DNA from: Amycolatopsis bullii
Lineage (GTDB): Bacteria > Actinomycetota > Actinomycetes > Mycobacteriales > Pseudonocardiaceae
NCBI RefSeq assembly: GCF_014654205.1
Contig: NZ_BNAW01000037.1
Coordinates: 1 to 64,000 of the forward strand
DNA: 64,000 nt
Reading direction: 5' to 3'
Positions within the stretch are counted from its first letter, which is position 1. Each line of letters starts with the position of its first letter. Made by a program: the position numbers and the translations under genes. The notes under the pieces were generated by a model, which made no database searches, was not told where the DNA came from, and saw only the letters and a program-made list of their open reading frames with translations. This document shows positions 1 through 64,000 of this stretch, in pieces.

Positions 1-1
1 G

Positions 2-481
2 TGGATGCTCGGCATGGACGTCTCGGCGACGCTGAGCTACGAGACCGACGAGGGGACGATCAAGTCGCACTACACGACCGGGATCGGCTTCTGGCTGCTG
101 ATCGGCGGCGGGATCGTCGCCCTGATCGCGCTGGTGTCCGCGGTGCTCGCCGGGCGGCGCACCCCGGCCGCCGTCCCGGGCGGACCGCCGCCGGGTCCGT
201 ACCAGCAGCAGCCGCGGCCGTACCCGGGGCCGCCGCAGCAGTTCGCGCAGCCTCACCCGCCGGGGTACCCGGCGTCGCAGCCGTTCCCCGCACAGGCCCC
301 GCCGCCGCAGACCGGCCCGCAGCCGCCGCCCGCCTACGGCGGTCCGGCGTCGCACCCCTTCCCGGCGCAGCAACCCGACGACCCGTACGGCGGCGCGACG
401 CAGGCCCAGCCGCACCCGGTGCAGCAGGATCCGACCGAGCCGAACTACCAGCTGCCGCCGCTCCACCCGCCCAATACGTGA
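2..481 (+). CDS. C-terminal part of a membrane protein with a proline/glutamine-rich tail (5' truncated)
   Basis: The frame is open from the first bases of the window and ends at TGA 479-481, so the true start lies upstream. The visible part has about 28 polar residues, one strong membrane segment (residues about 29-48, GFWLLIGGGIVALIALVSAV), a short basic stop-transfer stretch, and then about 100 residues rich in Pro, Gln, Tyr and Gly. The layout suggests a multi-pass actinobacterial membrane protein with a disordered cytoplasmic tail. No enzymatic motif is visible and I do not recognise the family. Function unknown. Confidence 0.6.
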   Translation, partial: WMLGMDVSATLSYETDEGTIKSHYTTGIGFWLLIGGGIVALIALVSAVLAGRRTPAAVPGGPPPGPYQQQPRPYPGPPQQFAQPHPPGYPASQPFPAQAPPPQTGPQPPPAYGGPASHPFPAQQPDDPYGGATQAQPHPVQQDPTEPNYQLPPLHPPNT

Positions 482-512
482 ATCTTATTCACATCACGCT
501 GGACATCTGACG

Positions 513-540
513 TACCGACGGTATGGTGTACTCGTCGGTA
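513..540. promoter_or_regulatory. Inverted repeat, likely repressor operator upstream of gabD2
   Basis: TACCGACG (513-520) and CGTCGGTA (533-540) are perfect inverted 8-base arms separated by 12 bases. The right half extends to TACTCGTCGGTA (529-540). It lies 45 bases upstream of the dehydrogenase start, in the only gap before that gene. The architecture is typical of a TetR-family dimer site; the cognate regulator is not in the window. The binding role is inference. Confidence 0.5.
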
Positions 541-584
541 ACCCCTGCGCGACGTCGCGCGGACTCCGCCGGAACGGAGACGTC

Positions 585-2195
585 ATGACCAGCACGACCC
601 CCGCGAACGCAGTCGAAGACACCTCGTTGCCGCCGACCGTCGGCGGCGTCGCCGGGGCGCCGGGCGCGGCGCGGGCGGCCCAGCTCGTCGCCCGCGTGAC
701 CGGCGGCGCGGACTCCGCCCCGATCCGGATGACCGCGCCGTTCACCGGGCTGCCCATCGCGACCCTGCCGCAGGCCACCGACGCCGACGTCCGCGCGGTG
801 TTCGCGGACGCGCGCACCGCCCAGCGAGCCTGGGCGGACCGCTCCCCCGCCGAGCGCGCCCGCGTCCTCACCCGCCTGCACGACCTGGTGCTCGCGAAGC
901 AGGACGAGGTGCTCGACCTGGTCCAGGTCGAAGCGGGCAAGGCGCGGCTCGACGCGTTCGACGAGGTGAGCGCGACCGCGCTGGTGGCGGCCTACTACGG
1001 CAAGCACGCGGCGAAGCTCCTCGCGCCCCGCCGCGTCGCCGGCGTCATCCCGGGGCTGACCCGCGCGGGCGAGGTCCGGCACCCGAAGGGCGTCGTCGGG
1101 ATCATCTCGCCGTGGAACTACCCGCTGGCCCTGACGGCGATGGACGTCCTGCCGGCGCTGGCCGCGGGCAACGCCGTCGTGCAGAAGCCGGACAACCAGA
1201 CCGCGCTTTCCGCGCTGTGGCTGCACGAGCTCGCCGAGGAGGCCGGGCTGCCCGCGGGGACGTGGCAGATCGTGCTCGGCCGCGGCTCGAAGATCGGCAC
1301 CGCGCTGGTCGAGGAGTCGGACTACCTGTGCTTCACCGGGTCCACGCCGACCGGCAAGGAACTGGCCGGCCAGGTGGCGAAGCGGCTGACGTCGTACTCG
1401 CTGGAGCTCGGCGGCAAGAACCCGATGATCGTGCTGCCCGACGCCGACGTCGCGAAGGCCGCGACGGGCGCGGTGACCGCGTGCTTCTCCTCGGCCGGGC
1501 AGCTCTGCGTGTCGGTCGAGCGGATCTACGTCCACGAGGACATCCGCGACGAGTTCACCCGCGCGTTCGTCGCGCGCACCGCGGCGCTGCGGCTCGGCGG
1601 CGCGCTGGACTACCAGGCCCAGATGGGGTCCCTGACGTCGGAAGAGCAGCTCGCGGCGGTCTCGAAGCACGTTGAGGACGCCCGCGCGAAGGGCGCTTCG
1701 GTGCTGACCGGCGGCCGGGCGCGGCCCGACCTGGGCCCGCTGTTCTACGAGCCGACGGTGCTCTCCGGCGTCACCCCGGACATGCTGCCGTTCGCGGAGG
1801 AGACGTTCGGGCCGGTCGTGTCGATCTACGGCTACACCGACGTCACCGACGCGATCGAGCGGGCCAACGACACGCCGTTCGGGCTCAACGCCAGCGTCTG
1901 GTCGCGCAATGGCCGCGCGGGCTGGGAGGTCGCGGCGCGGCTGAAGGCCGGGACGGTCAACGTGAACGAGGGCTACGCGGCGACGTTCGGCAGCGTCGGG
2001 GTCCCGATGGGCGGGATGAAGGACTCCGGCGTCGGCCGCCGCAACGGCGCCGAAGGCCTGCTGAAGTACACGGAGTCCCAGTCGATCGCCCTCCAGCGCG
2101 GCCTCGCCCTGCGTCCCCCGCGCGCGGTCCCCGGCTCCCTGTGGTCCCGAGGCATGACCTTCGGCCTCAAAGCCCTCCGCCGCCTCCCCCGCTGA
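585..2195 (+). CDS. gabD2: Succinic semialdehyde dehydrogenase (NAD(P)-dependent aldehyde dehydrogenase)
   Basis: This 536-residue aldehyde dehydrogenase oxidises succinate semialdehyde to succinate with NAD(P) in 4-aminobutyrate or related catabolism, in the cytoplasm. The catalytic pair is visible: Glu274 in LELGGKNP and Cys308 in GQLCVSVERI. The IISPWNYPL and FTGSTPTGK cofactor motifs precede them. It has an N-terminal extension of about 40 residues, and the C-terminal part resembles the mycobacterial GabD2 group rather than classical GabD. It is a single gene, preceded by an inverted repeat at 513-540 and followed immediately by a 21-base repeat array. Substrate is inferred from the family; another medium-chain aldehyde is possible. 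Confidence 0.85.
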   Translation: MTSTTPANAVEDTSLPPTVGGVAGAPGAARAAQLVARVTGGADSAPIRMTAPFTGLPIATLPQATDADVRAVFADARTAQRAWADRSPAERARVLTRLHDLVLAKQDEVLDLVQVEAGKARLDAFDEVSATALVAAYYGKHAAKLLAPRRVAGVIPGLTRAGEVRHPKGVVGIISPWNYPLALTAMDVLPALAAGNAVVQKPDNQTALSALWLHELAEEAGLPAGTWQIVLGRGSKIGTALVEESDYLCFTGSTPTGKELAGQVAKRLTSYSLELGGKNPMIVLPDADVAKAATGAVTACFSSAGQLCVSVERIYVHEDIRDEFTRAFVARTAALRLGGALDYQAQMGSLTSEEQLAAVSKHVEDARAKGASVLTGGRARPDLGPLFYEPTVLSGVTPDMLPFAEETFGPVVSIYGYTDVTDAIERANDTPFGLNASVWSRNGRAGWEVAARLKAGTVNVNEGYAATFGSVGVPMGGMKDSGVGRRNGAEGLLKYTESQSIALQRGLALRPPRAVPGSLWSRGMTFGLKALRRLPR

Positions 2196-2196
2196 C

Positions 2197-2357
2197 GGGC
2201 ATCACGCGTGATCCAGCGGGCATCACGCGTGATTGGACGGGCATTACGCGTGATTGGCGGGGCATCAGCCCGATGCCTCCCCAATCACGCGTGATGCCCC
2301 GCTGATCACGTTTGATGCCCCTCTGATCACGTTTGATGCCCCGCTGATCACGCGGTG
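2197..2357. repeat. Array of seven 21-base repeats in two opposed blocks between convergent genes
   Basis: The 12-base palindrome ATCACGCGTGAT, or a close variant, starts at 2201, 2222 and 2243, preceded each time by GGGC. It starts again at 2284, 2305, 2326 and 2347, where the unit is reversed and followed by GCCCC. Spacing within each block is exactly 21 bases. The two blocks face each other around about 2268, so copies 3 and 4 plus the inner GGGGCATC/GATGCC segments can fold into one long hairpin. The array fills the whole gap and its last copy covers the stop codon of the downstream minus-strand gene. It could act as a bidirectional terminator or bind a protein once per two helical turns. 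Confidence 0.85.
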
Positions 2358-5300
2358 GGGGCCGTCAACAGGCCTCGGTCGTAGGCGATGGCCACTGCTT
2401 CGGCGCGGCGGCTGGCGCCCAGTTTGGCCATCACGCGGGAAAGGTGGACGCTCACCGTTTTTTCGCTGATGTAGAGCTCTTCGCCGACCTGGCGGTTCGT
2501 GCGGCCCAGGGCGACGCGCTCCAGGACGTCGCGCTCGCGGTCGGTGAGCGGGTCGGTGACCGTGCGGGCCGGGGGTGCCGGCTCGACGCCGTCCAGCTCG
2601 ACGCGGGCGCGGTGGGCCAGGTCGCGGACCGCGTCGCGCAGCGGGATCGCGCCGAGGCGGACCGCCACCTCGTGGGCCGCCTCGAGGGACGCGCCCGCGT
2701 CGGTGTCGGCCGCCAGCAGCGCTTCGGCTTCGTGCCAGCGGCAGATCGCCTGCTCGTAGACGGCGCCGTAGCCGAACGCTTCCGCCGCGGCCGCCCACAT
2801 CCGGGCGTCGCCGCGGCCGGACAGGCAGGTGGCCGCCGCCTCCAGGCGGGCCAGCCACGCGCGGCCCTCCGGTCCGAGCGTGCCCGAGCGCGGCTGGCCG
2901 ACGACCGCGCACATCCGGCCGTGCGCCAGGAGCCGCTCGCCGGCCGCCACCGCGGCTTCGGCGGCGGTCTGGTCGCCGTGGAGCCGGGCCGCCGCGGCCA
3001 GCGCGGCCGCCGCGGACACGCCGAGCGCGGCCACCCGGATGCCGGCCAGCAGGCCGGGTTCGATCCGCTCCAGCCAGCCGATCAGGTCTTCGGCCTGGCG
3101 CACGGCGTCGGCGTGGTCGCCGTGCCAGTACGCCAGCTCGATCCCGGCGCCGCCGGCCGACAGCGGGATCTGCATGTCCGCCGTCCAGTGCTGCCGCAGC
3201 CCGGACAGCAGCTTCGCGGCCTCGTCCGACCGGCCGCGGGCGACGACGAACAGCGACCAGATGGCCAGGATCCGCGCGGCGACCGCGTTGGACACCCCGC
3301 GCCCGGCGCGCCCGGCGCTCTCGTCCGGCCAGTCGCCCATCAGGTACCGCAGCATCAGCTGCCGCGCCCGCAGCTCCAGCCCGTAGACGCTCCAGCTCAG
3401 CCCGGCTTCCTCGGCGCGGGCGACGCCGTGCGTGGCGTGCTCCAGCGCTTCGGCGAACTCGCCCTGGTCGTCGTGGCTCAACGCCAGGAAGTAGGTGGCG
3501 CGGATCTCGGTGTTGTACGCGCCGACGTCCCGCGCCTTGCGCTGGGCCTGCCGCAGCCGCTCCCGGGCTTCGGCGGCGTCGCCGCGCGAGTCGGCCAGCG
3601 TGCCCAGGGTGACCAGCGCCGACGCCTCCGCCCCCGTCGCGCCCACGGCCTGGGCGTCGGCGACCGCGGTGAGCGCGCTGTCGAGCGCCGCCTCGGGCTG
3701 GTCGAGGATCCGGAGGAAGCCGGCCCGGCTGGCCAGCACCCAGGCGCGCGCGGAGCTGGGATCGGTGTCCTTGACCAGGTCCCAGGCCCGGTCGATGGCG
3801 GCGACCGCCTCGTCGAGCGTGCCTTCCAGCGCCAGCAGCGCGTCCGCCAGCCGCCGCCACACCTTGGCGGCCCGGTCGTTCGGGATGTCCGGCGTCAGCG
3901 CCTGGGTGGCGGAGCGGGCGAACGCGGCGGCCCGCTCGGGCTCGCCGGAGGTCCCCGCGAAGTACGACGCTTCGTACAGCAGCTTCAGCTCGTCGACGCC
4001 TTCGGGCCGGTCCGCCGGGGTGACGGCGTCCCAGATGGACAGCGCCTGTTCGACGTGCTGCAGCGCCGACCCGGGCGCACCGAGTTTCTCGGCTTCGTCC
4101 ATCGCGCGCAGCAACGCCGGCAGCGCGGTGGCCAGATCGCTGCTCTGCATCGAGTGGTAGGCCAGCTTCGCGTCATGACCGCGGCCCTGGGCGCGCGCCT
4201 TGATCCGCGCCGCGTACGCCGCGTGCGTGCGCGACCGCTCCCCGGGCAGCAGATCGCCGTACACGGCTTCCTGCAGCAACGCGTGCCGGAACGTGTACGA
4301 GCCGTCCGAAAGCACCACGAGCACGTGGTGCTGGACGGCTTCGCGCAGCGCGTCGTCGAGTTCGAGCTCCCCCAGCCCGGAAACCTCGGCGAGCGCGGCG
4401 TGCATGACGGGTTCGTTGGCCACCGAGATCACCCGCGCCACCCGGCGGGCGTCCGGGGAGAGCCGCTCGAGCCGGGACAGCAGCACCTCGGCCAGCCCGG
4501 CGGGCAGGTCGTTGCACTCGGTCTTGGTGGCGAGCAGCTCCTCGGCGAAGAACGGGTTGCCCTCGGAGCGGCTGACGATGTCGGCCACGACGTCCGACGG
4601 CAGCGGCTCGTCGGCCAGCGCCTCGACGAACTTGCGGGCGTCGACCGCACCGAAGGGCCGCAGGTCGACGTGCTCCACCGTGGCGAGCCGGACCAGCTCG
4701 GCCAGCACGCCGCGCAGCGGGTGACGCCGGTGGACGTCCTCCTCGCGGTAGCTGCCGACGACCAGCAGCCGCTGCGCCCGCAGCCGGGTGAGCAGGAAGG
4801 ACAGCAGGTTGCGGGTCGAGGCGTCGGCCCAGTGGAGATCCTCCAGCAGGATCACCACCGGGCGCGACTCCGCGACCTCGGTCAGCACCCCCAGTACCGC
4901 GTCGAACAACTGCAGCTGACCGAGGTCCTGCTCCGGCCGGGGACGCACCATGGTTTCCCGGTCGTTGGAGGTCATCGGCGGGTGTTCGGCCGCCCGGGGC
5001 TCCTCGAAGCCCGGGCCCTGCGGCAGCAGCCGCCCGAGCGCGGGCCGGGCCCGCACCGCGGCGGCGACCGCCGGGTCCGTCGCGCTGCCCAGCGGGGCGA
5101 GCGCCTCGGCGAACGGAAGATAAGGAAGACCGCCCTCGCGGACGTCGATGCAGCGGCCGGTGAGCACCAGCCCACCGCACGCCGCGACGTGCTCGCCGAG
5201 CGCGGTCAGCAGCCGGGTCTTGCCGACCCCGGCGTCCCCCGAGAGCAGCACCGCGCCGGCCTCGCCACGTTCGGCACGGGCGAAGGCGGCGCGGAGCCGC

Positions 5301-5362
5301 CGCATCTCGTGGGTACGGGCGACGAGCGGGATTCCGGAGCCGAGTCGGGGCACGAGGAGCAT
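2348..5362 (-). CDS. Large ATP-binding LuxR-family transcriptional regulator (LAL type)
   Basis: This 1,004-residue protein has the classic LAL plan. An N-terminal AAA/STAND ATPase carries Walker A GDAGVGKT (residues 42-49) and Walker B VVILLEDLHWAD (about 169-180). A long helical TPR-like middle (about 300-900) is probably the ligand or protein sensor. A C-terminal LuxR helix-turn-helix (about 940-1000) contains TNRQVGEELYISEKTV. Such proteins activate catabolic or antibiotic clusters. The target is not evident here; the neighbours are the small gene at 5422 and the convergent gabD2. The start at 5362 was chosen because the family-typical VARTHEMRRL stretch follows within 15 residues. Confidence 0.9.
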   Translation of the reverse strand: MLLVPRLGSGIPLVARTHEMRRLRAAFARAERGEAGAVLLSGDAGVGKTRLLTALGEHVAACGGLVLTGRCIDVREGGLPYLPFAEALAPLGSATDPAVAAAVRARPALGRLLPQGPGFEEPRAAEHPPMTSNDRETMVRPRPEQDLGQLQLFDAVLGVLTEVAESRPVVILLEDLHWADASTRNLLSFLLTRLRAQRLLVVGSYREEDVHRRHPLRGVLAELVRLATVEHVDLRPFGAVDARKFVEALADEPLPSDVVADIVSRSEGNPFFAEELLATKTECNDLPAGLAEVLLSRLERLSPDARRVARVISVANEPVMHAALAEVSGLGELELDDALREAVQHHVLVVLSDGSYTFRHALLQEAVYGDLLPGERSRTHAAYAARIKARAQGRGHDAKLAYHSMQSSDLATALPALLRAMDEAEKLGAPGSALQHVEQALSIWDAVTPADRPEGVDELKLLYEASYFAGTSGEPERAAAFARSATQALTPDIPNDRAAKVWRRLADALLALEGTLDEAVAAIDRAWDLVKDTDPSSARAWVLASRAGFLRILDQPEAALDSALTAVADAQAVGATGAEASALVTLGTLADSRGDAAEARERLRQAQRKARDVGAYNTEIRATYFLALSHDDQGEFAEALEHATHGVARAEEAGLSWSVYGLELRARQLMLRYLMGDWPDESAGRAGRGVSNAVAARILAIWSLFVVARGRSDEAAKLLSGLRQHWTADMQIPLSAGGAGIELAYWHGDHADAVRQAEDLIGWLERIEPGLLAGIRVAALGVSAAAALAAAARLHGDQTAAEAAVAAGERLLAHGRMCAVVGQPRSGTLGPEGRAWLARLEAAATCLSGRGDARMWAAAAEAFGYGAVYEQAICRWHEAEALLAADTDAGASLEAAHEVAVRLGAIPLRDAVRDLAHRARVELDGVEPAPPARTVTDPLTDRERDVLERVALGRTNRQVGEELYISEKTVSVHLSRVMAKLGASRRAEAVAIAYDRGLLTAPTA

Positions 5363-5421
5363 TGTTGCTCACACCCCCGACAGTTTCCGACCGCTTATCG
5401 CCTTTGACACCTTCACCGCCC

Positions 5422-5622
5422 TTACCGGGCGGTGTCGGCGGTCGCCCGCGTGGCCTCCCGGCGCTGCTGAGCCGGTACCTCGACATCCGTCCTCGTGGCC
5501 CTGAAGTGCCGGGCGGCACGGCGGGCGCGGGCGGCCCAGGCGCTGCGCCCGGCCTTCCGCAGTTCCTCGGCCCGGTAGGCCGCTTCGGCACGGACTGCGT
5601 CGAGCATCAGATCGCTGTGCAT
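5422..5622 (-). CDS. Small basic protein of unknown function
   Basis: This gene encodes a 66-residue, alanine- and arginine-rich, probably all-helical protein beginning MHSDLMLDAVRAEAAYRAEE. The ATG at 5622 has a good ribosome site (AGGGGA, about 6 bases upstream), which favours it over the in-frame ATG at 5652. It lies 59 bases upstream of the LuxR-type regulator on the same strand and may share its transcript. It has no signal peptide, membrane segment or metal motif. I do not recognise a family. Confidence 0.55.
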   Translation of the reverse strand: MHSDLMLDAVRAEAAYRAEELRKAGRSAWAARARRAARHFRATRTDVEVPAQQRREATRATADTAR

Positions 5623-5712
5623 CGTGTTCCCCTGTTCCTCGGTTGGTAGCACTCAGGTTCGTCCTGAGGGCACACCCCGGGCATCGGGTGATCACGTAGG
5701 CCTGGACGCGAA

Positions 5713-5762
5713 AAGACCCCTTACTCCCGGCCGAGCCCAGCTCGGCGGGGGTAAGGGGTCTT
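5713..5762 (-). terminator. Rho-independent terminator of the XRE/DUF397 pair
   Basis: The outer stem AAGACCCCTTA (5713-5723) pairs with TAAGGGGTCTT (5752-5762), with an inner CCGAGC/GCTCGG stem. Read on the minus strand the hairpin is followed by TCTTTT, so it terminates transcription arriving from the DUF397 gene. It also shields the small gene and the LAL regulator from read-through. Confidence 0.85.
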
Positions 5763-5787
5763 CCCGAGCGCCTCGTGTCTCAGTGAC

Positions 5788-6000
5788 TCAGTCGAGGGCC
5801 GGGCCGCCGGTCCGCACCGCGGCCAGCAGCCCCCGCCAGCCCGACGCGGGCAGGCGGAACGCACCCCCTTCGGGGTCCTTCGAGTCGCGCACCGCGGCGC
5901 CGCCGCCGACGAACGCCACCTCGACGCAGTCGTTGCCGCCGCCGCTGTGGCTGCTCTTGCGCCACCGCGCCCCGGAGAGTTCTGCTTCCATGGTCCCCAC
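5788..6000 (-). CDS. DUF397 domain protein
   Basis: This 70-residue protein carries the DUF397 signature: ARWRKSSHSGGGNDCVEVA near the N-terminus, then VAVRDSKDP-type and GWRGLLAAVR elements. DUF397 genes in actinomycetes typically sit next to an XRE regulator with a DUF5753 domain, as here, where the partner ends 3 bases upstream. Family knowledge links such pairs (WhiJ/BldB-like) to developmental control, and some are proposed to act as antagonistic or toxin-antitoxin-like partners. Its specific role here is not known. A strong terminator follows at 5713-5762. Confidence 0.85.
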   Translation of the reverse strand: MGTMEAELSGARWRKSSHSGGGNDCVEVAFVGGGAAVRDSKDPEGGAFRLPASGWRGLLAAVRTGGPALD

Positions 6001-6003
6001 TCC

Positions 6004-6906
6004 TTACTGTGTCCTCGGTTCCGGATGGTGCACCGGAGCCGGTACGGCCGCCTGTTCGGCGAACCGTCCGGCCGCCTCGGCGATCAGCTCCACCGAGTCG
6101 TCCGGCTTCAGTGCGGCCGCGCGCAGATGGTCGAACATCAGCCCGTAGCGCCGGACGTCTGTGGGTTCCTCCAGGTAGAGGCCGCTGGAGGTGCTGTCGT
6201 CGACGTAGACGACGTCCGGGTCGGCCTGCTCGGGGAACCCCATGATCAGGAAGGGGCCTTCCATGCCGGGGTGCGCGCCCGCACCGAACGGCACGACCTG
6301 GACGGTCACGTTCGGCTTCTCGGCGACGGCGACCATCCGGTAGAGCTGCTCGGCCATCACTTCGGGGCTGTCGACCACGCGGCGCAGCACGGCCTCGTCC
6401 ATCACCGCCCAGTACTCCGGCGGTGGGGTCTCGGACAGCAGTTCCTGGCGGGCCATCCGGGCGGCGACCCGGCGGCGGATTTCGGCCTCGTCGGCGTCCG
6501 GCCGCAGCGCGCGGATCACCGCGCGGGCGTAGCGCTCGGTCTGCAGCAGCCCGGGCACGAGCAGCGCCTGGAACGCGCGCAGCGAGCTGGCGTCGGCTTC
6601 GAGGCCGACGAAGGTGCCGGTGAAGACTTCGTTGTACGCGTGCCACCAGCCGCGCTTGCGGGCTTCCCTGGCCAGCTGGACGAGCGCCTCCTGCTCGTCG
6701 CCCATGATGCCGTAGAGGGCCAGCATGTCCCGGGCGTCACGCGGCGTGACGCCGACGTGGCCGGTCTCGATGCGGCTGATCTTCGAGGCCGAGCACTCGA
6801 GCTTCTCGCCGACTTCGTCGATGGTGAGGTCGGCGGCCTCGCGGAGCCGGCGCAGCTCTCCCGCCAGCCTCCGGCGGCGAACCGTGGGGCTCTGTCCCCT
6901 TGCCAT
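6004..6906 (-). CDS. XRE-family helix-turn-helix regulator with DUF5753 domain
   Basis: This 300-residue DNA-binding protein has an XRE helix-turn-helix at about residues 12-65 (LRRLREAADLTIDEVGEKLECSASKISRIE, shown as LRRLREAADLT and CSASKISRIE). A DUF5753 ligand or partner domain occupies the rest (VPGLLQTERYARAV). The start at 6906 is set by GGAGGT nine bases upstream; longer in-frame starts lack one. It is co-transcribed with the DUF397 gene. Two adjacent palindromes about 80-105 bases upstream (6984-7013) are candidate autoregulatory sites. WhiJ-like regulators of this kind repress development or secondary metabolism in Streptomyces; the target here is unknown. Confidence 0.9.
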   Translation of the reverse strand: MARGQSPTVRRRRLAGELRRLREAADLTIDEVGEKLECSASKISRIETGHVGVTPRDARDMLALYGIMGDEQEALVQLAREARKRGWWHAYNEVFTGTFVGLEADASSLRAFQALLVPGLLQTERYARAVIRALRPDADEAEIRRRVAARMARQELLSETPPPEYWAVMDEAVLRRVVDSPEVMAEQLYRMVAVAEKPNVTVQVVPFGAGAHPGMEGPFLIMGFPEQADPDVVYVDDSTSSGLYLEEPTDVRRYGLMFDHLRAAALKPDDSVELIAEAAGRFAEQAAVPAPVHHPEPRTQ

Positions 6907-7255
6907 CGCGGCACCTCCGGATGTCGAGTGCTCCCTGTATCCAACCATCCGGGCGCGGAGTCGGTGGAGCATTAACCCGAGTCGATTCCGGCGCCGGAAT
7001 CTGCAATTTGCAGAATGCTCTTGTATCCTCGCACCCTGCACTGCACCGGGCGCCCGTCAGTCGGCCAGCCGTGCTCTCGACCGGCCTCTGAGCAGGGTAG
7101 ACGATGACCGCGCGAAGGGCCGCGCGATCATCACACGGAGGGGTCCGGGGCCGTCCCCCGATCGGTCCCGGCCCCCTCACCCGGGCCGAATGCCCTTTTC
7201 CCGCGGCCGATATTCGGGCCATTCGTCGCCCGTGAGGGTGATTTCCCGGCGAACT
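6907..7255. other. 349-base intergenic region upstream of the XRE regulator
   Basis: There is no credible gene here. The half nearest the XRE gene holds the two palindromes at 6984-7013. The half nearest the thioesterase stop (7090-7255) is GC-rich with partial inverted repeats around 7142-7175 (GGGGCCG and CGGCCCC), which may serve as the tesB terminator. Nothing else is recognisable. Confidence 0.6.
6984..7013. promoter_or_regulatory. Two abutting palindromes upstream of the XRE regulator
   Basis: GATTCCGGCGCCGGAATC (6984-7001) is a perfect 18-base palindrome. It shares its last base with CTGCAATTTGCAG (7001-7013), a perfect 6+1+6 palindrome. They lie 78-107 bases upstream of the XRE start. 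This is a plausible operator for the XRE protein or a second dimeric regulator; binding is inference. Confidence 0.5.
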
Positions 7256-8152
7256 TCACAAGACGCGCAGGAGTCCTTCTTGGACGACCGTCGCGATCAG
7301 CGTGCCGTCCTGGGCGAAGAACCGGCCGGTGGCCAGACCGCGGGCGCCGGAGGCCGTCGGCGAGGCGCTGTCGTAGAGGAACCACTCGTCCGCGCGGAAC
7401 GGGCGGTGGAACCACAGTGCGTGGTCGAGGCTGGCCCCGAGCACCTTGTCGGTGTCCCAGTAGACGCCGTGGCGCGCGAGCACCGAGTCGAGCAGCGTCA
7501 TGTCCGAGGCGTAGGTCAGCACGCAGACGTGCAGCAGCTGCTGGTCGGGCAGTTTCCCGTCGGCGCGCATCCACACCTGGTTGCGGGCCGGCCGCTCGCC
7601 GGTTTCCCGGGTGACCCACGGGGGCTCGTTGACGTACCGCAGGTCGATCGGCCGCGGCCGGGCGTGGGCGCCGATCGCGTAGCCCTCGGCGCGCTCCATC
7701 AGCGTCGGCAGCGTTTCCGGCGCCGGGACGCCCTCCGGCATGACCTCGGCGTGCTCGATGCCCGGTTCGTCCGTCTGGAACGACGCCGAGAGCGAGAAGA
7801 TCGCCTTGCCGTGCTGGATCGCCACCACCCGGCGGGTGGTGAACGACCGGCCGTCGCGGATCCGGTCGACTTCGTACACGATCGGCACGCTCGGGTCACC
7901 GCCGCGGATGAAGTACGCGTGCAGCGAGTGCACCCGGCGTTCCTCGGGCACCGTGCGCCCGGCCGCCACCAGGGCCTGGCCGGCGACCTGCCCGCCGAAC
8001 ACCCGCACCGGCGAGTGGGCGGGCGAGACGCCGCGGAAGATGTTCTCTTCGATCTTCTCCAGGTCGAGCAGCGCGACGAGGCGGTCGAGCACCGGCTGGC
8101 CGCCACCGGGGATCTCCGGTTCGGTGGCGGCCGTCCTGGCCATTTCAGTCAT
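7256..8152 (-). CDS. tesB: Acyl-CoA thioesterase II
   Basis: This 298-residue double-hotdog thioesterase hydrolyses fatty acyl-CoA to free acid and CoA in the cytoplasm. Both halves are present: the N-terminal hotdog with VFGGQVAGQALVAA and HSLHAYFIRGG, and the C-terminal one with HALWFHRPFRADEWFLYD. The family catalytic residues can be placed: Asp in YASDMTLLDS and Gln in VVQEGLLR near the end. It ends 36 bases upstream of nothing on its own strand and starts 36 bases from the pyruvate kinase stop, so it may be read through from pyk. An alternative start is the Met three codons in. Confidence 0.9.
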   Translation of the reverse strand: MTEMARTAATEPEIPGGGQPVLDRLVALLDLEKIEENIFRGVSPAHSPVRVFGGQVAGQALVAAGRTVPEERRVHSLHAYFIRGGDPSVPIVYEVDRIRDGRSFTTRRVVAIQHGKAIFSLSASFQTDEPGIEHAEVMPEGVPAPETLPTLMERAEGYAIGAHARPRPIDLRYVNEPPWVTRETGERPARNQVWMRADGKLPDQQLLHVCVLTYASDMTLLDSVLARHGVYWDTDKVLGASLDHALWFHRPFRADEWFLYDSASPTASGARGLATGRFFAQDGTLIATVVQEGLLRVL

Positions 8153-8188
8153 GGCCAGACCCTATGCGCTGGATGGGTGACGCGTCCC

Positions 8189-9613
8189 TTATGCGTGGTC
8201 GTCTTCACCGAGGCGGTGCACGCGGATCAGGTTGGTCGACCCGACGGTGCCGGGCGGGGAGCCGGCCACGATGACGACCAGGTCGCCCTTCTGGTACTTG
8301 CCCATCTCCAGCATCGCGTGGTCGACCTGCTGGATCATCTGGTCGGTGGAGCTGACCTGCGGGACGATGTGGGTGTTGGTGCCCCAGGTCATCGACAGCT
8401 GGCTGCGCACGCACTCCTCGGGCGTGAACGCCAGCAGCGGCAGCCGCGTGTGCAGTCGCGCGAGGCGGCGCACGGTGTCGCCGGACTGCGTGAACGCGAC
8501 CAGGGCCTTCGCATTCAGCCGCTCGCCGATGTCGCGGGCGGCGTAGGAGATGACGCCGCGCTTGGTGCGCGGGACGTGCGACAGCGGCGGCACGATCGGC
8601 GAGTCGGTCTCGACCGCCTCGATGATCCGGCCCATCGTCTCCACGACCTCGATGGCGTACCGGCCGACCGAGGTCTCGCCGGAGAGCATCAGCGCGTCCG
8701 CGCCGTCGAGCACCGCGTTCGCGACGTCGGAGGCCTCGGCGCGGGTCGGCCGGGAGTTGTTGATCATCGACTCGAGCATCTGCGTCGCGACGATGACCGG
8801 CTTCGCGTTCTCGCGGCAGATCTGGATGGCGCGCTTCTGCACCAGCGGGACCTGCTCCAGCGGCAGCTCGACGCCGAGGTCGCCGCGGGCGACCATCACC
8901 GCGTCGAAGGCCAGCACGATGGCTTCGAGGTTGTAGACGGCCTCGGGCTTCTCGATCTTGGCGACGACCGGCAGCCGTCCCTTGCCGACCCGGTCCATCA
9001 CCTGGTGGACCAGGTCGATGTCGGCCGGCGAGCGGACGAAGGACAGGGCGATGAAGTCGACGCCCAGCTCGAGCGCGAACTCGAGGTCTTCGATGTCCTT
9101 GTCGGACAGCGCCGGCACGGAGACGTCCATGCCGGGCAGCGAGACGCCCTTGTTGTTGCTGACCGGGCCGCCCTCGGTGACCTCGCACACGACGTCCGGG
9201 CCCTCGACGCCCTTGACCACCAGGCCGACCTTGCCGTCGTCGACGAGCAGGCGGTCGCCGGGCTTGGCGTCCTTCGCCAGGCCCTTGTAGGTGGTCGAGA
9301 CGCGGTCGTGCGTGCCGGCGACGTCCTCGACGGTGATCCGGACGACATCGCCGTTGTGCCACTCGACCGGCCCGCCGGCGAACGTGCCCAGGCGGATCTT
9401 CGGGCCCTGCAAGTCGGCGAGGATGCCGACCGCCCGCCCGCTCTCCGCGGCGGCGGCCCGGATCAGGTCGTAGACCTGCTTGTGGTCGCTGTGGCTGCCG
9501 TGGCTGAAGTTCATTCTGGCCACGTCCATGCCGGCATCCACCAGGGCCCGCATCTTGTCCGGGGTCGCGGTGGCAGGGCCCAGGGTACAAACGATCTTCG
9601 CGCGTCGGCTCAC
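8189..9613 (-). CDS. pyk: Pyruvate kinase
   Basis: This protein (474 residues from GTG 9613) transfers phosphate from phosphoenolpyruvate to ADP, the last step of glycolysis. The N-terminus RRAKIVCTLGPA and the substrate loop MNFSHGSH are typical. The metal and substrate motif VARGDLGVELP, the MLESM motif and the C-terminal allosteric domain are all present, and the length is normal. A GTG two codons upstream (9619) is better placed for an AGAGGG ribosome site; the MSRRAKI-type start is the conventional one. It lies in the same direction as tesB. Together with the PPi-type phosphofructokinase at 17760 it represents lower and upper glycolysis in this window. Confidence 0.93.
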   Translation of the reverse strand: MSRRAKIVCTLGPATATPDKMRALVDAGMDVARMNFSHGSHSDHKQVYDLIRAAAAESGRAVGILADLQGPKIRLGTFAGGPVEWHNGDVVRITVEDVAGTHDRVSTTYKGLAKDAKPGDRLLVDDGKVGLVVKGVEGPDVVCEVTEGGPVSNNKGVSLPGMDVSVPALSDKDIEDLEFALELGVDFIALSFVRSPADIDLVHQVMDRVGKGRLPVVAKIEKPEAVYNLEAIVLAFDAVMVARGDLGVELPLEQVPLVQKRAIQICRENAKPVIVATQMLESMINNSRPTRAEASDVANAVLDGADALMLSGETSVGRYAIEVVETMGRIIEAVETDSPIVPPLSHVPRTKRGVISYAARDIGERLNAKALVAFTQSGDTVRRLARLHTRLPLLAFTPEECVRSQLSMTWGTNTHIVPQVSSTDQMIQQVDHAMLEMGKYQKGDLVVIVAGSPPGTVGSTNLIRVHRLGEDDHA

Positions 9614-9694
9614 GTCCACATAGCGTAGACCCTCTTCGCGCGTTCGTCTGTACCGATCCCGAATGTTCAAGAAGATGTTCAGAAACCTGTCCGG

Positions 9695-10024
9695 TCAGGT
9701 TCCCGGCGGCCGCTCTTCCGCGGCCCCGCGGAGGATCGGTTCGAGCAGGCCCGGAAAGCGTTCCCGCAGGTCTTCGGCGCGCACCCGGACCCGGCGGTGC
9801 CTGCCGTCGGCAGTCATCGCGACCACGCCGGCCTCGCGCATGATCCGGAAGTGGTTCGACACCGTCGAGAGCGGCACGCCCAGGCCGTCGGCCAGCACCG
9901 CGCAAGTCGACTCCGGCCGGGCGTGCGCCCGGCGCACCAGTTCGAGGCGCACCGGGTCGCCGAGCGCGTGCAGCACGGCCGGGAGCGCGAAGGCGTCGCG
10001 CGCGGGCTGAGGGAGCGGTCGCAT
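9695..10024 (-). CDS. ArsR-family transcriptional repressor
   Basis: This is a 109-residue winged-helix repressor. The recognition helix region reads LADGLGVPLSTVSNHFRIMREAGVV, followed by the wing with DGRHRRVRV. No CxC metal box is seen, so it is probably not a classical arsenic sensor. It is divergent from the efflux pump at 10108, and the inverted repeat at 10044-10066 lies between them. The ATG at 10024 was chosen because the further upstream ATG (10051) would lie inside that operator. Expected job: represses itself and the pump until an inducer appears. Confidence 0.85.
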   Translation of the reverse strand: MRPLPQPARDAFALPAVLHALGDPVRLELVRRAHARPESTCAVLADGLGVPLSTVSNHFRIMREAGVVAMTADGRHRRVRVRAEDLRERFPGLLEPILRGAAEERPPGT

Positions 10025-10043
10025 GCCCCGATGGTACCTACCC

Positions 10044-10066
10044 TTCGACATTTCGGGATTGTCGAA
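10044..10066. promoter_or_regulatory. Operator-like inverted repeat between arsR and the MFS pump
   Basis: TTCGACA (10044-10050) and TGTCGAA (10060-10066) form a perfect inverted repeat with a 9-base spacer, in the middle of the divergent promoter region. Size and location fit an ArsR dimer site controlling both genes. Confidence 0.65.
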
Positions 10067-10107
10067 CTATCGTGACGGCGAACACCGGACCTCTGGGGGA
10101 TCGAACA

Positions 10108-11517
10108 GTGCAGACGGCAGTGCGCACCGGACGGGCGGCCCTGCTCGCGGTGACCGGCCTCGGCCAGTTCATGGTGCTGCTCGACAGCACGATCGTCGGC
10201 GCGGCCCTGCCCGACATGCAGTGGCGGCTCGGCACCGGGCTGAGCGGCCTGCAGTGGATCGTCGACGCCTACGTGCTGCTGGTCGCGATGCTGCTGCTCT
10301 CCGGCGGCGTCTTCGCCGACCGCTTCGGCCGCAAGCGGGTGTTCCTCGCCGGGGTCGCGGTGTTCACCGCCGCCTCGGCGGTGTGCTCGGCCGCGCCGTC
10401 GCTGGGCTGGCTGGTGGCCGGCCGGGTGCTGCAGGGCGTCGGTGCGGCCGCGTCGAGCCCGGCGTCACTGGCCCTCCTGGCCGCCGCCCATCCGGTGCCG
10501 GCCGATCGGGTGCGGGCGATCGGGCTGTGGGCCGGGCTCAGCGGCATCGGCCTGGCCGCCGGCCCGGTGGCAGGCGGCGTGCTCGCCGAGGCGGCCGGCT
10601 GGCCGGCGATCTTCCTCGTCAACGTGCCCATCGGCGTGGTCCTGCTGCTGGCCGGGCTCCGGGTCCTCGGCGAGTCCCGCGCACCCGGTGCCCCGGCGAT
10701 CGACGTCCCGGGAACGGTGTTGTCCGTCCTCGGCGTCGGCGCGCTGACCTACGGGCTGATCGAGGGCGGGTCCCGCGGCTGGACGTCGCCGGCCGTCCTG
10801 GGCGCGTTCGCCGCCTCGGCGGTGCTGCTCGGGGGCTTCCTGGTCGTCGAGCGGCGGAGCGCGGCGCCGATGCTGCCGCCGGGGTTGTTCCGGCGGCGTC
10901 CGTTCGCGGTGCCTATCACGGCGATGCTCGTGGTCGGCTTCGCGCTGATGGGCTCGTCGTTCTTCTTCTCCCAGTTCTTCGTCCACGTCCAGGGCAGCTC
11001 GGTGCTGCGCGCCGGCCTGCAGACCCTGCCCACGCCGGTGGCGATGGTCATGGCGAGCCCGTTCGCGGGGCGGCTCGCCGCCCGCCACGGCCCTCGGGTC
11101 GTCGTCACCGCCGGCCTGGTCCTGGCCGGGCTCGGGCTGGTGACACTCGGCCGGGTGGACGCCGGCACCGGCTACGGGGCCGTGTGGTGGAGGCTGGCCG
11201 TCGCCGGCCTGGGGTTCGCACTGGCCATGTCCCCGTTGACCGCGGCGGCCATCCAGGCGGTGGACCCGCGCGACGGCGGCCTGGCCTCCGGGATCAGCAG
11301 CACGGCCCGGCAGATCGGCGCGGTGCTCGGCGTGGCGGTGCTCGGCGCCGTCGCCGGCGGTTCGGCCGACCTGGGCACCGCCTTCGTCACGGCGGGCGCG
11401 GTCACGCTGGCCTGCGCGGTCTTCACCGGACTCGGCCTGGGCCCGCGCCGACCGCGCCGCGACCTCAGCGCCGCGGCTGCTCACTCGGGCCGACGCGGTC
11501 GCGGGCCCACTCGTTGA
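10108..11517 (+). CDS. DHA2-type MFS drug efflux transporter
   Basis: This is a proton-coupled multidrug exporter of the EmrB/QacA (DHA2) group, with 13-14 predicted membrane segments. It has the first-helix motif LDSTIVGAALPDMQ, motif A in GGVFADRFGRKR, and the antiporter motif GLAAGPVAGGVLAE. The GTG at 10108 is preceded by GGGGGA at a good distance. The upstream in-frame GTG at 10072 has no ribosome site and adds 12 non-conserved residues. It is divergently paired with an ArsR repressor, which suggests inducible efflux. The last 53 bases overlap the convergent DUF2461 gene. The substrate cannot be read from the sequence. Confidence 0.9.
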   Translation: MQTAVRTGRAALLAVTGLGQFMVLLDSTIVGAALPDMQWRLGTGLSGLQWIVDAYVLLVAMLLLSGGVFADRFGRKRVFLAGVAVFTAASAVCSAAPSLGWLVAGRVLQGVGAAASSPASLALLAAAHPVPADRVRAIGLWAGLSGIGLAAGPVAGGVLAEAAGWPAIFLVNVPIGVVLLLAGLRVLGESRAPGAPAIDVPGTVLSVLGVGALTYGLIEGGSRGWTSPAVLGAFAASAVLLGGFLVVERRSAAPMLPPGLFRRRPFAVPITAMLVVGFALMGSSFFFSQFFVHVQGSSVLRAGLQTLPTPVAMVMASPFAGRLAARHGPRVVVTAGLVLAGLGLVTLGRVDAGTGYGAVWWRLAVAGLGFALAMSPLTAAAIQAVDPRDGGLASGISSTARQIGAVLGVAVLGAVAGGSADLGTAFVTAGAVTLACAVFTGLGLGPRRPRRDLSAAAAHSGRRGRGPTR

Positions 11518-12130
11518 ACTCGCGCAGCTGCCGCCACGCCTTCCGGACGCGGTCCAGAGCACCCCGCTCGTGCAGGACGTCGTCGGGCTCCCAGCCGCGC
11601 ACGGCGTACACCGAGCGGTACCGCAGCAGATCGAGGCGCGGGTGGTCCTCGGGGAACCCGCGCGGTTTCGACTTCAGCCGGTCGCCCTTGACCTCCCAGC
11701 CCGCGCGCTCCAACTTGGCGAGGATCTTCTGCAGTGCTTCGCCGTGCAGCTCGGTGTCGACCGCCTTGCGGAACCGCGCGATCTGGTCGGACGCGAGGTG
11801 GAAGCAGCCGCCGCCGACGCGCAGGCCGTCCGGGCCGACCTCGACGTAGTAGGCGCCGCCGCCGCGGCCCTGCTCGATCACCGCGCCGCAGTGGGTCTTG
11901 TACGGCGTCTTGTCCTTGGCGAAGCGGACGTCGCGGTAGGGGCGGAACACCTTGGGCTCGCCGAAGCCGTCGGAGAACTCCGGCGCCAGCTCGGCCAGCA
12001 GCGCTTCCATCGGGGCGCGGACGTCGGTCTTGTAGGTCTCGACGTGGTCGTCCCAATAGGGCTTGGAGTTGTCCTGCACGAGGCCGTCGTAGAAGTCGAT
12101 GGCGTACTCGCCGAATCCGCTGAACTTCAC
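11465..12130 (-). CDS. DUF2461 family protein
   Basis: This 221-residue protein has the DUF2461 (TIGR02453) pattern: an N-terminal FYDGLVQDNSKPYWD, then FRPYRDVRFAKDKTPYKTH, YYVEVGPDGLRVGGG and a C-terminal helical part. The family is widespread and its biochemical role is unknown. The start is GTG 12130; the further upstream in-frame GTG lies inside the chitinase terminator hairpin and is rejected. The 3' end overlaps the convergent MFS gene by 53 bases, so the two transcripts are antisense to each other there. Confidence 0.85.
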   Translation of the reverse strand: MKFSGFGEYAIDFYDGLVQDNSKPYWDDHVETYKTDVRAPMEALLAELAPEFSDGFGEPKVFRPYRDVRFAKDKTPYKTHCGAVIEQGRGGGAYYVEVGPDGLRVGGGCFHLASDQIARFRKAVDTELHGEALQKILAKLERAGWEVKGDRLKSKPRGFPEDHPRLDLLRYRSVYAVRGWEPDDVLHERGALDRVRKAWRQLREFNEWARDRVGPSEQPRR

Positions 12131-12146
12131 CCGGACGACAGTAAAC

Positions 12147-12177
12147 GGGGGCACCGACGAGTTCCGCCGGTGCCCCC
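12147..12177 (-). terminator. Terminator of the chitinase gene
   Basis: GGGGGCACCG (12147-12156) and CGGTGCCCCC (12168-12177) form a perfect 10-base stem with an 11-base loop. It begins 7 bases after the chitinase stop codon. There is no clear U-tract, as is usual in high-GC actinomycetes. Confidence 0.8.
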
Positions 12178-12183
12178 GAAGGA

Positions 12184-13407
<1,224 letters not shown>

Positions 13408-13450
13408 GCGTTCTCCCTCCGGGGAATTACTCACGGCGTCGGTGCCGGAG

Positions 13451-13510
13451 TGGTGGGGACCACACTCACCGTAAGTGGACTAGACCACTAGGTCAATGGT
13501 CCAGACCAGC
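13451..13510. promoter_or_regulatory. Cluster of DasR-like (dre) boxes upstream of the chitinase
   Basis: AGTGGACTAGACCACT (13474-13489) differs at one base from the DasR consensus with core TGGTCTAGACCA. AATGGTCCAGACCAGC (13495-13510) carries the core with one change. A weaker third copy, TGGTGGGGACCA, lies at 13451-13462. Core starts are 25 and 21 bases apart. Streptomyces chitinase promoters carry comparable repeats controlled by DasR. The match is seen in the sequence; DasR binding here is inference. Confidence 0.75.
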
Positions 13511-13564
13511 GACGGTTCGCATTCCTTGACAGGAATATGCCCGGCAGAGCACATTTCAGGGGTG

Positions 13565-13864
13565 ATGCAGACTTTCGACGTCCTCGCCGAACCCCGGCGC
13601 CGGACCATCCTCGACCTGCTGCGCGACGGCGAGCGCTCGGTCGGCGAGCTCGTCGAGCGGCTCGAGCTGAGCCAGCCCGCCGTGTCGAAGCACCTGCGGG
13701 TGCTGCGCGAAGCCGGGCTGGTGACGGTCCGGGTCGCGGCGCAGCGGCGGTGCTACGCCCTGCGCCCGGAACCCCTGGCCGAGGTGGACGCCTGGCTGGC
13801 GCCCTACCGCCGCTTCTGGTCGGACCGGCTGGACGCCCTCGAGCGGCGGCTGGACGAAAGCTGA
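13565..13864 (+). CDS. ArsR-family transcriptional regulator
   Basis: This is a 99-residue winged-helix protein with MQTFDVLAEPRRRTILDLL at the start, the recognition segment LELSQPAVSKHLRVLREAGLV, and a C-terminal YRRFWSDRLDALERRL tail. It belongs to the subgroup often paired with SRPBCC/AHSA1 proteins or small transporters rather than metal sensors; no cysteine metal site is seen. It is divergent from the chitinase and ends 4 bases before the convergent HxlR gene. Target unknown. GTG one codon upstream is an alternative start. Confidence 0.85.
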   Translation: MQTFDVLAEPRRRTILDLLRDGERSVGELVERLELSQPAVSKHLRVLREAGLVTVRVAAQRRCYALRPEPLAEVDAWLAPYRRFWSDRLDALERRLDES

Positions 13865-13868
13865 GCCG

Positions 13869-14195
13869 TCAGCCGAAGGTGATGCCGCGCTCGGCCGCCC
13901 GGCGCTCGCCCCACTCGTACAGTGCCTGCAGCGCCGGGCGCAGCTCCTCCCCCACCTCCGTCAGGTGGTACTCGACGTGCGGGACCCGTCCGTCGAACTC
14001 CTCGCGGCGGACGAGGCCGTCCGCGGCCAGCTCGCGCAGCTGCTGGGTCAGCATCTTCTCGCTCACCCCCGGCATCCGGCGCCGCAGCTCGCCGTAGCGG
14101 TGGGCGCCCTCCTTGAGGTGCGCCAGGATCACCGGTTTCCACTTGCCGCCGATCAGGTCGACCGCCAGTTCCGTCGCGCAGTGGTACCGCTTCAT
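13869..14195 (-). CDS. HxlR-family transcriptional regulator
   Basis: This 108-residue winged-helix regulator has the HxlR hallmarks: CATELAVDLIGGKWKPVILAHL, GELRRRMPGVSEKMLTQQLREL and a wing with HVEYHLTEVGEEL. Members usually respond to reactive electrophiles or quinones and control a divergent neighbour. The divergent gene here is a truncated globin, which makes a redox or NO-related role plausible. A direct repeat TGGTTGCC (14226 and 14249) lies in the shared promoter region as a candidate site. Confidence 0.88.
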   Translation of the reverse strand: MKRYHCATELAVDLIGGKWKPVILAHLKEGAHRYGELRRRMPGVSEKMLTQQLRELAADGLVRREEFDGRVPHVEYHLTEVGEELRPALQALYEWGERRAAERGITFG

Positions 14196-14263
14196 CCCGC
14201 TCTCCCCTACGCACCGGAAAGTACGTGGTTGCCCGGCCGGAGCACCCCTGGTTGCCTGATCCG

Positions 14264-14737
14264 GTGATCGTGCCAGAAAGCCCCACCCTCTTCGACTGGG
14301 CAGGCGGCCACGAAGCCCTCGTGAAGCTGCTGACCATCTTCTACGGCCACGTCCTGGAAGACCCGTTGCTCGAACCCGTCTTCCGCGGCATGGACCCGGA
14401 CCACCCGAAGCACGTCGCGGTGTGGCTCGGCGAGGTCTTCGGCGGACCCGCCGAGTACTCCGCGAGCCACGGCGGGCACGCCCACATGGTCGGCCGCCAC
14501 CTGGGCCGCGGGATCACCGAAGAGCAGCGCCGCCGCTGGGTCACCCTGCTGCTCGACGCCGCCGACGAGGCGGGCCTGCCGGACGACCCGGAGTTCCGGG
14601 CCTCCTTCGCGGGCTACCTCGAGTGGGGCAGCCGCCTGGCCGTGATCTTCTCCGCACCCGGCGCCGAACCGGACCCGCACGAACCCGTGCCGCGGTGGGA
14701 CTGGGCGAAGCCCCCCTGGCAGCCGCCGTCGGCCTAG
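14264..14737 (+). CDS. Group II truncated hemoglobin
   Basis: This small globin (157 residues from GTG 14264) binds haem and is expected to handle O2, NO or peroxide. It shows the truncated-globin pattern: FDWAGGHEALVKLLTIFYGHVL (B helix with the conserved Tyr), DPLLEPVFRGM, HPKHVAVWLGEVFGGP, then HAHMVGRHLGRGI containing the proximal-histidine region. The start is uncertain: GTGs at 14225, 14264 and 14270 are all in frame and none has a strong ribosome site. It is divergent from the HxlR regulator, which may control it. Confidence 0.85.
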   Translation: MIVPESPTLFDWAGGHEALVKLLTIFYGHVLEDPLLEPVFRGMDPDHPKHVAVWLGEVFGGPAEYSASHGGHAHMVGRHLGRGITEEQRRRWVTLLLDAADEAGLPDDPEFRASFAGYLEWGSRLAVIFSAPGAEPDPHEPVPRWDWAKPPWQPPSA

Positions 14738-14772
14738 CCGCATAGTGAGGGCAGCCGGAAGGAGGGCTGCCG

Positions 14773-16209
14773 TTGATCCGGGTGGACGGCCGGACCCTGC
14801 GGTGCGCGGACGTCGTGACCGCGGCGCGCACCGAAGGCCCGCTGGGCATCGACGTCTCGATCGCCGCGCTGCGGGCGGCCGAGCACGCGTGGAAGCTCGC
14901 CGAAGAGCTGAGCACGCGCCGGGTCGTCTACGGCCGGACCACCGGTGTCGGGGCCAACAAGGACGACATCGTCGAAAGCTCCGTGGAACACGGCCTGCGG
15001 CTGCTGCGCAGCCACGCGGGTGGCAGCGGCGACGAGCTGCCGGCCGGCCACGTGCGGGCGATGCTGCTGATCCGGCTCAACCAGCTCCTGGCCGGCCGCT
15101 CCGGGATCAGCCCCGAACTGATCGGCGCGCTGGCCGAAGCGGTCCGCACCGGCGCGCGGCCGCTGGTGCACCGGCTCGGCGCGATCGGCACCGGTGACCT
15201 GGCGCCGCTGGCCGAGGCGGCGCTGGCGCTCACCGGCGAACGGCCGTGGGTCACCGGGCACGTGCCGCCGGTGCCGGTGCGGGCAGGCGACGCGCTGGCC
15301 TTCATGAGCAGCAACGCCGCGACGCTCGCCGAAGCGACCCTCGCGGCGATGCGGCTCGACACGCTGACCCGCGCGAGCCACGCCGTCGCGGCGCTGACGT
15401 ACGTCGCGCTCGACGGCAACCCCGAGGCGTACGCGACGCCGGTGCACGAAGCGCGGCCGCACGCGGGGCAGGTCGCCTGTGCCGCGGAGATGCGGCGGCT
15501 GCTGGGCATGCACCAGACGCCGAAGCCGGGACGCCGGATCCAGGACCCGTTCGGCCTGCGGGCGTTCCCGCAGGTCCAGGGCCCGGCGCTGGACGCGATC
15601 CACTACCTGCGGGACGTGCTGGCCGTCGAGATCAACGCGAGCACGGAGAACCCGATGATCTCGGCCGTCCACGGCGACGCCTACCACCACGCGCACTTCC
15701 ACACCGCGTACGTGTCGACGGCGCTCGACCAGGCCCGCGCGACCGTGCACCAGGTGGCGGAGCTGTCGGTGGCACGGCTCGGCGACCTGGTGGAGCCGGA
15801 GTTCACCGGGCTGCGGCCGTTCCTGGCCGCGGGGCCGCCGGGCAGCTCGGGCGTGATGATCCTGGAGTACGTGGCACACGACGCGCTGACCGAGCTGCGC
15901 CAGGCCGCCCTGCCCGCCACGCTCGGCACGGCGGTGGTCTCGCGCGGCATCGAGGACCACGCGAGCTTCTCGACCCAGGCGGCCCGCGCGGCGACGGCGG
16001 CGTGCTCGGCCTACCAGCAGGTGCTGGCGTGCGAGCTGGTGGCCGCGGTCCGCGCGCTGCGCATGCGGGAGGCGGACCTGGTGGAGCTGCCGGTGCGCGA
16101 CGCCTTCGAAGCGGCGTCGGAAGTGCTCGATCCCGGCCTCGACGACCGGCCACTCACCGGCGACATCGCCGCCGCCGGCGGGGTCCTGGACTCCCTCGCC
16201 CGCATCTAG
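14773..16209 (+). CDS. Aromatic amino acid lyase (HAL/PAL) homologue with altered MIO triad
   Basis: This 478-residue protein has the fold-defining motifs of the histidine/phenylalanine ammonia-lyase and aminomutase family: YGRTTGVG with Tyr53, GDLAPLAEAALAL, QDPFGLRAFPQVQG, SSGVMILEYVAHDAL and a C-terminal EDHASF. The Ala-Ser-Gly triad that cyclises into the MIO electrophile is Gly139-Thr140-Gly141 here. The Asn of the usual LLNGT motif is replaced in FMSSNA. A standard MIO ammonia-lyase reaction is therefore doubtful, and it may be a divergent or MIO-less member. The TTG start at 14773 has a perfect GGAGGG. It follows the globin by 35 bases and may share its promoter. Confidence 0.8.
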   Translation: MIRVDGRTLRCADVVTAARTEGPLGIDVSIAALRAAEHAWKLAEELSTRRVVYGRTTGVGANKDDIVESSVEHGLRLLRSHAGGSGDELPAGHVRAMLLIRLNQLLAGRSGISPELIGALAEAVRTGARPLVHRLGAIGTGDLAPLAEAALALTGERPWVTGHVPPVPVRAGDALAFMSSNAATLAEATLAAMRLDTLTRASHAVAALTYVALDGNPEAYATPVHEARPHAGQVACAAEMRRLLGMHQTPKPGRRIQDPFGLRAFPQVQGPALDAIHYLRDVLAVEINASTENPMISAVHGDAYHHAHFHTAYVSTALDQARATVHQVAELSVARLGDLVEPEFTGLRPFLAAGPPGSSGVMILEYVAHDALTELRQAALPATLGTAVVSRGIEDHASFSTQAARAATAACSAYQQVLACELVAAVRALRMREADLVELPVRDAFEAASEVLDPGLDDRPLTGDIAAAGGVLDSLARI

Positions 16210-16249
16210 CCGTGAACCCGGATCGCCTGTTCCGCCAACAACGGGGCAG

Positions 16250-16852
16250 ATGGCCTCACGACAGGCAGGCGGTTCCTTGAGTTCAGCAGGTGAAGCCGGG
16301 GATGACGCGGACGTCATCACCGCGTCGCTGGAGCACCCCGAGCGGTTCGCGGTGGTCTTCGACCGCCACGCGCCGCACATCCATCGCTACCTCGCCCGGC
16401 GGCTCGGCGGTCAGGCCGCCGACGACCTGATGGGCGAGACGTTCCTGGTCGCGTTCGGCGGGCGCGCCCGCTACGACCCGGCGTTCCCGAGCGCGCGGCC
16501 GTGGCTCTACGGGATCGCCACCAACCTCGTCGGGCAGCGCCGTCGCGAAGAGGCCCGCGAATACCGGCTGCGCGCCGCTCTCGGGCCGCCCGCCGAGCAT
16601 GACGGCCACGCGGACCGGGTCGCCGAGCGCGTGACGGCCCAGGCGATGAACGGCCGGCTGGCCGCCGCGCTGGCCGGGCTGGCCCGCGGGGACCGCGACG
16701 TCCTGCTGCTGATCGCCTGGGAGGGACTGGCCTACGAGGAGGTCGCGTCCGCACTGGGGATCCCGGTCGGCACCGTCCGGTCGCGCTTGAACCGGGCCCG
16801 CAGGAAGGTCCGCACCGCGCTGGCACCCGAGGAGGTCTCGAACCATGGATGA
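16250..16852 (+). CDS. ECF-type RNA polymerase sigma factor
   Basis: This is a 200-residue sigma-70-like factor. Region 2 is FAVVFDRHAPHIHRYLARRLG with DDLMGETFLVAF. Region 4 is VLLLIAWEGLAYEEVASALGIPVGTVRSRLNRARRKVR, a clear helix-turn-helix. No C-terminal SnoaL or other extra domain is present. Its stop overlaps the start of the downstream membrane-anchored gene by 8 bases, which indicates translational coupling. That partner occupies the place usually held by an anti-sigma factor. Regulon unknown. Confidence 0.9.
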   Translation: MASRQAGGSLSSAGEAGDDADVITASLEHPERFAVVFDRHAPHIHRYLARRLGGQAADDLMGETFLVAFGGRARYDPAFPSARPWLYGIATNLVGQRRREEAREYRLRAALGPPAEHDGHADRVAERVTAQAMNGRLAAALAGLARGDRDVLLLIAWEGLAYEEVASALGIPVGTVRSRLNRARRKVRTALAPEEVSNHG

Positions 16853-17708
16853 GATGCAGCTGCTGCGCGACTTCGCCGGCCCCGCCGGGCTGCCGGGGCG
16901 CGAAGACCTGGCCCGGAAGCGAGCGGAACTGCTCGCCGCCGCCACGGCCCGTCCCCGGCGCCGGCGGGTGCTCTGGGGCGGGGTCACGGCGGCCGGGCTC
17001 GCCGCGGCCGCGGCCGCGGCCGTCGTCCTGACTCCGGCCGCGACCCCGGTCCCGCCGGATCCCGGGCCCGAACCGGTGCGCATCCTGCACGCCGCGGCCG
17101 CGAAGGCGCGCGCCCTGCCGGACGTCGTCCCGCGGCCGGACCAGTTCGTCTACACGAAGACGCGGCTCGCGGACGGCCGGGAGAACGAAACGTGGGCGTC
17201 GGTGGACGGCACCCACGACGGGCTGCAGTTCCTCTACGGCCACGAAGCCTCGCTGGCGGGGTGCCGCGACGGGAAGCGCGTGCAGCACGAGAGTCACGGG
17301 CGGACGGTGACGAACCGGTGCGTGCCGCACCCGGCCGCCCCCACGGACCTGCCCACCGACGCCGACACCATGCTCGCCTACCTGCACAAGAGCACCCACG
17401 GCGAAGGCGACACCCTGCACGACCTCGGCAGCGAAGTCATCGAACTGGCCGAGGGTTATCTGCGCCCGGCGGTGCGGGCCGCGCTCTACGAAGCCGTGGC
17501 GAAGGTGCCCGGGCTGGTCGCCCGCACCGACGCGAAGGACGCCACCGGACGGACCGTCCTCGGCGTCACCTGGGACAGCACGACCGTGCACGGGATCGGC
17601 AACCAGGCCGAGTTCCTGTTCGACCCGGTCACCTTCGCCTACCGGGGCTCCGGGACCGATGCCGTGGTGAGCCAGGGGATCGTCGACGCGGTGCGGCAGC
17701 GGCCCTGA
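16845..17708 (+). CDS. CU044_5270-type membrane-anchored protein, partner of the ECF sigma factor
   Basis: This is a 287-residue protein with a cytoplasmic N-terminus of about 40 residues, one membrane segment at about 42-63 (Ala/Val-rich, after RPRRRR), and a large extracytoplasmic domain starting near a Pro-rich linker. The layout matches the CU044_5270 family, commonly encoded just after ECF sigma genes. Translation is coupled to the sigma gene by overlap. It has no zinc HxxxCxxC anti-sigma motif. An anti-sigma-like or sensory role is inferred from position only. Two cysteines in the outer domain (GCRD and NRCVPH) could form a disulfide. Confidence 0.75.
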   Translation: MDEMQLLRDFAGPAGLPGREDLARKRAELLAAATARPRRRRVLWGGVTAAGLAAAAAAAVVLTPAATPVPPDPGPEPVRILHAAAAKARALPDVVPRPDQFVYTKTRLADGRENETWASVDGTHDGLQFLYGHEASLAGCRDGKRVQHESHGRTVTNRCVPHPAAPTDLPTDADTMLAYLHKSTHGEGDTLHDLGSEVIELAEGYLRPAVRAALYEAVAKVPGLVARTDAKDATGRTVLGVTWDSTTVHGIGNQAEFLFDPVTFAYRGSGTDAVVSQGIVDAVRQRP

Positions 17709-17713
17709 ACGCG

Positions 17714-17750
17714 CGAAGGGCCGCCCCGGGAATCCCGGAGCGGCCCTTCG
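17714..17750. terminator. Bidirectional terminator between the sigma partner gene and phosphofructokinase
   Basis: CGAAGGGCCGC (17714-17724) pairs perfectly with GCGGCCCTTCG (17740-17750), and the loop contains an inner CCGGG/CCCGG pairing. It lies between two convergent genes, 5 and 9 bases from their stops, and should serve both. Confidence 0.85.
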
Positions 17751-17759
17751 GCGGACGAC

Positions 17760-18785
17760 TCAGCCGAAGAAGACTTCGGCTTCCTGGTAGCGCTCGACCG
17801 GGACCGTCTTCAGCTCGGCCGTCGCCTCGGACAGCTTCACGCGGACGATGTCCGTGCCCTTGAGGGCGACCATGACGCCGAAGTCGCCGTCCGCGACCGC
17901 GTCGACCGCGTTGAGGCCGAAGCGGGTGGCCAGGACGCGGTCGTAGGCCGTCGGGGTGCCGCCGCGCTGGACGTGGCCCAGGACCACGGCGCGGGACTCC
18001 TTGCCGGTGCGGTGGGCGATCTCGTCGGCCAGCCAGGTGCCGATGCCGCCGAGGCGGACGTGCCCGAAGGCGTCCTTCTCGCCGGTGAGCAGCTTCTCCT
18101 CGCCGCCCTCGGGCAGCGCGCCCTCGGCGACGACGATGATCGGCGCGAACTCCTTCTCGAAGCGGCGCTCGACCCAGGAGACGACCTGGTCGACGTTGAA
18201 GTGCCTCTCCGGCACCAGGATGACGCTCGCGCCGCCGGCCAGGCCGGAGTGCAGCGCGATCCAGCCGGCGTGCCGGCCCATGACCTCGACGACGAGCGCG
18301 CGGTGGTGCGACTCGGCCGTGGTGTGCAGCCGGTCGATCGCCTCGGTGGCGATGGAGACCGCGGTGTCGAAGCCGAAGGTGTAGTCGGTGGCGCCCAGGT
18401 CGTTGTCGATCGTCTTGGGCACCCCGACGACGCCGACGCCGTCGTCGGTCAGCCGCTTCGCGACGCCGAGGGTGTCCTCGCCGCCGATCGCGATCAGCGC
18501 GTCGACGCCCTGGTCCGCGAGGACCTGCTTGATCTTGTCGACACCGCCGTCGACCTTGTACGGGTTCGTGCGTGAGGACCGCAGGATGGTGCCGCCGCGG
18601 GTGAGGATGTCCTCGACGTCGTTCAGGCCCAGCGGGCGGCTGTCGCCGGTGAGCGGGCCGTTCCAGCCGTTGCGGAAGCCCACGAAGTCCCAGCCGTGCA
18701 CCTCGATGCCCTTGCGCACCACCGCGCGGATCACCGCGTTGAGCCCCGGGCAGTCGCCGCCGCCGGTCAGCACACCGACACGCAT
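17760..18785 (-). CDS. pfp: 6-phosphofructokinase, predicted pyrophosphate-dependent
   Basis: This 341-residue group III phosphofructokinase phosphorylates fructose 6-phosphate. The donor-discriminating residues are readable. The loop is GGEDT (101-105) with Asp104, and PKTIDND (123-129) has Lys124. ATP enzymes have Gly at both positions, and Asp104 plus Lys124 is the pattern of PPi-dependent enzymes such as that of Amycolatopsis methanolica. Streptomyces ATP enzymes keep GGEGT. The PPi reaction is reversible, so the enzyme can also work in gluconeogenesis. Other motifs: N-terminal GVLTGGGDCPGLNAVIR, MGRHAGWIAL and LGHVQRGGTPTAYDR. Divergent from the DAHP synthase leader. Confidence 0.88.
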   Translation of the reverse strand: MRVGVLTGGGDCPGLNAVIRAVVRKGIEVHGWDFVGFRNGWNGPLTGDSRPLGLNDVEDILTRGGTILRSSRTNPYKVDGGVDKIKQVLADQGVDALIAIGGEDTLGVAKRLTDDGVGVVGVPKTIDNDLGATDYTFGFDTAVSIATEAIDRLHTTAESHHRALVVEVMGRHAGWIALHSGLAGGASVILVPERHFNVDQVVSWVERRFEKEFAPIIVVAEGALPEGGEEKLLTGEKDAFGHVRLGGIGTWLADEIAHRTGKESRAVVLGHVQRGGTPTAYDRVLATRFGLNAVDAVADGDFGVMVALKGTDIVRVKLSEATAELKTVPVERYQEAEVFFG

Positions 18786-18908
18786 GAGAAGCCTCCGTCT
18801 GTTCTCGGGAGATGACAGTCACATTTCGTCAGACGTCAGAGTAGCGGCTCTCGTCTTGATCGGTGCAGGCCGTACCACCTGCCGGATCGGTCTTCGTGGC
18901 GGCTGTGC

Positions 18909-18914
18909 TACGTT
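18909..18914 (+). promoter_or_regulatory. Probable -10 element for the DAHP synthase leader transcript
   Basis: TACGTT fits the actinobacterial TANNNT -10 pattern. A start 6-7 bases downstream would fall on the GTG of the leader peptide (18921), so the leader peptide may be translated from a leaderless transcript. No convincing -35 is seen. Confidence 0.45.
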
Positions 18915-18920
18915 GATCTC

Positions 18921-18986
18921 GTGCAGCGCTATTTCTGGTTTACGAAGCCGGCCCCGGGTGGGCGCGGCGGCGTGAACCTGCGCTGA
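18921..18986 (+). CDS. Aromatic-rich leader peptide of the DAHP synthase gene
   Basis: This is a 21-residue open frame, GTG 18921 to TGA 18984-18986, beginning MQRYFWFTKPAPGG. Codons 4-7 are Tyr-Phe-Trp-Phe in a row, all end-products of the pathway whose first enzyme is encoded 81 bases downstream. Such a cluster is very unlikely by chance in a Gly/Ala/Arg-rich genome. It is the hallmark of a ribosome-mediated attenuation leader, as known for trp leaders. There is no ribosome site upstream, but the -10 placement is compatible with leaderless translation. The peptide itself is not expected to have another function. Confidence 0.8.
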   Translation: MQRYFWFTKPAPGGRGGVNLR

Positions 18987-19021
18987 CTCCCACCCCGAGC
19001 CGGATTTCGAAACCGGCTCGG
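18946..19021 (+). promoter_or_regulatory. Candidate attenuator downstream of the leader peptide codons
   Basis: A perfect 9-base stem, CCGAGCCGG (18995-19003) with CCGGCTCGG (19013-19021) and a 9-base loop, follows the leader stop. Competing pairings exist: AGCCGG at 18946-18951 can take the place of the 5' arm, and GGGTGGG (18956-18962) can pair with CCCACCC (18989-18995). The set is consistent with ribosome-position-dependent switching. Which fold is the on state cannot be decided by eye, and no U-tract follows. Confidence 0.6.
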
Positions 19022-19067
19022 CGAGTCCCCCGCGGGTCGGTGTCCACCAGGAAGGAACACCCCCGCC

Positions 19068-20150
19068 ATGACGCTCTCCGCCGGACCGGCCACCATCGGT
19101 GACCTCGACGCCGCCCGCACCACGTCGATCAGTCCGCTCATTTCGCCCGCGCTGCTGCGCGAAGACCATCCGGTCGACGCCGCCGTCGCCAAGGTCGTGC
19201 GGCAGGGCCGGGCCGAGACGGTCGACATTCTCGAAGGCCGCGACGACCGGCTGCTCGTCGTGGTCGGCCCGTGCTCGGTGCACGACCCGGAAGCCGCCCT
19301 CGACTACGCCCGCCGCCTGGCCGCGAAGGCCGAGGAGCTGCGCGGCGAGCTGCACATCGTGATGCGCGTGTACTTCGAGAAGCCGCGCACGACGCTGGGC
19401 TGGAAGGGCCTGATCAACGACCCGGACCTCGACGGCACGTTCGCCGTCAACAAGGGCCTCCGGATGGCCCGCAAGCTGCTGCTCGACGTGTCGGCGCTCG
19501 GCCTGCCGGTGGGGTGTGAGTTCCTCGACCCGATCACGCCGCAGTTCATCGCGGACATCGTCACGTGGGGCTCGATCGGCGCGCGCACGGCGGCCAGCCA
19601 GGTGCACCGCCAGCTGTGCAGCGCGCTGTCGATGCCGGTGGGCATCAAGAACTCGACCGAGGGCGACATCCAGGTGGCGATCGACGCCACCCGCGCGGCG
19701 GCGGCGAGCCACGTGTTCCCGGGCATCAACACCGACGGGTTGGCGGCGCTGCTGACGACGTCGGGCAACCCGGACTGCCACGTGATCCTGCGCGGCCACA
19801 ACGGCGGGCCGAACTACGACACCGCTTCCGTTTCGGACGCGCTGGCCCGGTTGGCGAAGGCGGGGCTGCCGGAGCGGGTGATCATCGACGCTTCGCACGG
19901 CAACAGCGGCAAGGACCACGTGCGGCAGGGTGTGGTGGTTTCCGAGCTGGCCGCGCGGCTGGCTGCGGGTGAGCGCGGGATTTCGGGGTTGATGATGGAG
20001 AGCTTCCTGGCCGGTGGGCGGCAGGAGCTTTCGCTGGGGCACGCTGCGGAGCTGACCTACGGGCAGTCGATCACGGATGCCTGCCTGGCTTGGGACGACA
20101 CCGCGCCGCTGCTCGATGAGCTGGCCTCGGCGGTGCGGGCGCGGCGCTGA
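19068..20150 (+). CDS. 3-deoxy-7-phosphoheptulonate (DAHP) synthase, type I
   Basis: This 360-residue enzyme condenses phosphoenolpyruvate with erythrose 4-phosphate, the committed step of the shikimate pathway to Trp, Tyr and Phe. It belongs to the AroF/AroG/AroH class: VVGPCSVHDPEAALDYA, RVYFEKPRTTLGWKGLINDP, GARTAASQVHRQ, VGIKNSTEGD, GHNGGPNYD and DASHGNSGKDH with metal and substrate residues. Many actinomycetes use a type II enzyme as the main form, so this may be a second isozyme. AGGAAGGA precedes the ATG. The aromatic leader peptide and hairpin upstream indicate end-product control of transcription in addition to any allosteric feedback. Confidence 0.93.
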   Translation: MTLSAGPATIGDLDAARTTSISPLISPALLREDHPVDAAVAKVVRQGRAETVDILEGRDDRLLVVVGPCSVHDPEAALDYARRLAAKAEELRGELHIVMRVYFEKPRTTLGWKGLINDPDLDGTFAVNKGLRMARKLLLDVSALGLPVGCEFLDPITPQFIADIVTWGSIGARTAASQVHRQLCSALSMPVGIKNSTEGDIQVAIDATRAAAASHVFPGINTDGLAALLTTSGNPDCHVILRGHNGGPNYDTASVSDALARLAKAGLPERVIIDASHGNSGKDHVRQGVVVSELAARLAAGERGISGLMMESFLAGGRQELSLGHAAELTYGQSITDACLAWDDTAPLLDELASAVRARR

Positions 20151-20277
20151 GAGGTCCCCGGCCTGGGGGTCCCGCGGTTTTTACGTTACCGGGGAGCACC
20201 GACAATTCCGGGCGGCGCTGGGTGGCTCTGCGCTTCCGAGGTGCCGGGCGGCCGGGTCGGCGGGGCTCGATCTGTGC

Positions 20278-20326
20278 CGCGAATGACTCATTGGGGACTT
20301 CCGAGGTCCCCAATGGGTCATTCGCG
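20278..20326. repeat. Long hairpin 1 (21-base stem) with GAATGACTCATT core
   Basis: The arms 20278-20298 and 20306-20326 are complementary at 20 of 21 positions with one G-U pair, and the loop is 7 bases. The 5' arm contains GAATGACTCATT, the same core found in hairpin 2. The position between convergent genes suggests a transcription barrier or a mobile-type intergenic repeat. Confidence 0.85.
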
Positions 20327-20358
20327 ACCTTCGGGCCGGGCCGCGTCGCCGTCTCGAT

Positions 20359-20411
20359 GCAGTGAATGACTCATTCCTGGCGTCCGATGCCAGGAATGAG
20401 TCATTCACTGC
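20359..20411. repeat. Long hairpin 2 (perfect 23-base stem) with GAATGACTCATT core
   Basis: The arms 20359-20381 and 20389-20411 are perfectly complementary over 23 bases with a 7-base loop (GTCCGAT). They share the GAATGACTCATT core with hairpin 1, 33 bases away. Outside the core the two hairpins differ, but each keeps its own complementarity, which points to selection on structure. Confidence 0.9.
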
Positions 20412-20507
20412 GTTCGGACCCGCGGCAAGCCGGGGGGTCAGCGGCGCGAAAGTGTCGGTGCCTGCCGGTAGCGTGGAAAACGGGGGGCGCCCCCGCGGCC
20501 CGGCGGA

Positions 20508-20996
20508 TCACCGCCGCGGGAAGTAGCTCTCGATGACTTCCCACCGCGCCAGGTTGTGCTTCGCGTCCGCCAGCGCGTCGTGCTGGTCCGTCGGTGCCGC
20601 CGGGAGCTTCGGCTTCCCCGCGTCCTCCCACCGCTGGCGCAGGTCCCGCGTGAACCGCGGCAGCTGCCGGGGCAACGCCGGCATCGGGCCCCACAGCTGG
20701 GCCAGCGCCACGTGGTCGTACGCCGCGAACCAGGCCCACAGCTCGATGCCGCCCGGGGGCTTGCCGAAGAACTCCAGCAGGTCGTTGCGGATCTTCTCCC
20801 TGCTCCGCCACGCCCGGTCGGCCGGTGAGGGCAGCTTGTCCAGGACGTTGTCCCGGACCCACGGCCCCGCCTTCGAAGGGTCGAACTCGGTCGAGACCGC
20901 GTAGAACTCGCGGCCCTGCTCGTCCACCACCCCGATCGACACCAAATCGATGGTCACGCCGTCTTCGATGAACTCGGTGTCGTAGAAAAAACGCAC
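20508..20996 (-). CDS. RNase AS-type polyadenylate 3'-exoribonuclease
   Basis: This is a 162-residue DEDDh exonuclease. The first motif is YDTEF (Asp6, Glu8), with VSIGVVDEQGREFYAV following. The third motif is HDALADAKHN near the C-terminus, with the catalytic His and Asp. It matches the RNase AS family defined by M. tuberculosis Rv2179c, which trims adenylate-rich RNA 3' ends. It lies 20 bases downstream of the PlsC gene on the same strand and is probably co-transcribed with it. Normal length for the family. Confidence 0.85.
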   Translation of the reverse strand: MRFFYDTEFIEDGVTIDLVSIGVVDEQGREFYAVSTEFDPSKAGPWVRDNVLDKLPSPADRAWRSREKIRNDLLEFFGKPPGGIELWAWFAAYDHVALAQLWGPMPALPRQLPRFTRDLRQRWEDAGKPKLPAAPTDQHDALADAKHNLARWEVIESYFPRR

Positions 20997-21016
20997 TGGT
21001 GAACAGTAGTGGTGGC

Positions 21017-21778
21017 TCAGCCGACCTTGGAATCCGGCACCCGGGCCGCGTCACGGGCCGAGGGCTGGGCGGGCACCGAGGGCTTGACCCCGGCCGCCTC
21101 CGCCGCCAGGAGCTCCTTCGCCTTCGCCGCGTAGATGTCGACGTACTCCTGGCCCGACAGCTCCATCAGGGCGTACATGATCTCGTCGGTGATCGACCGC
21201 TCGATGAACCGGTCGCCCGAGAGACCTTCGTAGCGCGAGAAGTCCAGGGGCTTGCCGAAGCGGACCTCGAGCCGCCGCGGCCACCACATCTTCGAGCCGA
21301 TCGGGTTGACCTTGTCCGTGCCGACCATCGCCACCGGGATCACCACGCCGCCGGACTCCAGGGCGATCCGGGCGACGCCGGTCTTGCCCTTGTACAGCCG
21401 TCCGTCCGGGGAGCGGGTGCCCTCCGGGTAGATGCCGAGCAGGTGCCCCTCGCGCACCAGGCGGATCGCCGTATCGAGCGCGGCCTGGGCGGCGTTGCCG
21501 CCGGAGCGGTCGATCGGGAACTGGCCGACGCCGGTGAAGAACCACTTCTTGAGCGTGCCCTTGAACCCGGGCTCGGTGAAGTACTCGGACTTGGCCGGGA
21601 AGGTCACCTTGCGCTTGACCCGCAGCGGCATGAAGAACGAGTCCGCGACCGCCAGGTGGTTGCCGGCGAGGATCGCGCCACCGGTCTCGGGGATGTTCTC
21701 CGCGCCGACGACCTTGGTGGGCCAGAGCGTCTTGAGCAGCGGTCCGAGGAACACCCACTTCATGAGCCAGTACAGCAC
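21017..21778 (-). CDS. plsC: 1-acyl-sn-glycerol-3-phosphate acyltransferase (PlsC type)
   Basis: This 253-residue membrane-associated enzyme transfers an acyl chain to lysophosphatidate in phospholipid synthesis. The catalytic NHX4D motif is NHLAVAD (His41, Asp46). The acceptor-binding motif is YPEGTRSPDG (about 117-126), followed by IPVAMVGTDKV. A hydrophobic N-terminus may anchor it to the membrane. The C-terminal tail of about 35 residues is Ala/Pro-rich and not conserved. It is the first gene of a two-gene unit with RNase AS, divergent from the esterase operon across a 212-base promoter region. Confidence 0.9.
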   Translation of the reverse strand: MLYWLMKWVFLGPLLKTLWPTKVVGAENIPETGGAILAGNHLAVADSFFMPLRVKRKVTFPAKSEYFTEPGFKGTLKKWFFTGVGQFPIDRSGGNAAQAALDTAIRLVREGHLLGIYPEGTRSPDGRLYKGKTGVARIALESGGVVIPVAMVGTDKVNPIGSKMWWPRRLEVRFGKPLDFSRYEGLSGDRFIERSITDEIMYALMELSGQEYVDIYAAKAKELLAAEAAGVKPSVPAQPSARDAARVPDSKVG

Positions 21779-21990
21779 CGGTGCCTCAGTCCTCCATCAC
21801 AGCCGCAGCCCTGTTCACCCGAGACGAACAGCCTACGAACCCGGGTGGCCGCCGCACAACGCAGACCACCCGGTTACCACTTCGGCAGCGATCGATCTCA
21901 CAGCGAATTCGGGGCCCGGGCGGACCCCCACAACGTCGGCCGGGCGTGAGAGCATGGAGGGACTGCCCCGCTCACACGGAAGGCGATCGC

Positions 21991-22758
21991 ATGGGCGTGC
22001 TCGCCGGCGCGGAACCGTTCGGCCACACCGGTTCGGCCGAGACCGGGTTCCTGCTGTGCCACGGGTTCACCGGTACCCCGGCGAGCATGCGGGCCTGGGG
22101 TGACCACCTGGCCGCCGCCGGGTTCACGGTGCGCTGCCCGCTGCTGCCGGGCCACGGCACCCGCTGGCCGGACCTCAACCGCACGACGTGGGAAGACTGG
22201 TACGGCGCCGTCCGCGAGGCCCTGCTTGCGCTGCTGGCGACGTGCCGGACCGTCTTCGTCGGCGGCCTCTCCATGGGCGGCACGCTCACCCTGCGCCTGG
22301 CCGAGGAGTTCGGCGACCGGATCGCCGGGATCGTCCTGGTCAACCCGTCGGTGACGCGGCTGAAGTGGGACACCCGGCTGCTGCCGGTGCTGGGCCGGAT
22401 CGTGCCGTCGGTGCCGGCGATCGCGAACGACATCAAGAAGCCGGGCGAGACGGAGCTGGCCTACCCGCGCACGCCGGTGCGCGCGGCGGCGAGCCTGGCG
22501 AAGCTGTGGGCGGTCGTGCGCGCCGACCTGGCGAAGGTGACGCAGCCGGTGCTGCTCCTGCACTCGTCGGTCGACCACGTCGTCGAGCCGGTGAACTCGC
22601 AGCTGGTGCTGAAGGGCGTCTCGAGCACCGACGTCACCGAGGTCGTGCTGGAGAACAGCTACCACGTGGCGACCCAGGACAACGACGCCGAAGTGATCTT
22701 CACCCGCAGCGTCGAGTTCGCGAAGGCGCACGCCGCCCAGCCCGAGGAGACCGCATGA
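21991..22758 (+). CDS. Alpha/beta-hydrolase, carboxylesterase/monoacylglycerol lipase type
   Basis: This 255-residue serine hydrolase is of the Est30/monoacylglycerol lipase type. The nucleophile elbow is GGLSMGG with Ser94, the oxyanion strand motif is CHGFTGTP, and the acid and His are in HSSVDHVV and NSYHVATQD. There is no signal peptide. The ATG at 21991 has GGAAGG nine bases upstream, and the further open sequence upstream is not coding. The stop overlaps the start of the next gene (ATGA), so the two are translationally coupled. The substrate is probably a short to medium acyl ester; not determinable from sequence. Confidence 0.88.
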   Translation: MGVLAGAEPFGHTGSAETGFLLCHGFTGTPASMRAWGDHLAAAGFTVRCPLLPGHGTRWPDLNRTTWEDWYGAVREALLALLATCRTVFVGGLSMGGTLTLRLAEEFGDRIAGIVLVNPSVTRLKWDTRLLPVLGRIVPSVPAIANDIKKPGETELAYPRTPVRAAASLAKLWAVVRADLAKVTQPVLLLHSSVDHVVEPVNSQLVLKGVSSTDVTEVVLENSYHVATQDNDAEVIFTRSVEFAKAHAAQPEETA

Positions 22759-23273
22759 GCCGGGGGAAGGACGGGCCGGAGGACGTCGACGCGACGTTCG
22801 CCGAGATCGTCGCCGACCTGCGCGCCGGCGGGTTCGGGCTCCCCGAAAACGACACCGTCGACACCGCCGACGCCGCCGAAACCGCGGAAGCCGCCGGGAC
22901 CGAGTCGCGCAAGACACCCGAGCGGCCCGCCGAGCCGCCGGCCGTGGACACCCCGCCGGATCCCGGCTGGCGGTCCGGCGGCACGTCGTGGGACACCACG
23001 ATGTTCTCCGACGACCCGGCGGACGACGACGAGCACTACGTCCCGCCGGAGCCGCCGCCGCTGCCCCGGCCGAAGATGGGCGCGTTCCTCATCCTGCTGC
23101 TGTTCCTGGCCGGGCTGTTCCTGCTGATCCTGCCCGGCGCGATCGGTGTCGGCCCGACGGTGGCGACCCCGCTGGGCATCCTCGCGCTCGCGACGGCGAT
23201 CGCGCTGCTGCTGCTCCGCGTGCGCCAGGGTCCGCCGCCCGGCGCGGACCCCAGCAACGGCGCCCAGGTCTGA
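22755..23273 (+). CDS. Small membrane protein with long acidic N-terminal region
   Basis: This is a 172-residue protein. Residues 1-105 are acidic and Pro-rich with TADAAETAEAAGTE-type repeats and look disordered. Two membrane segments follow (about 107-125 and 133-153, FLILLLFLAGLFLLILPGA and LGILALATAIALLLL), then a short basic tail. It is coupled by an ATGA overlap to the upstream esterase and followed 9 bases later by the carboxylate-amine ligase. No known domain is recognised. Function unknown. Confidence 0.75.
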   Translation: MSRGKDGPEDVDATFAEIVADLRAGGFGLPENDTVDTADAAETAEAAGTESRKTPERPAEPPAVDTPPDPGWRSGGTSWDTTMFSDDPADDDEHYVPPEPPPLPRPKMGAFLILLLFLAGLFLLILPGAIGVGPTVATPLGILALATAIALLLLRVRQGPPPGADPSNGAQV

Positions 23274-23282
23274 CGGACGGCG

Positions 23283-24422
23283 ATGCACATCGAGTTCAGT
23301 CCTTCGCGGCGATCGACCGTCGGCGCGGAATGGGAGCTCGGCCTGGTGGACCGCCGCAGCGGCGAGCTGTCCTCGGTCGCCGAGCAGATCCTGGAGGCCG
23401 TCCGGCCCGACGGGCAGGCGGAGCACCCGAAGATCAAGCAGGAGCTGCTGCTCAACACGATCGAGATCATCACCGGCGTCTGCGACACGATCGCCGAGGC
23501 CAAGGCTGACCTGGCCGACTCGCTCGACGTCGTGCACGGCGTCGCCGACCCGCTCGGCGTCGAGATGTTCTCGGCCGGGACGCACCCGTTCTCCAACTGG
23601 TACCAGCAGAAGGTCACCGACAAGGAGCGCTACGCCAAGCTGATCGACCGGACCCAGTGGTGGGGGCGGCAGATGCTGATCTACGGCGTCCACATCCACG
23701 TCGGGGTCGACCACCGCGAGAAGGTGCTGCCGGTCCTCGACGCGCTGCTCAACTACGCGCCGCACCTGCAGGCGCTGTCGGCGTCTTCGCCGTACTGGGG
23801 CGCGGAGGACACCGGGTACGCGTCGAACCGGGCGCTGATGTTCCAGCAGCTGCCGACGGCCGGGCTGCCGTTCCAGTTCCGGAAGTGGGCGGAGCTGGAG
23901 AACTACGTCGAGGACATGTTCACCACCGGCGTGATCGACAGCTTCTCGGAGATCCGCTGGGACATCCGGCCGTCGCCGAAGCTCGGCACGATCGAGATGC
24001 GCGTCTGCGACGGCCTGCCGACACTGGAGGAGGTCGGCGCGATCGCGGCGCTGACGCAGTGCCTGGTCGACGACTTCGTCGAGCGCCTGGAAGACGGCGA
24101 GATCCTGCCGACGCTGCCGCCCTGGCACGTCCAGGAGAACAAGTGGCGCGCGGCCCGCTACGGCACGGACGCGATCGTCATCCTGGACGCGGCCGGCCGC
24201 GAGCGGCTGGTCACCGACGACGTGGCGGACCTGCTGGACCGGCTCGAGCCGGTGGCGCGGCGGCTGGACTGCGTGGCCGAGCTGCGCGACGTCGAAACGA
24301 TCCTGAAGTACGGGCCGAGCTACCGGCGGCAGCGCGCGGTCGCCGAGCAGCACAAGGGCAGCCTCAAGGCCGTGGTGGCGTCGCTGGTCGCCGAGATGCG
24401 CGACGGGATCGCGCGCGGCTAG
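23283..24422 (+). CDS. Carboxylate-amine ligase of the glutamate-cysteine ligase type 2 (YbdK) family
   Basis: This 379-residue ATP-dependent ligase starts with the family motif TVGAEWELGLVD and continues with KQELLLNTIEIITGVCD, GVHIHVGVDHREKVLPV, DIRPSPKLGTIEMRVCDG and RAARYGTDA. YbdK-type enzymes make gamma-glutamyl bonds weakly; the physiological product is often unknown. Actinomycetes use mycothiol and ergothioneine, so a role in gamma-glutamylcysteine supply for ergothioneine is possible but unproven. It is the third gene of the esterase operon and overlaps the convergent Nudix-NYN gene by 4 bases. Confidence 0.88.
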   Translation: MHIEFSPSRRSTVGAEWELGLVDRRSGELSSVAEQILEAVRPDGQAEHPKIKQELLLNTIEIITGVCDTIAEAKADLADSLDVVHGVADPLGVEMFSAGTHPFSNWYQQKVTDKERYAKLIDRTQWWGRQMLIYGVHIHVGVDHREKVLPVLDALLNYAPHLQALSASSPYWGAEDTGYASNRALMFQQLPTAGLPFQFRKWAELENYVEDMFTTGVIDSFSEIRWDIRPSPKLGTIEMRVCDGLPTLEEVGAIAALTQCLVDDFVERLEDGEILPTLPPWHVQENKWRAARYGTDAIVILDAAGRERLVTDDVADLLDRLEPVARRLDCVAELRDVETILKYGPSYRRQRAVAEQHKGSLKAVVASLVAEMRDGIARG

Positions 24423-25261
24423 AGCCGGTCGAGCTGCGTGCGCAGCGTGCCGGGGCCGAGTATCGACGCGCCGAGGGCTTCGACGCGCCGTTTCAGCTCC
24501 CGGTCGGCCGTCGCGACCAGGACCTCGGCCTGCTGCTGCGCGACGACCTCCACGATCTTCGAGTCGCCGTCGGTGTCCGCCGCGACGACTTCGACGCCTT
24601 CGGTGCCCGTGACGTGCTTCGCCTTTCCTTCGACGACCAGGACGATCCGTGGCCACCAGGTCACGGCCGGATCGTCCGGGTCCGGCACGCCCGCTTCGGC
24701 GAGCTTGGCAAGCTGGTCACGGAGGCGCTCGGCGGCACCGTGCCGATCGCGCCACCAGCCGTCCGGACGCGAGCCGACGACGTTGGCCCCGTCGACGACC
24801 AGGACGAGTTCACGCCCGACGCGGTCGCGCAGAGCGGGCCACGCGGCGGCGAAGTCGCGGTGAAGGGGGTAACCGGGGACGTCGTCGGGATCCACCCAGC
24901 GCACCTCCGCACTTTCGGTGTTGGCGACGCGCGCCTCGGCGCCGTCGGCGAGGGCGAGGACGGTGGTGTAGCTCCAGTCGCCGTGATCGACGACGGACGC
25001 CGAGACGGCGCGAAAGGCATCGGCGGGAACGGAGGCCTCTTCGAAGGCTTCGCGGGCAGCGGCGGTGCGGGCGGTCTCGCCGGCTTCGATGGCGCCGCCG
25101 GGCAGGGCCCAGGTGCGGCCGTGGTGCACCCACCAGGCGCGGCGCTGCAGGAGGACGCCGCGGGCGGGATCGACGAGCAGCAGCCCGGCGGCGCCGTAGC
25201 GGCCCCAGTGCACGTGCCCGCAGGAACAGCGGACGAACACGCTCGCGGACAGGTGACTCAC
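24419..25261 (-). CDS. Nudix hydrolase fused to a NYN/PIN-like nuclease domain
   Basis: This is a 280-residue two-domain protein. Residues 1-145 form a Nudix domain: the Nudix box starts at Gly56 (GGAIEAGETARTAAAREAFEEAS) with REAFEE at 70-75 as the metal site, preceded by a CSCGHVHWGRYG segment. Residues about 148-280 look like a NYN/PIN nuclease: LVLVVDGANVVGSRPDGWW with the first Asp, a central KIVEVVAQQ, and VATADRELKRRV with the last acidic site. The combination suggests hydrolysis of a nucleoside-diphosphate-linked group plus RNA cleavage, perhaps on capped or modified RNA ends; this is inference. The full-length sequence shows no frameshift. Confidence 0.8.
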   Translation of the reverse strand: MSHLSASVFVRCSCGHVHWGRYGAAGLLLVDPARGVLLQRRAWWVHHGRTWALPGGAIEAGETARTAAAREAFEEASVPADAFRAVSASVVDHGDWSYTTVLALADGAEARVANTESAEVRWVDPDDVPGYPLHRDFAAAWPALRDRVGRELVLVVDGANVVGSRPDGWWRDRHGAAERLRDQLAKLAEAGVPDPDDPAVTWWPRIVLVVEGKAKHVTGTEGVEVVAADTDGDSKIVEVVAQQQAEVLVATADRELKRRVEALGASILGPGTLRTQLDRL

Positions 25262-25273
25262 GTGTCCAGCGTG

Positions 25274-25591
25274 TCACAGGTCGGTCGTGGGTCGCCGGTC
25301 GTCGCGGGCGGTCGGCGGCGGATCGGTCCGGTCCGGTCGGCTGCTCCGGCCGCTTCGGCCGCCGATCAGCGCGGTCAGGAAGATGCCGAGGGTGCTGCCG
25401 CCGATCACGAGCCAGCCCACGACCACGCCGGGCACCAGCCACGTGAGCAGGTGCGCCGCGAGAACCCAGCCCACGCCGGCGAATGCGGCGGCGGTCAGCT
25501 TCGCCCACTTCCGGCTCGCCTTGTGCTGGGCGAAGAGCGCGGCGACGGCCAGGACCGCGCCTCCTGATCCGATCCACCCTTCCGTCGGCAT
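25274..25591 (-). CDS. Small membrane protein of unknown function
   Basis: This is a 105-residue protein from ATG 25591 (GGGA-type ribosome site). Three hydrophobic segments are visible: SGGAVLAVAALFA (about 9-21), FAGVGWVLAAHLLTWLVPG (about 36-54) and VVVGWLVIGGSTLGIFLTALI (about 55-75). A basic Arg/Asp/Thr-rich tail follows. It lies 12 bases upstream of the Nudix-NYN gene and is probably in the same transcript. No family is recognised. Confidence 0.6.
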   Translation of the reverse strand: MPTEGWIGSGGAVLAVAALFAQHKASRKWAKLTAAAFAGVGWVLAAHLLTWLVPGVVVGWLVIGGSTLGIFLTALIGGRSGRSSRPDRTDPPPTARDDRRPTTDL

Positions 25592-25764
25592 CCCCGCTCC
25601 CTTCCCCAGGTGGGGGATACCCGATCGAGAGTGGGGCAACACCGGGCTCTTCGCCGGGCCGAACGCGGGCGGCGCTGCAGTCGCGGAAAAGGCCACGGCA
25701 GCAGACGAACGGGAATGAAGACGGGACCCACACCCCCCGCAACCCCGATCCGAAGCCCCAACAC

Positions 25765-25820
25765 GGCCGGCGGCGCCGGGTCAAGGCACGCTTTCCCGCC
25801 TTGACGCGGTGCCGCCGGCC
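25765..25820 (-). terminator. Long hairpin downstream of the glucokinase operon
   Basis: The arms 25765-25787 and 25798-25820 are complementary at 21 of 23 positions with a 10-base loop (ACGCTTTCCC). The hairpin lies 68 bases past the glucokinase stop and probably ends that operon. The stem contains TCAAGGC/GCCTTGA next to the loop. The rest of the gap 25592-25887 shows no gene. Confidence 0.75.
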
Positions 25821-25887
25821 GTAGTCACAATCGGGCATCGGGGTGGCGGGGAAGCCCACCGAAGGATCGCAACAGCCCCAGCCCGGA

Positions 25888-26841
25888 TCAGACCGGGGTC
25901 TTCGCCGCCTCCAGCGCCAAAGCCGCCGCGCCGACGATGGCCGTGTCGTCGCCCAGGTGAGCCGTCCGAATCCTCGCCAACGGCCGGTGACGCGCCCCCG
26001 TGATCGTCCCCGCGTAGTGCTCCCGCGCCTCGTCCAGGAACAGCGGCGCCGACTCCGACACCCCTCCCCCGATGACGATGATCTCCGGGTCGAACACGTC
26101 CGCCACCAGCGCCAGGCCCTCGCCGAGCCACTTGGCCAGCTCCGCCATCGCCAGCTGGGCGATCGGGTCGCCGTCGCGGGCCGCGCCCGCGACTCGCCTG
26201 CCCGTCACCGATCCCGGGTCGCCCGCGACCTGCGGGGCCAGCACCGTCGAGCGGCCCGGGTGCCGGGCCAGCAGCTCCACCGCCGTCGCCGCCAGGGCCG
26301 TTCCGCTGCAGTAGCGCTCCCAGCAGCCGTACTTGCCGCACGGGCACGGGCGGCCGCCGCGGACCACCGTCAGGTGGCCCAGCTCCGGGGCCACGCCGTA
26401 CGCGCCGCGGTACAGCTTGCCATTCAGCAACAACCCCGCGCCGATGCCCGTGCCCAGGGCCACCAGAGCCGCCACCTGGGCGCCGCGGGCCGCTCCGAAA
26501 CGGTGCTCGCCCACGATCGCCGAATTGACGTCGTGCTCCAGCAGCACCGGCAGGCCGACGCGCTTCTCGATCCGGTCGGCGACCGGGGCGCCGCGCCACG
26601 CCAGGTGCGGGGCGAACATCACCGAGCGGCGGTCGCGCGCCACGAAGCCCGCCACCGCCAGCCCGACCCCGGCCACCTCGTGGCGGTTGCGCAGGTCCTC
26701 GACCACGCCGGCGATGGCGTCCTCGAGCGCGCCCTCCTCGGTCGGCGTCGCGACGCGCGCCGTGTCGAGCAGGGAGCCGCGTTCGTCCACCACGCCGGCC
26801 CGGATGCTCGTCCCGCCGACGTCCACCCCTATCGTCCGCAA
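25888..26841 (-). CDS. glkA: ROK-family glucokinase
   Basis: This 317-residue sugar kinase makes glucose 6-phosphate. The ATP loop is GVDVGGTSIRAGVV (residues 5-18), the catalytic Asp is in LEHDVNSA (Asp104), and the ROK zinc site has His156 (GHLTV) and CPCGKYGC (Cys166, 168, 173). It starts at TTG 26841 with GGAGAG upstream; this start begins exactly at the ATP-binding strand. In Streptomyces the orthologue GlkA is also central to carbon catabolite repression. It is the last gene of a set that also includes the 26843, ArsA-like and SRPBCC genes. It supplies the substrate upstream of the PPi-type phosphofructokinase. Confidence 0.92.
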   Translation of the reverse strand: MRTIGVDVGGTSIRAGVVDERGSLLDTARVATPTEEGALEDAIAGVVEDLRNRHEVAGVGLAVAGFVARDRRSVMFAPHLAWRGAPVADRIEKRVGLPVLLEHDVNSAIVGEHRFGAARGAQVAALVALGTGIGAGLLLNGKLYRGAYGVAPELGHLTVVRGGRPCPCGKYGCWERYCSGTALAATAVELLARHPGRSTVLAPQVAGDPGSVTGRRVAGAARDGDPIAQLAMAELAKWLGEGLALVADVFDPEIIVIGGGVSESAPLFLDEAREHYAGTITGARHRPLARIRTAHLGDDTAIVGAAALALEAAKTPV

Positions 26842-26842
26842 C

Positions 26843-27304
26843 TCAGCTCTCCCACTCGTCGCGCCGGCGGACGGCGATGTGCTGCACCCGCGGCGACGGC
26901 CGCGGGTCCGCGGGCCGCGGCGCGGGCCGGAACCCGGGCATGTGCACGCCCTCCTCCGGCTCCCAGCGGTCCGCGAGCACCGCGCGCAGCAGGGCGACCA
27001 GCTGCGCGAGCTGCTCGGCCAGCCGCGCGACCAGCTCGGGCCGTTCACCCCGTACCACCGCGACGATCGCACAGAGTGGACACCACCCGCACGCCGAACC
27101 GTCCGGTTTCGCCTCGTCAGGCAGGCCGTGACCACCGGGGCTTCGCCCCGGGCCGGGGGCTTCGCCACCCGGAGCCCCCGAAAAGAAGTTGCCGTGCCCG
27201 GCCGCCAGCACGCCTTCCAGCCACGGCGCCGCCTTGTCGGCGACCAGCTCGGCGAGCAGGCGGATCTCCTCCGTCAGGCGCGGCCCGTGTTGCTCTTCGC
27301 TCAC
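26843..27304 (-). CDS. Conserved protein upstream of glucokinase (DUF5304/SCO2127-like position)
   Basis: This 153-residue protein starts at GTG 27304, overlapping the upstream ATPase stop (GTGA). A helical N-terminus (LTEEIRLLAELVADKAAPWL) is followed by a Gly/Pro-rich linker, a CGWCPLCAIV motif that could bind a metal, a helix LVARLAEQLAQLVALLRAVL, and a basic C-terminus ending RRRDEWES. Streptomyces has a gene at the same place (SCO2127, next to glkA) linked to glucose repression; equivalence here rests on position and general layout, not on an alignment. Cytoplasmic. Confidence 0.7.
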   Translation of the reverse strand: MSEEQHGPRLTEEIRLLAELVADKAAPWLEGVLAAGHGNFFSGAPGGEAPGPGRSPGGHGLPDEAKPDGSACGWCPLCAIVAVVRGERPELVARLAEQLAQLVALLRAVLADRWEPEEGVHMPGFRPAPRPADPRPSPRVQHIAVRRRDEWES

Positions 27305-28434
27305 CCGCGTCCCCGGTTCCCGGCCAGGTGCACGACCAGGCCGTCGGCGTCGGACTCCGCGCCGGTGATCCGGCACGGCCGCAGCGGCTCCGGCAGGGCG
27401 ATGAGCCTGCGGAAGCCGTCCACGGTGATCGCCAGGTCGTCGTCGACGCGGGCGAGGTCGACCTCGGCGTCCCGCGCGAGCGGGAGCGCGACGCGCAGGG
27501 TGTACCCGCCGTCGGCGGGCCGCACGCGCAGCAGCGGCGTGACCGGTGTGCCGTGACCGGTGAGCGGGTCTTCGCCGCGGTAGAGCTCGGCGGCGATCTC
27601 CAGCAGCGCGGGCAGCCCGACCGGCTCGACGGCGCGGTGCTCGACCCGGGCGACCGGCGCGATCCCGGCCGCGGCGAGTTCGGCGAGCACGGCGTCCTGC
27701 TGCGTCCGGCGCGTGCGCAGCCAGGACGCGGCGCCCCCGCGCCAGATGCCGGGCGCTGGCATCAGCCGGTTGGCGATCAGGCCGTCGACGGCGATGCCGC
27801 GCAGGGCCAGCGAGCTGAGCGTGCGCCGCGCCTCGGCGACGACCACCCGCTCCGGCGTCAGGACCAGCCGGACGGTCGTCACCGCCGGGTCGGTGAGCAG
27901 GGCGCGCAGGCCGTCGAGGTGGGCGCCGAGCCGGCGCACCGAGTCCGTGACGCGGCCGCGCGGCCCGAACACGCGGGTCAGGTAGCCGGAGACGGCCTCG
28001 GGCAGGGCGAGCAGCCGCAGCGTCTCGGCCGTCGGCCCGCAGTCGACGACGACGGTCTCCCACGGGCCGTCCTCGGCCAGCCGGCGGACTTCGGTGAGGG
28101 CGAGCAGCTCGTCGACGCCGGGCAGCACGGTGAGCTCTTCGGCGTCGAGGGTGTCGAGTCCCGCGCCGGCCAGCACCGCGCGCAGTTCGCCGCGCAGCCG
28201 CTCCCAGGAGGCGTCCACCAGGGTCCGCGCATCGACCTGCACCCCCGAGAGCAGGGCGTCCACTTCGGACGGTTCGGCGCCGAGGGGGCGGGCGAAGGCG
28301 TCACCGAGGGAGTGGGCCGGATCGGTGGACACGACGAGGGTCTTCCTGCCGCGGGCGGCGAGGGCGGCGCCGGTGGCCGCGGCCAGCGTGGTCTTCCCGA
28401 CACCCCCCTTGCCGGTGCACAGCAGGATCCGCAC
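27301..28434 (-). CDS. ArsA-like P-loop ATPase
   Basis: This 377-residue ATPase is of the ArsA/GET3 class. The deviant Walker A is CTGKGGVGKTTLAAA (residues 6-20), followed by VVSTDPAHSLGDAF. A VVDCGPTAETLRLLALPE switch region and a C-terminal tail domain with a beta-rich end complete it. In actinomycetes such single-ATPase proteins are not arsenic pumps and their cargo is unknown; membrane-protein or cell-envelope roles are suggested. Its start is 4 bases after the SRPBCC gene, and its stop overlaps the next gene by GTGA. Confidence 0.85.
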   Translation of the reverse strand: MRILLCTGKGGVGKTTLAAATGAALAARGRKTLVVSTDPAHSLGDAFARPLGAEPSEVDALLSGVQVDARTLVDASWERLRGELRAVLAGAGLDTLDAEELTVLPGVDELLALTEVRRLAEDGPWETVVVDCGPTAETLRLLALPEAVSGYLTRVFGPRGRVTDSVRRLGAHLDGLRALLTDPAVTTVRLVLTPERVVVAEARRTLSSLALRGIAVDGLIANRLMPAPGIWRGGAASWLRTRRTQQDAVLAELAAAGIAPVARVEHRAVEPVGLPALLEIAAELYRGEDPLTGHGTPVTPLLRVRPADGGYTLRVALPLARDAEVDLARVDDDLAITVDGFRRLIALPEPLRPCRITGAESDADGLVVHLAGNRGRG

Positions 28435-28438
28435 GTTG

Positions 28439-28873
28439 CTAGCCCTCGGCCCGCTTCTTGAGCTCCTTCAGCGCGGTGTCCATGACCATCTTCTCGGCCT
28501 TGCGGCGCAGCAGGCCGATCATCGGCAGCGCCAGCTCGACCGACAGCGTGTAGGTGACCCGCGTCCGGCCGCCGAGGTCGGCCAGCGCGTAGCGGCCGTT
28601 CTGCGCCTTCTGCATCTGGCCCTTGACCAGGTGCCAGCTGACGCCGAGGCCGTCTTCGTCCCAGTCATACTCGAGGGTGTAGACGTCCTTGATCGGACCG
28701 GCGTCGAGGGTCAGCTTGACCTGCTTGGCCCGGCCTTCGGCGTCGGTGTCGAGGACCTCGGTCTGCCGGACGGCCTTGGCCCATTCCGGGTACGCGGGGA
28801 AGTCGGCGATCACGGCCATCACCCGGCTGGGCTCGGCGTCGACCTCGATGGACTGTGTGGACTGCTCGGCCAT
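28439..28873 (-). CDS. SRPBCC-family protein (polyketide cyclase/dehydrase-like)
   Basis: This 144-residue START/SRPBCC-like protein has the family pattern QSIEVDAEPSRVMAVIADFPAYPEWAKAV near the N-terminus, then a curved sheet and a long C-terminal helix. It probably binds a hydrophobic ligand. The order SRPBCC, ArsA-like, 26843 gene, glucokinase forms a tight operon, which suggests a shared envelope or sugar-linked function, but no enzyme activity can be assigned. The tail KKRAEG is basic. Confidence 0.82.
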   Translation of the reverse strand: MAEQSTQSIEVDAEPSRVMAVIADFPAYPEWAKAVRQTEVLDTDAEGRAKQVKLTLDAGPIKDVYTLEYDWDEDGLGVSWHLVKGQMQKAQNGRYALADLGGRTRVTYTLSVELALPMIGLLRRKAEKMVMDTALKELKKRAEG

Positions 28874-28900
28874 GGGTCGAAGCGTAGCCGCCGCGGTTGG

Positions 28901-29695
28901 TCACCAGCGCAGCACGTAGGGCTGCCCGGTCTCCTTGAAGTGACCCACGTTGCGGCACTCGGTCAGGCCGACCCGGGCGCGGGGCGCCAGTGGCTGGTGC
29001 ACGTGCCCGAACACCGACCAGCGCGGCCGCTGCGCCCGGATCAGCTCCAGCAGCGCCGTCGAGCCGATCTCGCTGCGGCGGGCGACGACGTCGTAGGTCA
29101 GCTCGGGCAGGGCCGGCGGGCCGTGCGTGCAGAGCACGTCCACGTCGGTCAGCGCGGCCACGCTCCGGTCGTAGTCCGCGCGGTCCCGCAGGTAGGGCCG
29201 CCAGGCGGCGCCCTTGCGGGGCCGCGGGACGACGCCGTCGGGCAGCAGCGCGCCGCCGACGAACCCGAACCGCAGGCCGCCGATCTCCGCGACCTCGCCG
29301 TCGAGCACCCGCACGCCCTCGCCGGCGAACTCCGGCCACAGCGCCGGGGTGTCGACGTTGCCGGGGGTGGCGTAGGTGGGCGCCGTCATCGCCGCGAACA
29401 GCGTCGCGTACTGCGCGCGGATGGCCTCGTCGACCGCGGAGGCCGGGTCTTCGAGGGTCGCCCAGAGCGTGCGCGAGAAGGCAACGGTTTCGTCACGGGT
29501 GCCCTCGCGGCGCAGGCGGGCGAACTCGCCGACCTTCTCGCTGCCGAACAGGGCGCCCATGATGCCCTTTTCGTGGTCGTGGTAGTCGACGAAGTCGATC
29601 AGGTCGCCGAGCACGACCAGGGCGTCCGCCCCGTCGCCGGCCCGCTTCAACGCGTCCGCGTTGCCGTGCACGTCCGAGACGACGTGTACCCGCAC
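28901..29695 (-). CDS. Calcineurin-like metallophosphoesterase
   Basis: This 264-residue enzyme has the full metallophosphoesterase signature: SDVHGNADAL (residues 7-16), VVLGDLIDFVDYHDHE, a GNVDTP motif in place of GNHD, CTHGPPA and FGHVHQP near the C-terminus. It hydrolyses phosphomonoesters or diesters with two metal ions; the substrate is not known. The Asn-Val-Asp variant of the GNHE motif is common in YfcE-like members. It lies between two SRPBCC genes on one strand, 27 bases before the next and 9 bases after the previous. Confidence 0.87.
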   Translation of the reverse strand: MRVHVVSDVHGNADALKRAGDGADALVVLGDLIDFVDYHDHEKGIMGALFGSEKVGEFARLRREGTRDETVAFSRTLWATLEDPASAVDEAIRAQYATLFAAMTAPTYATPGNVDTPALWPEFAGEGVRVLDGEVAEIGGLRFGFVGGALLPDGVVPRPRKGAAWRPYLRDRADYDRSVAALTDVDVLCTHGPPALPELTYDVVARRSEIGSTALLELIRAQRPRWSVFGHVHQPLAPRARVGLTECRNVGHFKETGQPYVLRW

Positions 29696-29704
29696 CCTGC
29701 TCCC

Positions 29705-30112
29705 CTAGTTCTCGCGCGGAGGGACGCCGGGCTCGCGCCCGTCCTCCAGGATCTCCTTGAGCCCGAGCGCGATCGCCTTGGCCGCGCGGGCCCGCCGGTC
29801 GAACTCCCGCCGCAGGTCACGTGGCGCCAGCGCACGGGGCGCCCCGGCCGCGTCGGCGGGGGTCGCCCGCAGGAAGTAGTGCAGCAGGGTGCCGTCGAGC
29901 ACCGGCTCGAGCCAAACCTCCATCGTACCGACGAGCGCGCCCGTCACGGTCCAGCGCAGGCCCTTGTCCCCCCGGTCGGTGTAGACCTCCAGGACCAGGT
30001 CGGGCCAGTAGCGCCGCCAGGAGGCCGGCTCGGCGAAGACCGCGGCCACGGTGGCGGGCGGAACGGCGAGGAACGTCTCGTCGACGATGTCGAGTGAGGG
30101 TGGCGCGTTCAC
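29705..30112 (-). CDS. SRPBCC-family protein
   Basis: This 135-residue protein has the SRPBCC pattern VDETFLAVPPATVAAVFAEPASWRRYWPDLVLEVYTDRG and a middle strand set with LRWTVTGALVGTMEVWLEP. It resembles polyketide-cyclase-like proteins from the mycolata and relatives. It is the first gene of the minus-strand series down to glucokinase and is divergent from the acyl-CoA synthetase, which hints at a lipid-related ligand. This is inference from context only. Confidence 0.8.
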   Translation of the reverse strand: MNAPPSLDIVDETFLAVPPATVAAVFAEPASWRRYWPDLVLEVYTDRGDKGLRWTVTGALVGTMEVWLEPVLDGTLLHYFLRATPADAAGAPRALAPRDLRREFDRRARAAKAIALGLKEILEDGREPGVPPREN

Positions 30113-30240
30113 GTGCGAAGAATGTCACGGCCTCGCCTCGCGGGGTCGATCAGCATGGTCTTAAGGTGCTCACCACGCTAAGTTGACTGGCGGGTAACAG
30201 CGGTGTCACCTGCCGCACGCGTTTGAACACGGAGGTCCAC

Positions 30241-32037
30241 GTGCGCGAATACAGCGCTCCCGCCGGCAAGCCGGTGGCCGACGACGAAAACATGTCCGAC
30301 GTCGTCTGGGCGAACGCCGAGCGGTTCTCCGACGTGGTGAGCTTCCGCCGCCAGGTCGAGGGCAGCTGGCTGGACGTGACCGCCAAGGAGTTCGCGGCAG
30401 AGGTGCTGGCCGTGGCCAAGGGCCTGGCCAAGGCCGGGATCGGCCGCGGCGACCGCGTGGGCCTGATGTCGAAGACCCGCTACGAGTGGACGCTGATCGA
30501 CTTCGCGATCTGGGCGGCCGGCGCGGTGACCGTGCCCATCTACGACACGTCCTCCCCCGAACAGGTGCACTGGATCCTCTCCGACTCGGCCGCCAAGGGC
30601 GTGTTCGTCGAGACGAACGCCCACGCCGCGGCGGTCGACCAGATCCGCGACCGGCTCACCGACCTGCAGAACACCTGGCAGATCGAGGGCGACTCCCCCG
30701 CCGTCGAGGAGCTGTCCGCGCTGGGCGCTTCCCTTTCGGACGACGAGCTGCACGACCGCCGCCGCGAGGTGACCGCGGACGAGCTGGCCACCATCGTCTA
30801 CACCTCGGGCACCACCGGCCGCCCCAAGGGCGTCGAGCTGACCCACCGCAACCTCCTGGCCGAGATCCGCGCCGACATCGAGGCGTTCCCGCAGCTGATG
30901 GAGCAGGGCAACTCGCTGCTGTGCTTCCTGCCGCTGGCGCACGTGCTGGCCCGCGCGATCGCCGTCACCGCGCTCACCGCCCGCGTCACCCTCGGGCACA
31001 CGCCGGACGTCAAGAACCTGGTCGCCGACCTGGGCACCTTCCGGCCGACGTTCGTCGTCGCCGTGCCGCGCGTGTTCGAGAAGGTCTACAACTCGGCGAA
31101 GCAGAAGGCCCACAGCGAGGGCAAGGGCAAGATCTTCGACGCCGCCGAGGCCACCGCGGTCGCCTACAGCGAGGCGCAGGACACCGGCGGCGCCGGGCTG
31201 GGGCTGAAGCTGAAGCACCTGGTGTTCGACAAGCTGGTCTACGGCAAGCTGCGCGCGGCCCTCGGCGGCCGCTGCGTCGCGGCCGTCTCGGGCGGCGCGC
31301 CGCTGGGCGCGCGGCTGGCCCACTTCTTCCGCGGCATCGGCGTCCCGGTGTTCGAGGGCTACGGCCTCACCGAGACGTCCGCGGCGGCGAACGTCAACAC
31401 GCAGACGGCGTTCCGCGTCGGCACGGTCGGCAAGCCGGTCAACGGCACGTCGGTCCGCATCGCCGACGACGGCGAGGTCCTCCTCAAGGGCGACGTCGTG
31501 TTCCGGGCGTACTACAACAACCCGCAGGCGACGAAGGAAGCGCTCACCGACGGCTGGTTCCACACCGGCGACCTGGGCGAGCTGGACTCCGACGGCTTCC
31601 TGAAGATCACCGGCCGCAAGAAGGAGATCATCGTGACGGCGGGCGGCAAGAACGTCGCCCCGTCCGGCCTCGAGGACACGATCAAAGCCTGCCCGCTGGT
31701 CAGCCAGGCGATGGTGGTCGGCGACCAGCGCCCGTTCATCGCGGCACTGGTCACCGTGGACGAGGAGTACTTCCCGTCCTGGAAGTCCCAGCACGGCAAG
31801 CCTTCCGGCGCTTCGGTGGCGGACCTCGCCGCGGACCCGGACCTCCTCGCGGAGATCCAGGCCGCGGTCGACGAGGCGAACAAGTCGGTGTCCAAGGCCG
31901 AGGCGATCAAGAAGTTCACCGTGCTGGCGAACGACTTCACCGAGGCCGGCGGGGAGATCACGCCGAGCCTGAAGCTGAAGCGGAACGTGGTCACGAAGAA
32001 CTACGCCGACGACATCGAAGGCCTGTACAAGAAGTAG
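30241..32037 (+). CDS. Long-chain fatty-acid-CoA ligase (FadD15-like)
   Basis: This 598-residue enzyme activates fatty acids to acyl-CoA via acyl-adenylate. AMP-binding motifs are present: YTSGTTGRPKGVELTH (about 184-199), GYGLTETSAAANVN, DGWFHTGDLGELDSDGFLKITGRKKEIIVTAGGKNVAP, and a C-terminal catalytic Lys region (TPSLKLKRNVV). Overall it is closest in plan to FadD15 of mycobacteria. The start is GTG 30241 with GGAGG five bases before it. It is divergent from an SRPBCC gene and ends 4 bases before the convergent monooxygenase-like gene. It may feed the acyl-CoA pool used by TesB and the FadE enzymes. Confidence 0.9.
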   Translation: MREYSAPAGKPVADDENMSDVVWANAERFSDVVSFRRQVEGSWLDVTAKEFAAEVLAVAKGLAKAGIGRGDRVGLMSKTRYEWTLIDFAIWAAGAVTVPIYDTSSPEQVHWILSDSAAKGVFVETNAHAAAVDQIRDRLTDLQNTWQIEGDSPAVEELSALGASLSDDELHDRRREVTADELATIVYTSGTTGRPKGVELTHRNLLAEIRADIEAFPQLMEQGNSLLCFLPLAHVLARAIAVTALTARVTLGHTPDVKNLVADLGTFRPTFVVAVPRVFEKVYNSAKQKAHSEGKGKIFDAAEATAVAYSEAQDTGGAGLGLKLKHLVFDKLVYGKLRAALGGRCVAAVSGGAPLGARLAHFFRGIGVPVFEGYGLTETSAAANVNTQTAFRVGTVGKPVNGTSVRIADDGEVLLKGDVVFRAYYNNPQATKEALTDGWFHTGDLGELDSDGFLKITGRKKEIIVTAGGKNVAPSGLEDTIKACPLVSQAMVVGDQRPFIAALVTVDEEYFPSWKSQHGKPSGASVADLAADPDLLAEIQAAVDEANKSVSKAEAIKKFTVLANDFTEAGGEITPSLKLKRNVVTKNYADDIEGLYKK

Positions 32038-32041
32038 CCGT

Positions 32042-32386
32042 TCAGGGCCGGGTGAAGCCGGTGCTGCGTTCCACCTTGGCCACGTGCAGGGTGTAGCTCT
32101 CGTACCACTCGGCCCGCCCGCGCCGCTGCGCCGCCCGGTGCTCGGCGTGGCTCCGCCACTGCGCGAGCGCGTCGGCGTCGCGGAAGTACCCGACGGTGAT
32201 GCCGAGTCCGCCGGGGGTCTGGGCGTGATCCATGCCCAGGTACCCGGGGATCGCCGCGACCAGCTCCTCCATGCGCGCGTTGGTCTCGGCGTAGCCGCTC
32301 TGCTCGGCGGTGCGCACCGTGCTGAAGACGGCCACGTAGTACGGCGGTTCGAAGGGGCCGGCCGGCGCTTCCGGGTGATCGCTCAT
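32042..32386 (-). CDS. Antibiotic biosynthesis monooxygenase (ABM) domain protein
   Basis: This is a 114-residue dimeric alpha/beta-barrel-type protein. The pattern YYVAVFSTVRTAEQSGYAETNARMEELVAAIPGYLGMDHA, then GITVGYFRDADALAQWRSHAEHRAAQRRGR, is that of the ABM/YgiN group. Members include haem-degrading and cofactor-free oxygenases, and many have no known substrate. The start is ATG 32386. It is convergent with the acyl-CoA ligase with only 4 bases between the stops. Role unknown. Confidence 0.83.
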   Translation of the reverse strand: MSDHPEAPAGPFEPPYYVAVFSTVRTAEQSGYAETNARMEELVAAIPGYLGMDHAQTPGGLGITVGYFRDADALAQWRSHAEHRAAQRRGRAEWYESYTLHVAKVERSTGFTRP

Positions 32387-32429
32387 GGCGTCACCGTAGG
32401 GTGGCCCGCCCGGGCGGGCCACCCGTTTC

Positions 32430-33794
32430 TCACGGTGTGCGCTCGGCCGCGATGAAGTCGCGGTACCAGCGGTAACTCGACCTCGGCGTGCGGGCCTGCG
32501 TCTCGTAGTCGACGTGGATCAGCCCGAAGCGGTGCTTGTACCCGTGCGCCCACTCGAAGTTGTCCAGCAGCGACCAGCAGAAGTACCCGCGCAGGTCCAC
32601 CCCGGCCGCGGCCGCGGTACGAACCGCCTCGATGTGCTCGCTCAGGAAACTGATGCGCTCGTAGTCCGCGAAGTCACTCCGGTCCGCGTACACGCACCCG
32701 TTCTCCGTGACGTACACCGGCGGCAGCCCCGGGTAGCGGTTGTGCAGGCCCACCAGCGCTTCCGTGAGGCCCTCCGGCTCGACCGGCCAGCCCATCCCGG
32801 TGCGCGGGACGTCCGGCAGTCGCGTGGTGTCCACCCCGATGTCGGCCACCGTCCGCCGGGCCGGGTCCGGCTCGCGGTGCGGGGCGTCCGCGCAGTGCAG
32901 GCGGTAGTAGTAGTTCACGCCCAGGTAGTCCAGGGGCACCCCGATGATCTCCAGGTCTTCGTCGCGGCGGAACGAGAAGTCCGAGACCCCGTCGAACATC
33001 GCCGACAGGCCCGGCGCGTACCGGCCGCCGAACAGCGGGTCGGTGAACTGGCGGCGCAGGAGCGTGTCCTGGCGGGCGGCCGCCGCCGCGTCCGCCGGTG
33101 AGTCGGACACCGGGACCGCCGGGGACTGGTTGAGGACGATGCCGAACTGGTGCGGCAGCGCCGCCTGCTCGCACATCGCCCGGACCGCCAGGCCGTGGCC
33201 CAGCAGCAGGTGGTGGGCGGCCGCCAGCGCACCGTGTCCCTCCCGCGCCCCCGGCGCGTGGCGGCCTTCGCCGTACCCGGCCACCGCGCACGGGTACGGC
33301 TCGTTCAGGGTCGTCCAGAAGTCGACGACGTCGCCCAGTTCCCGGTGCACCAGCGCCGCGTACTCGGCGAACCGGTACGCCGTGTCGCGGGAGCGCCAGC
33401 CGCCCTCGTCCTCCAGGGCCTGGGGCAGGTCCCAGTGGTAGAGCGTCAGGAACGGCTCGATCCCCCGCTCCCGCAGCCCGTCCACCAGCCGCCGGTAGAA
33501 GGCGAGGCCGCGGCGTTCGGGAGCACCCCGGCCGGACGGCTGGATCCGCGGCCAGGACACCGAAAACCGGTAGGAGTCGACCCCCAGTTCGGCGAGCAGG
33601 TCGAGGTCGGCCTCCCAGCGGTGGTAGTGGTCGGCCGCCGGTTCGCCGGTGTGGCCGCCGGCCACCGCGCCGGGCACCGCCGCGAAGGTGTCCCAGATGG
33701 ACGGTCCGCGGCCGTCGGCGGTCGTGGCGCCCTCAATCTGGAACGCCGAGGTCGCGACACCCCAGCGGAAGGCGGGCGGAAAGCTGGAAGTCAC
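32430..33794 (-). CDS. bglC: Family 1 beta-glucosidase, cytoplasmic
   Basis: This 454-residue GH1 enzyme hydrolyses cellobiose and related beta-glucosides inside the cell. The acid/base is Glu165 in TLNEP and the nucleophile is Glu364 in VTENG; the N-terminal FRWGVATSAFQIEG signature and the DSYRFSVSWPRI substrate strand are present. It has no signal peptide, consistent with use after import. It is the last gene of the operon with the three ABC-importer genes, as in the Streptomyces cebEFG-bglC cluster. A CebR-like box lies before the first gene. Confidence 0.93.
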   Translation of the reverse strand: MTSSFPPAFRWGVATSAFQIEGATTADGRGPSIWDTFAAVPGAVAGGHTGEPAADHYHRWEADLDLLAELGVDSYRFSVSWPRIQPSGRGAPERRGLAFYRRLVDGLRERGIEPFLTLYHWDLPQALEDEGGWRSRDTAYRFAEYAALVHRELGDVVDFWTTLNEPYPCAVAGYGEGRHAPGAREGHGALAAAHHLLLGHGLAVRAMCEQAALPHQFGIVLNQSPAVPVSDSPADAAAAARQDTLLRRQFTDPLFGGRYAPGLSAMFDGVSDFSFRRDEDLEIIGVPLDYLGVNYYYRLHCADAPHREPDPARRTVADIGVDTTRLPDVPRTGMGWPVEPEGLTEALVGLHNRYPGLPPVYVTENGCVYADRSDFADYERISFLSEHIEAVRTAAAAGVDLRGYFCWSLLDNFEWAHGYKHRFGLIHVDYETQARTPRSSYRWYRDFIAAERTP

Positions 33795-33812
33795 GGTGAG
33801 CTCCGGGAGGGG

Positions 33813-34700
33813 TCAGCCCTTGAGCGCGCCCTGCATGATGCCGCCGACGATCTGGCGGCCGAACAGCAGGAACACGATCAGGACGGGGACGGTGCCGATG
33901 GTGGCGGCGGTGAGCACGAGCGTGTAGTCGGTGGTGTAGCCGCTGGCCAGAGTGGACAGTGCGGTCTGGACGGTCGGGTTCTCCGGCACCAGCACCACCA
34001 GCGGCCAGAAGAAGTCGTTCCAGGCCTGCATGAAGGTGAACAGCCCGAGCACCGCCGCAGCCGGGCGGGCGGCGGGCAGGGCCACGTGCCAGAACAGCCG
34101 CAGCGAGCCACAGCCGTCCATCCGGCCGGCTTCCAGCAGCTCCAGCGGCAGCGCCCGCTCGAAGTACTGGCGCATGAAGAACACGCCGAACGCGGTGACC
34201 AGGCCGGGCACGATCACCGCCTGCAACTGCCCGGCCCACCCGAAGTCGGCCATCATCATGTACAGCGGCACGACGCCCAGCTCGGTCGGGATCGCCTGGG
34301 TAGCGACCACGACGAGCAGCAGCGCCGTCCGCCCGCGGAAGCGCATCTTGGCGAAGGCGAACCCGGCCAGCGTCGAGAACAGCACCACCGACACGGTGAT
34401 CGTGCCCGCGACGATGAGCGAATTGCCCAGCGCCAGCGCGAAGTCCGTCTCGTCGAAGACGCGGGCGATGTTCTCGAACAGGTGCCCGCCGGGGACGAGC
34501 ACCGGCGGCACCTTCCCGACCGCCTCCGTCGTCTGCGAGGAGACGACGAACGACCAGTACACCGGGAACGCCGAGCCGGCCAGGATCGCGGTCAGCGCGG
34601 CGTAGGTCCACGGGCTCGCCACGCGGCGCGCGAGCCGCCGGGCCCGCCCGGGCGAGGTCGACGGCGGCGCGGGTGCCGCCGGGGTCAGCACGGTGGTCAT
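33813..34700 (-). CDS. Sugar ABC transporter permease (MalG/CebG type)
   Basis: This is a 295-residue inner-membrane permease with six predicted membrane segments. The EAA loop, EAGRMDGCGSLRLFWHVALPAARPA, carries the conserved G for contact with the ATPase. An Arg/Pro-rich cytoplasmic N-terminus precedes the first segment at about 38-55. It pairs with the MalF-type permease encoded 9 bases upstream. No ATPase gene is present in this cluster, so a shared MsiK-type ATPase elsewhere is expected, as in Streptomyces. Probable substrate: cellobiose or cello-oligosaccharides, from the neighbouring GH1 gene. Confidence 0.9.
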   Translation of the reverse strand: MTTVLTPAAPAPPSTSPGRARRLARRVASPWTYAALTAILAGSAFPVYWSFVVSSQTTEAVGKVPPVLVPGGHLFENIARVFDETDFALALGNSLIVAGTITVSVVLFSTLAGFAFAKMRFRGRTALLLVVVATQAIPTELGVVPLYMMMADFGWAGQLQAVIVPGLVTAFGVFFMRQYFERALPLELLEAGRMDGCGSLRLFWHVALPAARPAAAVLGLFTFMQAWNDFFWPLVVLVPENPTVQTALSTLASGYTTDYTLVLTAATIGTVPVLIVFLLFGRQIVGGIMQGALKG

Positions 34701-34709
34701 GTCCGCTCC

Positions 34710-35630
34710 TCAGTCCGTGGAAATGCGCCGGGTGACCAGGTACGACAGGCCCGCGACGAGCATCGTGGCCACGGCCAGGATCAGCGCGATCGCCGAGCTG
34801 TAGCCGAAGTCGTACTTGGCGAAACCCTGTTCGTAGAGGTAGAGCGCGGCCGTCTGGAACTGCCGGTCCGACCCTCCGGTGGCGGCCGCGGTGCCCGGGT
34901 TGAACAGCAGCGGCTCGGCGAGCAGCCGCATGTTCCCGGTCGTCGCGATCACCGTGGAGAAGATGATCTGCGGCCGCAGCAGCGGCACGGTGATCCGCCA
35001 GAACTGCTGCCACCCCTTGGCGCCGTCGAGGGTGGCGGCCTCGTACATGCTCGACGGGATCGCCTGCATGGACGCCAGGAAGATCAGCGCGTGGTAGCCG
35101 GTCCAGCGCCACACCACCATCGCCGCGATGGCGGTGTGCGAGCTGGCCGTGCCGGCCTGCCAGTCGACCTGCCCGGCGCCGAACCAGCTCAGCACCCAGT
35201 TGACCAGCCCGAAGTCCCGGCCGAACAGCTGCGCGAAGATGATCGTCACCGCCGCCACCGAGGTGATGTTCGGCAGGATCATCCCCATCCGGAAGAACAT
35301 CCGCCCGCGCAGCCGCCGGTTGAGCAGGTGTGCGATGCCGAGCGCGAACAGGATCTGCGGGATCGTGGTCAGCAGCCACAGGCTGACCGTGTTCCCCATC
35401 GAGTTCCAGAAGTACGGGTCGTGGAACAGCAGCTGCTCGTAGTTGCCGAACCCGATGAACTGCGCACCCTCGGCGTCGATGAGGTTCCGCTTCTGCAGCG
35501 ACACGACGGCCGTGTACGCCAGCGGGAACAACCCGAAGACGCCGAAGATGAGGAAGTACGGGCTGATGAAGCCGAACGGCGACAGCTTGACGTCCCACTT
35601 CTGCCGCCGCTCGGCGAAGGTGAGTGCCAT
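34710..35630 (-). CDS. Sugar ABC transporter permease (MalF/CebF type)
   Basis: This is a 306-residue permease with six predicted membrane segments, the first in FISPYFLIFGVFGLFPLAY. The coupling loop EAATLDGAKGWQQFWRITVPLL has the conserved EAA-G pattern. Its start overlaps the stop of the binding-protein gene by one base (35630), and it is 9 bases from the MalG-type gene, so binding protein and permeases are made together. Substrate inferred from the operon as a beta-glucan oligosaccharide. Confidence 0.9.
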   Translation of the reverse strand: MALTFAERRQKWDVKLSPFGFISPYFLIFGVFGLFPLAYTAVVSLQKRNLIDAEGAQFIGFGNYEQLLFHDPYFWNSMGNTVSLWLLTTIPQILFALGIAHLLNRRLRGRMFFRMGMILPNITSVAAVTIIFAQLFGRDFGLVNWVLSWFGAGQVDWQAGTASSHTAIAAMVVWRWTGYHALIFLASMQAIPSSMYEAATLDGAKGWQQFWRITVPLLRPQIIFSTVIATTGNMRLLAEPLLFNPGTAAATGGSDRQFQTAALYLYEQGFAKYDFGYSSAIALILAVATMLVAGLSYLVTRRISTD

Positions 35631-36910
35631 TACTTGATCTTCGCGACGTCACCGACCAGCTGCTGCCACGCCGCCGGGCCGTCCTGCTTGCCCTGCTCGA
35701 CCCGCTGCATGGCGTTGCCGAACTCGGTCTGCACGTCGCCTGCCTTCGGGCCCTGGTACTGCGGGTTCAGCTTCTTCGCCGCGTCGGTGAAGACCTTGCC
35801 CACCGGGGCGCCCGAGAAGAACGGGTTCGTGTAGCCGGTGATCTTCGGGTCGTCGTAGAGCGACGGTGCCGAGGGCAGCAGGCCCTTGCTGGTGAACACC
35901 TTCGCCTGCTGCTCGGGCGCGGTCAGCCACGCGGCGAGCTCGGCGGCTTCCTTGGTGTGCTTGCCCTGCTTGGGCACGGTCAGGTACGAGCCGCCCCAGT
36001 TGCCGCCCCCGCCGGGCACGGCCGCGACGTCCCACTTGCCGGCGGTGTCCGGCGCCTGGTCCTTGATCTTGGTCATCATCCACGCCGGGCAGGTGACGGT
36101 GGCGAACTGGCCCTGGGTGAAGCCGGTGTTCCACTGCGGCGTGCTGTAGAGCAGGCCGGCGCTCAGGTTCGCCTTGACCGCGTCGACCACGAGGTCCCAG
36201 CCCTGGCGCAGCGCCGGGTTGCTGCCGACGATGATCTGGTCGTTCTGGTCGTAGTAGCCCTGCGGCGCCTGGCCGACGATCGCGTTGAGCACGGTCGGAC
36301 CGCCGTCCATGAACTTGACGCCGTTCGGCGCCTTGGCCTGGAACTGCTTGCCCGCGTCGAAGAACTTCTGCCACGTGGGCCAGAGCGCGGAGACGGCGTC
36401 CCGGTCCTCCGGCAGCCCGGCGGCCTTGAACATGTCGCGGCGGTAGCAGATGGCCAGGCCGCCGACGTCGGTGCCGTAGCCGATCTGCTGGCCGCCCTTG
36501 GCCAGCGACGCGGCCCACTTCCAGCTCAGCCAGCGGTCCTTGAGCTTGTCGCCGCCGACGGTGTTGAGGTCGACGAACTTGTCCGGCGTCGCCTTGAACT
36601 GGGCGACGTAGCCGGTGTCGATGGCCTCGATGTCCGCGGCACCGGCGCCGGTGGCCAGGTGCGCGGCGAGGTTCTTGTGGTGGTCGGAGTAGGCGGCGGT
36701 CCGCTCGGTGATCTCGATGTCCGGGTGCGCCGCCTGGTACTCCTTGATCAGGTCGGTGTAGCCGAAGTTGCCGAAGAGGCCGAGGCTCAGCTTGACCTTG
36801 CCGCCGGCGGCGCCGCTGTCCCCGCAGGCGCTCAGCGCGGTGAGCGCGACCAGGGTGGCACCCACCCCGGCGAGCAGGCGGATCCGGCGGTTTCTCGTTT
36901 TCGGGCGCAT
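35630..36910 (-). CDS. Sugar ABC transporter substrate-binding lipoprotein (CebE type)
   Basis: This 426-residue extracellular solute-binding protein is anchored as a lipoprotein: RIRLLAGVGATLVALTALSAC, with a lipobox LSAC and Cys near residue 28, follows the basic MRPKTRNRR start. The mature part has the family-1 binding-protein pattern (AAHPDIEITERTAAYSDHHKN, and YRRDMFKAAGLPEDRDAV). It is the first gene of the importer operon. The promoter region holds a CebR-like box (36956-36969) 46 bases upstream of the ATG. Confidence 0.92.
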   Translation of the reverse strand: MRPKTRNRRIRLLAGVGATLVALTALSACGDSGAAGGKVKLSLGLFGNFGYTDLIKEYQAAHPDIEITERTAAYSDHHKNLAAHLATGAGAADIEAIDTGYVAQFKATPDKFVDLNTVGGDKLKDRWLSWKWAASLAKGGQQIGYGTDVGGLAICYRRDMFKAAGLPEDRDAVSALWPTWQKFFDAGKQFQAKAPNGVKFMDGGPTVLNAIVGQAPQGYYDQNDQIIVGSNPALRQGWDLVVDAVKANLSAGLLYSTPQWNTGFTQGQFATVTCPAWMMTKIKDQAPDTAGKWDVAAVPGGGGNWGGSYLTVPKQGKHTKEAAELAAWLTAPEQQAKVFTSKGLLPSAPSLYDDPKITGYTNPFFSGAPVGKVFTDAAKKLNPQYQGPKAGDVQTEFGNAMQRVEQGKQDGPAAWQQLVGDVAKIK

Positions 36911-36955
36911 GAGATCTCCGTTGTTCTGCGGGCCGGTCGGAAAACGCGGGTCCCA

Positions 36956-36969
36956 TGAGAGCGCTCCCA
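36956..36969. promoter_or_regulatory. CebR-like operator before the importer operon
   Basis: TGAGAGCGCTCCCA differs by one base from the CebR consensus TGGGAGCGCTCCCA of Streptomyces. A -35-like TTGACG on the minus strand (complement of 36979-36984) lies just upstream, so the box would sit in the promoter. It supports cellobiose-type control of the operon; binding by the adjacent LacI protein is inference. Confidence 0.75.
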
Positions 36970-37041
36970 GCCCGTCGCCGTCAAGTAACTAAATGATAAC
37001 GCGCCCCGGCATTTACGCAGTCTGAGCCCGTGTGCTAGAGA

Positions 37042-37055
37042 TGTAACCGGTTACA
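37042..37055. promoter_or_regulatory. LacI-type palindromic operator before the repressor gene
   Basis: TGTAACCGGTTACA is a perfect 14-base palindrome with the central CG of LacI-family sites, 15 bases upstream of the repressor start. It suggests autoregulation. Its sequence differs from the CebR-like box on the other side of the divergent region. Confidence 0.75.
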
Positions 37056-37070
37056 AGAGTGGAGGTCAAC

Positions 37071-38120
37071 ATGGTCACGGCCCGCGAGGTCGCGCAGCTC
37101 TGCGGGGTTTCCGTCGCCACCGTGTCGCGGGTGTTCAACCGCCCCGCCACGGTCAGCGCGGCGACCCGCGAACGCGTCGAGCGCGTGGCGCGGGACCTCG
37201 ATTTCTCGCCGAACGAGTCGGCGCGCGCGCTGTCGCGGCAGCAGTCGGCGATGGTCGGGCTGGTCTGGGACACCGACCACCGGCGGCCCGGCTGGCGGCA
37301 CCCGTTCCTGCAGGACCTGTTGCTGGGCCTGAAATCCGCGCTCAGCTCGCACGGCTACCACCTGCTGCTGCTCGCGACGAGCGACGACGCCCGCGACCGT
37401 CACCCCGGCGTGTCGCTGGCCGACCCGATCGGGTACGTGAGCATGACCCGGCGCCACCACCTGGCCGGGCTGGTGCTCATCGACAGCGGGACGGACGCCG
37501 ACGCGTTCACCGCGTTCGCCCAGTCCGGGTTGCCGTGCGTCGCCCTCGACGTGGCTCTGTCCGGACCGCGGGCGACGCACGTGACGTCGGACAACGCCGG
37601 GGGCGCGGCGGAGGCCGTCCGGCACCTGGCCGCGCTCGGGCACCGCCGGATCGCGACGATCACCGGCCCCCGCGGCAACGCGCCGGCGGCCGCCCGCACC
37701 GAGGGTTACCGGCGCGGCCTGGCCGAAGCGGGGCTGCCGGTGTCGGAGGATCTCGTGGTCGGCGGCGACTTCTACCGCGAGAGCGGGTTCGTCGGCATGC
37801 GGCGCCTGCTGGCCCGCAAGGAGCCGCCGACGGCGGTGTTCGCGGCCAGCGACGAGATGGCGGTCGGCGCGCTGCTGGCGGCGCGCGCGGCCGGGCTGCG
37901 GGTGCCGGCCGACCTGGCCGTGGTGGGGTTCGACGACATCGAGGTGGCGTCCCTGGTGGACCCGGCCCTGACGACGGTGGCCCAGGACAAGCCGGGCTTC
38001 GGCACCGCGGCGGCGGGCGCGCTCCTGGCGATGCTCGAGAACGCCGGCGCCCCGGAACCGGTGCTGCTCCCGACGAAACTGGTGGTCCGCGACTCCTGCG
38101 GCGGTCGCTCGGCCCGCTGA
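37071..38120 (+). CDS. LacI-family transcriptional repressor of the sugar importer operon
   Basis: This 349-residue repressor has its helix-turn-helix at residues 3-24 (TAREVAQLCGVSVATVSRVF), then the hinge SPNESARALS and a periplasmic-binding-protein-like sensor domain (HVTSDNAGGAAEAVRHLAALGHRRIA; AVVGFDDIEVASLVDPALTTV). The ATG at 37071 follows GGAGG. It is divergent from the binding-protein gene, with two palindromes in the 160-base gap. It plays the part of CebR, releasing the operon when cellobiose or a related sugar is bound. The identity as CebR is by context; the inducer may differ. Confidence 0.88.
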   Translation: MVTAREVAQLCGVSVATVSRVFNRPATVSAATRERVERVARDLDFSPNESARALSRQQSAMVGLVWDTDHRRPGWRHPFLQDLLLGLKSALSSHGYHLLLLATSDDARDRHPGVSLADPIGYVSMTRRHHLAGLVLIDSGTDADAFTAFAQSGLPCVALDVALSGPRATHVTSDNAGGAAEAVRHLAALGHRRIATITGPRGNAPAAARTEGYRRGLAEAGLPVSEDLVVGGDFYRESGFVGMRRLLARKEPPTAVFAASDEMAVGALLAARAAGLRVPADLAVVGFDDIEVASLVDPALTTVAQDKPGFGTAAAGALLAMLENAGAPEPVLLPTKLVVRDSCGGRSAR

Positions 38121-38185
38121 CCCCAGCGCCCCAAGGCGGCCTTGGGTGCGTCACACGCACCCAAGGCCACATTGGGGCGCTGGGG
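38121..38185. repeat. 30-base-stem hairpin between convergent genes
   Basis: The arms 38121-38150 and 38156-38185 match at 28 of 30 positions with a 5-base loop (TCACA). The 5' arm starts on the base after the repressor stop codon, and the 3' arm ends 10 bases before the next gene's stop. It contains the words GCCTTGGGTGCG and CGCACCCAAGGC. It is a likely bidirectional terminator, far longer than needed for that alone. Confidence 0.88.
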
Positions 38186-38195
38186 CGGAGCGGGG

Positions 38196-39302
38196 TCAGG
38201 CGGTGATCTTCGTGTCCCAGTCGATGTGGTGGGAGTACAGCCAGCCGGGCTCCTCGCCGACGTCCCCGCCCGCGCTCGCCTTCACCAGCTTCTCCACGCG
38301 CTCACGGCGAAGCCCTTCATACGCCGCGAAAGCCGAGGCCGGGTCCGGGAGGTCGCGCAGGCACTGCGCCAGGACGACGCTGTCCTCCAGCGCCATCGAC
38401 GCGCCCTGGCCCGCAGCCGGGGACGCGGCGTGGGCGGCGTCGCCGGTCAGGACCATCTCGGGCGTCGACCAGAGCCGGGTTTCCGGGACGTCGTAGGAGT
38501 GGCCGCCGAACACCTCCTCGCCGGTGGCGGCGATGATGTCCGTGCAGGGCAACGGATCTCCGTCGAACGCCGCGTGCGCGAACTCGCGCCAGCCCGCCGG
38601 GGTGACCGCCGCGATCTCCTCGCGGGAGCGCTCGGCGTCGGGGATGCGGGCGAACCAGAAGGTGGCGCCGCCGGTGTCCGTGGTGAACCCGAAGGCCGCC
38701 CGGCTCCCGCGGAACATCCGGTAGATCCCGGGCGCGGCGGGCAGCCCGGCGGCCCGCGTGTAGCCGTACACGACGGTCAGCCCGGTGTAGCGGGGCTCGT
38801 CCGCGGCCGGGTCGATCAGCCTCCGGACGACCGAGCGCAACCCGTCCGCGCCGACCAGCACGTCACCGGTTTCGGTGGTGCCGTCGGCGAACTCCGCCGT
38901 GATCCCGTCCGGGCCGGGCTGCGCGCCCACCAGCCGCTTGCCGCGCTCCAGCGGGACACCGCGGCGCTCGGCCTCGTCCTGCAGGACGCGGTAGAGCGTC
39001 GCGCGGGTCAGGGTGCGCGGCCCGTCGAGCCCTTCGGTGTCGAACTCGCGCCGCCCAACGGTCTCCCCCGTCGGGGCGACGAGTTCGACGCCGTACGCGG
39101 CGAACGAACTGTCGATCACCGGCCGGTCGGCCCTGATCGCGCGCAGGGCGTCCATGCCGTTGTGCATGATCGTGAGGAACGCGCCGATGTCGTCCCCGCC
39201 TGCGGGGTAGGCCTCGTACACGACCGGCTCGTGCCCGGCGAGCTTCAGCGCCATCGCCGTGACCGTGCCCGCGATCCCGCCACCCGCGACCAGTACCCGC
39301 AC
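38196..39302 (-). CDS. FAD-dependent aromatic-type monooxygenase
   Basis: This 368-residue group A flavoprotein monooxygenase has an N-terminal FAD fold GGGIAGTVTAMALKLAGHEPVVYE (residues 7-30), the DG-type motif VLVGADGLRSVVRR and the second FAD site LTGDAAHAASPAAGQGASMALEDSVVLA. It uses NAD(P)H and O2 to hydroxylate an aromatic or polyketide substrate; related proteins also modify antibiotics such as rifamycin or tetracycline. The substrate cannot be deduced from the neighbours. No helix-turn-helix neighbour or dedicated operator is seen. Confidence 0.87.
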   Translation of the reverse strand: MRVLVAGGGIAGTVTAMALKLAGHEPVVYEAYPAGGDDIGAFLTIMHNGMDALRAIRADRPVIDSSFAAYGVELVAPTGETVGRREFDTEGLDGPRTLTRATLYRVLQDEAERRGVPLERGKRLVGAQPGPDGITAEFADGTTETGDVLVGADGLRSVVRRLIDPAADEPRYTGLTVVYGYTRAAGLPAAPGIYRMFRGSRAAFGFTTDTGGATFWFARIPDAERSREEIAAVTPAGWREFAHAAFDGDPLPCTDIIAATGEEVFGGHSYDVPETRLWSTPEMVLTGDAAHAASPAAGQGASMALEDSVVLAQCLRDLPDPASAFAAYEGLRRERVEKLVKASAGGDVGEEPGWLYSHHIDWDTKITA

Positions 39303-39324
39303 TTCGCGTCCCCCCGTCGACTCC

Positions 39325-39364
39325 GCGTGCCGCCGCCGGTGACGTTACCGTGGCGGCGGCACGC
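39325..39364 (-). terminator. Terminator of the ferritin-like gene
   Basis: GCGTGCCGCCGCC (39325-39337) pairs perfectly with GGCGGCGGCACGC (39352-39364) around a 14-base loop. It lies 5 bases beyond the stop of the ferritin-like gene and upstream of the monooxygenase start. Confidence 0.8.
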
Positions 39365-39369
39365 GGTGC

Positions 39370-40347
39370 CTACTTCTCCTTCGCACCGCTGGTGGCGATG
39401 TCGCCGTTCAAGCCGCGCGGGTAGAAACCACCGGAAGACACCTTGTCCGGGTTGAGGTAGGCGATGTTGAGCACGCGCTCGGCGGAGCGCCCGAACGCGA
39501 TGCCGTTGGCGTCGGCCGGGACGAGGTTCGCCTTGCCGTTCTTGATGACGCCTTCGTCGTCGTCGGCCTTGCCGTCGAGGCTGTCGCGGGCGTCGGACAT
39601 CTTGTTCGTGATGTCCCCGAGGCCGCGCTCGAACAGCGCCGACCGCACGATTCCGGCGTGGTAGGCCTCGACGGCCAGGATGCCGGCGGCCGCGTCGAGG
39701 AACGTCTTGTTGTTCACCAGCGGGGCGGCGCCCTTGTAGGCGGACACGCCGACGTCCTCGAACAGGTAGGCGGCGAGCAGGAAGTTGTTCTCGCTGCCGA
39801 ACGGGTCGAACGTCTGGCCCTGCTTGATCACCCCGGCGGCCTGCATGGCCGCGGTGAAGCTGTTCTGGAAGTCGATCTCCGGCTGCGCGACGGCGGCTTT
39901 GTCGAGCGCCTTGCGCAGGAAGTTCACATGGGCGACCTCGTCGCCGGCGATCTCTTGGACGAGCTGCTTGGTGTGCTCGCTCTTGAACTGCACCGCGTGC
40001 CCACCGGAGACCTTGCCCAGGTTGCCGACGCCGTTGACGTACTTCTCGTTCAGCCCGTAGCCGTAGACGGCGAACGAGTACAGGTTCGCTTCGAGGTACT
40101 CGAGGTTCAGCGCGAAGTTCAGGACCGCGGCGTCGCTCGCCTGTTCCTTCGCCTTGTCACCTCCCTGTCCTCCGTACTGCTGTGTGGCACCGGCCGAGCC
40201 GAGGCCCAGCGACAACGCACCGCCGAGCGCGCCGGCGCCCGCGACGCCGAGCCCCGCCGCTCCCGCAGCCTTGAGGAAGCGGCGGCGGTCGGTCGCGTTC
40301 TCCGCGCTGCGCTCGATCAGCTGCTGTGTGTAGCGTTTTCCGAACAC
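39370..40347 (-). CDS. Tat-exported ferritin-like domain protein
   Basis: From GTG 40347 this is a 325-residue protein. A twin-arginine signal, TDRRRFLKAAGAAGLGVAGAGAL, lies at about residues 19-45. The mature part has the PF13668-type ferritin-like helical bundle: LNFALNLEYLEANLYSFAVYGYG, EIAGDEVAHVNFLRKAL, ENNFLLAAYLFEDVGVSAYKGA and AVEAYHAGIVRSALFERG, each contributing a Glu or His suited to a di-metal centre. AGAGGA precedes this GTG by 9 bases; the GTG at 40389 lacks a ribosome site. Possible roles are periplasmic iron or oxidative-stress handling. A terminator follows. Confidence 0.85.
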   Translation of the reverse strand: MFGKRYTQQLIERSAENATDRRRFLKAAGAAGLGVAGAGALGGALSLGLGSAGATQQYGGQGGDKAKEQASDAAVLNFALNLEYLEANLYSFAVYGYGLNEKYVNGVGNLGKVSGGHAVQFKSEHTKQLVQEIAGDEVAHVNFLRKALDKAAVAQPEIDFQNSFTAAMQAAGVIKQGQTFDPFGSENNFLLAAYLFEDVGVSAYKGAAPLVNNKTFLDAAAGILAVEAYHAGIVRSALFERGLGDITNKMSDARDSLDGKADDDEGVIKNGKANLVPADANGIAFGRSAERVLNIAYLNPDKVSSGGFYPRGLNGDIATSGAKEK

Positions 40348-40463
40348 CGGGGGACGTCCTCTCGTGACGAGTTCGTCCACCTCACCCACCGGTCATACGT
40401 ACCTGGGCGTCCCCCGGCTCGGTCAAAACGGGAAAAATTTTGATCGACTTGCGTTTGCCCAGG

Positions 40464-41705
40464 TCAGCCGCGCTGCGCGACCGCGAGCCGGACGCACACG
40501 GCGAGCGCGCGGACGGCCTCTTCGACCTCTTCGAGCTTCGGGAAGGTCGGCGCGATCCGGATGACGGCGTCGTCCGGGTCGTTCCCGTGCGGGTGGGTCG
40601 CCCCGGCGGGGGTCAGCGCGACCCCGGCCTCCTTCGCCAGCCGCACGACCTCCTTCGCGGTGCCCCGCGGGACGGTCAGCGTGATGAAGTACCCGCCGGT
40701 CGGCTTGGTCCAGGACGCCAGGTCGGCCAGCTCCTCGGAGAGGATCCGGTCGACGGCCGCGAACTTCGGGCCGATGATCCCGGCGTGCTTGCGCATGTGG
40801 GCGCGGACGCCGGCCTCGTCCTTGAGGAAGTGGGCGTGACGCAGCTGGTTGACCTTGTCCGGGCCGATGGTGCGCTTGCCGGTGTTGCCGGTCCACCAGG
40901 CGAGGTTGGCCTCGGACGCGCCGAAGAAGCCGACGCCGGCCCCGGCCAGGGTGATCTTCGAGGTCGAGCCGAAGACGAAGACGCGGTCGGCGTGGCCGGC
41001 CTCGGTGGCCAGGGCCAGCAGGTCGGCCAGCTCCGGCTCGTCGTCGGTGAGGTGGTGCACGGCGTAGGCGTTGTCCCAGAAGATCCGGAAGTCCGGCGCC
41101 GCGGTGCGCATGGTGGCGAGCCGCCGGACGACGTCGTCACTGAACGTGACGCCGGTGGGGTTGCTGTACTTGGGGACGCACCAGATGCCCTTGACGGCCG
41201 GGTCTTCGGCGACCAGCGTCTCGACGACGTCCATGTCCGGGCCCTCGTCGGTCATCGCGACCGGGACGAGCTCGATGCCGAAGCGCTCGGTGAGCGCGAA
41301 GTGGCGGTCGTAGCCCGGGACGGGGGCGAGGAACTTCACCTGCGGCTCGTCGGCCCAGCGGCGTTCGGCGCCGGGCAGCTTGCTCAGCAGGGCCTGGACG
41401 ACGGCGTCGTGCATCAGCTCGAGGCTCGAGTTGCCGGCGGCGAGCAGCTGCCCGGCGGGCACCTGCAGCGCGGCGGCGAAGATGCGGCGCAGCTCGGGCA
41501 GGCCGTTGAGGCCGCCGTAGTTGCGGACGTCGGTGCCGTCCTCGGCCTTGAAGCTGCCGTCGCCCGGGAGGGAGAGCAGCGCGTTCGAGAGGTCGAGCTG
41601 CTCGGGGGACGGCTTGCCGCGGGTGATGTCCAGGGAGAGGCCTCGGCCGACCAGGGCCGCGTAGTCGCTGCGGGCCGTGTCGACGTCGACGGAAGCAGTG
41701 GTCAT
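40464..41705 (-). CDS. Aspartate aminotransferase (Rv3722c-like class I PLP enzyme)
   Basis: This 413-residue PLP enzyme has Lys250 in FGSTSKITLAGAGVGFF as the Schiff-base lysine. Other family residues include WDNAYAVHHL and NPTGVTFSDD, and the LDITRGKPSPEQLDLSNALL start is typical of subgroup Ic. The M. tuberculosis member Rv3722c was identified as the main aspartate aminotransferase, interconverting aspartate/oxaloacetate and glutamate/2-oxoglutarate. It was formerly often annotated as a GntR-type regulator or generic aminotransferase. It is a single gene, divergent from the hypothetical at 41768. Confidence 0.9.
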   Translation of the reverse strand: MTTASVDVDTARSDYAALVGRGLSLDITRGKPSPEQLDLSNALLSLPGDGSFKAEDGTDVRNYGGLNGLPELRRIFAAALQVPAGQLLAAGNSSLELMHDAVVQALLSKLPGAERRWADEPQVKFLAPVPGYDRHFALTERFGIELVPVAMTDEGPDMDVVETLVAEDPAVKGIWCVPKYSNPTGVTFSDDVVRRLATMRTAAPDFRIFWDNAYAVHHLTDDEPELADLLALATEAGHADRVFVFGSTSKITLAGAGVGFFGASEANLAWWTGNTGKRTIGPDKVNQLRHAHFLKDEAGVRAHMRKHAGIIGPKFAAVDRILSEELADLASWTKPTGGYFITLTVPRGTAKEVVRLAKEAGVALTPAGATHPHGNDPDDAVIRIAPTFPKLEEVEEAVRALAVCVRLAVAQRG

Positions 41706-41767
41706 GGGTCAACGCTAAACCCGCCGTCGATACCATTTCGGGGCGGGTCCTGGCTAGGGTGGTTGGT

Positions 41768-42244
41768 GTGCATCTCGTCGTCCACGCCGACCAGCGCCAG
41801 TTCGCCGTCCGGGATTCCCGCGCCCGGTTGACGGGCAGCGGCTGGACCGATTCCGCGGTGGACCACCGGATCGGGGCGGAGCCGGGCGGCCTCGCCATCG
41901 CGACGGCACGCTCGGACGTGGTCGAGTCTTCGGTGTCGCTGCTGCCCTCGGCGCCCGGTCTTCTGGCCGACGCCGACCACGTGGTGGAAGCGGATCTTCC
42001 GGTTCCGAGCGGGCGGTTGGTGATTTCCGGGCCCTCGGACTACCCGTCGCAGGAAAAGTTCTTTTCGGTGCTTCCCGGGTTGTACCGGGCGCGGGTTTCG
42101 TACGTGCCCGCCGGTCCGCCCGCGGCCACCTGGAACGAGCACGAGTTCGGAGAGCACTACCGGTACGTGGTGGAGCTGTGGCCGGTCGAGGAACAGTCCG
42201 ATGTGGAGGTTCTGCGGCAGGGCGCCGCCGTCTGGGACGGCTGA
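41768..42244 (+). CDS. Conserved hypothetical cytoplasmic protein
   Basis: This gene encodes 158 residues from GTG 41768; an in-frame GTG at 41759 is the alternative. The protein has a mixed alpha/beta look without membrane or signal segments: HLVVHADQRQFAVRDSRARL, a central DHVVEADLPVPSGRLVISGP, then FFSVLPGLYRARVSYVPAGPP and an acidic C-terminus. Its sequence character suggests a small beta-rich domain. I do not recognise a family and the neighbours give no hint. Confidence 0.6.
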   Translation: MHLVVHADQRQFAVRDSRARLTGSGWTDSAVDHRIGAEPGGLAIATARSDVVESSVSLLPSAPGLLADADHVVEADLPVPSGRLVISGPSDYPSQEKFFSVLPGLYRARVSYVPAGPPAATWNEHEFGEHYRYVVELWPVEEQSDVEVLRQGAAVWDG

Positions 42245-42290
42245 GGGGCCGTCGATATCCGGTCGCGGCGCACCCGCCGGGGGCGGCATC

Positions 42291-43409
42291 ATGCGGCCCA
42301 TGGACCAGTCGTTCCTCCCCGGCCTGGAACTGTCCCGCCGCTTCTACCACGAGGCGGTCCGGCCGGTGCTCCACGCGCACTTCGGGGAACTGCCCCACAC
42401 GGCCGCGCGGATCGGCACCGGGTCGGAGGTCCTCGGCTTCGACACCGCGCGATCCGCCGATCACGAATGGGGTCCGCGCCTGCAGCTGTTCCTGGGCCGC
42501 GCCGACAGCGAGCGGTACGCCCAGGACATCGTCTCGGTGTTGAGCGACGAGCTGCCCAAGACGTTCCACGGCTACCCCACCCACTTCGGCCCCACCGCCA
42601 ACGAGCACGTGCGCCACATGGTGCTCACCGACGGACCGGTCTTCCACCGCGTCGACGTCACCACCCTCGACGAGTGGCTCCGGCACCACCTGGGATTCGA
42701 TCCCCGCCACGGCACCACCACGCTCGACTGGCTCGCCACCCCCACCCAGGCCCTCGCCGAGCTCACCGCCGGCGCGGTCTTCCACGACCCCACGGGCGAA
42801 CTCACCGCCGTTCGCGCTCAGCTCGGCTGGTACCCGGAGCAGATCTGGCGCTACCTCCTGGCCTGCCAGTGGCAGCGGATCTCGCAGGAAGAGGCGTTCG
42901 TCGGACGGTGCGGAGAAGTCGGCGACGAACTCGGCTCGGCCGTCGTCGCCGCCCGCCTGGTCCGGGAGCTCCTGCGCCTGTGCCTGCTGATGCACCGCCG
43001 ATACCCGCCCTACGGCAAATGGCTCGGCAGCGCCTTCACCCGGCTCCCGTTCGCGGCCACCGTTTCGCCGGCACTGACCGCGGCACTGGCCGCGACCACC
43101 TGGCCCGAACGGGAGGGCCACCTCGCGGCGGCGTACACCGCCATCGCCGAGCTGCACAACCGGCTCGGCCTCACCGAGCCGCTCGACCCCGGCACCCGCC
43201 CCTACCACGACCGGCCGTTCCAGGTCCTGCACGCGGACCGGTTCAGCCAGGCGCTCCTCGACACCCTGACCGACCCGGCACTCCGCGCTTGGCCGCGCAC
43301 CGGGGCGATCGACCAGTTCGCCGACAGCACCGATCTCCTCGGCGATCGCGCGGCGGCTCGCGCCGTCACCGCCGCGCTGGTTCCCCCGAGCCCCGGCGCC
43401 GGCGGCTGA
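42291..43409 (+). CDS. DUF4037 domain protein (nucleotidyltransferase-like)
   Basis: This is a 372-residue protein. The N-terminal half carries the DUF4037 pattern GLELSRRFYHEAVRPVLHAHFGELPHTAARIGTGSEVLGFDTARSADHEWGPRLQLF, in which G-S-E and the D-x-E acids resemble a nucleotidyltransferase site. The rest is helical with the LAELTAGAVFHDPTGELTAVRAQLGWYPEQIWRYLLACQWQRI block. The ATG at 42291 has GGGGG at a good distance; ATG 42300 is the alternative. It may be a kanamycin-nucleotidyltransferase-like relative, but no substrate is known. It ends 5 bases before the convergent mce4 operon. Confidence 0.75.
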   Translation: MRPMDQSFLPGLELSRRFYHEAVRPVLHAHFGELPHTAARIGTGSEVLGFDTARSADHEWGPRLQLFLGRADSERYAQDIVSVLSDELPKTFHGYPTHFGPTANEHVRHMVLTDGPVFHRVDVTTLDEWLRHHLGFDPRHGTTTLDWLATPTQALAELTAGAVFHDPTGELTAVRAQLGWYPEQIWRYLLACQWQRISQEEAFVGRCGEVGDELGSAVVAARLVRELLRLCLLMHRRYPPYGKWLGSAFTRLPFAATVSPALTAALAATTWPEREGHLAAAYTAIAELHNRLGLTEPLDPGTRPYHDRPFQVLHADRFSQALLDTLTDPALRAWPRTGAIDQFADSTDLLGDRAAARAVTAALVPPSPGAGG

Positions 43410-43414
43410 GCGGA

Positions 43415-43897
43415 TCAGAGCGCCGTCAGCGTCGCCAGTTTCCAGCGGCCGTCCACGCGCTTCGCCGTCACCGCCAGCTGGGCCACCGACGACGTCGGCG
43501 CTCCCCCGCCCTGGGCCACCGTCTGCTGGTCCAGGAACAGGAGCAGATCCGCCGAGTCACCCCGCAACGACCGGACCCCGATCGCCCGGACCGTCGTCGT
43601 CCGGATGAGCTTCTCCGCCGTCGCGCGAGGACGGGCCGAAGCGAACTGGGTCCGGTACTGGCGGACCGCGTCCCCCGTCAGGACCTCCGATGCCGCCCGC
43701 TCGGTGCGGGCGAGGTTCGCGTAGTCGTACGAAAACACCGCCTTCACCGCGTCGCTCACCTGAGACGAAACGTCCGAAGTGGCCGAGACGTCCACCAAAG
43801 CCGCATTGTCGCCCGGGGACAGCGAGGCCGCTTCGATGCCGAACCAGGCCGTGCAGCCCAGGGCCAGCGCCACGACCACGATCAGCGCCCGGGTCAT
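43415..43897 (-). CDS. Mce-associated membrane protein (last gene of the mce4 operon)
   Basis: This is a 160-residue protein with one N-terminal membrane segment (ALIVVVALALGCTAWFGIEA) followed by an extracytoplasmic domain of NTF2-like type (DAVKAVFSYDYANLARTERAASEVLTGDAVRQY). This is the plan of the Mce-associated (Mas) proteins that stabilise Mce complexes. It overlaps the previous gene by ATGA. In M. tuberculosis two such genes (Rv3492c, Rv3493c) end the mce4 operon, exactly as here. Confidence 0.85.
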   Translation of the reverse strand: MTRALIVVVALALGCTAWFGIEAASLSPGDNAALVDVSATSDVSSQVSDAVKAVFSYDYANLARTERAASEVLTGDAVRQYRTQFASARPRATAEKLIRTTTVRAIGVRSLRGDSADLLLFLDQQTVAQGGGAPTSSVAQLAVTAKRVDGRWKLATLTAL

Positions 43898-44382
43898 GAG
43901 CCCGCCGCCTGGACGCCGCTGATCTTCCAGCCGTCCGGGGCGCGGGACACGTCCACCGTCAGGCGGTTGAGACGCGGGGAAACAGCCCCGCCGCCCGTGG
44001 AAACCCGGACGTCCAGGACCGCCAGGAGACGCGCCACCCCGCGAGAAGGATCGATCTCCGTCACCGCCGCCTGGACCAGCGACGCCGAGGACACCGTGCG
44101 GGCCGTCGTCGCGCGGTCGATCTGCAGCTGGCGGTCGCCGGACAGGTCCTTGGCGTACTGCCCCGTCGTGGCCGCGATCCAGCGGTCCACGTCCGCCGCC
44201 GCCGTGCGGTAGTCGATCGTGTTCAACGTGACCAATCCAGGCCCCGCCGCGGCGAGCACCGCGTCACGCTCACGGCCGCGGGCGAAGGAATCGTCGGCTG
44301 CTGCACGCCACCAGGACCAGCCCGAGAACGCGGCCGCCAGCACCGACAAGACCGCCAGGACCACCAGGAGACGCAGCTTCAC
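43894..44382 (-). CDS. Mce-associated membrane protein
   Basis: This is a 162-residue protein from GTG 44382, which overlaps the mce4F stop (GTGA). It has an N-terminal membrane segment (KLRLLVVLAVLSVLAAAFSG) and an outer domain with LVTLNTIDYRTAAADVDRWIAATTG, homologous in plan to the following gene. The pair probably arose by duplication. It is an accessory factor of the Mce4 transporter, on the outer face of the membrane. Confidence 0.85.
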   Translation of the reverse strand: MKLRLLVVLAVLSVLAAAFSGWSWWRAAADDSFARGRERDAVLAAAGPGLVTLNTIDYRTAAADVDRWIAATTGQYAKDLSGDRQLQIDRATTARTVSSASLVQAAVTEIDPSRGVARLLAVLDVRVSTGGGAVSPRLNRLTVDVSRAPDGWKISGVQAAGS

Positions 44383-45611
44383 GGCGCGCCCAGCAACCGG
44401 GCCAGCCCACCCGAAGACGGGCCGGTCAGCAGGCTCAGCACGCCCGGCAGCTGCGCGGGCGAAGAAGCAGCCGCCTGCTGCTGAGGCGCGGCCGGGATCG
44501 CGGGCGGCTTCCCCGCGTAAGGCGCGTTCTGGGCCCCGCGCACCCCGGTCGGGCTGCCCGGCGGCTCGGCGCAATAGGCGTTCATGTTCACCGGCGCTTC
44601 GGTCTCATCGTTCGCCGGACGCTGCTTCGTCCCTTCGTACCCCTTCGTGCACGAAGCCGGGTCGAAGAAGTTGAACACCACGCCCAGGTGGCCCGTGCCG
44701 TCCGGGGACGTCGACGGCGAAAACGCCGAAATGATCGGGTACGCGACCAAGAGCTCCTCGATCGAGTCCTTCCGGGACGTCGTGATCTGCGCCGTGGTCA
44801 GCAGGTTGGCGAACAGCACGCCCAGATCGGTCCCGGACGCCGCGAGCACGTCGCTGATCTGCCGGCTCAGCTGCGGCGCCTGCGCGATCACCCGCCGCAG
44901 ATCGGGATCCGACTTTTTGAGCTGACCCGCGATGGTCCGGAGCCCCGAGGCGAAGTCGGTGATGTTCGCCGCCTGCCGTTCCTGCGTGCCCAGCACGATC
45001 CGCGAGTTCGCCAGCAGCCCCTGCGTCTGCGGGACGTACTGCGCGGCCACCGCCGTCAGCGAGCCCGTGCTGTCCAGCAGCTGCTGCAGTTCCGGCCCCG
45101 CGCCCGCGAACGCGTCGTACGTCTCGTCGACGACCGTCCGCAGCGACTCCGGGTGCACGCTCGCCACGAGGTCGTCGAGGTGGGAGAGCACGGTGTCCGG
45201 CGACGGCGGCAGCGACGTCCGGTCCGCCGTGATCACCGAGCCGTCCTTCAGGAACGGGCCGCCGTTGTGCTGCGGGAGCAGGTCGACGAACTGCTCCCCC
45301 ACCGCCGACCGGTTCGCCACCTGCGCGTGCGCGTCGGCCGGGATGTCCGGCGCGCCCACGTCGATGTCGAGGGCCACGTCGACGCCGTGCTCGGTGAGCG
45401 TCATCGACGTCACCCGCCCGACCGTCACCCCGCGGTAGGCGACTTCGGAGTTGACGAAGATCCCGCCGGAGTCGGTCAGCTGCGCGGTGACGACGTAACC
45501 GCGGTGGCCGAACAGCCGGTCCAGCCCGGCGTACCGGCCGCCGGCGTAGACGACCGAAACGACCGCGATGACGACGAACGCGAACAGCTGGATCCGGATC
45601 TTGCGCGTCAC
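44379..45611 (-). CDS. mce4F: Mce4F, MCE-domain subunit of the sterol importer
   Basis: This is a 410-residue protein with an N-terminal membrane anchor (IRIQLFAFVVIAVVSVVYAGG), an MCE domain at about 37-115 (YVVTAQLTDSGGIFVNSEVAYRGVTVGRV), a long helical region and a Pro/Ala-rich C-terminal tail. Mce proteins form a channel across the envelope between the YrbE permease and the outer layer. It starts with an ATGA overlap to mce4E. It is the sixth and last MCE subunit by order. Confidence 0.92.
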   Translation of the reverse strand: MTRKIRIQLFAFVVIAVVSVVYAGGRYAGLDRLFGHRGYVVTAQLTDSGGIFVNSEVAYRGVTVGRVTSMTLTEHGVDVALDIDVGAPDIPADAHAQVANRSAVGEQFVDLLPQHNGGPFLKDGSVITADRTSLPPSPDTVLSHLDDLVASVHPESLRTVVDETYDAFAGAGPELQQLLDSTGSLTAVAAQYVPQTQGLLANSRIVLGTQERQAANITDFASGLRTIAGQLKKSDPDLRRVIAQAPQLSRQISDVLAASGTDLGVLFANLLTTAQITTSRKDSIEELLVAYPIISAFSPSTSPDGTGHLGVVFNFFDPASCTKGYEGTKQRPANDETEAPVNMNAYCAEPPGSPTGVRGAQNAPYAGKPPAIPAAPQQQAAASSPAQLPGVLSLLTGPSSGGLARLLGAP

Positions 45612-46771
45612 CGGCCGCCCCCGATCAGGCCGAGCAGCCCGCCCAGCAATCCCGGACCCGCGGCCGCCGGCCCCGACCCCAGGTCCGGCAGCGGCAACGG
45701 CGGCGCGACCGCGGACGGCTGGCCACCGATCCCGGACGGCAGCGCGATCGGCGGCTGCGACGAGTTAGTGAAGTTCGAGATCAGCACGTCCAGGTCGAGG
45801 TTCACGTTCGCCTCGACGTTCGCGTAGTCGCCCTTGATCACGTTGCCCGCGTAGTCCGGGAACGGGTAGGTCAGCAGGATCTGCAACGCGTTCGGCAGGT
45901 TCTGGCCCGCCTCGCCGAGTTTGGCCAGCGTCGGCTGCAGCGCCTTGAGGTTCGCGACGAGCTGGTCGCGGCTCTTCGTCACGGTGTCCACCGCGACGCC
46001 GGACAACGTGTTCAGCGCGTTCAGCATGCCCACGAGCTGGTCGCGCTGGTCCGTGACGACCTTCAGGCCCGGCGCGAGGTTGTCGAGCGCGTCGGTCAGG
46101 TTCTGCGTCTGGCCGGTCAAGGTGTGCGACAGCTTCGCGAGGCCGTCGATCGCGCGCAGGATCTCGGTCTTGTGCCCGTCGAGCTGGGTGGCCAGTTCGT
46201 CCACCCGGGACAGCAGCGCGCGGATCTCCGGCTCGTTCCCGGACAGCGCGTCGTTGAGTTCGTGGCTGATCTTCTGGATCTGCTCGACGCCGCCGCCGTT
46301 GAGCAGCAGCGAAAGCGCGCCCAGCACCTCCTCGACCTCGGGGTTGCGGTTGGTGCGTCCGAGCGGGATCTGCCCGCCGTCGGCGAGCTTCCCCGACGCG
46401 GGTTCGGCGGTGGGCACGCTCAGCTCGACGAACTTCTCCCCCAGCAGCGAAGACTGCTTCAGCTCGGCGCGGGCGTTGGCGGGCAGTGCGATGTCGCCGT
46501 TGACGGTCATCGCCACCAGCGCCGACCGAGTGTCCGGGGTCAGCGTGATCTTGTCGACGCGTCCGACCGCGACGTCGTTGACCTTGACGCTCGACTGCGG
46601 CACGAGGTCCAGCACGTCGGTGAACAGCGCGGTGACGTGGTACGGGTGGTCGCCGACGTCGGCGCCGCCCGGCAGCGGTGTGCCGTAGAGGCCGTTGAAG
46701 CCGCCGTCGCTGCACCCGGCGAGCACGAGCACCCCGGCGAGTGCTCCCGCGATCCGCCGGCGCCCCTTCAC
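45608..46771 (-). CDS. mce4E: Mce4E (LprN-type), lipoprotein MCE subunit
   Basis: This is a 387-residue MCE protein with a lipoprotein signal: KGRRRIAGALAGVLVLAGCS with the LAGC lipobox. The fifth mce gene of every mycobacterial operon encodes such a lipoprotein. The MCE domain follows (YHVTALFTDVLDLVPQSSVKVNDVAVGRV), then helical repeats and a Pro/Gly-rich C-terminus. It starts at GTG 46771, overlapping the mce4D stop. The membrane-anchored lipid distinguishes it from the other five subunits. Confidence 0.92.
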   Translation of the reverse strand: MKGRRRIAGALAGVLVLAGCSDGGFNGLYGTPLPGGADVGDHPYHVTALFTDVLDLVPQSSVKVNDVAVGRVDKITLTPDTRSALVAMTVNGDIALPANARAELKQSSLLGEKFVELSVPTAEPASGKLADGGQIPLGRTNRNPEVEEVLGALSLLLNGGGVEQIQKISHELNDALSGNEPEIRALLSRVDELATQLDGHKTEILRAIDGLAKLSHTLTGQTQNLTDALDNLAPGLKVVTDQRDQLVGMLNALNTLSGVAVDTVTKSRDQLVANLKALQPTLAKLGEAGQNLPNALQILLTYPFPDYAGNVIKGDYANVEANVNLDLDVLISNFTNSSQPPIALPSGIGGQPSAVAPPLPLPDLGSGPAAAGPGLLGGLLGLIGGGR

Positions 46772-47961
46772 TTCGCACCGCCGGACAGCTGTTCCATCAC
46801 GTCGACGAGCGGGAGCGGCAACGGCGGGAGCGTCCCGTTCTGCAGGGAGTTGAGCACCTGCGGGATGGTCGGCAGCTTCAGCGCGCCGTCGAGGACGGGC
46901 GCCAGCTGCTTGCAGATGTTCCCCAGTGTGTCGGGGATTTCCTTGGGCGTGACCGAGCTGATCAGGCGGCACACGGTGAGGATCGGCGGGTTGGTCAGCT
47001 CGTTGAGGTTGTCGCGGACGGCGATGGTGCCCGAGGCCGCGTCGTAGGAGTTGATGAAGTTGGTGGCGCCGGTCGGCGCGATGTCGAGCACCTCGGCGAG
47101 CGCGGCGCGCTGGTCGACCAGCACCTTCGACAGCGACGCCAGCTTGTCCACATTGGCTTCCAGTGCCGTCTTGTTGTCGTTGACGAACTGCTGGACGTCG
47201 CCGAGTGCCCCGCCGAGGGACTGCAGCGCGGCGCCCACTTCGCCGGAGTCCGCGGCGAGGAACCGGCTGACGTCGGCTACGCGGCCGTAGAACTCGTCGA
47301 GCTGCTGGTCGCTCTGGGCCAGGGCGCCGGTGAAGGAGTTCAGGTTCTGCACGGTCGAGAACAGGTCGTCCTTCGAACCGTCGAGGGTCTTCGCCAGCTC
47401 GGCCAGCTGCCCGACCGTCGAGTTCAGCGAAGCGCCGTTGCCCTTGAGCGTGTTCGCGGCGGTGTCGAGGACGCCAGACAGCGCGCCGTCTTTGTTGGCC
47501 CCGTTCGGGCCCAGTGCCGTCGACAGCTTGTCCAGGCTGGAGTACAGGTCGTCCAGTTCCACCGGCGTGGCCGTGCGCTCGCGCGGCAGCACCGTGCCCG
47601 AAGCGAGCACGGGGCCGCTGTCGTAGGCCGGGGTCAGCTGGACGTACCGGTCGCTGACCAGGCTCGGCGCGACGACGACCGCGCCGACGTCGGCCGGCAG
47701 CGACACCTCGTCGACCCGCATGTCGACGCGGACCGCGTCACCCTCGGGCGTGACGCCGGTGACCTCGCCGACCGGCACGCCGAGCACCCGCACCGACGAA
47801 CCCGCGTACAGCCCGACGGTCTTGCCGAAGTACGCGGACAGCTTGGTGCCGTTCGACGACCGGAACACCAGGTACAGCCCGGCCGTGACGATCAGCGCGA
47901 GGACGCACGCGAAGGCCAGCCAGGTCACCAGGCTGCGGCCGCGGGCGGTGTGGATGGTCAT
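46768..47961 (-). CDS. mce4D: Mce4D, MCE-domain subunit
   Basis: This is a 397-residue protein with an N-terminal anchor (SLVTWLAFACVLALIVTAGLYLV) and an MCE domain (KLSAYFGKTVGLYAGSSVRVLGVPVGEVTGV) at about 40-120. A helical region is followed by a C-terminal part with conserved cysteines (ILTVCRLI and GNICKQL). It starts at ATG 47961, overlapping the mce4C stop by ATGA. It is part of the hetero-hexameric channel for sterol passage. Confidence 0.92.
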   Translation of the reverse strand: MTIHTARGRSLVTWLAFACVLALIVTAGLYLVFRSSNGTKLSAYFGKTVGLYAGSSVRVLGVPVGEVTGVTPEGDAVRVDMRVDEVSLPADVGAVVVAPSLVSDRYVQLTPAYDSGPVLASGTVLPRERTATPVELDDLYSSLDKLSTALGPNGANKDGALSGVLDTAANTLKGNGASLNSTVGQLAELAKTLDGSKDDLFSTVQNLNSFTGALAQSDQQLDEFYGRVADVSRFLAADSGEVGAALQSLGGALGDVQQFVNDNKTALEANVDKLASLSKVLVDQRAALAEVLDIAPTGATNFINSYDAASGTIAVRDNLNELTNPPILTVCRLISSVTPKEIPDTLGNICKQLAPVLDGALKLPTIPQVLNSLQNGTLPPLPLPLVDVMEQLSGGAK

Positions 47962-48989
47962 CGGCGGCCCACCCCCTGGTTCGGCGCCGCGATCGGCGGG
48001 GTGCAGCCTTCGGGGTTGATGTGCAGCCCGCCCACGGTGATCGTCGGCGGCAGCAGCCCGCACAGGTAGCCCTCGAACCAGCGGCCGTTGCCGGTGGCGT
48101 TCGCGCCGACGCGGGCGAACGGCGCCATCAGCTGCAGGCTCCGGTCGAGGTTGCCCTGGTTGCGCTGCAGGATGTCGGTCACCTTCCCGAGCTTCTCCAG
48201 CGTCGGCTTGAGCTGGTCGCGGTTGTCCTGGACCAGCCCGGTCAGCTGCTGCGACAGCTGCTGGGTGCCGGTGAGCAGCGCGTTGATGGCCTGCTTGCGG
48301 TTCTGCAGCTCGGTGAGCAGCAGGTTGCCGTCGCTGATCACGCGCTGCAGCTGGGCGTTGCGATCGGACAGCGTCTTCGACACCTGGCTCGTGTTGGCCA
48401 GCAGCGTGTGCAGGTCGGCGTCACGGGAGGACACCGTTTTCGCGAGCGACGACAGGCCGGTCAGCGTGTCCTTCAGGTACTGCGGGCTGTCCTTGAGGCT
48501 GTCCGAGAGGGCGTTGAAACTGTCCGCGAGCTGCTTCGTGTCGATGTCGCCGACCGTCGTCGACAGCTGTTCGAAGGCGTCCTGCAGCTGGAACGGCGTG
48601 CGCGTGCGGGCCTGCGGGATCGTGTCGTCCGGTTCCTGCGCGCCGTCACCCTTCGGGTCGAGCGCCAGGTACTTCTCCCCCAGCAGCGTCTTGATCTCGA
48701 TGGACGCGGTCGTCGCGTCGCCGACCCGGACGTCCTTGACCCGGAACTTGACCAGCACCTGCTTGCCCGCCAGCTTCACCGACGACACCGTGCCGACCTT
48801 GACCCCGGCGACCTCGACCTCGTTGTCCGTTGCCAGCCCGGCGGACTCGCCGAAGTACGCCGAGTACGTCGTGCCGTTGCCGAAGAACGGGAGCTGGTCG
48901 GAAAAGTACGTCGTGGCCGTGACGAGCACGATCAGCACGAGCGCGACCGCGCCCACCGCGGCCTGGTTGCGTTCCTTCAGCGGCTTCAC
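47958..48989 (-). CDS. mce4C: Mce4C, MCE-domain subunit
   Basis: This is a 343-residue protein from GTG 48989, with a GTGA overlap to mce4B and GAGAGGTG upstream. The anchor is AAVGAVALVLIVLVTATTYF. The MCE domain has TYSAYFGESAGLATDNEVEVAGVKVGTV. The helical coiled region has regular heptads from about 150 to 280, and the tail carries two Cys (YLCGLLPP and PEGCTPP). Channel subunit of the Mce4 importer. Confidence 0.92.
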   Translation of the reverse strand: MKPLKERNQAAVGAVALVLIVLVTATTYFSDQLPFFGNGTTYSAYFGESAGLATDNEVEVAGVKVGTVSSVKLAGKQVLVKFRVKDVRVGDATTASIEIKTLLGEKYLALDPKGDGAQEPDDTIPQARTRTPFQLQDAFEQLSTTVGDIDTKQLADSFNALSDSLKDSPQYLKDTLTGLSSLAKTVSSRDADLHTLLANTSQVSKTLSDRNAQLQRVISDGNLLLTELQNRKQAINALLTGTQQLSQQLTGLVQDNRDQLKPTLEKLGKVTDILQRNQGNLDRSLQLMAPFARVGANATGNGRWFEGYLCGLLPPTITVGGLHINPEGCTPPIAAPNQGVGRR

Positions 48990-50035
48990 GGACCACACCT
49001 CTCCGCGCGCTGGGTGCCGGGGATCGGGATGATCGGCAGCGTGATGTCGAGTGACGAAATGCCGATGGTGCCGGTGATCCCGCACAGGTAGTAGTTGAAC
49101 CAGCTGCCGTAGGACAGCGTCCGGGTGAACTTCTGCAGGTTGCCCGGCAGCACCTCGAGGAGGTGGTTGAGCAGCTCGCCGGAGTCGCCGAGGTTCTGTG
49201 AGAGCACACCGAGCTGGGCGACGTCGTCCTTGAGCGCCGGGCGGGCGTCGGCCAGGAGCCCGGTGGTGGACACGGCGAGGTCGCCGAGCGCGCTGACCGC
49301 GTCGCCGATCGGCTTGCGCTGCTCGGCCAGCCCGCTGACCAGTTTCTGGGTCTGCTCGATCAGGTCGCCGAGCTGCGCGCCGCGGGCGTTGACCGTGCCG
49401 AGCACCGTGTTGAGGTTGGCGATGACCTGGCCGATGACCTGGTCCTTGCTCGCGATCGCCGACGTCAGCGACGCGGTGTGCCGCAGCAGGCTGGTGATCG
49501 TGCCGCCCTCGCCCTGGAAGACGCTGATGATCTCGGCCGAGAGCTGGTTGACGTCCTTCGGGCTCAACGCCTTGAACAAGGGCTTGAACCCGTTGAACAG
49601 CACGGTGAGGTTCAACGCGGGTTTCGTGCGCTCCGGCGGGATCGTGCCACCGTCGGGGAGGGCCTTGTCGCCGGGGACGTCGGTGCCGAGGGCGAGATAG
49701 CGCTGCCCGACCAGGTTGCGGTACTTGATCGTCGCGGTCACCGTCTCCGGCAGCCGGTAGGCGTGTTCGACGTCGAACCGGACCTCGGCGAGGTTCCGCT
49801 CGCCCGCTTCGGCTGCACTGACCACCGCGATCGAGTCGACCTGGCCGACCTTGACCCCGGCGATGCGGACGTCGTCGCCTTCCTTGAGGCCGGACGCGTC
49901 GGTGAACTTCGCCAGGTAACCGGACGTCTCACCGAAGTTCGTGTTCGCGATCGTGGCCGCCAGGATTCCGGTGAGCAGCACGGTGACCACCGCGAAGATC
50001 CCCAGCTTGATGAGCGACGGGACGAAACTCCTCAC
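48986..50035 (-). CDS. mce4B: Mce4B, MCE-domain subunit
   Basis: This is a 349-residue protein from GTG 50035 overlapping the mce4A stop. Anchor: SLIKLGIFAVVTVLLTGILA. MCE domain: GYLAKFTDASGLKEGDDVRIAGVKVGQV at about 44-72. A long helical region with TLSYGSWFNYYLCGITG near the end follows, as in mycobacterial Mce-B proteins. Channel subunit of the Mce4 importer. Confidence 0.92.
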   Translation of the reverse strand: MRSFVPSLIKLGIFAVVTVLLTGILAATIANTNFGETSGYLAKFTDASGLKEGDDVRIAGVKVGQVDSIAVVSAAEAGERNLAEVRFDVEHAYRLPETVTATIKYRNLVGQRYLALGTDVPGDKALPDGGTIPPERTKPALNLTVLFNGFKPLFKALSPKDVNQLSAEIISVFQGEGGTITSLLRHTASLTSAIASKDQVIGQVIANLNTVLGTVNARGAQLGDLIEQTQKLVSGLAEQRKPIGDAVSALGDLAVSTTGLLADARPALKDDVAQLGVLSQNLGDSGELLNHLLEVLPGNLQKFTRTLSYGSWFNYYLCGITGTIGISSLDITLPIIPIPGTQRAERCGP

Positions 50036-51354
50036 CTCAGCTCCACCTCCGCCCCGCGGTAGAGCGGTCCGACGAGCAGGCCCGCCCAGCCGGGCACGTC
50101 CCCCGGCGAGGTGCCGAGCGCGGGCGAGGCGAGCAGGTCGATGAGGTCGGTTTCGTACGCCGAGCCGACGATCGTGGCGTCGCCGCCGACCGCGCCACCG
50201 CCGGCGGGCAGCGTCTCGGGCGGGTACTTCGGCGGCGGGGGCTTGCTGGAGCCGTCCTTGATCGCGCCGTCCGGCGGGTACTGCGGCCACACGCCCGGTT
50301 TCGGCACCTGCGGGTAGCAGCGCGGGCCGCGCTTGTCGTCGTACTTCGGCTCGTCGACACCGGGGAGGTACTTGCCGCGACTGGCGGCGAACTCGATGGT
50401 GACCCGGCTGACCTCGGGGTGCGCGGTGCCCTTGCCGAACGCCAGTTCCGCCCGCGGCACCGACTCGGCGAGCTGCCGCAGCAGGCACGGGTACTCGGGC
50501 GCGTACTTGGCGAGGACGTCCAGGGTCGGCTGGACGGCCGTGGTGAGCCGGATCAGGTTGTCCTTGTTGACCTGCAGGAAGCTCGTGAGATCCACCGAAG
50601 CCGCGGTGACCGTGGCGTAGAGGTCGCTCAGCTGCGCGCGCTGGTCGACGATCGTCCGGCTCGTCGTGGTCAGGTCGGACAGCGCCTGCAGCAGGTCCGG
50701 CGCGGCCTTGTCGTAGGTGTTCGCCACGTTCGCGAGGCCGGTGATGTCGGCCTTGACGTCCGGCAGCGACGGGTTCAGCTTGCCGAGGTAGTCCGACAGC
50801 CCGGCCAGGGTCTCGCCGAGCTGCTTGCCGCGGCCGTCGAGCGCGGTCGCCACCGCGGTCAGCGTGCTCGACAGCTTCTCCGGCTGAACCGCCTGCAGCA
50901 GCGGCATCACGTCGTCGAGCACCTTCTGCAGTTCGATCGCCGCGCTGCTGCGGTCCTGCGGGATGACGTCGCCGGCTTCGATCGGGCCCTGCGCCTTCTC
51001 GGGCAGCTGCAGGGCGACGTACCGCTCGCCGAAGAGCGTCTTCGGCAGCAGCCGCGCGGAGACGTTCTTCGGGATGACGGGCGTCTTGTCCGGGTCGAGG
51101 GCCAGCTCCAGCTCGGCGTGGTCGCCCTTCGCCAGCACCGACCGGACCTCGCCGACGAGCATGCCGCGGACCTTGACGTCGCCGCCGGTGCGCAGCTGGC
51201 TGCCGACGCGGTCGGTCTCCAGCTTCACGAGCGTGACCGGGGTGAACGCTTTGTGGTAGACGGCCAGGGTGAGCGCGATGAACAGGGCGGCGACGACCAG
51301 GAAGACGAGCCCCAGCACCTGGTACCGGAGCCGCTGCCAGAGGTCGCGCCTCAT
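50032..51354 (-). CDS. mce4A: Mce4A, MCE-domain subunit
   Basis: This is a 440-residue protein from ATG 51354, with an ATGA overlap to yrbE4B. Anchor: YQVLGLVFLVVAALFIALTLAVY. MCE domain: VGSQLRTGGDVKVRGMLVGEV. A helical region follows, then a Pro-rich C-terminal part (PPPPKYPPETLP). It is the first of six mce genes and the longest. In mycobacteria the Mce4 complex takes up cholesterol; the linked genes support the same substrate class here. Confidence 0.93.
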   Translation of the reverse strand: MRRDLWQRLRYQVLGLVFLVVAALFIALTLAVYHKAFTPVTLVKLETDRVGSQLRTGGDVKVRGMLVGEVRSVLAKGDHAELELALDPDKTPVIPKNVSARLLPKTLFGERYVALQLPEKAQGPIEAGDVIPQDRSSAAIELQKVLDDVMPLLQAVQPEKLSSTLTAVATALDGRGKQLGETLAGLSDYLGKLNPSLPDVKADITGLANVANTYDKAAPDLLQALSDLTTTSRTIVDQRAQLSDLYATVTAASVDLTSFLQVNKDNLIRLTTAVQPTLDVLAKYAPEYPCLLRQLAESVPRAELAFGKGTAHPEVSRVTIEFAASRGKYLPGVDEPKYDDKRGPRCYPQVPKPGVWPQYPPDGAIKDGSSKPPPPKYPPETLPAGGGAVGGDATIVGSAYETDLIDLLASPALGTSPGDVPGWAGLLVGPLYRGAEVELR

Positions 51355-52199
51355 CCCGAAATCCTCACCGTGGTGTTCGCGCCCCAGATCGCCAGCGACA
51401 GGAAGAAGTCCAGCACCGAGATCAGCACGATCGACGTCCGCACCGCGCGGCCCACGGCGACGCCGACACCGGCCGGGCCGCCGCTCGCGTGGAAGCCGTA
51501 ATAGCAATGGGACAGGATCACGAGCACGCTGAAGACGATCACCTTCCCGAACGACCACAGGACGTCGCCGGGAGGCAGGAAGAGCGTGAAGTAGTGGTCG
51601 TAGGTGCCCGCGGACTGGCCGTAGAGCCAGATGGTGATCTGCCGGGACGCCAGGTAGCTCGACAGCAGGCCCACCGCGTAAAGCGGGATCACCGCGGCGA
51701 CCCCGGCGAGGACCCGGGTGGTCACCAGGTACGGCATGCTCGGCACACCCATGACTTCCAGGGCGTCGATCTCCTCGGAGATCCGCATGGCGCCGAGCTG
51801 GGCGGTGAAGCCGCAGCCGACGGTGGCGGACAGCGCGAGCCCGGCCGAAAGCGGCGCGACTTCGCGCGTGTTGAAGTAGGCGGAGATGAACCCGGTGAGC
51901 GCGGCCGTGCCGAGCTGGTTGAGCGCGGAATAGCCCTGCAGGCCCACGATGAGGCCGGTGAACAGCGTCATCCCGATCATCACGCCGAGCGTGCCGCCGA
52001 TGACGGCGAGCCCGCCGGTGCCGAAACAGACCTCGGTGAGCAGCCGCAGCGTTTCCCGGCTGTAGCGGCGGATCGTGCGCGGCGACCAGGCGAGCGCCTT
52101 CGCCGCGAACGCCAGCTGCTTGCCGAGCCCTTCCAGGCTCTGGCCCGGGCGCGCGATGTACTCGAGCGTCCGGTCCGTGTCCAGGGGTTCGGCGGTCAT
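51351..52199 (-). CDS. yrbE4B: YrbE4B, MlaE-type permease of the Mce4 importer
   Basis: This is a 282-residue integral membrane protein with about five to six hydrophobic segments and the MlaE-family motif QLGAMRISEEIDALEVMGVPSMPYLVTTRVLA, the contact helix for the ATPase. A longer cytoplasmic N-terminus (about 50 residues) than in YrbE4A is typical for the B permease. It overlaps yrbE4A at TGATG. The ATPase (MceG/Mkl type) is not in this window. Confidence 0.93.
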   Translation of the reverse strand: MTAEPLDTDRTLEYIARPGQSLEGLGKQLAFAAKALAWSPRTIRRYSRETLRLLTEVCFGTGGLAVIGGTLGVMIGMTLFTGLIVGLQGYSALNQLGTAALTGFISAYFNTREVAPLSAGLALSATVGCGFTAQLGAMRISEEIDALEVMGVPSMPYLVTTRVLAGVAAVIPLYAVGLLSSYLASRQITIWLYGQSAGTYDHYFTLFLPPGDVLWSFGKVIVFSVLVILSHCYYGFHASGGPAGVGVAVGRAVRTSIVLISVLDFFLSLAIWGANTTVRISG

Positions 52200-52990
52200 C
52201 ACATCGCCTTCGGCGGGACGATCCGCAGGTAGATCGCGGTGAGCACGACGTTGATCAGGAACAGCAGCAGGAACGTGATGACGACGGCCTGGTTGACCGC
52301 GTCGCCGACGCCCTTCGGCCCGCCCGCCGGGTTCAGGCCGCGGAAGGCGGCGACCACGCCGGCGACGAAGCCGTACAGCAGCGCCTTGATCTCGCTGATC
52401 CAGAGGTCCGGCACCTGGGCGAGGGCGTTGAAGCTGGCCAGGTACGCGCCCGGGGTGCCGCCCTGCAGGACGACGTTGAAGAAGTAGCCGCCGAGCACGC
52501 CGACCACGCTGACCAAGCCGTTCAGCAGCACCGAAACGACCATCGCGGCGAGCACCCGCGGCACGATCAGCCGCTGGATCGGGTTGACGCCGAGGACCTC
52601 CATCGCGTCGATCTCTTCGCGGATCTTGCGGGCGCCGATGTCCGCGCAGACGGCGCTGCCGCCGGCGCCCGCGACGAGCAGCGCGGTGATCAGCGGGCTG
52701 GCCTGCTGCACGATGGCCAGCGCGCTGGCCGCGCCGGTGAACGACTGGGCGCCGATCTGCGCGGTCAGCGAGCCGAGCTGCAGGGCGATCACCGCGCCGA
52801 ACGGGATGGCGACCAGGGCCGTCGGGAGGATCGTGACGCTGGCGAAGAACCAGCACTGCTGGATCCATTCGCGGGCCTGGAACGGGCGCTTGAAGATCGC
52901 GCGCAGGACCTCCCACGAGAGGGTCGCCAGGCGGCCGACCTGGGTCAGGGCCGCGGTTCCCGGGAGCGTGCCACTGCTTCCGCTCACCAC
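52199..52990 (-). CDS. yrbE4A: YrbE4A, MlaE-type permease of the Mce4 importer
   Basis: This is a 263-residue integral membrane protein with the MlaE motif CADIGARKIREEIDAMEVLGVNPIQRLIVPRVLA and NPAGGPKGVGDAVNQAVV in the last third. It is the first gene of the transporter operon, starting with GTG at 52990 or 52987 right after GGGAGG. A 96-base gap separates it from the SDR gene upstream. With YrbE4B it forms the permease dimer that couples to six Mce subunits. Confidence 0.92.
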   Translation of the reverse strand: MVSGSSGTLPGTAALTQVGRLATLSWEVLRAIFKRPFQAREWIQQCWFFASVTILPTALVAIPFGAVIALQLGSLTAQIGAQSFTGAASALAIVQQASPLITALLVAGAGGSAVCADIGARKIREEIDAMEVLGVNPIQRLIVPRVLAAMVVSVLLNGLVSVVGVLGGYFFNVVLQGGTPGAYLASFNALAQVPDLWISEIKALLYGFVAGVVAAFRGLNPAGGPKGVGDAVNQAVVITFLLLFLINVVLTAIYLRIVPPKAM

Positions 52991-53048
52991 ACCTCCCAGT
53001 AGATCGCCGTTGACCTCCGAGTCTTCTCCACACCCGGTTCCCGCTTTT

Positions 53049-53065
53049 GGTTAGCGGTGTTCACT
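53049..53065 (-). repeat. 17-base sequence repeated in inverted orientation (left copy)
   Basis: The complement of this stretch reads AGTGAACACCGCTAACC and is identical to 54771-54787 on the plus strand. The two copies flank the pair of SDR genes, one before yrbE4A and the other across the ferredoxin stop codon. It may mark an old rearrangement or be a shared regulatory word. Confidence 0.6.
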
Positions 53066-53086
53066 GAACCCTTCGGCTGTTCTCCT

Positions 53087-53845
53087 TCAGAAGTTGAGGG
53101 CGTGCGTGGCCGTCGCCCCGCCGTCCGCGACGAATTCGGCACCCGTGCAGTACGCGCTCTCGTCGCTGGCCAGGAACAACACCAGCTTGGCGATGTCCTC
53201 GGGCTGTCCGACCCGCTTCAGGGCGACCTTCTTCCCGACGTACGACATGTCGACTTTCTGGCCGCCCGCGGCGGTCTCGACCATCTTCGTGTCGATCGCG
53301 CCGGGGTGCACCGAGTTGACGCGGATGTGCTTCTTGCCGAGTTCCATCGCCGCGACCTTGGTCATCCCGCGGATCGCGAACTTGCTCGCGGTGTAGGCGA
53401 CGAGGTAGGGCATCCCGGCCAGACCCTCCACAGAGGACACGTTGACGATGGAGCCACCGCCGGCGGCGGTCATCGGTTCAACGACCGAGCGCATCCCGAG
53501 AAACGCCCCGATCTGGTTCACCCGGATGACGCGTTCGTAATCGGCCAGCGTCGTCTTGCCGAGTTCCGAAAAGTGGAGGATCCCCGCGTTGTTGACCAGC
53601 ACGTTCGGGGCGCCGAACTCGGTGGTGGCGCGTTCGACCGCGGCGGCCCAGCCGTCCTCGTCGCCGACGTCGAGGTGCTGGTAGACGGCCTGCTCGCCGA
53701 GTTCGGCGGCCAGCTGCTTGCCCTCGTCGTCGAGGATGTCGGCGATCACCACCTTGGCGCCCTCGGCGACGAACGCGCGGGCGGCGGCCTCGCCCTGCCC
53801 GCGGGCGGCACCGGTGATGAGGGCGATCTTCCCGTCCAGCCTCAT
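53087..53845 (-). CDS. Short-chain dehydrogenase, 3-alpha/20-beta-hydroxysteroid dehydrogenase-like
   Basis: This 252-residue classical SDR has the cofactor motif TGAARGQGEAAA (residues 11-22), VNNAG, Ser in VNVSSVEG and YTASK as the catalytic Tyr/Lys. LVAYTASKFAIRGMTKVAAMELGKKHIRVNSVHPG is typical of 20-beta-hydroxysteroid dehydrogenases such as mycobacterial FabG3 (Rv2002). An NAD-dependent action on a steroid hydroxyl or ketone is likely from sequence and locus. It overlaps hsd4A by ATGA. M. tuberculosis has no gene at this place in its mce4 locus, so this is an addition. Confidence 0.82.
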   Translation of the reverse strand: MRLDGKIALITGAARGQGEAAARAFVAEGAKVVIADILDDEGKQLAAELGEQAVYQHLDVGDEDGWAAAVERATTEFGAPNVLVNNAGILHFSELGKTTLADYERVIRVNQIGAFLGMRSVVEPMTAAGGGSIVNVSSVEGLAGMPYLVAYTASKFAIRGMTKVAAMELGKKHIRVNSVHPGAIDTKMVETAAGGQKVDMSYVGKKVALKRVGQPEDIAKLVLFLASDESAYCTGAEFVADGGATATHALNF

Positions 53846-54699
53846 GACTCTCCCAGGATCTCGGTGGCCGCGAACATCCGGCCGGGGTCGCGGTCGGCGA
53901 AAAAGGCACTGAGCGATGTTTCGAGCTCGTCGAGCTTCCAGCGGTGCTCGATCCGCGGCGGCTCGACCAGGGCGACCGTGCCGCCGTGGACGACGAACAC
54001 CTGGCCGTTGACGTGCTCGGCCGCCGGGGAGGCGAGGTAGGCGACGAAGGGGGCGACGTGCTCGACCGAGAGCGGATCGGCACCTTCGGCAGGGGCGGCG
54101 CCGAACACGCCCTCGGTCATCGCCGTCCGCGCGCGCGGGCAGATCGCGTTGGCGCGGACGCCGTACTTGGCCAGGCCGCGGGCGGCCGACATGGTGAGCG
54201 CGGTGATGCCCGCCTTCGCCGCGGCGTAGTTGGGCTGGCCGGGCGAGCCGATGAGGAACGCCTCGGACGCGGTGTTGACCAGCCGCCCGTACACCGGCTT
54301 GCCGTCCGCTTTGGACCTGTCGCGCCAGTGCTTCGCGGCGTTGCGGGACAACAGGAAGTGGCCGCGCAGGTGGACGCGCAGCACGGTGTCCCAGTCGTCG
54401 TCGGACATCGAGAAGAGCATCTTGTCGCGCAGCACGCCCGCGTTGTTGACCACGATGTCGAGCCCGCCGAGGTCGAGCGCGGCCTCGGTGAGCGCGTCGG
54501 CCGTTGCGCGTTCGCCGACGTCGCCGGCCACCGCGACGGCCTTGCCGCCGGCCGCTTCGATCTCGGCGACGACGTCCTTCGGCTCGCCGATGTCGTTGAC
54601 GACCACCGTCGCGCCGCCGGCGGCGAGCGCGAGGGCTTCGGCCCGCCCCAGCCCCGCGGCCGCGCCGGTGACGATCGCTGTCCTGCCGGTCAGGCTCAC
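53842..54699 (-). CDS. hsd4A: Hsd4A-type short-chain dehydrogenase (17-beta-hydroxysteroid/3-hydroxyacyl-CoA)
   Basis: This is a 285-residue SDR with TGAAAGLGRAEALALA (11-26), VNNAGVLRDKMLFSMSDDDWD and YAAAKAGI as the Tyr/Lys pair. The long C-terminal tail and the RDKMLFSM element are those of the Rv3502c/Hsd4A group, known in actinobacterial sterol side-chain degradation as a 17-beta-hydroxysteroid and 3-hydroxyacyl-CoA dehydrogenase. It starts at GTG 54699 after AGGAGG. The place, directly upstream of the importer genes and next to ferredoxin, matches M. tuberculosis. Confidence 0.88.
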   Translation of the reverse strand: MSLTGRTAIVTGAAAGLGRAEALALAAGGATVVVNDIGEPKDVVAEIEAAGGKAVAVAGDVGERATADALTEAALDLGGLDIVVNNAGVLRDKMLFSMSDDDWDTVLRVHLRGHFLLSRNAAKHWRDRSKADGKPVYGRLVNTASEAFLIGSPGQPNYAAAKAGITALTMSAARGLAKYGVRANAICPRARTAMTEGVFGAAPAEGADPLSVEHVAPFVAYLASPAAEHVNGQVFVVHGGTVALVEPPRIEHRWKLDELETSLSAFFADRDPGRMFAATEILGES

Positions 54700-54738
54700 C
54701 GCGGAACCTCCTCGTCGAGTCCTGGATCTGGCCTACAG

Positions 54739-54752
54739 TAGAATCTGTTCTT
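54739..54752. promoter_or_regulatory. Weak KstR-like half site upstream of hsd4A
   Basis: TAGAATCTGTTCTT keeps 6 of the 8 fixed bases of TNNAACNNGTTNNA and lies 40 bases before the hsd4A start. On the other strand it reads AAGAACAGATTCTA. It could be a secondary KstR site; confidence is low because two key positions differ. Confidence 0.35.
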
Positions 54753-54770
54753 GTTTAGGGCAAGCCTCCA

Positions 54771-54787
54771 AGTGAACACCGCTAACC
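54771..54787 (+). repeat. 17-base sequence repeated in inverted orientation (right copy)
   Basis: AGTGAACACCGCTAACC, the inverted partner of 53049-53065. It spans the ferredoxin stop codon (54782-54784). A further imperfect GTGAACAGCGC follows at about 54793. Confidence 0.6.
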
Positions 54788-54973
54788 GGCGGTGAACAGC
54801 GCGTTCTTCGGACAGCCCTTGATCGCATCCGAAACGCGTTCCACCTGGTCGTCGGGTACCGGGCCGGACCGGATGACCAGTTCTTCGTCGTCGTCCAGGT
54901 CGAAGATGTCCGGCGCGAACCCCACGCACACCGCGTTCGCCTCGCAGAGCGAACGGTCGACCCCGATCTCCAT
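54782..54973 (-). CDS. fdxD: 3Fe-4S-type ferredoxin of the mce4/sterol locus
   Basis: This 63-residue acidic ferredoxin has Cys10, Cys16 and Cys54 in LCEANAVCVGF and GCPKNAL; the missing fourth Cys is Asn or Ala, which indicates a 3Fe-4S cluster. It resembles FdxD (Rv3503c) next to mce4 in M. tuberculosis and would supply electrons to a sterol oxygenase such as a cytochrome P450. It begins 30 bases from the KstR box at 55005-55018 and is thus the first gene of the KstR-controlled minus-strand unit. Confidence 0.88.
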   Translation of the reverse strand: MEIGVDRSLCEANAVCVGFAPDIFDLDDDEELVIRSGPVPDDQVERVSDAIKGCPKNALFTAG

Positions 54974-55002
54974 GCTTCCTCCGCCGTGTCAGTCCTGGTA
55001 CA

Positions 55003-55020
55003 ACTAGAACAGGTTCTAGT
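55003..55020. promoter_or_regulatory. KstR box between the divergent ferredoxin and fadE26 promoters
   Basis: TAGAACAGGTTCTA (55005-55018) matches the KstR consensus TNNAACNNGTTNNA at every fixed base, and the palindrome extends to 18 bases. It lies 30 bases from the ferredoxin start and 25 bases from the fadE26 start, overlapping a TAGTGT -10-like element on the plus strand. KstR represses sterol-catabolic genes and is released by sterol-CoA intermediates. Confidence 0.88.
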
Positions 55021-55043
55021 GTAACGCCGGATCGAGGTGACGG

Positions 55044-56207
55044 GTGCGGATCGACTACACGCCGGAGCAGCAGGCCCTGGCGGCCGAACTCCGGGAGTAC
55101 TTCGCCGAGCTGATGACGCCCGAACGGCGGGCCGGCCTCCGCTCGGGCGGCGGCGAGTACGGCGATGGCGTGGCGTACAAGGAGATCGTGCGGCAGCTGG
55201 GCAAGGACGGCTGGCTCGCGCTGGGCTGGCCGCCCGAGTACGGCGGGCAGGGCCGGTCGATGCTCGACCAGCTGATCTTCACCGACGAAGCGGCCGTCGC
55301 CGGGGTGCCGGTGCCGTTCCTCACGGTGAACACCGTGGGCCCGACGATCATGCGCTACGGCACCGAAGACCAGAAGGCGTTCTACCTGCCGAAGATCGCC
55401 GCCGGCGAGCTGCACTTCTCGATCGGCTACTCCGAGCCGGAGGCCGGCACCGACCTCGCCTCGCTGCGGACGCGGGCCGAGCGCGACGGCGACGAGTACG
55501 TCGTCACCGGCCAGAAGATGTGGACGAGCCTGATCGAGTACGCCGACTACGTCTGGCTCGCGGTCCGGACCGATCCTTCCGCGAAGAAGCACCGCGGGCT
55601 GTCGATGCTCATCGTGCCGACGTCTTCTCCCGGGTTCTCGTGGACCAAGGTGCACACGGTCGCGGGTGCCGGCACCAGCGCGACCTACTACGACGGCGTC
55701 CGCGTGCCGGTGTCGGCGCGCGTCGCCGAGGAGAACGCGGGCTGGCCGCTGATCACCAACCAGCTCAACCACGAGCGCGTCGCGCTGACGTCGTCGGCGC
55801 CGATCCGCAAGGCGTTGACCGACGTCCTGGAGTGGGCGAAGGAAACCGGCGCCATCGAGCATGAGTGGGTGCGGCTGCACCTGGCACGGGTGCACGCGGG
55901 CGCGGAGTACCTGAAGCTGCGGAACTGGCGGATCGCCTGGGCGGCCGCGGCCAGCGAGCTGGGGCCGGCCGAGGCGTCGGCGACGAAGGTGTTCGGCACG
56001 GAGTTCGCGATCGAGGCCTACCGGCTGCTGATGGAGGTGCTCGGCGCGGCCGCCGTCGTCCGCGAAGGCTCGCCGGGCGCGCAGCTGGCCGGGCGGATCG
56101 AGCGGCTGCACCGGTCGGCGCTGATCCTCACCTTCGGCGGCGGCACGAACGAGATCCAGCGGGACATGATCGCCGCCACCGCCCTCGGCCTGCCCGTCAC
56201 GCGCTAG
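55044..56207 (+). CDS. fadE26: Acyl-CoA dehydrogenase FadE26 (ChsE4-type)
   Basis: This is a 387-residue flavoprotein. Motifs are present: PPEYGGQGRSMLDQ, GYSEPEAGTDLASLRTRAERDGDEYVVTGQKMWTS (FAD/substrate contact), NHERVAL with Glu244 in the place of the catalytic base, and LTFGGGTNEIQRDMIA at the end. The M. tuberculosis orthologue pairs with FadE27 as an alpha2-beta2 enzyme that dehydrogenates 3-oxo-cholest-4-en-26-oyl-CoA, the first side-chain beta-oxidation step. GTG start at 55044. It is the first gene of the divergent arm, under the KstR box. Confidence 0.9.
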   Translation: MRIDYTPEQQALAAELREYFAELMTPERRAGLRSGGGEYGDGVAYKEIVRQLGKDGWLALGWPPEYGGQGRSMLDQLIFTDEAAVAGVPVPFLTVNTVGPTIMRYGTEDQKAFYLPKIAAGELHFSIGYSEPEAGTDLASLRTRAERDGDEYVVTGQKMWTSLIEYADYVWLAVRTDPSAKKHRGLSMLIVPTSSPGFSWTKVHTVAGAGTSATYYDGVRVPVSARVAEENAGWPLITNQLNHERVALTSSAPIRKALTDVLEWAKETGAIEHEWVRLHLARVHAGAEYLKLRNWRIAWAAAASELGPAEASATKVFGTEFAIEAYRLLMEVLGAAAVVREGSPGAQLAGRIERLHRSALILTFGGGTNEIQRDMIAATALGLPVTR

Positions 56208-56215
56208 GAGCGACC

Positions 56216-57241
56216 ATGGACTTCACCCCTTCCGAGGCGTCGGCCGACCTCGCCGCGCTGACTCGGCGGCTGCTCGCGGACAAGGCCACCCACGACCCGC
56301 ACGGCACCGGCGGCTTCGACACGGTTTCGTGGACGGCGCTCGGCCAGGCCGGCGTGCTGGACGCGGCGCTGCCGTCGTCGCTGGGCGGCGGCGGGTTCGG
56401 GCTGCTGGAGCAGTGCGCGGTGCTGACCGAGATCGGCCGCGCGGTGGCGGCGGTCCCGTACTTGCCGTCGATCACGATGGCGGCGTCGGCGCTGGCCGAG
56501 TTCGGCACACCGGAGCTGGTGGACCGCTGGGTGCTGCCGGTGCTGCGGGGCGAGCGGGTCCTCGCGGTGGCGCTGTCCGGTTTCACGGCTTCGGGCGGCC
56601 GGGTGTCCGGCACGCAGACGGCCGTGCCGTTCGGGGCCTTCGCGCACGGGTTCCTGGTCGCCGCTGCGGACGAGGTCTTCCTGGTCGACGCCGCGGCTGC
56701 GGGCGTCTCGGTGCGGCCGCAGCAGACGGTCGACCACGCGGACGCCTGCCTTCTGGAACTGTCCGAGGTGCCCGGGGTGTCGCTGGGCGACATCGGGGAC
56801 TGGCTGCGTCTGCGCGGGACGGTCGGGGTGTGCGCCCAGCAGCTCGGCGTGGTCGAGCGGGCGCTGGAGCTGACGGCGGCGTACGCGGCCGAGCGGAAGC
56901 AGTTCGACCACGTGATCGGCGGGTTCCAGGCGGTCCGCCAGCGGCTCGCGGACGCGTACCTGGACGTGGAGGCGGTCCGCCTGACGACGCTGCAGGCGGC
57001 GTGGCAGCTTTCGTCGGACGCCCCGGCCGCCTCGGAAGCGGTGGCGACGGCGAAGTTCTGGGCCGCGGAGGCGGGCCACCGCGTGGCCCACACGGCGGTC
57101 CACGTCCACGGCGGCGTGGGCATCGACGTCGACCACGTGGTGCACCGCTACTTCGCGGCGGCGAAACGCCTGGAGTTCCAGCTGGGCGCGGCCACCCACC
57201 AGCTCCTCACCCTCGGCGACCTCCTCGCCCGCAAACCCTGA
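56216..57241 (+). CDS. fadE27: Acyl-CoA dehydrogenase FadE27 (ChsE5-type)
   Basis: This is a 341-residue partner of FadE26, shorter and lacking the usual catalytic Glu segment, as expected for the heteromeric FadE group. ERKQFDHVIGGFQAVRQRLADAYLDVEAVR and HVHGGVGIDVDHVVHRYFAAAKRLEFQLG are the recognisable parts. AGGAG precedes its ATG, 8 bases after the fadE26 stop. It is required with FadE26 for a complete FAD site. The 21-base repeat array starts at its stop codon. Confidence 0.9.
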   Translation: MDFTPSEASADLAALTRRLLADKATHDPHGTGGFDTVSWTALGQAGVLDAALPSSLGGGGFGLLEQCAVLTEIGRAVAAVPYLPSITMAASALAEFGTPELVDRWVLPVLRGERVLAVALSGFTASGGRVSGTQTAVPFGAFAHGFLVAAADEVFLVDAAAAGVSVRPQQTVDHADACLLELSEVPGVSLGDIGDWLRLRGTVGVCAQQLGVVERALELTAAYAAERKQFDHVIGGFQAVRQRLADAYLDVEAVRLTTLQAAWQLSSDAPAASEAVATAKFWAAEAGHRVAHTAVHVHGGVGIDVDHVVHRYFAAAKRLEFQLGAATHQLLTLGDLLARKP

Positions 57242-57325
57242 CGGTCGGCTCGCGTACCCGGACAGTCGGCCTGCGTACCCCCACAGTCGGCTTGCGTGCC
57301 TGGGCGGTCGGCTCACCGGCCGACC
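57241..57325. repeat. 21-base tandem repeats and small hairpin between convergent genes
   Basis: Three full units start at 57241, 57262 and 57283, and a partial fourth at 57304. Each carries RCRGTCGGCYYGCGT-like wording (ACGGTCGGCTCGCGT, ACAGTCGGCCTGCGT, ACAGTCGGCTTGCGT), with an exact 21-base step. A hairpin follows: GGTCGGC (57306-57312) with GCCGACC (57319-57325). The array begins on the last base of the fadE27 stop and fills most of the gap to the convergent serine hydrolase. Confidence 0.85.
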
Positions 57326-57340
57326 CTCCCGGTACGGGCG

Positions 57341-58474
57341 CTAGCTGGCCGCGTAGGTCCAGAATTCCTTCATGAGCGGGGTGGGCTCGGGGCTGGTCAG
57401 CTCGACCTGGGTCAGCAGCACCGAGACCGTGCCCGTCGCCGGGACCAGGTGCAGCGCCGTGCCCGCGCCACCGACCCAGCCATAGCGGCCGGGGATCTCC
57501 CACGGCTCCTTCGCGTCGACGTCCACCGAGCCGCCGTAGCCCCAGCCCTGGCCGTGCAGGAACGGCCGGGCCGCCGTCCGCTGGGCGGGGGTCAGGTGGT
57601 CGGTCGTCATGCGGTGGACCGACTCCGGCGTCAGCAGGCGGTGGCCGCCCGCCGTGCCCTCGTCGCGCAGGAACCTCGCGAACGCCAGCAGGTCGTCGGC
57701 CGTCGAGACGAGCCCGCCGGCTCCGGACGGGAACGGCGGCGGGGCGCTCCAGCGGCCCTCCGGCGAGTCGATCAGCCGCAGCCCCTCCTCGCCGCGGCGG
57801 TAGGCGCTGGTGAACCGGCCGAGCGCCGCCGTCGGCACGGCGAACCCGGTGTCGGCCATGCCGAGCGGCTCGAACAGCCGCTCCGCCAGGAACTCCGGCA
57901 GCGGGCGGCCGGCCACCCGCGCCATCAGCACGCCCTGGAGGTCCGAGCCCGTGTCGTAGAGCCACGCCTCCCCCGGCTGGGACAGCATCGGGACCTGCGC
58001 CAGCGCCGCCAGCCACTCGTCCGGCGACAGCGCCCGCGGGGACGCCGCCGGGCGGCCCAGCACCTGCAGCAGCAGGTCGACCGCGGGCAGCGTCATGTCC
58101 CCGGTGAGGCCGTACCCGCACCGGAAGGTGAGCAGGTCGGCCACCGTGATCGGGCGGGCGGCCGGCACGACGTCGTCGACCGGGCCGTCCGGCGTGCGGA
58201 CGACCACGGGAGACGCCAGCTCCGGGAGCCACCGCACGATCGGGTCGTCCAGGGCCAGCTCGCCGTCGTCGACGAGCAGGAGCACGGCCGCGGCGGTGAT
58301 CGGCTTGGTCAGGGACGCGACGCGGAACAGCGAGTCCCGCGCCATCGGCACGGTGCCCTCGGCGTCGGCCGAGCCGGCGGCCGCGGCTTCGACCTGCTCG
58401 CCGCGGGCCACGAGGGCCACCGCGCCCGGCAGATCGCCGAGGTGCCGGGACAGGAGCTCGGACAGCGCAGCCAT
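57341..58474 (-). CDS. Beta-lactamase-fold serine hydrolase (class C type)
   Basis: This is a 377-residue protein of the beta-lactamase/esterase/DD-peptidase class. The SxxK motif is Ser54-Leu-Thr-Lys57, the Tyr is in LYDTGSDLQG, and the WVGGAGT segment corresponds to the third (KTG-like) element. It has no signal peptide, so it is more likely a cytoplasmic esterase of the EstB group than a secreted lactamase. Its start is 2 bases after the end of the acetyltransferase gene on the same strand, so it is probably in that operon. Substrate unknown. Confidence 0.85.
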   Translation of the reverse strand: MAALSELLSRHLGDLPGAVALVARGEQVEAAAAGSADAEGTVPMARDSLFRVASLTKPITAAAVLLLVDDGELALDDPIVRWLPELASPVVVRTPDGPVDDVVPAARPITVADLLTFRCGYGLTGDMTLPAVDLLLQVLGRPAASPRALSPDEWLAALAQVPMLSQPGEAWLYDTGSDLQGVLMARVAGRPLPEFLAERLFEPLGMADTGFAVPTAALGRFTSAYRRGEEGLRLIDSPEGRWSAPPPFPSGAGGLVSTADDLLAFARFLRDEGTAGGHRLLTPESVHRMTTDHLTPAQRTAARPFLHGQGWGYGGSVDVDAKEPWEIPGRYGWVGGAGTALHLVPATGTVSVLLTQVELTSPEPTPLMKEFWTYAAS

Positions 58475-58476
58475 GG

Positions 58477-61158
58477 TCAGTCCTGCGGGTTGATCGCGCG
58501 CAGCCGGCGCGGGCCGGTGTCCGGCCGGGACGGCGGGGCGCCCAGCACGAGGCGGGCGTTGGCGACGAAAGCGCCGTCCGGCGAGGCCAGGATCGGGTCC
58601 AGCACCAGCGACCGCACCTCCGGGTTGTCCTCGGCCAGCGCGGCCACGCGCAGCACCATGTCCTGCAGCGCGGCGAGGTCGGCCGGCTCGTCACCGCGGT
58701 AGCCGGTGAGCAGCGGCGCCGTCCGCGGCTCGCTCAGCAGCGTCGCGGCGTCGACGTCGGTGAGCGGGACGGCCCGGTACGCGCGGTCGCCGAGCAGCGT
58801 GCTGACCAGCCCGGACAGCCCGAACGAGACGAGCGTGCCGAACGACGGGTCGTCCTGCAGGCCGATCACACACGAGAGGCCCTTGGGCGCCATCCGCTGG
58901 ACGTACACCTCGTCGTCCCCGGAGACCTCGCGCAACGTCTCGTACGCCCGGCGCACCGAGTCTTCGGACGCCAGGTCGAGCCGGACCCCGGCCAGGTCGG
59001 GACGGCCGCGCAGCCGCTCGTCGACCGCCTTGAGCGTCACCGGGTAGCCCAGCTCGCCCGCCGCCGCGACCGCCTCGTCCACAGTGGACACGATCCGGAA
59101 CGGCACCACGTCGATGCCGTAGCAGTCCAGCAGCCGCACGACTTCGGCGTCCGAGAGGAGCGTCGTCTTGCCGCTGTCGGCTTCGAGGAGCTCGCGCACG
59201 ATGCCCTGTGCCTGCTCGGTGTGGATCCCGGCGGGCCGCACCAGCGTGCCCTGCGGGCGTTGCCGCCACGCCGCGTACCGCACGACCCGCGCGAGGGCGT
59301 TCACCGCGCGTTCGGGGCTCGGGTACGACGGGATCGATCCCCGAGTCGGCACGCCGTCGCCGGACAGGACCGCGAGTTCGTCGGGGACGCCTTCGGCGGC
59401 GAGGAACGTCGAGACGATCGGCTTCCGCTCCCCCAGTTCGACGACGGTCTCCCGCAGCGCCCGCGCGTACGCGGTGCCGGGGATGGCGATCGGCGGCGCG
59501 AACACGACGACGAGCGCGTCGGTCTCCGGCGAGGTGAGGGCCTCGCGGACAGCCTTGGCGAACTCTTCCGGCGCGGCCTGCGGGCCGACGTCCACCGGGT
59601 CCGACGCCAGCCGCAGGCCCTGCATGCGCGCGGTGTCGGCGGCCAGGAGCCCGATCGCACTGGAGTTGCCGACGATCGCGACCCGCGGCCCGGCGGGCAG
59701 TGGCTGGTGAGCGAAGACGAGCGCGGTGTCGAACAGCTGCGCCAGCGACTCCACCCGGACGACCCCGGCCTGCTCGAACAGCGTCTGGACGCTGGCCTCG
59801 TCGATCTCCGTCGACGTCGCCGCCAGTTGTGGCCGGACCGCGTGCCGCCCGGACTTGACCGCGACGATCGGCTTCGTCCGGGCGAGGCGGCGGGCCAACC
59901 GCGCGAACTTGCGCGGGTTGCCGAAGGACTCCAGGTAGAGCAGCACGAGGTCGGTGTCCGGGTCGGTCTCCCAGTACTGGAGCAGGTCGTTGCCCGACAC
60001 GTCGGCGCGGTTGCCGGCCGAGACGAACGTCGACAGGCCGAGACCGCGCGCTTCGGCGTCGGCGAGGATCGCGGTGCCCAGCGCCCCGGACTGGCAGAAG
60101 AAGCCGGTGCGCCCGCGGCCGGGCAGGCGCGGCGCGAGGGTGGCGTTGAGCCGGACGCCGGGCGCGGTGTTCAGCACGCCGAGCGCGTTCGGGCCGACCA
60201 CGCGCATGCCGTGCGCCCGTGCCTCCCCGACCAGCCGCAGCTCGGCGTGCAGGCCGTGCGGGCCGGCTTCGGCGAACCCGCTGGAGAGGATCAGCAGCGT
60301 CTTCACGCCCTTCGCCAGGCAGGCGTCCAAAACGGACTCGACGGCCTCGGCGGGCACCGCGACGACGGCCAGGTCGACCGGGTCCGGGATGTCCAGCACC
60401 GACGGGTACGCGCGGACACCGCGGACCGACCGGTGCTCGGCGTTGACCGGGTAGACGGTGCCGGTGAACGCGGCGACCAGGAGGTTCGCGAAGGCGACGT
60501 GGCCGACTTTGCCCGGTTCGGTGGACGCGCCGATCACCGCGACCGACTTCGGGTGCAGGAGGTTGTGCACGCTGCGGGCCTCGGCCGCCTGCTCGCGGGA
60601 CCGCGCGACGGCGAGGGACTCCTCGGTCGGGTCGATGTCGAACTCCAGGTGCAGCACGCCTTCCTCGAATTCGCGGCTGACCTGGTACCCGGCGTCGCGG
60701 AACACGCGCACCATGGCGGCGTTCTCGGCGAGCACCTCGGCGACGAACCGGCGCAGCCCGCACTCCGACGCGGCCGCGGCGAGGTGTTCCAGGAGGATCG
60801 AGCCGAGCCCGCGGCCCTGGTGGACGTCGCTGACGACGAAGGCGACCTCCGCCGACGGCCCGTGGTCCAGCCGTTCGTACCGGCCGACCGCCACGACGTC
60901 GTCGCCCAGGAAGGCGGCGAACGCGACCCGGTCGTGGTGGTCGACGGTGGAGAAGCGCTTGAGGTCCTTTTCGGGGATCCGCGGGTAGGCGCCGAAGTAG
61001 CGGAAGTAGCGGGTGCGCTCGGAGAGCTTCGCGTGGAAGGCGACCAGGCCGTCGGCGTCGGTGGGGACGATCGGGCGCAGGTGGACGGTGCCGCCGTCGG
61101 ACAGCACGACGTCGGCCTCCCAGTCGCGGGGGTAGTCGAAGGGGTCCCGTCCGGCCAT
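58477..61158 (-). CDS. Pat-type lysine acetyltransferase: GNAT plus acyl-CoA synthetase (NDP-forming)-like domains
   Basis: This is an 893-residue protein. Residues about 20-175 form a GNAT acetyltransferase with QGRGLGS at 114-120 binding acetyl-CoA. From about 200 there is a CoA-binding Rossmann fold (VAVIGASTEPGKVGHVAF), succinyl-CoA-ligase-like parts and a C-terminal ATP-grasp (GKTTLLSDAEVVRLL, about 660 on). The motif that holds the phospho-histidine of active ADP-forming ligases reads LAATSTEID here with no His, so the ligase half is probably only regulatory, as in Pat proteins that acetylate acyl-CoA synthetases. The GNAT-first order is as in Streptomyces. AcuC is directly adjacent. 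Confidence 0.88.
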   Translation of the reverse strand: MAGRDPFDYPRDWEADVVLSDGGTVHLRPIVPTDADGLVAFHAKLSERTRYFRYFGAYPRIPEKDLKRFSTVDHHDRVAFAAFLGDDVVAVGRYERLDHGPSAEVAFVVSDVHQGRGLGSILLEHLAAAASECGLRRFVAEVLAENAAMVRVFRDAGYQVSREFEEGVLHLEFDIDPTEESLAVARSREQAAEARSVHNLLHPKSVAVIGASTEPGKVGHVAFANLLVAAFTGTVYPVNAEHRSVRGVRAYPSVLDIPDPVDLAVVAVPAEAVESVLDACLAKGVKTLLILSSGFAEAGPHGLHAELRLVGEARAHGMRVVGPNALGVLNTAPGVRLNATLAPRLPGRGRTGFFCQSGALGTAILADAEARGLGLSTFVSAGNRADVSGNDLLQYWETDPDTDLVLLYLESFGNPRKFARLARRLARTKPIVAVKSGRHAVRPQLAATSTEIDEASVQTLFEQAGVVRVESLAQLFDTALVFAHQPLPAGPRVAIVGNSSAIGLLAADTARMQGLRLASDPVDVGPQAAPEEFAKAVREALTSPETDALVVVFAPPIAIPGTAYARALRETVVELGERKPIVSTFLAAEGVPDELAVLSGDGVPTRGSIPSYPSPERAVNALARVVRYAAWRQRPQGTLVRPAGIHTEQAQGIVRELLEADSGKTTLLSDAEVVRLLDCYGIDVVPFRIVSTVDEAVAAAGELGYPVTLKAVDERLRGRPDLAGVRLDLASEDSVRRAYETLREVSGDDEVYVQRMAPKGLSCVIGLQDDPSFGTLVSFGLSGLVSTLLGDRAYRAVPLTDVDAATLLSEPRTAPLLTGYRGDEPADLAALQDMVLRVAALAEDNPEVRSLVLDPILASPDGAFVANARLVLGAPPSRPDTGPRRLRAINPQD

Positions 61159-61160
61159 GG

Positions 61161-62330
61161 TCAGTCCCTGGGGTCGTCCGGATCGAGGCCGTGCAGCGGG
61201 AAGACGGCGCGGCGGGTGTCCCGGACGGCGATGTCGACCGGGTCGTCCTCACCGTCGCCCCACGGCTTGAATCCCGTGTCGCGGTCGTCGGACATGGTCT
61301 GCGGCAGCTCGGCGTGCGGGGCGGCCTTGGTGACGGTTTCCCGCCAGCCGGGCGGCAGCGGCGTCGCCGGGTCGACGTCCCGGTCGAGGACGGTGGCGAT
61401 CAGGTGCGTCCAGGACCGGGGGACGACCCGGATCAGCTGGTAGCCGCCCCCGCCGACGGCGATCCACTTCCCGCCGGCGTAGGTCTCGGCGAGGTCCCGG
61501 AGGGTGGCGTAGATGGTGCGGTGGCCGTCGACGGACAGCGAGAGGTCGGCGAGGGGGTCTTCCTCGTGGGAGTCGACCCCGCACTGGGTGAACAGCAGCT
61601 GCGGTTCGAAGTCGGCGAGCAGCGAGGGGACGACGGCGTGGAAGGCCCGCAGCCAGCCAGGGTCTTTGGTGCGCGGCGGCAGCGGAACGTTGACGGAGGT
61701 GCCGTCGGCCTTCCCCCGGCCGGTCTCGGCGGAGTAGCCGGTGCCGGGCCAGAGCGTGAAGGGGTGCTGGTGCATCGAGATGGTGAGGACGCGGGGGTCG
61801 TCGTAGAAGGCGGCCTGGACGCCGTCGCCGTGGTGGACGTCGGTGTCGATGTAGGCGATGCGCTCGAAGCCGTGGTCGAGCAGCCAGGAGATGGCGACGG
61901 CGCAGTCGTTGTAGACGCAGAAGCCGGCGGCCTGGTCCCGCATGGCGTGGTGCAGGCCCCCGGCGATGTTGACGGCCCGGCTGGCCTCGCCTTCGGCGAC
62001 CTTCCGCGCGGCGAGCAGCGTGGACCCGACGACGAGGGCGGAGGCATCGTGCATGTCGGAGAAGACGGGGTTGTCGGAGGTCCCGAGCCCATGCCCGACA
62101 TCCCACCCGACCAGCGGAGCCTCCCGCACGGCGGCGAGGTATTCGGGGGCGTGCACGCGGAGGAGCTCTTCGTCCCCGGCACCGCTGGGGACGAGCAGTT
62201 CGACCCCGTCGAGCACGCCGAGCTCGGTGGCCAGCCGGACGGTGAGCTCCAGCCGGACGGGGTTGAACGGGTGATCCCCGCCAAGGTCATAACCCAGCAG
62301 GGCCCGATCCCAAACAACGGCCGGCGACAT
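61161..62330 (-). CDS. acuC: AcuC-type class I/II histone-deacetylase-fold lysine deacetylase
   Basis: This 389-residue zinc deacetylase removes acetyl groups from lysines of enzymes such as acetyl-CoA synthetase. The catalytic HH is in GGLHHAMRD (127-128), and the zinc ligands are in IDTDVHHGDG (Asp164, His166) with a later Asp in CGVDSHEEDPLADL; the GGGGYQL motif is near the end. It starts at ATG 62330; longer open sequence upstream is not conserved. It stops 2 bases before the acetyltransferase start, making an adjacent writer/eraser pair. Confidence 0.9.
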   Translation of the reverse strand: MSPAVVWDRALLGYDLGGDHPFNPVRLELTVRLATELGVLDGVELLVPSGAGDEELLRVHAPEYLAAVREAPLVGWDVGHGLGTSDNPVFSDMHDASALVVGSTLLAARKVAEGEASRAVNIAGGLHHAMRDQAAGFCVYNDCAVAISWLLDHGFERIAYIDTDVHHGDGVQAAFYDDPRVLTISMHQHPFTLWPGTGYSAETGRGKADGTSVNVPLPPRTKDPGWLRAFHAVVPSLLADFEPQLLFTQCGVDSHEEDPLADLSLSVDGHRTIYATLRDLAETYAGGKWIAVGGGGYQLIRVVPRSWTHLIATVLDRDVDPATPLPPGWRETVTKAAPHAELPQTMSDDRDTGFKPWGDGEDDPVDIAVRDTRRAVFPLHGLDPDDPRD

Positions 62331-62733
62331 GCGATCGACTCTAGTGCCGATCGCCGGGATGCGTGGAGTGGAAGATGCGGTAGGCGGCTTTTCGGCGCGG
62401 GTGGCGCACGCGAGCAGGCTCGGCCCGCGAGCGGCCTGGCAGGCCAGCGCGGGCAGCTCGGCGCGGTCGACCAGGCACGGGCGACCCGGCCCACCGAGCA
62501 CATGCGGCCTGGGTCGGCCGACTGGGCGCGCGGGCAGCCCACGCGGCCCGGCCGAGCCAGCGCGAACTCGGGTTGCCAGCGCCGCCAGGAGTGTGGCCCG
62601 GCTTGGGGAGCGTGCGCGCAGTCCAGCGCACGCTCCCCAACCCAGCCGACGCGAGCGGCTCGGGTCGTGGGCGTGGCCGGGTGCGTTGCCCGGCTCGGCT
62701 GAGCGCCTCTCCCCCAAGCCGGGCGGGTTCGGA
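62331..62733. other. 403-base non-coding gap between rhodanese and acuC
   Basis: No convincing gene on either strand; the open frames here are biased by GC content and lack ribosome sites. It is rich in short words such as CGGCCCGG, GCCGAGC and AGCTCGG in both orientations. It holds one perfect hairpin at 62603-62640. The acuC promoter should be close to 62340. Confidence 0.55.
62603..62640 (-). terminator. Hairpin downstream of the rhodanese gene
   Basis: TTGGGGAGCGTGCGC (62603-62617) pairs perfectly with GCGCACGCTCCCCAA (62626-62640) around an 8-base loop. It lies about 94 bases beyond the rhodanese stop and upstream of acuC. Likely terminator, or an intergenic repeat like others in the window. 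Confidence 0.65.
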
Positions 62734-63579
62734 TCAGCCCGGGAGGGTGCCCGTGGCCGCGGGGCGGTTCGGGTCTCGGGACCAGTGGGACCACGAGCCC
62801 GCGTACAGGCCCGCGCCCGGGTGGCCCGCCAGCTCCAGAGCCAGCACCACCGAACTCGCCGTCACACCCGAGCCGCAATAGGCGCCGACCGGCTCGCCGG
62901 GGCGCAGGCCCAGGTTCGCGAACCTCGCCGCCAGCTCCTCCGGGGCGCGCCAACGGCCGTCGGCGCCGATGTGGGCTGCGAACGGGGCGTTCACCGCTCC
63001 CGGGATGTGGCCCGCCCGGGGGTCCACCGGTTCCGTCTCGCCCGCGTAGCGCGGGGTTGCGCGCGCGTCGAGGAGGAGGCCGTCGCGGGCCAGGGCGGCT
63101 GCTTCGTCCGCGTCCAGGACCGGCATGCCTCCCGGGTGGACCGTGATGTCGCCCGGCTCCGGCCGCGGCTCGTCCGTGCTCACCGGGTGCCCCTCCGCCG
63201 TCCACGCTGCGTAACTGCCGTCGAGGACCGCCACCTCGGTGTGGCCCGCCCAGCGCAGGAGCCACCAGGCCCGCGCCGCCACCGAGCCGTCCGCGTCGTC
63301 GTACGCCACCACCGGGACCCCCTCCCGTACGCCCGCCGCGCGCAGGTCGCGCTGCAGGTCGGCCGGGTCGGGCAGGGGGTGGCGGCCGCCCTCGCCGGGC
63401 TCGCCCGCGAGCACGCTGTCGAGGTCGGTGAACACCGCTCCGGGCACGTGACCCTCGCGGTAGGACTCGGCGCCGGGCGGGCCGGCGAGCCGCCAGCGGA
63501 CGTCGAGGACCACGGGACGGTCTCCGGCCGGGCCGGCCAGCGCGGTGGCGAGGTCGGTGGTGCTGATCAGCGGACGCAT
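62734..63579 (-). CDS. Two-domain rhodanese (thiosulfate/3-mercaptopyruvate sulfurtransferase)
   Basis: This is a 281-residue enzyme with two rhodanese domains. The active one is C-terminal, with Cys235 in AYCGSGVTAS. The N-terminal domain has AYDDADG with no Cys and is structural. VLDVRWRLAGPPG and LLDARATPRYAGETEPVDPRAGHIPGAVN are the two domain signatures. It transfers sulfur from thiosulfate or mercaptopyruvate to cyanide or thiols. ATG 63579 was chosen by homology; ATG 63588 is also possible. Divergent from ideR. Confidence 0.88.
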   Translation of the reverse strand: MRPLISTTDLATALAGPAGDRPVVLDVRWRLAGPPGAESYREGHVPGAVFTDLDSVLAGEPGEGGRHPLPDPADLQRDLRAAGVREGVPVVAYDDADGSVAARAWWLLRWAGHTEVAVLDGSYAAWTAEGHPVSTDEPRPEPGDITVHPGGMPVLDADEAAALARDGLLLDARATPRYAGETEPVDPRAGHIPGAVNAPFAAHIGADGRWRAPEELAARFANLGLRPGEPVGAYCGSGVTASSVVLALELAGHPGAGLYAGSWSHWSRDPNRPAATGTLPG

Positions 63580-63719
63580 GCCTCCCATCTTCCAGCGGCC
63601 GCCCACCCGGCCGCGCCGGGGTGCGGACATTTCCCCCACCGGCGAGTTGTTACCCGTGAGGGCCGCCGCTGCTGCCGGGGTCAACGACTACGATGAGCAA
63701 CGCGGACGAAGGGGACAGC

Positions 63720-64000
63720 GTGAACGATCTCATCGACACCACCGAGATGTACTTGCGTACCATTTACGAACTCGAAGAAGAAGGTGTCGTTCCGCTGCGC
63801 GCCCGCATCGCCGAGCGCTTGCAGCAGAGCGGCCCGACCGTGAGCCAGACCGTCGCCCGGATGGAGCGGGACGGGCTGGTCGTGGTCGCCGACGACCGGC
63901 ACCTCCAGCTGACCGACCACGGCCGGGAACTCGCCATCGCCGTGATGCGCAAGCACCGCCTCGCCGAACGCCTCCTCGTCGACGTGATCGGGCTCGAGTG
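63720..64000 (+). CDS. ideR: Iron-dependent repressor IdeR/DtxR, N-terminal part (3' truncated by window)
   Basis: The window ends inside this gene; about 93 codons are visible. From GTG 63720 it reads [20 protein letters not shown] and then [36 protein letters not shown] (winged helix-turn-helix, recognition helix [13 protein letters not shown]) and [18 protein letters not shown] (start of the metal-binding domain). This is very close to mycobacterial IdeR, which with Fe2+ represses siderophore and activates storage genes. AAGGGG lies 5 bases before the GTG; ATG 63693 is an alternative start. Divergent from the rhodanese gene. Confidence 0.92.

What the first reader, a model, noticed from the sequence alone, without database searches (positions are those of the whole stretch)
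2197..2357. Opposed 21-base-period array of ATCACGCGTGAT palindromes filling a convergent gene gap
Seven copies of a 12-base palindrome sit at exactly 21-base steps (2201, 2222, 2243 and then 2284, 2305, 2326, 2347). The unit flips orientation at about 2268. The array extends from 2 bases after one stop codon to the stop codon of the opposite gene. Two helical turns per unit would put every palindrome on the same DNA face. The two middle copies with the inner GGGGCATC/GATGCC form a hairpin of about 32 bases per arm. This could be a two-way terminator, a protein array site or an intergenic repeat family. I know of no described element of this form.
Basis: partly seen in the sequence, partly recalled or inferred. 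Interest (0 to 1): 0.72.

Follow-up and report, generated by a model that had tools for sequence, protein, structure and literature searches.

The report
Rewritten 21-base arrays at gene ends
In some Amycolatopsis bacteria the gaps where two genes end head-on are often filled by short DNA units repeated every 21 bases; at the sites compared, the spacing is kept while the unit sequence differs between species, which suggests a role as DNA in separating neighbouring genes.

Summary
Window 2197-2354 is an inverted pair of 21-bp tandem arrays between convergent ALDH and LuxR-family genes. The own genome has 132 matches to the unit GGCATCANNNGTGAT (reversed control 0). A broader core (CGCGTGAT at 21 bp) is in 38 of 80 Amycolatopsis genomes, up to 185 hits; the triple core is in 36 of 386 family genomes, all Amycolatopsis. 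Arrays lie at 3' ends: 49 of 83 convergent, 0 divergent, against 53 and 96 of 522 pairs without arrays. At two orthologous sites a 21-bp array is present in 18 and 19 of 19 array-bearing clade genomes and in 0 of 7 array-free relatives, while the unit type changes at least 8 and 9 times. One-armed arrays mostly do not fold as RNA; arm covariation is weak or absent; A/T content is phased near 10.5 bp; opposed arms join in about 10-bp steps. I favour a helically phased, protein-bound or wrapped DNA element between converging transcripts. Hairpin terminator and drifting or selfish repeat stay open. The 12-bp palindrome belongs to one sub-type only. No Y1/RAYT transposase was found (0 of 80).

The parts
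2197..2354 (.). whole inverted array (type A, GGCATCA sub-type) filling the convergent gap and overlapping the LuxR stop codon
2198..2254 (+). left arm: three units at 2198, 2219 and 2240, step 21
   Evidence: 2198 and 2219 also
2261..2277 (.). centre GGCATC-5 nt-GATGCC where the orientation flips (palindrome centre to palindrome centre across it 41 bp)
2284..2354 (-). right arm: units at 2284, 2305 and 2326 plus a half unit at 2347, step 21
585..2195 (+). left convergent gene, aldehyde dehydrogenase (PF00171)
2348..5362 (-). right convergent gene, LuxR-family regulator with AAA_16 domain
57235..57330 (.). second array of the window, sub-type P (about GCGTACCCGGACAGTCGGCTC; TRF: 57235-57314, period 21, 3.8 copies, with an apparent short opposed arm behind it), between a + ORF ending at 57241 and a - ORF ending at 57341
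   Evidence: TRF; sequence; ORFs (ORFs listed, not verified as genes); same sub-type at orthologous sites in G054 and G066

Best explanation
A genus-specific family of modular arrays placed at the 3' ends of genes, mostly between convergent genes. SHOWN: a rigid 21-bp lattice, interchangeable unit types that can be mixed in one register, inverted, outward and one-armed layouts, 3'-end placement, all-or-none presence per genome, and, at the two sites compared, site fidelity with unit-type switching. INFERRED: what is maintained is the rotational setting of the DNA (two helical turns per unit, junctions in about 10-bp steps, A/T phased near 10.5 bp). The array would therefore act as double-stranded DNA bound or wrapped by a protein that reads phased sites or phased bendability. 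DNA gyrase is one candidate and an unidentified nucleoid or sequence-specific protein the other. It would act as an insulator or supercoil-handling site where two transcription units meet. In inverted arrays the RNA hairpin may add termination or 3'-end protection in both directions.
For: Spacing: among the 100 listed matches of a pattern that asks for no spacing, 31 of 31 successive same-strand units within 150 bp are 21 (25) or 42 (6) apart. In the wider set of loci the next core is at 21 in 391 of 396 cases, but most of those loci were fetched with 21-bp patterns and pairs can count twice. Period outlives sequence: at two orthologous sites, found through flanking genes and not through the repeat, 18 and 19 of 19 array-bearing clade genomes have 21 as best self-match lag among 14-30 (identity 0.6 or more) across sub-types A, B, C and P. 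Phasing: A/T power strongest at 10.5 bp among six harmonics in 75 of 102 arrays, 203 flank controls flat. Junctions: outward junctions give a best period of 10.5 bp, R 0.76 over 72 loci, R 0.556 over 23 distinct distances, 1 of 5000 random draws as high; inward junctions in the listed part are at 31, 41, 42 and 52-54 bp. Place: 49 of 83 convergent, 0 of 83 divergent, against 53 and 96 of 522 (convergent p = 5.8e-22); edges a median 20 bp from stops (n = 132) and 126 bp from starts (n = 34). One-armed arrays mostly do not fold (z < -3 in 8 of 38). Analogy: the E. coli gyrase motif has phased 10-bp G/C variation, and gyrase cleavage sites are enriched downstream of highly transcribed operons and in BIME-2 (PMC6379681, passages).
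Against: No binding protein was identified or tested. Junction distances are not independent: loci share ancestry, 55 of 72 lie at 6-10 and 14 at 17-20 modulo 21 (3 elsewhere), so two ancestral junctions plus unit gain or loss could give much of the signal, and the p-values are optimistic. The type C and P consensus units do not have 10.5 bp as strongest A/T harmonic, a random 21-mer reaches type A's share in 6.9% of trials, and the types with the strong harmonic share the core. Inverted symmetry is frequent, which a pure binding array would not need. Inward arms pair slightly better level by level (0.049, p = 0.024, n = 23 arrays), as a hairpin under selection would. In E. coli the gyrase signal at BIME-2 sites rose, not fell, under rifampicin, which does not fit a simple transcription-supercoil sink. 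Array-free relatives have only a short gap at the ALDH site in 6 of 7 cases, so the element is not needed there in every species.
Confidence: 0.42

Rival explanations
1. Bidirectional intrinsic terminator / 3'-end protecting hairpin. Inverted arms are transcribed from either side into a long GC-rich stem without a U-tract (I-shaped type) that stops or protects both transcripts. The tandem units merely lengthen the stem.
For: Fold of the window array z = -11.1. 46 of 49 inward arrays and 11 of 15 outward arrays folded have z < -3 (25 shuffles each). Placement close behind stop codons. Inward arms pair better at the same level than at other levels (p = 0.024, n = 23). U-lacking structured 3' ends likened to I-shaped terminators are reported in Streptomyces clavuligerus (PMC8269248, passages).
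Against: 38 of 113 arrays are one-armed and mostly unstructured (8 of 38 z < -3), though some may have an undetected degraded arm. No consistent covariation beyond what arrays of the same centre length share, and none in outward arrays (p = 0.95, n = 13). A hairpin does not require 21-bp units or quantised loop lengths.
Confidence: 0.3
2. Selfish or neutral dispersed repeat (REP/MITE-like) that spreads and turns over by copying or recombination. It survives only where insertion does no harm, i.e. behind stop codons; the 21-bp step is a relic of unit duplication.
For: From about ten to nearly two hundred core pairs per array-bearing genome, found in one genus only among those searched, all-or-none between sister genomes. 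Unit types switch at fixed sites. Several array-free relatives carry short gaps at the same places.
Against: No Y1/RAYT transposase (0 of 80 genomes); other movers were not searched, and CGTC-type REPs are reported to lack a dedicated transposase (PMC3733652, passages), so this excludes only the RAYT route. No 20- or 22-bp step among 31 unselected unit pairs. The same two sites are occupied in 18 and 19 of 19 array-bearing clade genomes, which random insertion would not give. Absent from divergent gaps and rare near 5' ends.
Confidence: 0.25

Closest known systems
REP / BIME elements (PMC3733652, passages)
   Same: small extragenic units, many copies, several co-existing classes, dimers in opposed orientation, patchy distribution
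   Different: no Y1/RAYT gene in the genus (this separates it from GTAG REPs, not from CGTC REPs, which the paper says lack a dedicated transposase); unit not always palindromic; 21-bp lattice with mixed unit types
BIME-2 arrays cleaved by DNA gyrase in E. coli (PMC6379681, passages)
   Same: extragenic arrays of short repeats; candidate gyrase role; helical phasing of G/C in the gyrase motif
   Different: gyrase binding untested here; different sequence, unit length and layout; in E. coli the BIME-2 signal did not depend on transcription
U-lacking I-shaped / bidirectional 3' ends of actinomycetes (PMC8269248, passages)
   Same: GC-rich stem-loops at 3' ends, some bidirectional
   Different: here built from a dispersed, type-switching 21-bp repeat; one-armed forms exist; no 3'-end data
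Prokaryotic satellites (PMC6749651, passages: table lists 23 satellites for A. mediterranei)
   Same: tandem repeats in an Amycolatopsis genome
   Different: the passages seen describe no 21-bp 3'-end family, inversion or type switching
Inverted DNA uptake sequences used as terminators in Neisseria (recalled, no call)
   Same: dispersed repeat used as inverted pairs at gene ends
   Different: no uptake link known; multi-unit lattice

Membership tests
REP/BIME (GTAG, RAYT-associated) | RAYT / Y1 transposase present in the genome | tested here: not met
   PF01797: 0 of 80 genus genomes, while it rings in 5 of 14 control genomes
REP/BIME (GTAG or CGTC) | each unit is a palindrome with a GTAG or CGTC tag at one end | tested here: inconclusive
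   unit profile shows an asymmetric core and no GTAG; a palindrome is present in type A only; GACG/CGTC occurs inside type D spacers, and no formal test for a terminal tag was made
REP/BIME | dispersed extragenic repeats, many copies | tested here: met
   (1 of 84 arrays appeared to lie inside an open frame)
Intrinsic terminator | stable hairpin | tested here: inconclusive
   46 of 49 inward arrays have z < -3 but only 8 of 38 one-armed arrays
Intrinsic terminator | U-tract after the stem | tested here: not met
   window array only: no T run beside it on either strand; I-shaped terminators do not need one
Intrinsic terminator | transcripts end at the element | not testable with these tools
   no RNA data
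Gyrase-binding array (BIME-2-like) | helically phased G/C content | tested here: inconclusive
   10.5-bp A/T power strongest in 75 of 102 arrays, median length 112 bp; type C and P consensus units do not show it as strongest harmonic
Gyrase-binding array (BIME-2-like) | gyrase binds or cleaves there | not testable with these tools
   needs Topo-seq or ChIP
MITE / insertion element | target-site duplication at occupied versus empty sites | tested here: inconclusive
   occupied and array-free ALDH and AdnA-like sites looked at by eye only; no duplication noticed, flanks too changed for a firm call
Rfam families | match above gathering score | tested here: not met
   (window 2000-2600): 8 matches with E up to 1, all far below gathering (best 39.5 against 197 bits), miRNA and snoRNA models, as generic long hairpins would give

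The most novel reading that the evidence does not exclude
Amycolatopsis carries a genome-wide system, with at least one trans-acting component lost in array-free sister lineages, that installs and keeps rewriting arrays at chosen gene ends. What is inherited is the site and the 21-bp helical register, not the sequence. Whole arrays switch between unit types A, B, C and P at the same site while the lattice stays, so selection acts on a rotational DNA scaffold between converging genes rather than on a motif or a hairpin.
Probability: 0.3. Interest if true: 0.87.

Novelty: new variant of a known kind. Interest (0 to 1): 0.74.

Why it matters
Dispersed bacterial repeats are usually recognised by conserved sequence. 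Here, at the two sites compared, a spacing is conserved while the sequence turns over, in a phylogenetically patchy way. That makes a direct test of DNA-scaffold or supercoiling functions at convergent gene ends possible. Array-free sister species serve as natural knockouts, for example G040 (0 hits) beside G067 (105). If only a repeat, it still explains a share of the 3' intergenic DNA in an antibiotic-producing genus and warns against reading such hairpins as strain-specific regulators.

Tried and rejected
Palindrome as the conserved unit: rejected. Other sub-types lack it.

RAYT-driven REP: not supported, PF01797 absent. Viral or plasmid origin: triple core in 0 viral contigs; the window array has no plasmid match at E 0.01 (BLAST's low-complexity filter was on).

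Rfam hits: far below gathering, set aside as generic hairpin matches.

Hairpin covariation: inward same-level pairing 0.768 (n = 45) against 0.717 (n = 55), per-array p = 0.024 (n = 23 arrays); outward p = 0.95 (n = 13). Centre complementarity shows no consistent excess over partners from other arrays of the same centre length. An earlier, smaller run gave a similar picture.

Spacing figures that were circular were dropped or marked: the 321 of 323 figure came from units chosen for a neighbour at 21 and is not used; rests mostly on loci fetched with 21-bp patterns. The unselected recount is. In 'occupied' was defined by the 21-bp lag, so the fair statement is the count of genomes that meet it; 6 array-free genomes at the ALDH site and 3 at the AdnA-like site had gaps too short for the lag test.

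A first junction analysis was contaminated by palindrome echoes in type A (distances 17, 25, 38, 46). It was replaced by oriented patterns. For one search, 27 of 99 loci on multiples of 21 were dropped before the statistic. The place listings are truncated, so one search covers the listed loci only; the inward distances were read by eye from the listed part (search range 26-56 bp), some 42s are lattice positions, and no statistic was made on them. Only exact cores enter.

One search dropped 6 arrays at locus edges and 1 that seemed to lie inside an ORF (L130). Apart from the window, its 91 loci were all picked because they hold GGCATCA-type units, so the context figures describe that sub-type best; genes came from a home-made codon-usage caller. 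'One-armed' depends on a score threshold. One search's automatic typing calls G008 at the AdnA-like site B, though by eye it is mostly C-like (my note lists it as C); G050 at the ALDH site stayed untyped and counted as its own state. G017's single hit (L188) looks like coding sequence, i.e. chance. In one search two sites of the 100 listed count on both strands.

A description in print was not found in searches; these cover open-licence PMC papers only.

Full report
WHAT IS THERE. The window array (2197-2354) lies between a stop codon at 2193-2195 (aldehyde dehydrogenase, +) and the stop codon at 2348-2350 (LuxR-family regulator, -). It has three + units, a centre GGCATC-AGCCC-GATGCC, then three and a half - units, at 21-bp steps.

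A GENOME-WIDE FAMILY. GGCATCANNNGTGAT has 66 matches on each strand of the own genome, reversed control 0. Of the 100 places listed, which form 50 clusters (19 with both strands), successive same-strand units within 150 bp are 21 (25) or 42 (6) bp apart in 31 of 31 cases; the pattern asked for no spacing. The tandem form occurs in 19 of 80 Amycolatopsis genomes, reversed control 0, and in no other genus among 390 family genomes. Named carriers, all 34 stretches titled Amycolatopsis, include A. rifamycinica, A. vancoresmycina, A. vastitatis and A. iheyensis.

A BROADER SUPERFAMILY. The orthologous ALDH-LuxR gap in related genomes holds other unit types in the same place and period: GGAACTCGCGTGAT (B) and GGTCGACACGCGTGAT (C) beside GGCATCACGCGTGAT (A). 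The shared part is CGCGTGAT every 21 bp. As a pair it is in 38 of 80 genus genomes with up to 185 hits, reversed control 0 (one of the 38, G017, has a single hit that looks like chance). As a triple it is in 36 of 386 family genomes: 36 of the 76 Amycolatopsis examined and 0 of 310 others, reversed control 0. Different unit types often stand side by side in one array in register. A fourth type, P, with CGCGTACC in place of the core, was seen at orthologous sites, and a P array lies in this window at 57235-57330, between ORFs that converge.

PLACEMENT. In 91 loci of mostly 8 kb, picked for GGCATCA-type units, and the window, 83 arrays had both neighbours called: 49 convergent, 34 co-directional, 0 divergent. 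Gene pairs without arrays in the same DNA gave 53 convergent and 96 divergent of 522 (Fisher p = 5.8e-22 for convergent; 6 arrays at edges and 1 inside an open frame left out). Array edges lie a median 20 bp from flanking stop codons (n = 132) and 126 bp from starts (n = 34); 29 of 34 co-directional arrays are nearer the 3' end.

PHYLOGENY. On an ALDH tree of 76 genomes, arrays occur in two clades (19 of 26 and 17 of 19 genomes), with array-free genomes nested inside both. The label needs 6 changes, at least 5 forced by well-supported branches. G040 has no core pair while its sister G067 has 105.

SITE FIDELITY, TYPE SWITCHING. At the ALDH site 18 of 19 array-bearing genomes of the first clade have a 21-bp array (G066 has not); at a second site (AdnA-like UvrD/PD-DEXK helicase-nuclease gene end; domains) 19 of 19. 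None of the 7 array-free relatives meets the criterion at either site, several because the gap is too short to hold one. Unit types need at least 8 and 9 changes on the tree. So at these sites the period outlives the sequence. In two of the array-free genomes (G025, G041) the neighbour behind the AdnA-like gene differs, so that gap is not strictly comparable; at the second site four genomes of the other clade had no array either, among them array-bearing G044, G024 and G013.

SPACING AND PHASE. Besides, the next core is at 21 in 391 of 396 cases in the fetched loci (mostly spacing-selected). For outward-facing arms, 72 non-lattice loci give a best period of 10.5 bp (R 0.76); using each distance once, R 0.556, 1 of 5000 random draws as high. 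The inward distances listed are 31, 41, 42 and 52-54 bp. The outward loci fall mainly into two classes 10 bp apart modulo 21 (55 and 14 of 72), so shared ancestry weakens the statistic. A/T power is strongest at 10.5 bp among six harmonics in 75 of 102 arrays; flanking DNA is flat. The type C and P consensus units do not share that strongest harmonic.

RNA STRUCTURE. Inward arrays fold well (46 of 49 with z < -3), outward ones often (11 of 15), one-armed ones mostly not (8 of 38). Arm-by-arm pairing is only slightly better at matched levels in inward arrays (p = 0.024) and not in outward ones (p = 0.95); centres show no consistent covariation beyond the shared consensus.

INTERPRETATION. Shown: a dispersed 3'-end repeat family with a conserved 21-bp lattice and exchangeable sequence. 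Inferred: the lattice matters as DNA. Best guess, 0.42: a phased array bound or wrapped by a protein (gyrase or an unknown factor) between converging transcription units, with hairpin termination as a possible second role. E. coli BIME-2 and the phased gyrase motif (PMC6379681, passages) are the closest functional analogy, although there the BIME-2 signal did not depend on transcription. It is not a RAYT-driven REP system. Pure terminator 0.3; drifting or selfish repeat 0.25. All-or-none presence suggests a trans-acting component, which I could not identify.

Noticed in passing
window 57235-57330: Second 21-bp array, sub-type P (CGTACC in place of the core), between converging ORFs ending at 57241 and 57341; not in the finding.
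   Followed up: partly
L130:4009-4080: An array that appears to lie inside a 1497-codon open frame; gene call not verified, could be a mis-call or a real intragenic array.
   Followed up: no
L171 (G041) and L201 (G044): Another hairpin, CTCGTGAGTG...CACTCACGAG, sits at the ALDH site of array-free G041 and beside an array in G044; array-free G040 and G069 carry other hairpins at the AdnA-like site. Whether these are repeat families was not searched.
   Followed up: no
array outer edges, e.g. L099, L100, L116, L124: The outermost, degenerate unit often reads like CGTGCGCAAA; a flanking stop codon often falls within this edge unit (gap of 7 bp recurs), so arrays may supply stop codons.
   Followed up: partly
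ALDH site in G047, G025, G069, G017, G040: The LuxR gene of these array-free clade members still ends in CACGCGTGA, like one leftover core at the stop codon; could be a footprint of a lost array or just coding sequence.
   Followed up: no
L338-L341 (G035, G013, G044, G024), AdnA-like gene end: In the second clade this site has no array even in array-bearing genomes; G035 and G013 carry an unrelated hairpin there, so occupied sites differ between the two clades.
   Followed up: no
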